IMG/VR virus record: IMGVR_UViG_3300037054_000017
Location: 1-20,270 of that record
Source of the DNA: a virus
Strand: one strand, 5' to 3'
Length of the DNA: 20,270 bases
Both the position numbers and the translations under genes were made by a program. Positions 1 to 20,270 of the stretch are shown in pieces. A model generated the notes under the pieces. That model had not been told where the DNA came from. It ran no database searches and saw only the letters and a list, made by a program, of their open reading frames with translations. The number at the start of each line of letters is the position of its first letter. The first letter of the stretch is position 1.

Positions 1-612
1 CAAGGGTATCGGCGGCAAGATTTAGACGCAGTGGGGTTTGGGATCTCAAAATACGGTCTCGCGAGACAGGTGTCGGCGAGTAAATTAGGGGTGAGGCCGC
101 TGCGAGCGCCCGGTAGCGTCAAGACTGACGACAAACTGGTCACTATCACTCTTCGCGAATGTGAGCACTGGCCAGAACGCAACAGCAATCTCATTGAATG
201 GATTAAGGCCGCTAAAACGATCAGCGACCGCGGGTATCGAATAATCTTTATCCGCGATACGCGATTTGCAGCAGATCAAATCGAAGGCTTTGAGACCGCT
301 CCGCAGGCCGCGCGCAACATCGCCGCACGCGCCAAACTTTATGCGCAAGCTTTCGTCAATATAGGGATATCCAACGGACCCATGTGGCTGGCGCTGGCGA
401 TGGACGCGGCTGTCCTGATGCTCAAGCCGGTGACGGATTCTCTCGGCACCACACATTGCAGTTCGTATTTCAAACGCTGCGGCATAGACCCCGGAGAACA
501 GATACCGGGGGCGCCGATTTGGCAACGTTTGGCCTGGAACGAGGATACGGCGATCGAGATCGTTCGTGCCTTCGACGAATACGTATCTCCGTCAATCCTG
601 AAGAGAATGTGA
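1..612 (+). CDS. Glycosyltransferase-like protein, 5' end outside the window
   Basis: The frame is open from base 1, so this is the 3' part of a gene; a GTG at 31 is an internal candidate start but there is no reason to prefer it. The product shows an N-terminal beta-alpha stretch with VTITLRECEHWPERNSN followed by GYRIIFIRDTRF, and later GISNGPMWLALAMDAAVLML. The latter resembles the donor-site segment of GT-B glycosyltransferases (GT9-like, usually SGPMHLA). I infer a sugar transferase or a related non-catalytic fold; no catalytic residue can be assigned. Its stop overlaps the start of the next gene (TGATG at 610-614), so it is translated with the phage head-tail genes and belongs to the phage. 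It could modify a virion protein or a host surface glycan. The family assignment rests on short motifs only. Confidence 0.5.
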   Translation, partial: QGYRRQDLDAVGFGISKYGLARQVSASKLGVRPLRAPGSVKTDDKLVTITLRECEHWPERNSNLIEWIKAAKTISDRGYRIIFIRDTRFAADQIEGFETAPQAARNIAARAKLYAQAFVNIGISNGPMWLALAMDAAVLMLKPVTDSLGTTHCSSYFKRCGIDPGEQIPGAPIWQRLAWNEDTAIEIVRAFDEYVSPSILKRM

Positions 613-1031
613 TGGGCACAGACTTTTCAGCACTCGTGCTTGGTCCCTGTGTCGCGGTGTTTGGCTGGCCCGCATTGGTGACGCCGCTTAAATCGCAGCC
701 TAATGCCAAGCCCTATTCGGCGAACGGCATCTGGACGATTACCGATATCGATATCCCGCTTGATGACGGCGAGGTGATGTCGAACCGGACTTTGAAATTC
801 GGCATTCGCCTTTCTGATTTTACTGTCGCGCCCAAACAAGGTGATTGGATCACGGCGTCCGTTCAATATCTGCCGCTGACTTATTGGCAGGGAGATTTCG
901 ACCCGGGCAGCAATATCGATCTGATCGTCGACGATGTACGGCCGGACGGGCAGGGCGGCGCGACGCTCGTGCTCAAGCGCATCACGAAACCCGGCATTGT
1001 GAAGCGCCGCGACCGGGACGATGACGAATGA
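612..1031 (+). CDS. Putative head-tail joining protein
   Basis: A 139-residue protein whose ATG overlaps the previous stop (TGATG) and whose own stop overlaps the next start (ATGA at 1028-1031). It is predominantly beta-strand, with SDFTVAPKQGDWITA near residues 74-88, a pattern like the gpFII/head-tail attachment proteins in which a strand ends in 'P..GD.I'. These small proteins close the portal/connector and receive the tail. Its place directly before the tail terminator fits that job. The same frame is open upstream to 384, but that part runs across the preceding gene and lacks a sensible start. The assignment is mostly from position and size; a tail-completion protein is the alternative. 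Confidence 0.5.
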   Translation: MGTDFSALVLGPCVAVFGWPALVTPLKSQPNAKPYSANGIWTITDIDIPLDDGEVMSNRTLKFGIRLSDFTVAPKQGDWITASVQYLPLTYWQGDFDPGSNIDLIVDDVRPDGQGGATLVLKRITKPGIVKRRDRDDDE

Positions 1032-1609
1032 CAAGCCTGACGCTGCAAATCCGCGACGCGGCCTATGACCGCATCGTCAAGAAATTCGATTTCAAATCCA
1101 CCCGCAAGATTCCGATGACGCCGTTGCAGCCCGACCAGGTGCCAGGGCTCGGCGTGTTTTTCGTCTCGGAGGACATGGGGCCAGACGGCGACGAGAATGT
1201 CGCCACGCCGCGCTACATCTCGGATGTCGTGATCGGCATTTCCGTGCTTGATACCGCGAGCAAGGAAGACGTGCTCGAAGGCTCGATCGACAAGACCGGC
1301 TCGCACATTCTCGATCTGTTGCTGCGCGATCCGACGTTTCTTGGGCTGCTCGATACGGAATCGAAACAGCCGATCATCGAATCCGTTCCGCGCATCAGGC
1401 GCAGCCATCAGGTTCAGAAAAACGGCGAGGCTTATTACCTCGAGCTGAGACTCGAAATGACGTTCCGCTATCGCTGCTACTTCCCGCCATATGCGCCGAA
1501 CGAGCTTCTGGAAATCGATGTAACGGCGCAGCCGCCCAATCAAGGGGCTGGCGATACCAACACTCCAAACCCCGACAACTTCTCCGCCAAAATCGAATTA
1601 GGGAGCTGA
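1028..1609 (+). CDS. Tail terminator-like protein (Mu gp37/lambda gpU class)
   Basis: A 193-residue protein starting at the ATGA overlap with the joining gene. It begins with a helix (TLQIRDAAYDRIVK), has a PGLGVFFVSEDM strand, DVVIGISVLDTASKEDVLEGSIDKTGSHILDLLL-type alternation of strand and helix, and a final strand set (YYLELRLEMTFRY). This alpha/beta layout, with a late strand of the form 'E..LEM.F.Y', is typical of proteins that cap the tail tube and sheath at the neck. It lies between the head-tail joining gene and the sheath gene, where Mu-type phages keep the terminator. A Pro/Asn-rich tail of about 25 residues follows the domain. Confidence comes from both position and fold pattern. 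Confidence 0.6.
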   Translation: MTSLTLQIRDAAYDRIVKKFDFKSTRKIPMTPLQPDQVPGLGVFFVSEDMGPDGDENVATPRYISDVVIGISVLDTASKEDVLEGSIDKTGSHILDLLLRDPTFLGLLDTESKQPIIESVPRIRRSHQVQKNGEAYYLELRLEMTFRYRCYFPPYAPNELLEIDVTAQPPNQGAGDTNTPNPDNFSAKIELGS

Positions 1610-1615
1610 TCCGTC

Positions 1616-1846
1616 ATGGCTAAGATCACCGTCTATGCGACCAAGCAAAGCGCATTCAACATCGTTCACCCGACCGACGGAGCATTGAAGTCTGGCGGTT
1701 CTTCCTGGGAGAACGACGGATTTACCGCGCGCATGTTGAGTGACGGCGCACTCACGACCATTGCCAATGCCGCCGTGGAATCCGATCTGCCGGCATACGA
1801 CCCGACCAAGCCGCCCGCGCACTATACCGGCGCCGGCGACAACTAA
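1616..1846 (+). CDS. Small conserved tail protein before the sheath gene (Mu gp38/DUF2635-like)
   Basis: A 76-residue protein with ATG at 1616 and GGGAG at 1601-1605 as ribosome binding site. Phages of the Mu type carry a short protein of unknown role exactly here, between terminator and sheath (DUF2635/gp38). The central pattern 'G..W..DGFTARML.DGAL' resembles the 'W.R.L.DG.v' core of that family, and the Pro-rich end (SDLPAYDPTKPP) is unstructured. Identification is by position, size and this weak motif only. Confidence 0.5.
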   Translation: MAKITVYATKQSAFNIVHPTDGALKSGGSSWENDGFTARMLSDGALTTIANAAVESDLPAYDPTKPPAHYTGAGDN

Positions 1847-1867
1847 ACCCAACCAGTCAAAGCGTTT

Positions 1868-1902
1868 CGCGCGGCTCTTTAGGCCGCAGAATTTTCCGCG
1901 CG
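1868..1902 (+). other. Inverted repeats in the sheath leader
   Basis: In the 87-base gap before the sheath gene, GCGGC (1871-1875) can pair with GCCGC (1883-1887) and is followed by TTTT at 1892-1895, resembling a weak terminator. Alternatively CGCGCGG (1868-1874) can pair with CCGCGCG (1896-1902). The two pairings share bases, so they exclude each other. This could tune read-through into the highly expressed sheath gene; no function is shown. Confidence 0.3.
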
Positions 1903-1920
1903 CCTATGGCGCTAGACCTT

Positions 1921-1926
1921 GGAGAA
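1921..1926 (+). promoter_or_regulatory. Ribosome binding site of the sheath gene
   Basis: GGAGAA lies 7 bases before the ATG at 1934 and decides the start against the upstream TTG at 1919, which lies immediately before this site. The same GGAGAA hexamer precedes the tube, assembly-chaperone and 13846 ORF starts. Confidence 0.7.
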
Positions 1927-1933
1927 CGATCAC

Positions 1934-3460
1934 ATGCCTGGCATCAGCACCGGGATTCCCGAGAATTGGAATCTGCCGCTTTTTTTCGCAACCGTTGACG
2001 GGAGCGAAGCTGGAAATCTGACCGAAGCGGAGCCCGCGCTTCTTGTCGGTCAGATGTTCACGACGGGCGGCAATGCCGGCTCGGCAACGCCCAACGTCGC
2101 CGTCCCATGCGGCTCCGTCGCGCTCGCCGGCGTCATGTTCGGCGTCGGCTCGATGCTCTATCAGATGGTCGTCGCATGGTTTAATTCGAACACCACGCAA
2201 CAGCTCTGGTGTCTGCCGGTCGCCGATGGCACGGGCACCGCGGCCACTGGCCTCATCAAATTCACCAGCGCACCGACGGCTTCGGGCCTGCTATCGGTCT
2301 ATATCGCCGGCCAGCTCGTTCAGGTCGCGGTCGCATCGACCGATACAGCGACCACCATGGCGACCAATCTTGCTGCAGCCATCAACGCCATCACCTCACT
2401 GCCGGTGACGGCAACGACCGCCGGCACCACCGGCGAGAACGTCGATCTGACCTGTCAATGGAAGGGTCTGACCGGCAACGATATCCAGATCGTCTGGAAT
2501 TATCTTGGCCTCAATGGCGGCCAGGCGTTCCCGGCTGGCGTCGCGGTCTCGGTTGTGCCGATGGCTGGCGGCACGGGTGAGCCTAATTTCACCAACGCGA
2601 TCTCCGCCATCCAGACGCAGAGATTCTGGTACGTCGGCTTCCCCTATTCCGACACCGGAACGGCGGCGGCATGGGCTACGGAATTTGGCTTTGCATCCAG
2701 CGGACGCTGGAATTACACGCGCCAGCAATACGGCTTCTGCATCAATGCCTATCGCAACGATTACGCGGACGCATTGACGTGGGGCCTTGCGCAGAATGCG
2801 CCGGTCATCTCGACGATGGTGATCGAATTGCAGGTGCCATCGCCAGTGTGGGAGGTCGCAGCGTCCTACTGTGCTTGCGCCGCGCTCGGCTTCACCGACG
2901 ATCCGGCGCGTCCGTTGCAGACCTTGGAGATGCTGGGGATTTTGCCGGCGCCGCCGCAAAATCGATTTATTCCGGCGCAGAGAAACGCGCTGACCAACAG
3001 CGGTCTCGCCGTTCAAAACGTCAATCCCTCCGGCAATATGGCGATCGCGCGGGAGACGACTGAATATCAATACAATGCGTATGGACAGAGCGATACCGCG
3101 TTCGGATTGCTCACCGTCCTGTCTACGCTCGGTTATCTGCTGACCGAAATGCGATCCGCGATCACCTCGAAATATCCGCGCGTCAAGCTGGTGCCGGATG
3201 GGACGAAATTGAGTCCCGGGCAAGCGGCGGTCACGCCGACCATCATCAAGGGCGAACTCGTCTCGTTGTTCAAGCAGGACGAATTCAACGGGCTGGTTGC
3301 CGATCTGGCCGACTTCATCGCCAATCTGATCGTGCAGATCGATCCGACCAACCCGAACAAGCTGCAAGTCCTGTGGCCGCCACAACTCGCCGGTCAACTG
3401 AGACAGTTCGACGTGCTGGCGCAATTCCGTCTGATGTATCCGACGCAGACAGCGGCCTGA
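1934..3460 (+). CDS. Contractile tail sheath protein (Mu gpL-like)
   Basis: A 508-residue protein with ATG at 1934 behind GGAGAA. Length is close to that of Mu gpL (about 500). It opens with GISTGIPENWNLPLFFATVD, the gpL-type N-terminus, has a variable outward-facing beta-rich region around residues 90-190 (many Thr/Ala/Gly), and ends with VLWPPQLAGQLRQFDVLAQFRL, matching the C-terminal part of sheath proteins that links neighbouring subunits and contacts the tube. Subunits stack around the tube and contract to drive it through the host envelope. The tube gene follows after a 64-base gap, the usual order. This gene sets the morphotype: contractile (myovirus-like) tail. Confidence 0.9.
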   Translation: MPGISTGIPENWNLPLFFATVDGSEAGNLTEAEPALLVGQMFTTGGNAGSATPNVAVPCGSVALAGVMFGVGSMLYQMVVAWFNSNTTQQLWCLPVADGTGTAATGLIKFTSAPTASGLLSVYIAGQLVQVAVASTDTATTMATNLAAAINAITSLPVTATTAGTTGENVDLTCQWKGLTGNDIQIVWNYLGLNGGQAFPAGVAVSVVPMAGGTGEPNFTNAISAIQTQRFWYVGFPYSDTGTAAAWATEFGFASSGRWNYTRQQYGFCINAYRNDYADALTWGLAQNAPVISTMVIELQVPSPVWEVAASYCACAALGFTDDPARPLQTLEMLGILPAPPQNRFIPAQRNALTNSGLAVQNVNPSGNMAIARETTEYQYNAYGQSDTAFGLLTVLSTLGYLLTEMRSAITSKYPRVKLVPDGTKLSPGQAAVTPTIIKGELVSLFKQDEFNGLVADLADFIANLIVQIDPTNPNKLQVLWPPQLAGQLRQFDVLAQFRLMYPTQTAA

Positions 3461-3462
3461 TC

Positions 3463-3475
3463 GGGCTTAAGGCCC
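3463..3475 (+). other. Small hairpin in the tube-gene leader
   Basis: Just after the sheath stop, GGGC (3463-3466) can pair with GCCC (3472-3475) around a short loop. A run of seven T lies at 3492-3498, 16 bases further on, too far for a standard intrinsic terminator. It may act in RNA processing or attenuation between sheath and tube; weak evidence. Confidence 0.2.
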
Positions 3476-3524
3476 ACAGCATAGCCACTCGTTTTTTTCA
3501 CAATCAGGCTAACGGAGAAATCTC

Positions 3525-3896
3525 ATGGCGACCCCCAATAGGCTTGGTGGCGTGCTCAGTTTTACGATTGACGGCGTGTTGTACGAAGCGCGCGGCAATT
3601 TTCAGGTGACGCCGTCGACCGTGAAACGCACGGGTGTCCCCGGGCTGGACGGCGTACACGGCTACATCGAGGAAAATATTGTGCCCTCGATCAAGGGCGA
3701 TATCAGCATCGGCAATGAATTGTCGCTGACCGATCTGGAAGCGATCACTGATTCAACCGCACAGGTCACGCTCGCCAATAACGTGACCTATGTGCTGACC
3801 AAGGCCTGGACGACATCGGCCTTCGTGATCGACGCGCATGACGGCAAGATCGAACTCACGCTCGAAGGCTTTAGCTGCACCGAAATGCCGGGCTGA
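3525..3896 (+). CDS. Tail tube protein (Mu gpM-like)
   Basis: A 123-residue protein preceded by GGAGAA (3515-3520). It shows the signature of the Mu-type tube family: RLGGVLSFTIDGVLYEARGNFQVTP, then VKRTGVPGLDGVHGY, then alternating strands to the C-terminus with ELTLEGFSCTEMPG. Tube hexamers stack to form the rigid channel inside the sheath. Length matches Mu gpM (about 118 residues). Position between sheath and assembly chaperone is standard. Confidence 0.9.
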   Translation: MATPNRLGGVLSFTIDGVLYEARGNFQVTPSTVKRTGVPGLDGVHGYIEENIVPSIKGDISIGNELSLTDLEAITDSTAQVTLANNVTYVLTKAWTTSAFVIDAHDGKIELTLEGFSCTEMPG

Positions 3897-3938
3897 TCGA
3901 ACAGTCCGTCTAAAGCGTAATCTCTGGAGAATGATTCA

Positions 3939-4604
3939 ATGGTCGATGATGTAGCGTCGAACGAAAAGACGGGGTCTGCCGAAATCCCGGCCGCCGCGAC
4001 TCCGGCGGCGGTCGAGATCAAGCCGACCTTCAAATTGTCAAAGCCCATTATGGCGATGGGCAAGGAAGTATCCGAATTGACGTTCCGGCCGCCGACCGGA
4101 AACGATCTGATCAATGCTGGCAATCCTGTTGTGTTTTATCCTTACGAGGACCCGCCGAAGATTGAGCATCGGATGCCCAAAGTGGTGACGATGTCGGCGC
4201 GATTGTCGAACGTTCCATCCAAGTCGCTGGAAAAGGTAGATCTCGACGATCTCGTGCAACTGGCGTGGGTCATCACCAATTGGTTCATTCCGACTGCCTT
4301 GGCGCTCAACGAGGCGGACGAATACGAATTTGCCGTGCCGGTGAATGCCGGCAATGCCGTGATCGAGAAATTGAAATTCCGCAAGCCAATTGCCGCCGAC
4401 ATCATCAGGGTCGGCAATCCGGTCGAGATGTATCCGTTCGTCGATCCGATCCGTGTTGAATTTGACATGGGCAAGACGGCTGCGATGGCGGCGCTGTTGT
4501 CCGAGACGCCCGCTGCGGTCTTTGAGACAATCGAAGCAAGGGAATTGATCGGCATCGCTTGGGCGCTCTCCCCTTTTTTCATGCCGATGATGTCAACGGG
4601 CTAA
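3939..4604 (+). CDS. Tail assembly chaperone with duplicated domain (Mu gp41-like, short product)
   Basis: A 221-residue protein with GGAGAA before its ATG. Residues 1-28 are a flexible acidic/Ala-Pro leader. Residues 47-118 and 145-216 align without a gap over 72 positions, with about 28 identities by hand count (shared L.FR.P...D.I..GNPV..YP..DP...E..M.K...M.A.LS..P and AW....F.P). So it is two copies of the Mu gp41-type chaperone domain in one chain; this family normally has one. These proteins bind the tape measure protein and help the tube polymerise on it. Lying between tube and tape measure genes agrees. The gene also holds a -1 frameshift signal near its 3' end that yields a longer form. 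Confidence 0.8.
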   Translation: MVDDVASNEKTGSAEIPAAATPAAVEIKPTFKLSKPIMAMGKEVSELTFRPPTGNDLINAGNPVVFYPYEDPPKIEHRMPKVVTMSARLSNVPSKSLEKVDLDDLVQLAWVITNWFIPTALALNEADEYEFAVPVNAGNAVIEKLKFRKPIAADIIRVGNPVEMYPFVDPIRVEFDMGKTAAMAALLSETPAAVFETIEARELIGIAWALSPFFMPMMSTG

Positions 4605-4738
4605 TCACGTCTGCGATTGATCTCGCACTGATTTACCACGTCGATCCATTCACGTTTCTGGAACGGCCGGCGCACGAAATCGACGAGCTTTGTCGGATTA
4701 CCGGCGAGCGGTTGAAGGCGATGCGTCCGCAAGAATAA
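3939..4738 (+). CDS. Frameshifted long form of the tail assembly chaperone (gp41-gp42 type)
   Basis: After a -1 slip at 4571-4580 the reading frame continues to TAA at 4736-4738. Read as join(3939..4580, 4580..4738), the product has about 266 residues: 214 shared plus 52 new ones. The extension begins HADDVNGLITSAIDLALIYH and has helical, Arg/Glu-rich character (ERPAHEIDELCRITGERLKA). It has no good start of its own, and it fills exactly the space between the zero-frame stop and the tape measure start. Making a short and a long chaperone by -1 frameshifting is established for long-tailed phages including Mu. Here the slip site and open extension are seen; actual frameshifting is inferred. Confidence 0.75.
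4571..4580 (+). promoter_or_regulatory. Programmed -1 ribosomal frameshift site
   Basis: CCCTTTTTTC contains two overlapping slippery heptamers in the correct phase: C CCT TTT (4571-4577) and T TTT TTC (4574-4580), both of the X XXY YYZ form. A -1 slip at either avoids the stop at 4602-4604 and enters the open frame to 4738. Confidence 0.8.
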
Positions 4739-4748
4739 GGATTCTGCC

Positions 4749-7085
4749 GTGGCCGACGATACAATGAAACTGGTTGCGGAGGTCGTCGACAAATATTCTG
4801 GCCCCTTGCGCGAGATGAACAAGGCGTTTCGCGCGTTGCAGTCCAACATCAAGGGCACGCACGCGACCGGAACGGCGCAGGCCAAGGAACAAGCCAAGGC
4901 CAACAAGGAACTGCACGACGCCGTCGAGAAAGTGCGCGGGGCAACCACCGCCTTCACGCCGGCGCTTGCCGCGGTCGGCATCACGGCGTTGTCCGTGGGC
5001 GGGGCGATCACGGGACTTGTCACGACCTTAAAGAGCTTGGGCGACTCCTCGCAATCGCTCACATTCCTTTCGCGCCGCACGAAACTCACAACCGACGAGC
5101 TGCGCACCTTTGAAGAGATGGGCGAGCGCGTCGGCGTTTCGTCGGATACCATGGCATCTGGGCTGGCGAATTTCGGCCAGTTCATGGACGAAAATACAAG
5201 GCGCGTTCCGGCCGCGGTCGAGAAATGGAAGGCACTGCGCGGCTCGTTCGAAGGGCTCGGTGCCAGCCTGCGCGGGCTTTCGCGCACCGATCAGATCCAC
5301 AGGGTTTTCGACTTTTTACCGAAAATTCACGACATGGATCAGCGGCGCAAGCTGCTGGCCCTGCTCGGATTGCCGGAGGACCTGGCCAATGCGTCACGCG
5401 AGGAACTAGCCAAGGCCGAACGTGCGGCCGAGGCCTTCGTCAAAGCTCATCCACTCGATATCGGGAAAGGGCTCAAAGCCAAGGAAGCCTTTCTTGATCT
5501 GCACGAGGCGATTGAAGGCCTCAAGACCGATCTCAGCGTTGAATTTGCACCCGGTCTGACCAAGACGATCAAAGGGCTGAGCGAAGCCGTTGAACTCGCC
5601 GGCAAGGGGATTCTCAAACTCGAAGAGATCATTCACCATCTCAAGGAAGGTAATCTCAAGATCGATTTGACACCGGAAAAAGGTAGCCTGCTCGATGACG
5701 CCGGCAAATATTTGCACGATCCCGATCGCGGCAAGAAGCTGATCGACAGGCTCTTTGGCCGCGATCAGGACAAGAAGGCAACGACCAGCGACTTTCCGGC
5801 CGGCGGTAAATCGCAGCCGATTACGATGGATGGCATTCAAAAGCTCTTTGGCCGCGATCAGGACAAGAAGGCGACCGAGGAAGGAACCAAGAAAGGAACC
5901 TTCGACGGTTTGATGCAGTTTTTCCAATTGCAGAATTATCAGCCCGGCGGCGGCGATGGCGGTCTGCCGGTCGTCAAAGCCTCATACAATCCAGGAGGCG
6001 GCGATGCCATACGCGGTTCAGCTGCGCATATCCGCGGCGCACTTGGCGATGGCCCGATGGGCGACCTCGCCGGCGGGTCGCGCGGCAATCGAAATAACAA
6101 CCGCGGCAATATGAAATTCGGTGCGTTTGCGAAGGCGCACGGTGCCACTGGCGCCGACGCGCGAGGCTTCGCGATCTTCCCCGATCAGGCGACCGGCGAT
6201 GCGGCGCACTCGGCGCTTTTGCAGTCGCCGCAATATAAGGGCCTGACGCTCGATCAGTTCGGCAACAAGTACGCGCAGGGAAGCGCGGATTGGAAGGGCA
6301 CGGTCGGTAAAGAGCTTGGCATCGGCCGCGGCGATATCGTCAACAACATGGATCCTCGCCTGTCCGGCGCTGTGCGCAAGGCCGAGGGCACGACCGGCGA
6401 TGGTGGGATGGGCCATAGCGTCGCCGAGGGTAAGCAAATCCCTGTCAGTGTGTTGTCGCGCGCAGCTGCGCTGTTTCACGGCGGCGGCAATAGCCGTGAC
6501 GTGCAAGAGTTCATGAAGAGTCAGGGTTATCCGCAATCGGGTGCGTGGTGCGGCAAGTTTGCGGCATCGGTTGTCCGAGCCGCTGGCGGTACGGTTCCGG
6601 CCGGCGCTGCAATCGCTTCAAACTGGCGCAAGTACGGCCATGAGGTTTCCCCGGCCGATGCGCTCGTCGGCGATATCGCCGTGCGTAGAGGTGCGCGCAC
6701 GGGGTCAAAAGGCAGTCATGTTGGACTTGTTGACAGCGGTGATGCGGCGTCCGGGCGATTTTCGCTGCTAGGCGGCAACCAGGGCCGAGCGGTCGCTAGA
6801 AACTCCACGAGTCGGTATCAATTCTACCATGCGAACGAGGCCGCCGCTGCACACGGCGAAGCGTTGCGCCGTCATTTCGGTCATCCGCATAGAGATTTAT
6901 TGCAGCACGCGCAGCGCGCCGGGCTGATTGGTGGTTCGCAAAAGGTTGTCGGGGATGCTTCGTTGAAAATCGATCTCAACGGCTTCCCGAAAGGCGCGCG
7001 GACCAAGATGGCTTACGGCGGCATGTTCAAGGACGTGAAATTGAACCGCGGGAGTCCGATGGCACTCGCCAGTGAGGAAGCGTGA
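4749..7085 (+). CDS. Tail tape measure protein with two cell-wall-directed domains
   Basis: A 778-residue protein; GTG start at 4749 with AAGGA at 4738-4742, overlapping the stop of the frameshifted chaperone (ATG at 4764 is the alternative). Residues 1-310 are helical, with a hydrophobic stretch at 69-97 (LAAVGITALSVGGAITGLV), as in tape measure proteins that fill the tube and set its length. Residues 330-385 hold a short duplication. Residues 445-545 begin with RGNRNNNRGNMKFG and continue HGATGADARGFAIFP, a pattern found in phage lysozyme-like/P5-type domains. Residues 565-700 look like a CHAP/TIGR02594-type amidase-endopeptidase: GAWCGKF (Cys601), GSHVGLV (His657), GGNQGR (Asn677). Such domains locally open peptidoglycan during DNA entry. 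Activity is inferred from these residues. Confidence 0.85.
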   Translation: MADDTMKLVAEVVDKYSGPLREMNKAFRALQSNIKGTHATGTAQAKEQAKANKELHDAVEKVRGATTAFTPALAAVGITALSVGGAITGLVTTLKSLGDSSQSLTFLSRRTKLTTDELRTFEEMGERVGVSSDTMASGLANFGQFMDENTRRVPAAVEKWKALRGSFEGLGASLRGLSRTDQIHRVFDFLPKIHDMDQRRKLLALLGLPEDLANASREELAKAERAAEAFVKAHPLDIGKGLKAKEAFLDLHEAIEGLKTDLSVEFAPGLTKTIKGLSEAVELAGKGILKLEEIIHHLKEGNLKIDLTPEKGSLLDDAGKYLHDPDRGKKLIDRLFGRDQDKKATTSDFPAGGKSQPITMDGIQKLFGRDQDKKATEEGTKKGTFDGLMQFFQLQNYQPGGGDGGLPVVKASYNPGGGDAIRGSAAHIRGALGDGPMGDLAGGSRGNRNNNRGNMKFGAFAKAHGATGADARGFAIFPDQATGDAAHSALLQSPQYKGLTLDQFGNKYAQGSADWKGTVGKELGIGRGDIVNNMDPRLSGAVRKAEGTTGDGGMGHSVAEGKQIPVSVLSRAAALFHGGGNSRDVQEFMKSQGYPQSGAWCGKFAASVVRAAGGTVPAGAAIASNWRKYGHEVSPADALVGDIAVRRGARTGSKGSHVGLVDSGDAASGRFSLLGGNQGRAVARNSTSRYQFYHANEAAAAHGEALRRHFGHPHRDLLQHAQRAGLIGGSQKVVGDASLKIDLNGFPKGARTKMAYGGMFKDVKLNRGSPMALASEEA
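5751..5872 (+). repeat. 29-bp in-frame direct repeat within the tape measure gene
   Basis: The same 29 bases, beginning CTCTTTGGCCGCGATCAGGA, occur at 5751-5779 and 5844-5872, 93 bases (31 codons) apart. Both encode LFGRDQDKKAT in frame. The identity at DNA level points to a recent tandem duplication. Confidence 0.9.
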
Positions 7086-7612
7086 TGGCTATTCCGCTTT
7101 GGCGTCTCAATTTGCAGCCGGCGTCCTATAACGGCATTCCGTTTTATGTGAACGTCGATTCCAAATCGTCAGGACAGCGCAACGTCGTTCACGAGTTTCC
7201 AAAGAAAAATACTCCCTACACGGAATTGATGGGCCGTCGCGCGCGCAAATTCACGATTTCCGCCTACGTGCTTTATTCACCCGAACTCAATCCAGATTAT
7301 CAGGGCAACCGAGATGCGCTGGATGCCGCGCTCGAGGCCGACGAAGACACCGGCGCGCCTGGCGTGTTGGTTCACCCTCTCATGGGCGAGGATATCGTCG
7401 TCGTCGACACCTACAATGTGATCGAGCGCGTCGAACGCGGCGGCATGGCGGAATTCGAAATCAGCTTCGTTGAAGCCGGTGTTGCGCCGTCGAGCTCGAT
7501 CGGCGCCGATACGCAGAGCGCATCGAATGCCGCGGCTCAATCCGCGATCACGAGCTTTCAGGGCTCATCCGATATCACTCAGTTGGGCCCTGGCGGCATC
7601 GGGCACGCATGA
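7085..7612 (+). CDS. gpN-like protein, N-terminal half (DNA circularization domain)
   Basis: A 175-residue protein; ATG at 7085 overlaps the tape measure stop (TGATG at 7083-7087), preferred over the GTG just before it. The sequence WRLNLQPASYNGIPFYVN ... HEFPKKNTPYTELMGRRARKFTISAYV ... RDALDAALEADEDTGAPGVLVHPLMG ... EFEISFVEAG matches the DNA_circ_N domain at the N-terminus of Mu gpN. Despite that name, Mu gpN is a tail/baseplate protein, probably the ring between tube and hub (gp27/distal tail type). The remaining part of gpN is encoded by the next gene, which starts at an ATGA overlap. The Ser/Ala/Gln-rich end (residues 145-175) looks like a linker. Confidence 0.8.
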   Translation: MAIPLWRLNLQPASYNGIPFYVNVDSKSSGQRNVVHEFPKKNTPYTELMGRRARKFTISAYVLYSPELNPDYQGNRDALDAALEADEDTGAPGVLVHPLMGEDIVVVDTYNVIERVERGGMAEFEISFVEAGVAPSSSIGADTQSASNAAAQSAITSFQGSSDITQLGPGGIGHA

Positions 7613-8286
7613 CGCAAAAGGACCTGAAAGAAGCTATCGCGGCGACGGCGCAGATTATCACGGCGTTGCTGGCGACCATTCAGGGACCGACAGGCCTTGC
7701 TGGTGCGCAGATGGTCTATGCGTGCGGGGAATTGAGTGCGAACGGCGCGCAAGAGCTCGCGGCCGGTGGCGGCCAATTCTGGAGCGATCTCTCCAACTGT
7801 TTCGAGGCGGCCAGGACTGCCGGCGCGACATTCACGACCATGGAAGCCGTGCGCTTGGTTGCCGTGGCGAAGACGCCGATCGGCTTGCCGGCGATCGCGG
7901 TCAAGAATTTCGCGATCCGTCTAGCACTTGCCGAAGAGGTGCAAATTCTCGCTGGTGCTACCTTCACCAGTCGCCAGCAGATCGACAATTATTTCGATCA
8001 GATCAACGCATCGTTCGACGCCGCGATTTTGATCGCGGCTGACAATATGGATGGCGTCTCGTATGCGGCGCTGATCACGATGCAAGGTGAGGTGTGCAAC
8101 GATCTGTCCACGCGCGCGTTCCCGCTGCCGCAGATCACGATCTACAGTTACCCGGTGCGCATGCCGTCTTTGTGGATCGCGCAGCGGCTTTATCAGGACC
8201 CGTCGCGCAACGACGAATTGATTCTTGAGAATTCTGTGATCCATCCGCTCTTCATGCCGACAACCGGCGAAGCTCTATCGGCGTGA
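7609..8286 (+). CDS. gpN-like protein, C-terminal half
   Basis: A 225-residue protein starting at the ATGA overlap (7609-7612) with the N-terminal half. The last third, PSLWIAQRLYQDPSRNDELILENSVIHPLFMP, matches the C-terminal end of Mu gpN-type proteins. The first two thirds are helical (Ala-rich, with FTSRQQIDNYFDQINASFDAA). In Mu both parts belong to one chain of nearly 500 residues; here the two products sum to 400 and must presumably associate. It precedes gpP, as in Mu. It is in a different frame from 7085-7612, so a simple read-through cannot join them. Confidence 0.75.
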   Translation: MTQKDLKEAIAATAQIITALLATIQGPTGLAGAQMVYACGELSANGAQELAAGGGQFWSDLSNCFEAARTAGATFTTMEAVRLVAVAKTPIGLPAIAVKNFAIRLALAEEVQILAGATFTSRQQIDNYFDQINASFDAAILIAADNMDGVSYAALITMQGEVCNDLSTRAFPLPQITIYSYPVRMPSLWIAQRLYQDPSRNDELILENSVIHPLFMPTTGEALSA

Positions 8287-8292
8287 TCAGCA

Positions 8293-9414
8293 ATGCCAAA
8301 TCCAGCAGAGATCGCGCTCGTTATCGCGGGCGGTCAAAGCTATGACATCTGGCAATCGTTAGAAGTCCATCGCGAATGGGGAGACCCTATTGCTCACGCG
8401 CTGTTGACCGTCGCCGAGATCAGCACGCCTTCGGCATTATGGACGGCGCTGAAATTAAAGCCCGGCGATCAGGCCTCGGTCTCGCTGGCCGGGCAGAGCG
8501 TCATCGAAGGCATCGTTTATCTGCGGCAAAGCGCTTACGATAAACAATCCCATGCGGTGCAGATCGGGATCGCGTCGAAATCGCATGATGTAATCCCCTC
8601 GACCGTCGACGCCAATCCCGGGCAATACAAGAATTACACGTTGCAGCAAATCGGCTCTGCCGTGTTCGGCAAGGTCGGCGTTGGCTTCAACGTGATCGGC
8701 GCATCCGGCGCCGACAAGATATTTGCCCGCGTCAACGAGCAAGTCGGCGAAAGCCGATTTGAATTCATCGAACGATTGTGCCGGATGCGCAACGTTCACA
8801 TGCTCGACGACGGCAAAGGCACGATGAATGCGATGCGCGGCCCGCAAGGCAGCGCTAACGCGGTGTTGCAGGAAGGCGGCAATATCCTGCGGGCGCGGCT
8901 GATCCTGAAGAATAACGAATATGCCGAACAATTGAGTTATGTCGGGCAGCAACCGAACGCTGCATCGGGTGACGCGTCGAGGAGTTCATCGGCGAGCACG
9001 ACGCTGCCGCCGTTCTACGGCAACAAGCTCAATCGCAGCATGAAATTGCCGGCCTGGCATCCCGGCGATTCGCAAGACATGCAGATGGCGGTCAATCACG
9101 AGGCGGATTTCATCGCCTACGATACCGTCGACGGCGACATCACCGTGCAAGGCTGGATGCTCGATAATGGCGGTCTTTGGTGGGATCAGGTCGGCAAACT
9201 CGTGACCGTCAATTCGCCAATGCTGTTGCCGGAAGATTCCATGCAGTTTCTGATCAAAGGGGTCATTCACAAGCAAAGCAACGAGGACGGTACCACGACC
9301 GACGTGCTGCTCGCTCGCCAGGACGGCATGGGCGGGACATCGGGCGAGGCGCTTGGCGCCGACGGACCGTCACCCTCCGCGCCCGGTGCGCAATCCGATG
9401 GCGCCGACATATGA
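8293..9414 (+). CDS. Baseplate hub protein (Mu gpP-like)
   Basis: A 373-residue protein with ATG at 8293, a few bases after the gpN part. The N-terminus ALVIAGGQSYDIWQSLEVHREWGDPIAHALLTVAE and the middle GESRFEFIERLCRMRNVHMLDDGKGTM are typical of the gpP/gpD hub family, related to T4 gp27 and VgrG N-terminal parts. The C-terminal part has a domain with VTVNSPMLLPEDSMQFLIKGVIHKQSNEDGTTTDVLL. The trimeric hub links the tube to the spike. The end (about residues 345-373) is Gly/Ser/Pro-rich and disordered. Its stop overlaps the start of the spike gene (ATGA at 9411-9414), consistent with co-assembly. Confidence 0.85.
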   Translation: MPNPAEIALVIAGGQSYDIWQSLEVHREWGDPIAHALLTVAEISTPSALWTALKLKPGDQASVSLAGQSVIEGIVYLRQSAYDKQSHAVQIGIASKSHDVIPSTVDANPGQYKNYTLQQIGSAVFGKVGVGFNVIGASGADKIFARVNEQVGESRFEFIERLCRMRNVHMLDDGKGTMNAMRGPQGSANAVLQEGGNILRARLILKNNEYAEQLSYVGQQPNAASGDASRSSSASTTLPPFYGNKLNRSMKLPAWHPGDSQDMQMAVNHEADFIAYDTVDGDITVQGWMLDNGGLWWDQVGKLVTVNSPMLLPEDSMQFLIKGVIHKQSNEDGTTTDVLLARQDGMGGTSGEALGADGPSPSAPGAQSDGADI

Positions 9415-10184
9415 AACATTCCAGCTCGCGTGACAGCGCCAACCGGCACGGCAACGGCCTGTCGCGCACGACGGTCGAGAATCCTGACGACACGCAATTC
9501 ATCCAGCAGCACGGGTTGCGCGGCTTCTTCGACGAGCAGATGGACACGTTTGAGCATGTCCATGAATACGGCTTTACGTCAGTTGTGCAAAAACCGACCG
9601 GCATGGGTGCGCTGCGCCAGGCGGCGGAATCGTTTCTGTCATATCTCGGCGGCAACCGTTCGCACGGCATAGCGGTTACGACTGCCGATCGGCGGTTTCG
9701 GCTCTACAAGCTGGCGAACGGCGAGGTCGCCCTGCACGATGACCAGGGTCATCAGGTCCACATCGCGCGCGATGGCGTCTATGTCTCGGCGCCGAACAGC
9801 AAAAAGATCGTCGGACAGATCATGTCAGACGACACGTTGCCGCAAGACAGTCAGCCTTCGGGACAGGGAGGCCAGAAATTAGGGCAGATTGCGCAAAAGG
9901 GCCGCACGACAACGGCGACATATTCGTTCGATAAAAACGGCTTCACGCTCAATCATCCGAACGGCGCTGTAGTTATCAACGCCAAGACATTCACGGTGAA
10001 CTCAAGCGGCGATGCCAAAATAATCTCTGGCGGCAATGCGCTGCTCAAAGGAAATTCTGCGATCCTGTATGCGGTAGCGAGCGCCTACATCAAGGCTCTG
10101 ATCGCGATCAATGTAAAATCCCCCAGCAACCTTAGCGACCCGCCGTGGGTGCCGGGCGCGGCTGATCCTCCAATCAGTGGATAA
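9411..10184 (+). CDS. Baseplate spike protein (Mu gp45-like)
   Basis: A 257-residue protein; ATG at 9411 overlaps the gpP stop. The frame is open upstream to 9177 but that part lies inside gpP. Residues 35-75 (LRGFFDEQMDTFEHVHEYGFTSVVQKP) match the Mu gp45 start, which forms an OB fold, followed by GGNRSHGIAVTTADRRFRLYKLANGEVALHDDQGHQVHI. The second half repeats short strands (GFTLNHPNGAVVINAKTFTVNSSGDAKIISGGNALLKGN), the beta-helix spike that pierces the outer membrane. The end is Pro-rich. I cannot point to the metal-binding HxH tip of some spikes. Confidence 0.85.
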   Translation: MKHSSSRDSANRHGNGLSRTTVENPDDTQFIQQHGLRGFFDEQMDTFEHVHEYGFTSVVQKPTGMGALRQAAESFLSYLGGNRSHGIAVTTADRRFRLYKLANGEVALHDDQGHQVHIARDGVYVSAPNSKKIVGQIMSDDTLPQDSQPSGQGGQKLGQIAQKGRTTTATYSFDKNGFTLNHPNGAVVINAKTFTVNSSGDAKIISGGNALLKGNSAILYAVASAYIKALIAINVKSPSNLSDPPWVPGAADPPISG

Positions 10185-10186
10185 TC

Positions 10187-10690
10187 ATGCCTGACATTCG
10201 CCTGGTGCCGATCTCATCGCCGGACGTGGTCACGCTCGATTGGCTGCAATCGCCGGTCACGGGATTGCTGGACGAGACGCAGGAACTCGCGACCGCGATC
10301 ATGGTCGCACTCAACACGGACGCCTTGGCCGCGCCGAGTGATGTTCTGCCCGATCCGCGCAGCACGGATCGCCGCGGCTGGTGGGGCGATTATCAGGCCG
10401 ACGTGATCTGGAACGGCTGGCCAATCGGTTCGAAGCTTTGGCTGCTGGAACGCGCCAAGATCACCGATGCGAACGCGCGCGAAGGCGCGACCGTCGCGCG
10501 CGTGCAGAATTATATCCGGCAGGCTTTGCAGCCTTTCGTCACCGCTAAAATCTTTTCGCAATTCACGGTGACGGTGACTCAAGACAACATTCAACGCATC
10601 TCCGCGCGCATTCGCATCTATCGCGGGCCCAAGACCACTATCGATCTAGAATATCAGCCCGCATGGCAAGAATTGTTTCCCGGGAGCTGA
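10187..10690 (+). CDS. Baseplate wedge protein (Mu gp46/GP46 family)
   Basis: A 167-residue protein starting 2 bases after the spike stop. VTGLLDETQELATAIMVALNTDALAAPSDVLPDP, DRRGWWGDY, GSKLWLLERAKITDANA and the final IRIYRGPKTTIDLEYQPAWQEL follow the GP46 family along its length. These proteins resemble T4 gp25, which starts sheath polymerisation and sits in the inner baseplate. gp47 follows after 3 bases, the standard order. Confidence 0.85.
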   Translation: MPDIRLVPISSPDVVTLDWLQSPVTGLLDETQELATAIMVALNTDALAAPSDVLPDPRSTDRRGWWGDYQADVIWNGWPIGSKLWLLERAKITDANAREGATVARVQNYIRQALQPFVTAKIFSQFTVTVTQDNIQRISARIRIYRGPKTTIDLEYQPAWQELFPGS

Positions 10691-10693
10691 CGC

Positions 10694-11812
10694 ATGGCTT
10701 GGCAGTCTCCCACGCTGGAGAGCCTTCGCGCTCTCGCGCGTTCCTATGTGACGGCACAATTGCGTTCGGTGCCGATGATCGCGAATTCTATTCTCCGCGT
10801 GATCGCGGATGTGACTTCGGCGGTCGGGTTTTCGGTTCTGCAATATCTCAATTGGCTGGCGCTCCAGCTCATGCCGGATACGGCCGTGGGCGCATGGCTC
10901 ATCCGATTCGCCAATATTTGGGTAGGGGGGATCAAGGCGGCGACCTTCGGCAACGGCGTTCTGACGGTGACGGGCACCGAGGGGACTCTCGTGCCGAATG
11001 GATCACAATTGACCTTTACCGGGTCAGACGGCGCCATTCTGTTACAGACGACGCAAGAAGCCACGGTCGGCAGTTCGGCCACGCCGATCCCCTTCGTGGC
11101 GCTGGTGGCGGGCGCGACCGGGATCGTCGTTGGGTCTGCGCTTAATTTCTCCAAGGGAATTTCCGGCGTCGACGGCGCGAGCGCGACGGTTATCTCGTTC
11201 AATGACGGGATCGACGAAGAAACCCCGGATGAAACACGCGTGCGGGTGCTCGACCGCATTCGCCAGCCGCCGATGGGCGGCGATGCCGACGATTATGTGC
11301 AATGGGCGCTTGCCGTTCCCGGCGTCACCCGCGCCTGGTGTTCGCCAAACGAGATGGGGATCGGCACCATTACCGTGCGGTTCATGATGGACGACCTGCG
11401 AGCCGGACCGCTTACGATTGATACCAACGGCAACGGTCACGGCGCGGGCTTCCCCGAAGACGACGACGTCGCCAATGTGCTGGCCTATCTGCAAACCAAG
11501 CGCCCGGTCGCGATCAAGGATTTTTTCGTCTTCGCGCCGATCCCACAGCCGATCAGTTTCACGGTCAATGATCTTGAAGGCACTGGCGACACCGGCGCGA
11601 TCGCCGCAAATGTCACCGCGATGCTGTTCAACAAGGCCGCGCCGGCTCATGCCATCAATGGTGTCGGGCAACCGGCACAGATGATTTTTGCCGTGTGGGT
11701 GAGCGATGCGATCCTCAATACGGTCGGCGTTGAATCGTTCGATCTCGTCATGAGCGACACGGTCATGCCCAACAACGGCTACATGGCCGTTCTCGGCACC
11801 ATCACTTACTAA
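10694..11812 (+). CDS. Baseplate wedge protein (Mu gp47/baseplate J-like)
   Basis: A 372-residue protein. The start WQSPTLESLRALARSYVTAQL, then LMPDTAVGAWLIRFANIWVGGIKAA, VLTVTGTEGTLVPNGSQLTF, ETPDETRVRVLDRIRQPPMGGDADDYVQWALAVPGVTRAW, and GTITVRFMM are all characteristic of the baseplate J/gp47 family. Length agrees with the family. It is related to T4 gp6 and forms the wedge ring that passes the contraction signal. In Mu gp48 comes directly after; here a tail fibre and its partner intervene. Confidence 0.9.
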   Translation: MAWQSPTLESLRALARSYVTAQLRSVPMIANSILRVIADVTSAVGFSVLQYLNWLALQLMPDTAVGAWLIRFANIWVGGIKAATFGNGVLTVTGTEGTLVPNGSQLTFTGSDGAILLQTTQEATVGSSATPIPFVALVAGATGIVVGSALNFSKGISGVDGASATVISFNDGIDEETPDETRVRVLDRIRQPPMGGDADDYVQWALAVPGVTRAWCSPNEMGIGTITVRFMMDDLRAGPLTIDTNGNGHGAGFPEDDDVANVLAYLQTKRPVAIKDFFVFAPIPQPISFTVNDLEGTGDTGAIAANVTAMLFNKAAPAHAINGVGQPAQMIFAVWVSDAILNTVGVESFDLVMSDTVMPNNGYMAVLGTITY

Positions 11813-11825
11813 TTTCGGGGTCGCC

Positions 11826-13331
11826 ATGGCCAAGCTACTTGACATCGCGCGGATGACGACGCCCAGCGTTGGGACGGTCAGTCCGCTTGCGCTTGGATTT
11901 GCAGTACCGGGGTTTAACGATTTCGACGACGCCGGCGCGCAAGATGGTGATCTCCTCGCCTATGGCATCGCCGACGGTGCCAATAGCGAGATGGGCGAAG
12001 GAATCTACGACGCGACCGCAAAGACGATCACCCGGGTCGTCAAGGCCAGCACGAACGACGGCAACCCGATCGTCCTGTCCGGCACCGCCCAAATCTTCAT
12101 AACGGCGAACACGGATTCGCTCGTGACCTCCGTCGCCGGCCGTAATGGCGACGTGTTGCTTGCGCTCGCCGACATCGCCGACGCCAGCGCGAACGGACGC
12201 TCTCTAGTCGCCGCCGCCAATTATGCGGCGATGAAGGTTCTGCTGGCGCTCGACCTCGTCAGCAATACGTCGGACGCGAACAAGCCGGTCTCTACAGCGC
12301 AGCAGGTCGCGCTAAACCTAAAGGCTAATCTGGTGTCTCCGCCCCTGAGCGGAGCGCCGACCACTCCAAACGTCTCCGCCAGTGACGCATCGACCAAGAT
12401 TGCTAACACCGCCTATGTCGACGCTGCCGTCGCCGTCATCGCTGGCATTCTGTCTGGTGCGCTGGTGTTCAAGGGCGCATGGGATGCTTCCGCTGGCACC
12501 TTTCCCGGCGCCGGCGCTGCACAGCTTGGATGGTTCTACAAGATCTCAGTCCCTGGCACCGTCAACGGTATTCCGTTTGCGGTCGGTGACGATGTCTACG
12601 CCGTTGTCAATAACGCATCGACCTCGACCTATGCGGCCAATTGGCTGAAGGTTCAGGGCGCGATAACACTCGCCGAAATTCAGGCAATCGTCGGCATCAC
12701 TGCGAATGGTCTGAGCCTGATCACCGCTGCGAACTATGCGGCGATGAGGACGCTTCTTGGCCTCGGAACGGCGGCGCCGCTTAACGTTGGCACCGCACTT
12801 AACGATGTCGTGCAGCTCGACGGCTCGGCAAAACTGCCCGCCGTTGACGGCTCGCAACTCACAAACCTAACCACCGGTCGCGTCATCGGCGACGTTTTTG
12901 CATCGTTTGATGCGTCGCCGGCCGCCGGTTGTGTCGAATTTGACGGCTCGACCATCACCGGCGGCGTGGCGACTTATCCGATCGTTGCCGCGCGCTATTC
13001 GTGGATGCAATCTGGCGCCGACCTGAAATTGCCGGACCTGCGCGGCAAGTTTCTTCGCGGTTGGGCGCACGGCTCATCGAACGATCCCGATCGCGCTTCG
13101 CGCACTGCTCGCGTCGGTGATAGTCAAACGGGCGATTATCCAGGCACCAATCAGGCCGATGGATTTAGGTCACACTTACACGCATCACACTACGATAATA
13201 ATACTTTGGGCAGCGGCGGTGGGTCTTTTGGTACTTTTGGGTCGAGCAACACAGCTAATAGTGACAACACAGGCGGCAATGAAACTCGCCCAATCAACAT
13301 CAATGTCATGTATTGCATGAAGATGGGATAA
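11826..13331 (+). CDS. Tail fibre with C-terminal tail-collar domain
   Basis: A 501-residue protein. Residues 1-100 are the baseplate-binding region. Residues 105-350 are Ala/Asn-rich shaft with a repeated segment (NGRSLVAAANYAAMK at 123-137 and NGLSLITAANYAAMR at 294-308). Residues 355-501 are a tail-collar domain: LPDLRGKFLRGW at 402-413, GDSQTGDY, then HLHASH (His450, 452, 455), a Gly/Ser/Asn-rich loop, and the terminal NETRPININVMYCMKMG, as at the ends of T4 gp12-type fibres. The fibre recognises the host surface; the HxH may coordinate metal. The DNA for the tip (13161-13320) is about 46% G+C by hand count against about 60% around it, suggesting exchange of the tip. Confidence 0.85.
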   Translation: MAKLLDIARMTTPSVGTVSPLALGFAVPGFNDFDDAGAQDGDLLAYGIADGANSEMGEGIYDATAKTITRVVKASTNDGNPIVLSGTAQIFITANTDSLVTSVAGRNGDVLLALADIADASANGRSLVAAANYAAMKVLLALDLVSNTSDANKPVSTAQQVALNLKANLVSPPLSGAPTTPNVSASDASTKIANTAYVDAAVAVIAGILSGALVFKGAWDASAGTFPGAGAAQLGWFYKISVPGTVNGIPFAVGDDVYAVVNNASTSTYAANWLKVQGAITLAEIQAIVGITANGLSLITAANYAAMRTLLGLGTAAPLNVGTALNDVVQLDGSAKLPAVDGSQLTNLTTGRVIGDVFASFDASPAAGCVEFDGSTITGGVATYPIVAARYSWMQSGADLKLPDLRGKFLRGWAHGSSNDPDRASRTARVGDSQTGDYPGTNQADGFRSHLHASHYDNNTLGSGGGSFGTFGSSNTANSDNTGGNETRPININVMYCMKMG

Positions 13332-13335
13332 CCCG

Positions 13336-13800
13336 ATGCTGATCTATCATTACGCGCCGGCAACCGGCGAATTTTCGGAAAGCGCGCCGGCCCGCATCGC
13401 GCCGTTGCGCGAGAATTTGCCGGATAGCGACGTGACCAAGTTTCTATGTCCGGCGCACGCAACATTCATCGCGCCGCCCAAGGCCGCCAAAGGGAAGGCG
13501 GCGATATTTTCCGATGGCGCATGGCTGCTTGTCGAAGATCATCGCGACGCCGTTGGATGGGTCGCCGGCGTCGAAACGACAATTGCCGCGCTAGGACCGT
13601 TGCCGGCCGGATGGTCGGCCAACGCGCCGGCCGAAGTTTTGGAGCAAGCCGCCAACCGCGAGACGTTGGTGAAAATCGCCACTCTTGAGGCCGGCCAGCA
13701 TCGCACCATCCGCGAGGCGACGTTAGGCGTCGCCGGCGGCATGGATCGCCTCAAGGTCATTGATGCCAAAATCGCGACCTTGCGCGCGACGCTTAAATAG
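13336..13800 (+). CDS. Tail fibre assembly/chaperone-like protein
   Basis: A 154-residue protein starting 4 bases after the fibre stop. It opens with MLIYHYAPATGEFSES, contains FIAPPKAAKGKAAIFSDGAWLLVEDHRD and LGPLPAGWSANAP, the features of the small partners that follow tail-fibre genes (Tfa/TAP type). The C-terminal 45 residues are a helix pair (GQHRTIREATLGVAGGMDRLKVIDAKIATLRATLK). Such proteins fold or cap the fibre tip. Its role is inferred from gene order and these motifs. Confidence 0.7.
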   Translation: MLIYHYAPATGEFSESAPARIAPLRENLPDSDVTKFLCPAHATFIAPPKAAKGKAAIFSDGAWLLVEDHRDAVGWVAGVETTIAALGPLPAGWSANAPAEVLEQAANRETLVKIATLEAGQHRTIREATLGVAGGMDRLKVIDAKIATLRATLK

Positions 13801-13845
13801 CCGACGGCCGCGTTCTTTCGCTTCACCACCACCGGAGAACTGACC

Positions 13846-13923
13846 ATGCTGCGATCATTGATCGCAGCCGTGCTGGCGTTTGCCATCGTTAGGCATCCAC
13901 AGAGGTCTTCACCAAGCGAGTGA
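13846..13923 (+). CDS. 25-codon ORF with strong ribosome binding site, possibly a gene remnant
   Basis: GGAGAA (13834-13839) lies 6 bases before ATG at 13846, the same hexamer used by the sheath, tube and chaperone genes. The peptide begins MLRSLIAAVLAFAIV, a short hydrophobic stretch like a signal sequence or membrane anchor, and stops after HPQRSSPSE. A neighbouring frame continues with ASTEVFTKRVKQC and ends at 13958, so this may be a small signal-peptide protein broken by a frameshift. It may also be a genuine tiny membrane peptide. No family is recognised. Confidence 0.35.
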   Translation: MLRSLIAAVLAFAIVRHPQRSSPSE

Positions 13924-13959
13924 AACAATGCGCCGCCGCGACGACACCAAGCGAGTGAA
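13910..13959 (+). repeat. 15-bp direct repeat before the gp48-like gene
   Basis: CACCAAGCGAGTGAA occurs at 13910-13924 and 13945-13959, 35 bases apart, each copy followed within a few bases by ATG. The second copy lies directly before the gp48-like start at 13962. It looks like a small tandem duplication of the translation start region. Confidence 0.75.
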
Positions 13960-13961
13960 CC

Positions 13962-14768
13962 ATGCTTAGTTTTGGCGCGCTCGGTCAATTTGCGTTCGGC
14001 GAATACGACTACAATCTCAACGCGATCACTGGTCGCCCCGTTGCGACTCCACCGACCGCCGATCAATGGGTGCAGCGAACGTCAGTCGAGTACGCGGAGG
14101 GCTATAACAAGCTTCTGCCGACCGGTGCGGCGTGGCCGCGTGAGCCTGGCACGGTGTTGCAGAAAGTCGTCGCAGGTCTTGCCGGGATTTGGGGCAACCC
14201 GATTGAGACTGCGGCCGCTCTGCTGTTGACGCGCGAAAGCGATCCTCGCTCGACCATCATGCTCCTTCCGGATTGGGAGCGCGCGTGGGGTCTGCCGGAC
14301 CCTTGTATCGCCGAGCCATTGACGATTGCCGATCGCCAAACGGCGCTGGTCACGAAGATGACGCTGCTTGGCGGCCAATCGCGGGCGTTCTTTACCGCGG
14401 CCGCGGCCAAGATCGGGTACACGATCAACATCCGCGAATTCTCTCCGTTCATGTGCGGAGTGTCGCGTTGTGGTGATACGCGCAATCTCGATGACGGCGT
14501 GCACTATCGCTGGGAAATAGGACCGCCCGAAATACGGTTCTATTGGGTGATCAACGTCAGCACGTTGCGACTGACCTGGTTCCGGTGCGGCGAAGGGCAA
14601 TGCGGCATCGATCCGATGCTCCGAATCGGCCTTGCGACCGATCTGGAATGTCTGTTGCGACGCTGGAAACCCGGACACACCGAAATCATCTTCGATTATT
14701 CGCTGGTGAATTCGCTCGATTATTCGAAGCGCTTCAACAGCATGTACCTAGCCCTTGGGGTGCCCTGA
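13962..14768 (+). CDS. Baseplate/tail completion protein (Mu gp48/DUF2313-like)
   Basis: A 268-residue protein. Residues 1-13 (MLSFGALGQFAFG) are an extra lead-in. From residue 37 the family pattern is clear: YAEGYNKLLPTGAAWPRE, then LLPDWERAWGLPDPC (101-115), LVTKMTLLGGQSRAFFTAAAAKIGY (129-153), TINIREFSPFMCG and a closing LECLLRRWKPGHTEIIFDYS. gp48 is one of the wedge proteins that complete the baseplate with gp46 and gp47. Unusual are two CX4C pairs (Cys165/170 and Cys209/214) plus Cys230, where relatives usually have small residues. The start has no strong SD; coupling to the duplicated upstream ATG region is possible. Confidence 0.8.
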   Translation: MLSFGALGQFAFGEYDYNLNAITGRPVATPPTADQWVQRTSVEYAEGYNKLLPTGAAWPREPGTVLQKVVAGLAGIWGNPIETAAALLLTRESDPRSTIMLLPDWERAWGLPDPCIAEPLTIADRQTALVTKMTLLGGQSRAFFTAAAAKIGYTINIREFSPFMCGVSRCGDTRNLDDGVHYRWEIGPPEIRFYWVINVSTLRLTWFRCGEGQCGIDPMLRIGLATDLECLLRRWKPGHTEIIFDYSLVNSLDYSKRFNSMYLALGVP

Positions 14769-14769
14769 C

Positions 14770-15417
14770 ATGATCATCATCAACGACGCCGATGGCAATC
14801 CTGTTCAATTGCCGAGCCTTTCGCTCAACAGCTCCGGCACCGAGCAATTGCCGCAATCATGTCCGAGTGACCCGACCGGTACGCCGCTATTCGAGAAAAC
14901 CAATCCGGGCGTCGTCGCAAACATCTGGGGGGTTGTGGGTGCGAGTTTTGTGCGGCCGGCGAATACGACCGCCTATGCGAACGGGCAATTGGTTGCAAAT
15001 TCTGTCACGGCAGGATCCGTCACCCCGTTGCCGCTTGCCGTCGGCCGGCTCAATGGTGGAACTGCCGTGGTCAAACGCGGGCGGCTGACCAAGAGTGGGA
15101 CAACGGTGACATATGCAACGTTTCGCGCACACTTCTTCAAGGCGGCTCCTACGCCTTCGAATGGCGATGGTGCGGCGTTTCTCACCAGCGGCGCATTGAA
15201 CTGGATCGGTTCGATGACGTTCGACATGACCGCCGCGTCGGCGATGGTGTTTACCGATGGTGCCAAGGTGATCGGCGTGCCCGACGTCGGTTCGCAGATC
15301 ATTCTCGATACCGGCAGCGCGTCACAGGACATTTACGCGCTTATTGAAGTCCTGGCGGCCTACGTGCCGGCGAATGCCGAGACATTCACGCTCGCCCTTG
15401 AGATCGAGCAGGGCTGA
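14770..15417 (+). CDS. Phage structural protein of unknown role
   Basis: A 215-residue protein; ATG at 14770 lies one base after the previous stop. Residues 1-40 are a Pro/Ser-rich leader. From about residue 60 it is beta-rich with ASFVRPANTTAYANGQLVANS, RGRLTKSGTTVTYATFRAHFFKAAPTPSNGDGAAF and a strand-rich end (IYALIEVLAAYVPANAETFTLALEIEQG). I recognise this 'RPANTTAY..G..V' type as a common uncharacterised protein of phage tail-fibre regions, but no function is known to me. Position between gp48 and a spike suggests a decoration or adaptor protein of the baseplate or fibre. Confidence 0.6.
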   Translation: MIIINDADGNPVQLPSLSLNSSGTEQLPQSCPSDPTGTPLFEKTNPGVVANIWGVVGASFVRPANTTAYANGQLVANSVTAGSVTPLPLAVGRLNGGTAVVKRGRLTKSGTTVTYATFRAHFFKAAPTPSNGDGAAFLTSGALNWIGSMTFDMTAASAMVFTDGAKVIGVPDVGSQIILDTGSASQDIYALIEVLAAYVPANAETFTLALEIEQG

Positions 15418-15473
15418 TCGTTCTCGCCTGTTCTTTGTCTTCCTTCAAACCGTTGACCTGATCGGAGATCCTC

Positions 15474-16490
15474 GTGCTCTACAATCAACCGTTCGATCAA
15501 CCCAATAGTCCATCCGCGCCCTATGTCGACGGCAATCCGGCGTCGGGGACGCCAGGGTCAATTCCGCGTGGCGCTGCTATCGAATATCCGCAGCGCGAGA
15601 TCGTAGAGGTCATCCGCTGGGCATGGCAAGACAAGGCCTTCCCCGGCTGCCTCGCACCGTCGAATGGCGATCTCACGCAATTGCGCAAGGTGTTTCAAGG
15701 TATCTTTCTCAGTCAGAAGACAGTCCTGACCGAGGCAACTACGTTCTATGTCAACGCCTCGTCCGGCAATGACTCGACCGGCAATGGCACTGCGGGCGCT
15801 CCGTGGCAGACCTTGCAGCACGCCTACAGCGCCGTCCTGGCGGCCTACGCCTCGGCCGGTGTCGTCATCACCTTCCAGTGCACCGGTGCGTTTACTGGAA
15901 GCCTTTCGGTCTCTGCACCTATCAGCGGCGCCGTCGGGGCCGCGTCGACAGTCTTCGATTTTATGGCCGGGGCATCGATCACGGTCAGCAACACGTCGTG
16001 CATCGGTGCCAGCAATTGCGGGGTCATGATCGATGGCGATGTCGCGCTCAGTGCGACAGGGTCTGGTGTCTGCTGCGGGCTGATTACCGGCATCGGCGGC
16101 ATCATCGAGACGACAGGCGGCTCAAGCCTCAAGTTCGGCGCGTGCTCATCCGGTCACGTCTACACGGATGCGCCGGGTTCCTTCATCGGATTGAGCGGCA
16201 GTTACACCATAAACGGCGCTGCGCCCTATCATCTTATCAGCTTCGGCGGGTACATCGCCGGCGGACCTTGCACGGTCACGCTAACGGGCGCTCCGAATTT
16301 CTCTAACGCGTTCGTCAGCGCTGTTTCACTAGGATCCATCTATTATGGTGCCGTGACATTTTCCGGGTCGGCCACCGGCGTGCGATACCAAGGTGGCACC
16401 AACGCGCTCATCAACACCAGCGGCGGCGGCGCCAACTTCTTCCCAGGCAATTCGCCAGGCGATGTCGCGAACGGCGCCGTCTACGTCTAA
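15474..16490 (+). CDS. Tailspike/tail fibre with pectate-lyase-like beta-helix
   Basis: A 338-residue protein with GTG start at 15474 and GGAG at 15464-15467. Residues 1-80 form a virion-attachment part (YNQPFDQP ... SIPRGAAIEYPQREIVEVIRWAW). At 90 begins TFYVNASSGNDSTGNGTAGA and WQTLQHAYSAV, the opening of right-handed beta-helix (pectate-lyase superfamily) proteins that bind or cut polysaccharide. Residues 130-300 repeat short strands rich in Gly, Ser, Thr, Val. The end (TNALINTSGGGANFFPGN) is a common terminal cap of such fibres. Cysteines are frequent (at least seven). It is short for a tailspike with enzymatic activity, so it may only bind. Catalytic residues cannot be named. Confidence 0.7.
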   Translation: MLYNQPFDQPNSPSAPYVDGNPASGTPGSIPRGAAIEYPQREIVEVIRWAWQDKAFPGCLAPSNGDLTQLRKVFQGIFLSQKTVLTEATTFYVNASSGNDSTGNGTAGAPWQTLQHAYSAVLAAYASAGVVITFQCTGAFTGSLSVSAPISGAVGAASTVFDFMAGASITVSNTSCIGASNCGVMIDGDVALSATGSGVCCGLITGIGGIIETTGGSSLKFGACSSGHVYTDAPGSFIGLSGSYTINGAAPYHLISFGGYIAGGPCTVTLTGAPNFSNAFVSAVSLGSIYYGAVTFSGSATGVRYQGGTNALINTSGGGANFFPGNSPGDVANGAVYV

Positions 16491-16529
16491 TTCCGCAAAC
16501 GAAAACTTCTCAGAGAGGTAGCACTCGCC

Positions 16530-17120
16530 ATGCCTTCGTATAATCCATCAAATTGGTATTGGGTTGTTGCCGGCTCGACGACGCAGGTGTTTTCCAGCGC
16601 GTCTGGAACCTATGTCCAGATCAGCGACGCGACATATGTCGCATGGCTCGCGGCCGGGGGGCACCCGACGCGCATCGACACCGAGGCCAGTCTCATCGCC
16701 GTGCTCGCCCAACAAGCGCCGAGCGTGGTGGTGCAGACACCAGCGGGGCTCGCCACCTATGCGGCGGCGAAGCAAGCGGCGATCATGGCCGGTGGAATTT
16801 CGGTCAATGTCGGCGGCACAAACGCCGAGATGGTCGATGCGTCGACCGACACGATGAGCCTTGTTCTGTTGCAGGGCGCGGTCTCAATCGCGCAGGCCAA
16901 GCCCGGCGCGACGTTCCCTTGGGTGCAAGACAATGGTGTCGCAGTCACGCTCACGGCCGCACAAGTTCTCGTGATCTTCGCCACCGTGAGCGCCTTTCTG
17001 CAAGCAACATTCGCCGCGCTCGCCGGGGTACTCGCCGCCATATCGGCGGGCACTATCACGACAAAGGCACAAGTCGATACGCCGCCATCCGGCGTCCCGG
17101 GGTGGCCGGTCAACAGCTAA
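16530..17120 (+). CDS. Tail-fibre-associated protein with DUF4376-like C-terminus
   Basis: A 196-residue protein with AGAGAGG (16511-16517) before the ATG. The first 60 residues (NWYWVVAGSTTQVFSSASGTYV ... YVAWLAAGGHPTRI) are a compact module often found in small proteins after tail fibres. Residues 75-190 resemble DUF4376: GGISVNVGGT, a run of helix, PWVQDNGVAVTLTAAQVLVIFATVSAFLQATFAAL and AAISAGTITTKAQVDTP. Such proteins likely assist folding or attach to the fibre. No enzymatic motif is seen. Confidence 0.6.
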   Translation: MPSYNPSNWYWVVAGSTTQVFSSASGTYVQISDATYVAWLAAGGHPTRIDTEASLIAVLAQQAPSVVVQTPAGLATYAAAKQAAIMAGGISVNVGGTNAEMVDASTDTMSLVLLQGAVSIAQAKPGATFPWVQDNGVAVTLTAAQVLVIFATVSAFLQATFAALAGVLAAISAGTITTKAQVDTPPSGVPGWPVNS

Positions 17121-17196
17121 TGGAGCGGCAGTTATCTATGACGATGGGTAAGGCGATCTATGGAAAATCTTCTCGCCTAGGGCTTAGAGGACCGCC

Positions 17197-17556
17197 ATGA
17201 CGACAATTACCCATGATCCAATTGACTTTGTCTGCGGTGATACTTGGAAAATTACACTGCCCGATGTCGCCAGTGATGGCGCTCCGCTCGATCTCAACGG
17301 CGCGACGGTTGCGTGGCGGCTCGATAGCATCGACGGAAGCAAGAATTTCCTGTCACTCGAGAACGACACCAACGGCGGCATCCAGACCTTCCTCGACACC
17401 AACGGCCATGGCGACATCTTGGTCACGGTGCCGAAAGCAGAGACTTTGACACTTGCGCCCGGCAGCTATGTCGATTGGCTTCGCGTCACACTCACGGACG
17501 GCACCACTTTGACGGTATGGACCGGCGCGATCCGCGCGGCTGCGAATCCTGCCTAA
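17197..17556 (+). CDS. Small beta-rich tail protein (BppU N-terminal-like)
   Basis: A 119-residue protein with AGAGGA before its ATG at 17197. FVCGDTWKITLPDVASDGAPLDLNGATVAWRLD, GDILVTVPKAETLTLAPGSYVDWLRVTLTDGTTLTVWTGAIRA is the pattern of an Ig-like sandwich as in the N-terminal domain of the baseplate protein BppU of lactococcal phages ('GDTW....D..G.p.dltg....w.l.....G.Y'). It probably acts as an adaptor in the receptor-binding assembly. The resemblance is at pattern level only. Confidence 0.5.
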   Translation: MTTITHDPIDFVCGDTWKITLPDVASDGAPLDLNGATVAWRLDSIDGSKNFLSLENDTNGGIQTFLDTNGHGDILVTVPKAETLTLAPGSYVDWLRVTLTDGTTLTVWTGAIRAAANPA

Positions 17557-17576
17557 CTGAAAATCCGGGGCGATCA

Positions 17577-18212
17577 ATGACCGTTCGATCAACGGCGCTT
17601 CCGCGCGCGTTTAATCTGAGCCGTTGGGCTTATTTTCTTGATTTTGCCTTGGCTCCGTTCGCTGCGATCGGGCTGCTCTCGATTGTGCTTTGCGTGAGAC
17701 CTATCGGCCCAGCGATGGCGCTCGTCTGCCTCACGTCCGGCTTTGTTGGTTGGACATTGGCCGAATATTGGATCCATCGCGGTCTGTTTCATGCGCTGAC
17801 GGCGTTTGAGCGCATGCACACGGTTCACCATCTCAATCCCAAGGGATGGGTTGGCATTGCCAGCTGGGGAACGTTCGGAACCTTCGCAGCAATTTGGCTT
17901 GCGGCCGCCGCGCTGATCGATGTCGCCATTGCCTCAACGTTCACTGCCGGCGTGATCCTCGGCTATCTCACCTATTGCATCGTGCATGTCCGATATCATC
18001 ACGGCGATCGCACGAAATTCAACCGCTACATCGCGTTCATGTGGCGGCATCACGCGGCCCATCATCGTGGCGGCAAGGGCAATTTCGGCGTGACGAGTCC
18101 GCTCTGGGATTTCGTCTTCGGGTCGTATCGCCAAGGCCGCGAAGTAATTCCGCATCGCTCGCCGCCATCTGTCTCGCTAACCGCAGCCATCAATCCAAAC
18201 AGGAGAGGGTAA
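17577..18212 (+). CDS. Fatty acid hydroxylase/sterol desaturase family membrane protein
   Basis: A 211-residue protein; ATG at 17577 is chosen because GGGG lies just upstream, and the open frame back to 17475 crosses the previous gene. Hydrophobic segments lie near residues 18-40, 44-62, 93-118 and 119-138. Four histidine clusters are seen: HRGLFH (67-72), HTVHH (81-85), H137 with HH141-142, and HHAAHH (158-163). This is the eight-histidine di-iron site layout of the FA_hydroxylase superfamily, whose members hydroxylate or desaturate lipids, sterols or carotenoids in membranes using O2. The ending GVTSPLWDFVFGSY is also typical. Substrate is unknown. It sits between tail-fibre and lysis genes, so it is a phage accessory gene, and its TAATG overlap couples it to the next ORF. 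Confidence 0.85.
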   Translation: MTVRSTALPRAFNLSRWAYFLDFALAPFAAIGLLSIVLCVRPIGPAMALVCLTSGFVGWTLAEYWIHRGLFHALTAFERMHTVHHLNPKGWVGIASWGTFGTFAAIWLAAAALIDVAIASTFTAGVILGYLTYCIVHVRYHHGDRTKFNRYIAFMWRHHAAHHRGGKGNFGVTSPLWDFVFGSYRQGREVIPHRSPPSVSLTAAINPNRRG

Positions 18213-18442
18213 TGAAAAAGATTGTTGCTGAACTTGAGGGCCTGCTCGCTCGCCTAAAAGGCGAGGTTGAGGCAATGGGGCATGGCTCAGCCGGTGCCGC
18301 GCCAGCCGCACCCGCTGCCCCGGCAGTAGCCGCGGCAGAGCCAGCGCCAGCAGTTGCCGAAGAGCCTACCCCGGCAGTAGCCGCGGCAGAGCTAGCGCCA
18401 GCAGTTGCCGAAGAGCCTGCGCCGGCCGCGACTGTCGGTTGA
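18212..18442 (+). CDS. Small Pro/Ala-rich protein of unknown function
   Basis: A 76-residue protein with AGGAGAGGG just before the ATG, overlapping the hydroxylase stop (TAATG at 18210-18214). Residues 1-25 form a short amphipathic, coiled-coil-like helix (KIVAELEGLLARLKGEVEAM). The rest is an acidic Pro/Ala-rich low-complexity tail with two 17-residue repeats. No signal peptide, membrane segment or known domain is visible. After the stop, the +1 frame continues in the same style (DPAPAAPAGPAPTV, stop at 18483-18485), so the gene may have been shortened by a frameshift. Coupling suggests it works with, or is regulated like, the hydroxylase. Confidence 0.6.
   Translation: MKKIVAELEGLLARLKGEVEAMGHGSAGAAPAAPAAPAVAAAEPAPAVAEEPTPAVAAAELAPAVAEEPAPAATVG
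18320..18421 (+). repeat. Two tandem 51-bp units in the Pro/Ala-rich gene
   Basis: Units 18320-18370 and 18371-18421 are nearly identical, each encoding PAVAAAE(P/L)APAVAEEP plus one residue. Differences are a C/T change in the middle and the last codon. A recent in-frame tandem duplication is likely, and the copy number may vary among relatives. Confidence 0.85.
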
Positions 18443-18448
18443 TCCGGC

Positions 18449-18467
18449 GCCAGCGGCTCCCGCTGGC
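18449..18467 (+). other. GC-rich hairpin after the Pro/Ala-rich gene
   Basis: GCCAGCGG (18449-18456) pairs with CCGCTGGC (18460-18467) around a 3-base loop. No T-run follows, so it is not a standard terminator; it may arise from Pro/Ala codon repetition or affect mRNA stability before the lysis genes. Confidence 0.35.
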
Positions 18468-18520
18468 CCTGCGCCGACCGTCTGACATAGCAGCGTTTCA
18501 TCAAAAGGTAGTACCCGATC

Positions 18521-19849
18521 ATGTTGACGACGGAATCTCTCCGGCGGCTATGGCCGCACGGCGATTCGAAGGTGCCGGGCCTGATCGATGGCATCGTCGC
18601 GGCCGCGCCGGCCGTGTTCGCCAAATACGGATTGACCACGCCGCTGGTCGTCGCTCACGCGATGGCGCAGTTCAGCCACGAGTGCGGCGCCGGTCTGGAA
18701 ATGGTCGAGAACCTGAACTATTCGGCCAGGGGTCTTCAGCAGACGTGGCCGACGCGCTTTAGCGCATCTAAGGCGTTGGCCTATCAGCACCAGCCGCAAA
18801 AGATCGCCGATGAAGTCTATGATGGCCGCATGGGCGACAAGCCCGATAGCGACGACGGCTGGAACTATCGCGGCCGCGGCTTGTCGCAAACGACCGGTCG
18901 CCAGGCTTACGCGAAGCTGGGCGAGATCGCCGGCCCCGATCTCCTGACCAATCCCGATCAGGTCAATGATCCGATGCACGCACTCGAATGTGCGGTCGCC
19001 GATTTCGTCGTGATCTGTCATTGCCTGCCGTTCGCCCAAAAGGACGACGTGCGCGGCGTCACGCATCACCTCAACGGCGGTTTCATCGGCGAAACGAAAC
19101 GCGAAGAGTGGCTGCGGAAATGGAAAAAGGAACTTAGCGCCGCATCTCCTGCACCGAGGTCCGAGGTATCGGCCGCGCTGCTGGCTATTCCTGACGCCCT
19201 AGCACCGACCGAGGCTCATGCCGATGAGGTTGCCGACGATACCGCGCCCGAGGATCAAGGCCTGGTGTTCGGGGACAAGGGCTGGGAAGTCGAAGCCGTC
19301 CAGACCAGGCTCACCGAGCTCGGCTATCCGGTCGGCAAGCCGGATGGCTGCTTCAACGAAGCGACCCGCGCTGCCGTGCTGGCGTTCCAGGCCAACGAGG
19401 GTTTGAGCACCACAGGCGTCATCGATCAGGCCACACGCGCGCGCATGACCGACGCGCCGCAGAAACCGGTCTCGGAAGGCCGCGCTACCTCCTCGCTCGA
19501 TGATCTGCGGGCAGACGGCTCACGCACCATCGCAGCAACCGACCAGATCGGCATGTTTGGCAAGATCAAGATGTGGGGCGGCGGCATTCTCGGTGGCGGC
19601 TGGGCCGCCCAGCAATCCGGCATGGTCAATCTCGATACGATCCAGTCCGGCGTCGACAAGGCGCACCAAGCCTACGGCATTCTCGACAGCATCAAGGAAC
19701 TCATCCCGACCGGCCTGTTGTCGCATCCTGCGACACCGTTCGTCGCCGTCGGGTTGGCCGGCCTCGGCTTCCTGGTGTGGAAGAACGCCCGCAAGGCCGC
19801 CGTCGCGCGCCTCGATGATCATCGCTCCGGCGACAATATGGGGAGGTGA
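18521..19849 (+). CDS. Endolysin: GH19-type lysozyme, peptidoglycan-binding domain and C-terminal membrane segment
   Basis: A 442-residue protein with AAAGGTAG before the ATG. Residues 1-205 are a GH19/chitinase-like muramidase: AMAQFSHECGAG with Glu54, ENLNYSARGL with Glu63 (the nine-residue spacing of the two acidic residues in phage endolysins such as SPN1S), NYRGRGLSQTTGR (115-127) and THHLNGG (181-187). A Pro/Ala/Glu linker follows. Residues 247-311 are a PG_binding_1 domain (GDKGWEVEAVQTRLTELGYPVGKPDGCFNEATRAAVLAFQ). Residues 343-362 are Gly-rich and 405-420 are hydrophobic (TPFVAVGLAGLGFLVW), then basic, a likely membrane anchor. It degrades host peptidoglycan at lysis. There is no N-terminal signal. 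Confidence 0.85.
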   Translation: MLTTESLRRLWPHGDSKVPGLIDGIVAAAPAVFAKYGLTTPLVVAHAMAQFSHECGAGLEMVENLNYSARGLQQTWPTRFSASKALAYQHQPQKIADEVYDGRMGDKPDSDDGWNYRGRGLSQTTGRQAYAKLGEIAGPDLLTNPDQVNDPMHALECAVADFVVICHCLPFAQKDDVRGVTHHLNGGFIGETKREEWLRKWKKELSAASPAPRSEVSAALLAIPDALAPTEAHADEVADDTAPEDQGLVFGDKGWEVEAVQTRLTELGYPVGKPDGCFNEATRAAVLAFQANEGLSTTGVIDQATRARMTDAPQKPVSEGRATSSLDDLRADGSRTIAATDQIGMFGKIKMWGGGILGGGWAAQQSGMVNLDTIQSGVDKAHQAYGILDSIKELIPTGLLSHPATPFVAVGLAGLGFLVWKNARKAAVARLDDHRSGDNMGR

Positions 19850-19852
19850 ACA

Positions 19853-20248
19853 ATGTTGTTGGGTCTCGTCTCTCTCATTCCTGGTGCAGGTCCGGTCGTG
19901 GCCGGCATTGGATACGTCCTCGGCATGCTGTGGCGGTGCAAGCCATGCCTGATCGCGATGGCGCTGCTCGCCGCCTTCGTGTGGGGCGACATTCGCGCCA
20001 CGCGTAAAGAGCGCGCCGCCTGCAAGGCCGCCGATCTATCGATGCAGCTCAAGGCGAAAGAGCGTGACCTCGCGATCAAAGAGGACACGGTCAAGTTTGC
20101 TCAGCAAAAGGTCGACGAGCTGACCCAGCAGACCACGGATTTGAAAAAAAAGGTGTCCGACTATGACAAGGCTCTCACAGATTCCAAGGCTGGCGCTTGC
20201 CCTATCAGCGACGATAATGCTCGCCGCTTGCGCGGGATCACCAGGTAA
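19853..20248 (+). CDS. Inner-membrane spanin (Rz-like), possibly with a holin-like N-terminus
   Basis: A 131-residue protein; GGGGAGGTG (19840-19848) precedes ATG 19853, 3 bases after the endolysin stop. There are two hydrophobic stretches, residues 2-26 and 32-45, split by RCKPC, whereas Rz has one N-terminal anchor. Residues 50-112 are a charged coiled coil (KAKERDLAIKEDTVKFAQQKVDELTQQTTDLKKK), and the end ACPISDDNARRLRGI is of the Rz type. i-spanins span the periplasm and fuse the inner to the outer membrane after the peptidoglycan is gone. The presence of an overlapping lipoprotein gene supports this. The additional hydrophobic stretch could provide a holin-like function. Confidence 0.75.
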   Translation: MLLGLVSLIPGAGPVVAGIGYVLGMLWRCKPCLIAMALLAAFVWGDIRATRKERAACKAADLSMQLKAKERDLAIKEDTVKFAQQKVDELTQQTTDLKKKVSDYDKALTDSKAGACPISDDNARRLRGITR

Positions 20249-20270
20249 CCCGAAGCTGCAGGTCCAGATC
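20163..20270 (+). CDS. Outer-membrane lipoprotein spanin (Rz1-like), cut by the window end
   Basis: An ATG at 20163, in the +1 frame relative to the spanin gene, opens a frame to the end of the window (36 codons). It encodes MTRLSQIPRLALALSATIML then AAC: a basic start, hydrophobic core and LAAC lipobox with Cys23 as the lipidated residue, followed by AGSPGNPKLQV. Starting an Rz1 gene inside the 3' part of Rz is the classical arrangement. It would interact with the i-spanin C-terminus in the periplasm. The 3' end lies outside the window. Confidence 0.8.
   Translation, partial: MTRLSQIPRLALALSATIMLAACAGSPGNPKLQVQI

Follow-up and report, generated by a model that had tools for sequence, protein, structure and literature searches.

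Several different phages carry, next to endolysin, holin-like or spanin genes, a gene for a membrane-embedded enzyme that belongs to the fatty acid hydroxylase superfamily (FA_hydroxylase). Both the enzyme class and the location are well supported. The gene described first lies in a 20,270 bp stretch of DNA, termed here the window, which is a whole IMG/VR linear record and probably a fragment of a phage genome. Whatever its role, the hydroxylase lineage represents a hitherto undescribed branch, specific to phages, within a well-studied superfamily. What we infer beyond this concerns substrate and purpose: the protein is tentatively proposed to be expressed late, to hydroxylate host envelope lipids at a di-metal site and so to aid the lysis proteins.

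The hydroxylase gene and its product

The gene extends from an ATG at position 17577 to a TAA at 18210–18212 and encodes 211 amino acids, exactly the reading frame given in a first-pass annotation of this DNA. That annotation had described a lipid-hydroxylase-family membrane enzyme inside a late operon; of this interpretation, the evidence supports the enzyme family, the membrane nature and the placement in a late operon. Comparison with the Pfam model PF04116, which it had recommended, gives a match of 69 bits (cut-off 31; E 7e-19) that spans model positions 3–132 of 132. The four histidine clusters of the superfamily are all present, as first described (Table 1), and comprise 11 conserved histidines in place of the eight counted earlier. 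Each of the 11 is invariant in 28/28 aligned homologues, and residues E63 and D178 are likewise invariant. A hydropathy scan indicates a multi-transmembrane (TM) protein.

The AlphaFold2 model used here was built from 18 sequences and has a pLDDT of 83.2. It replaced an earlier, poor model from 5 sequences, with a pLDDT of 61.8. In a Foldseek comparison of the model with the PDB, the hydroxylase domain of yeast Scs7 (4zr1) is the only significant match (TM 0.67, prob 1.00, E 1.1e-5). A sequence search against solved structures agrees, with Scs7 again nearest (2.8e-6). From the fold match to Scs7, the histidines may be regarded as a putative di-metal site.

Scs7 and FA2H proteins are four-TM di-metal monooxygenases of membranes (PMC10002949). 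The phage enzyme has superfamily, fold and the four histidine motifs in common with Scs7p/FA2H (PDB 4zr0, 4zr1), but it is only ~210 amino acids long, is without the N-terminal cytochrome b5 domain and shows 22–25% identity in fold alignments. Yeast and animal (also other fungal and protist) forms of FA2H have a cytochrome b5 domain of their own, whereas plant forms borrow one (PMC10002949). A Pfam search finds no such domain in the 211 amino acid protein, which is not assigned to FA2H. OlsE, a rhizobial enzyme that hydroxylates a membrane lipid at its ornithine moiety (PMC3972451), belongs to the same superfamily. Identification of the phage enzyme as OlsE was nonetheless rejected: it scores 15.2 bits against the NCBIfam model NF052566, far below the equivalog cut-off of 475.

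Genomic setting in the window

Nearly the entire window is a structural/late region with all genes on one strand. Tail genes encode sheath, tube, tape measure, baseplate hub and wedge proteins, and tail fibres; no tRNA or Rfam RNA was found in the window. The baseplate J-like protein has its nearest relatives among cultured phages in Mu-like and similar myophages (~28–36% identity), and the window phage is therefore taken to be an uncultured Mu-like myophage. When the baseplate protein was compared with 297 Bradyrhizobium-family genomes, a relative was found in only one of them (42%), and for this reason no host is assigned. The window phage may be tied to Bradyrhizobium-type hosts only by way of its relatives.

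The placement of the hydroxylase between tail-fibre and lysis genes was read correctly at first pass, as a DUF4376/tail-fibre-type frame lies upstream, and an endolysin and Rz/Rz1-like frames lie downstream. Twenty bp separate the stop of the 119 amino acid tail-region frame from the hydroxylase start. At the other end the hydroxylase stop (TAA, 18210–18212) and the next start (ATG, 18212–18214) overlap in a literal TAATG, as had been reported, and translational coupling from the hydroxylase to the 76 amino acid frame is likely. This small frame has no family match in Pfam or PHROG and no clear homologue. It contains a recent internal tandem duplication of 51 bp (94% match).

The endolysin matches phrog_181 (2.2e-49) and PF01471 (2.5e-15), with a weak match to PF00182 that is below cut-off, and its C-terminal TM segment is predicted by hydropathy. 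Two TM segments are seen in the Rz-like frame by hydropathy scan, and the Rz1-like lipoprotein overlaps this frame in a different one. The same endolysin–Rz order is found in a metagenomic phage, L072.

Table 1. Features of the hydroxylase gene and its neighbours (window positions).
Feature	Position	Strand	Basis
Tail-fibre-type ORF with DUF4376	16530..17120	+	PF14301 5.6e-11; phrog_10508 tail fibre 8e-10
Small late ORF, 119 aa, 5′ of hydroxylase	17197..17556	+	phrog_1084 unknown function 3.8e-6
FA_hydroxylase-superfamily membrane enzyme, 211 aa	17577..18212	+	PF04116, AlphaFold2, Foldseek
Histidine cluster 1, H67-x4-H72 (HX4H)	17775..17792	+	translation; invariant 28/28
Histidine cluster 2, H81-xx-H84H85 (HX2HH)	17817..17831	+	translation; invariant 28/28
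Histidine cluster 3, H137-xxx-H141H142 (HX3HH)	17985..18002	+	translation; invariant 28/28
Histidine cluster 4, H159-xx-H162H163 (HX2HH)	18051..18065	+	translation; invariant 28/28
TAATG shared by the hydroxylase stop and the following start	18210..18214	+	sequence
Small Ala/Pro/Glu-rich ORF, 76 aa, low-complexity	18212..18442	+	reading frame alone
Endolysin: GH19-like lysozyme + PG_binding_1 + C-terminal TM (predicted)	18521..19849	+	phrog_181, PF01471
Rz-like (inner-membrane spanin), TM + coiled-coil	19853..20248	+	phrog_312 Rz-like spanin 0.0085, weak
Rz1-like lipoprotein start, lipobox LAAC	20163..20270	+	translation MTRLSQIPRLALALSATIMLAACAGSPG...; runs off contig end

The G+C content of the hydroxylase gene is near that of its surroundings. 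A scan of the window for sigma-70-type promoters found none belonging to the gene, and the only terminator-like match is inside the hydroxylase ORF, at chance level. Classification as a classical moron was considered and not adopted: the gene is optional (see below), and the promoter and terminator of its own that mark a moron were not seen in these scans.

Relatives in other phages

Scans of viral contigs led to Bradyrhizobium-type prophages L002, L003, L004, L005 and L022, three of which are also found in named Bradyrhizobium genomes. A search of 266 Bradyrhizobium genomes added L038. The enzymes of the first five prophages show 44–51% identity, and those of all six 44–52%. A scan for the motif AEYWIHR returned 18 viral stretches, made up of five known copies, two new ones (L141 and L146) and 11 stretches without FA_hydroxylase. 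L107, a divergent member whose prophage is L136 in IMG/VR, came to light in a search for proteins akin to the L005 endolysin. No additional phage-clade member emerged when the host order was surveyed more widely. A viral scan with a long-type host enzyme returned only L156, a distant copy of 275 amino acids (positions 3671–4498) from a 62-kb viral contig, where it lies antisense to tail genes.

In L002, L003 and L004 the gene before the enzyme encodes a PG-binding/CHAP-like endolysin, and the enzyme begins five bases beyond the endolysin stop. In L005, L022 and L107 the enzyme comes immediately after a lysozyme-like protein that has a TM segment at its C terminus. Neither PHROG nor Pfam gives a match for these lysozyme-like proteins; they are considered endolysins, with less certainty, on the strength of their relationship to muramidase-like proteins of phages. 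L038 is a fragment in which the enzyme is accompanied by an apparent related lysozyme, as judged by eye. L141 is a deeper member, and here the enzyme ATG shares bases with the stop of an ORF that resembles a 3TM holin, with a holin score below the Pfam cut-off. Membrane ORFs are found 3′ of the enzyme in L002 and L022. The exception is L146, from a 60-kb viral contig: here the enzyme (2663–3190) lies away from the lysis region and has an Enc34-type SSB and a DNA polymerase as neighbours. Lysis cassettes thus hold 9/10 of the short-type phage enzymes (window, L002–L005, L022, L038, L107 and L141), a count that depends on the route of discovery, L107 having been found via its endolysin and the others via the enzyme.

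The phage enzyme clade adjoins three different endolysin types. It also spans tail types, which include Mu-like contractile tails and, in L005, a lambda-J-type tail tip. The arrangement of the two genes is not fixed: the enzyme precedes the endolysin in the window and follows it elsewhere.

Phylogeny, selection and distribution

The window enzyme and the six prophage enzymes form one clade that is separate from chromosomal homologues (support 99/98). Addition of L141 gives a clade of eight (87/98). L107 and L146 form a second phage pair (98/95), one of them in a lysis cassette and the other by replication genes. Bradyrhizobium, Kaistia and others also have short FA_hydroxylases on their chromosomes, which are similar in length and motifs and show ~30–38% identity but fall outside the phage clade. 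They are present in Bradyrhizobium, the host genus of the prophage relatives, where the ORF listing reveals no recognisable lysis-gene neighbours. Values of dN/dS are 0.175–0.191 among L002, L003 and L004, and 0.26–0.36 for wider pairs. These low values in the phage clade imply that the enzyme is kept by purifying selection.

The gene is not present in all related phages. In L097, the corresponding region of another Bradyrhizobium genome, nucleotide identity to L095 is 75% over the endolysin and 72% over the gene that follows, but the hydroxylase is cleanly missing from the junction where L095 carries it. Baseplate or endolysin similarity ties 30 phage records to the window, and no FA_hydroxylase was found in any of them, though many are short fragments. 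Among 41 endolysin-relative loci fetched from Bradyrhizobium, four have the enzyme within ~1.5 kb. On the basis of the L097 junction, the 30 records and the 41 loci, the gene is considered an optional cassette that entered lysis modules more than once. The first-pass annotation had called for a survey of related phages, and had raised absence from all of them, together with flanking recombination scars, as a sign of chance insertion. The gene is indeed absent from the 30 nearest records, but close relatives are in the lysis cassettes of other phages, and no repeat was found to bracket the window hydroxylase.

The phage enzymes appear to have gone unrecorded. A tblastn search of INPHARED (50,697 records) with four phage enzyme queries gave no matches, and 7/7 phage enzymes tested are without a PHROG family. 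In the literature, as far as it was covered, fatty acid hydroxylases and sterol desaturases are reported in giant or algal viruses only; within the same partial coverage there was no fatty acid hydroxylase in a phage lysis cassette and no paper describing one.

Possible role in lysis

Phage lysis is usually described in terms of holins, endolysins and spanins, and lipid-acting lysis helpers are, to our knowledge, known mainly from mycobacteriophages. The data suggest a chemical change to the host envelope, made by some phages close to the time of lysis. In the proposed role, the hydroxylase would be made late in infection alongside the lysis proteins and would sit in the host inner membrane, with its putative di-metal site facing the cytoplasm. 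It would use O2 and draw its electrons from a host redox carrier; as the enzyme is without a cytochrome b5 domain, the host would presumably have to supply the electrons. The hydroxylated product would be a host envelope lipid, modified most likely at an acyl chain, as with Scs7/FA2H, and by this analogy acyl lipids are probably the substrate. Altered lipids of the inner membrane, or lipids altered on their way to the outer membrane, may then cause a stiff envelope to yield to the lysis proteins. The target would be the hopanoid- and very-long-chain-fatty-acid-rich envelope of Bradyrhizobium-type hosts.

The Bradyrhizobium envelope is rich in hopanoids and has a hopanoid-linked lipid A with hydroxylated very-long-chain fatty acids (VLCFAs), including 30:0(2,29-2OH), and this lipid A is said to rigidify the outer membrane (PMC5613085). 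It is because of this rigid envelope that late lipid hydroxylation in aid of lysis is the preferred reading. The first-pass annotation had offered as possible roles a block to superinfection, a change in lipid A, hopanoid or carotenoid chemistry, and conditioning of the membrane for lysis. The recurrent position in lysis cassettes favours the last of these without proving it. The surroundings of lysis genes are a common site of late-expressed cargo, and position alone gives no function. The L146 copy by SSB and DNA polymerase genes, the antisense L156 copy in tail genes, and the absence of the gene from most relatives weigh against a role in lysis.

The hydroxylase would be an optional auxiliary to lysis, with a logic that may be compared to that of mycobacteriophage LysB. 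LysB is a lipid-acting enzyme of the lysis cassette that serves against an unusual, lipid-rich envelope (PMC6116114, PMC8309991). The analogy is one of function only and no homology is claimed: LysB is lipolytic and acts at the outer membrane, whereas the phage hydroxylase is a membrane-embedded oxidase. In a wider and more doubtful form of the proposal, O2-dependent lipid hydroxylation in some alphaproteobacterial phages is timed with endolysin and spanins, weakens hopanoid/VLCFA-rich membranes and is an extra component of lysis. If true, this would be an aid to lysis by oxidative lipid chemistry that is so far undescribed. A recurrent lysis-cassette lipid hydroxylase in hopanoid-rich hosts would represent a second lipid-based lysis aid with a different chemistry, and would offer a genetic handle on how stiff hopanoid–lipid A envelopes are breached.

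Alternative explanations

Lysis regions commonly host cargo and L146 breaks the pattern of location, and a cargo gene of the late operon with a role outside lysis is thus the main alternative, a real possibility if not the preferred one. Such an enzyme would modify surface or membrane lipids (lipid A acyl chains, ornithine lipids or hopanoids), with a change in phage adsorption, superinfection exclusion or lysogen fitness as the outcome, and would be sited where the lysis-gene stretch tolerates insertions and is strongly transcribed. The clean absence in L097 and the absence from the 30 related records fit an optional gene of this type, as do the locations of L146 and L156 and the variable order relative to the endolysin. 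The sigma-70-type scan, on the other hand, detected no promoter belonging to the gene; the enzyme overlaps lysis-region ORFs in both the window and L141; and cargo does not readily account for the recurrence in nine of ten short-type copies.

The FA_hydroxylase superfamily also includes CrtZ-type and sterol-type oxidases. This raises the question of whether the enzyme is a carotenoid or hopanoid hydroxylase that acts on pigment or polycyclic lipids, with consequences, for example, for membrane stiffness or oxidative protection. Membership in PF04116 leaves the substrate undecided, and hopanoids are present in Bradyrhizobium (PMC5613085). But the nearest solved relative by both sequence and fold is Scs7 only, a fatty-acid 2-hydroxylase, and among NCBIfam models, including those for carotenoid and hopanoid enzymes, the sub-threshold OlsE match is the only one. 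A carotenoid or hopanoid substrate is accordingly considered improbable.

Perhaps catalysis is dispensable and the multi-helix protein has been reused in the lysis system, with a role like that of a holin or an anti-holin. The protein has multiple TM segments, and no obvious separate holin lies between the window tail genes and the endolysin. However, 11 invariant histidines of metal-ligand type, together with E63 and D178, are needless for a purely structural role, a holin-like ORF coexists with the enzyme in L141, and L002 and L022 have membrane ORFs after it, which makes this reuse very improbable. Chance capture of a host gene with no phage function, for which absence from the nearest relatives of the window phage and the short chromosomal homologues in the host genus of the prophages might speak, is largely refuted by the distinct phage clade (99/98), dN/dS far below 1, the lack of flanking repeats and the absence of host genes nearby in the window, and is rejected.

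Other features of the lysis regions

Endolysin-like proteins with a C-terminal TM segment are found near hydroxylases in the window (18521–19849), L005 (5088–5951), L022 (5097–5954), L107 and L141 (1–435), which suggests membrane-tethered endolysins. In L004, an ORF that resembles an HNH-type homing endonuclease by eye (6550–7170) lies on the opposite strand between the hydroxylase and the next lysis-region gene; this insertion is absent from L002 and L003. The tail-fibre region of L004 also has an antisense ORF (1730–2866) for a probable membrane acyltransferase, OafA-like by eye, which is a candidate surface-modifying gene.
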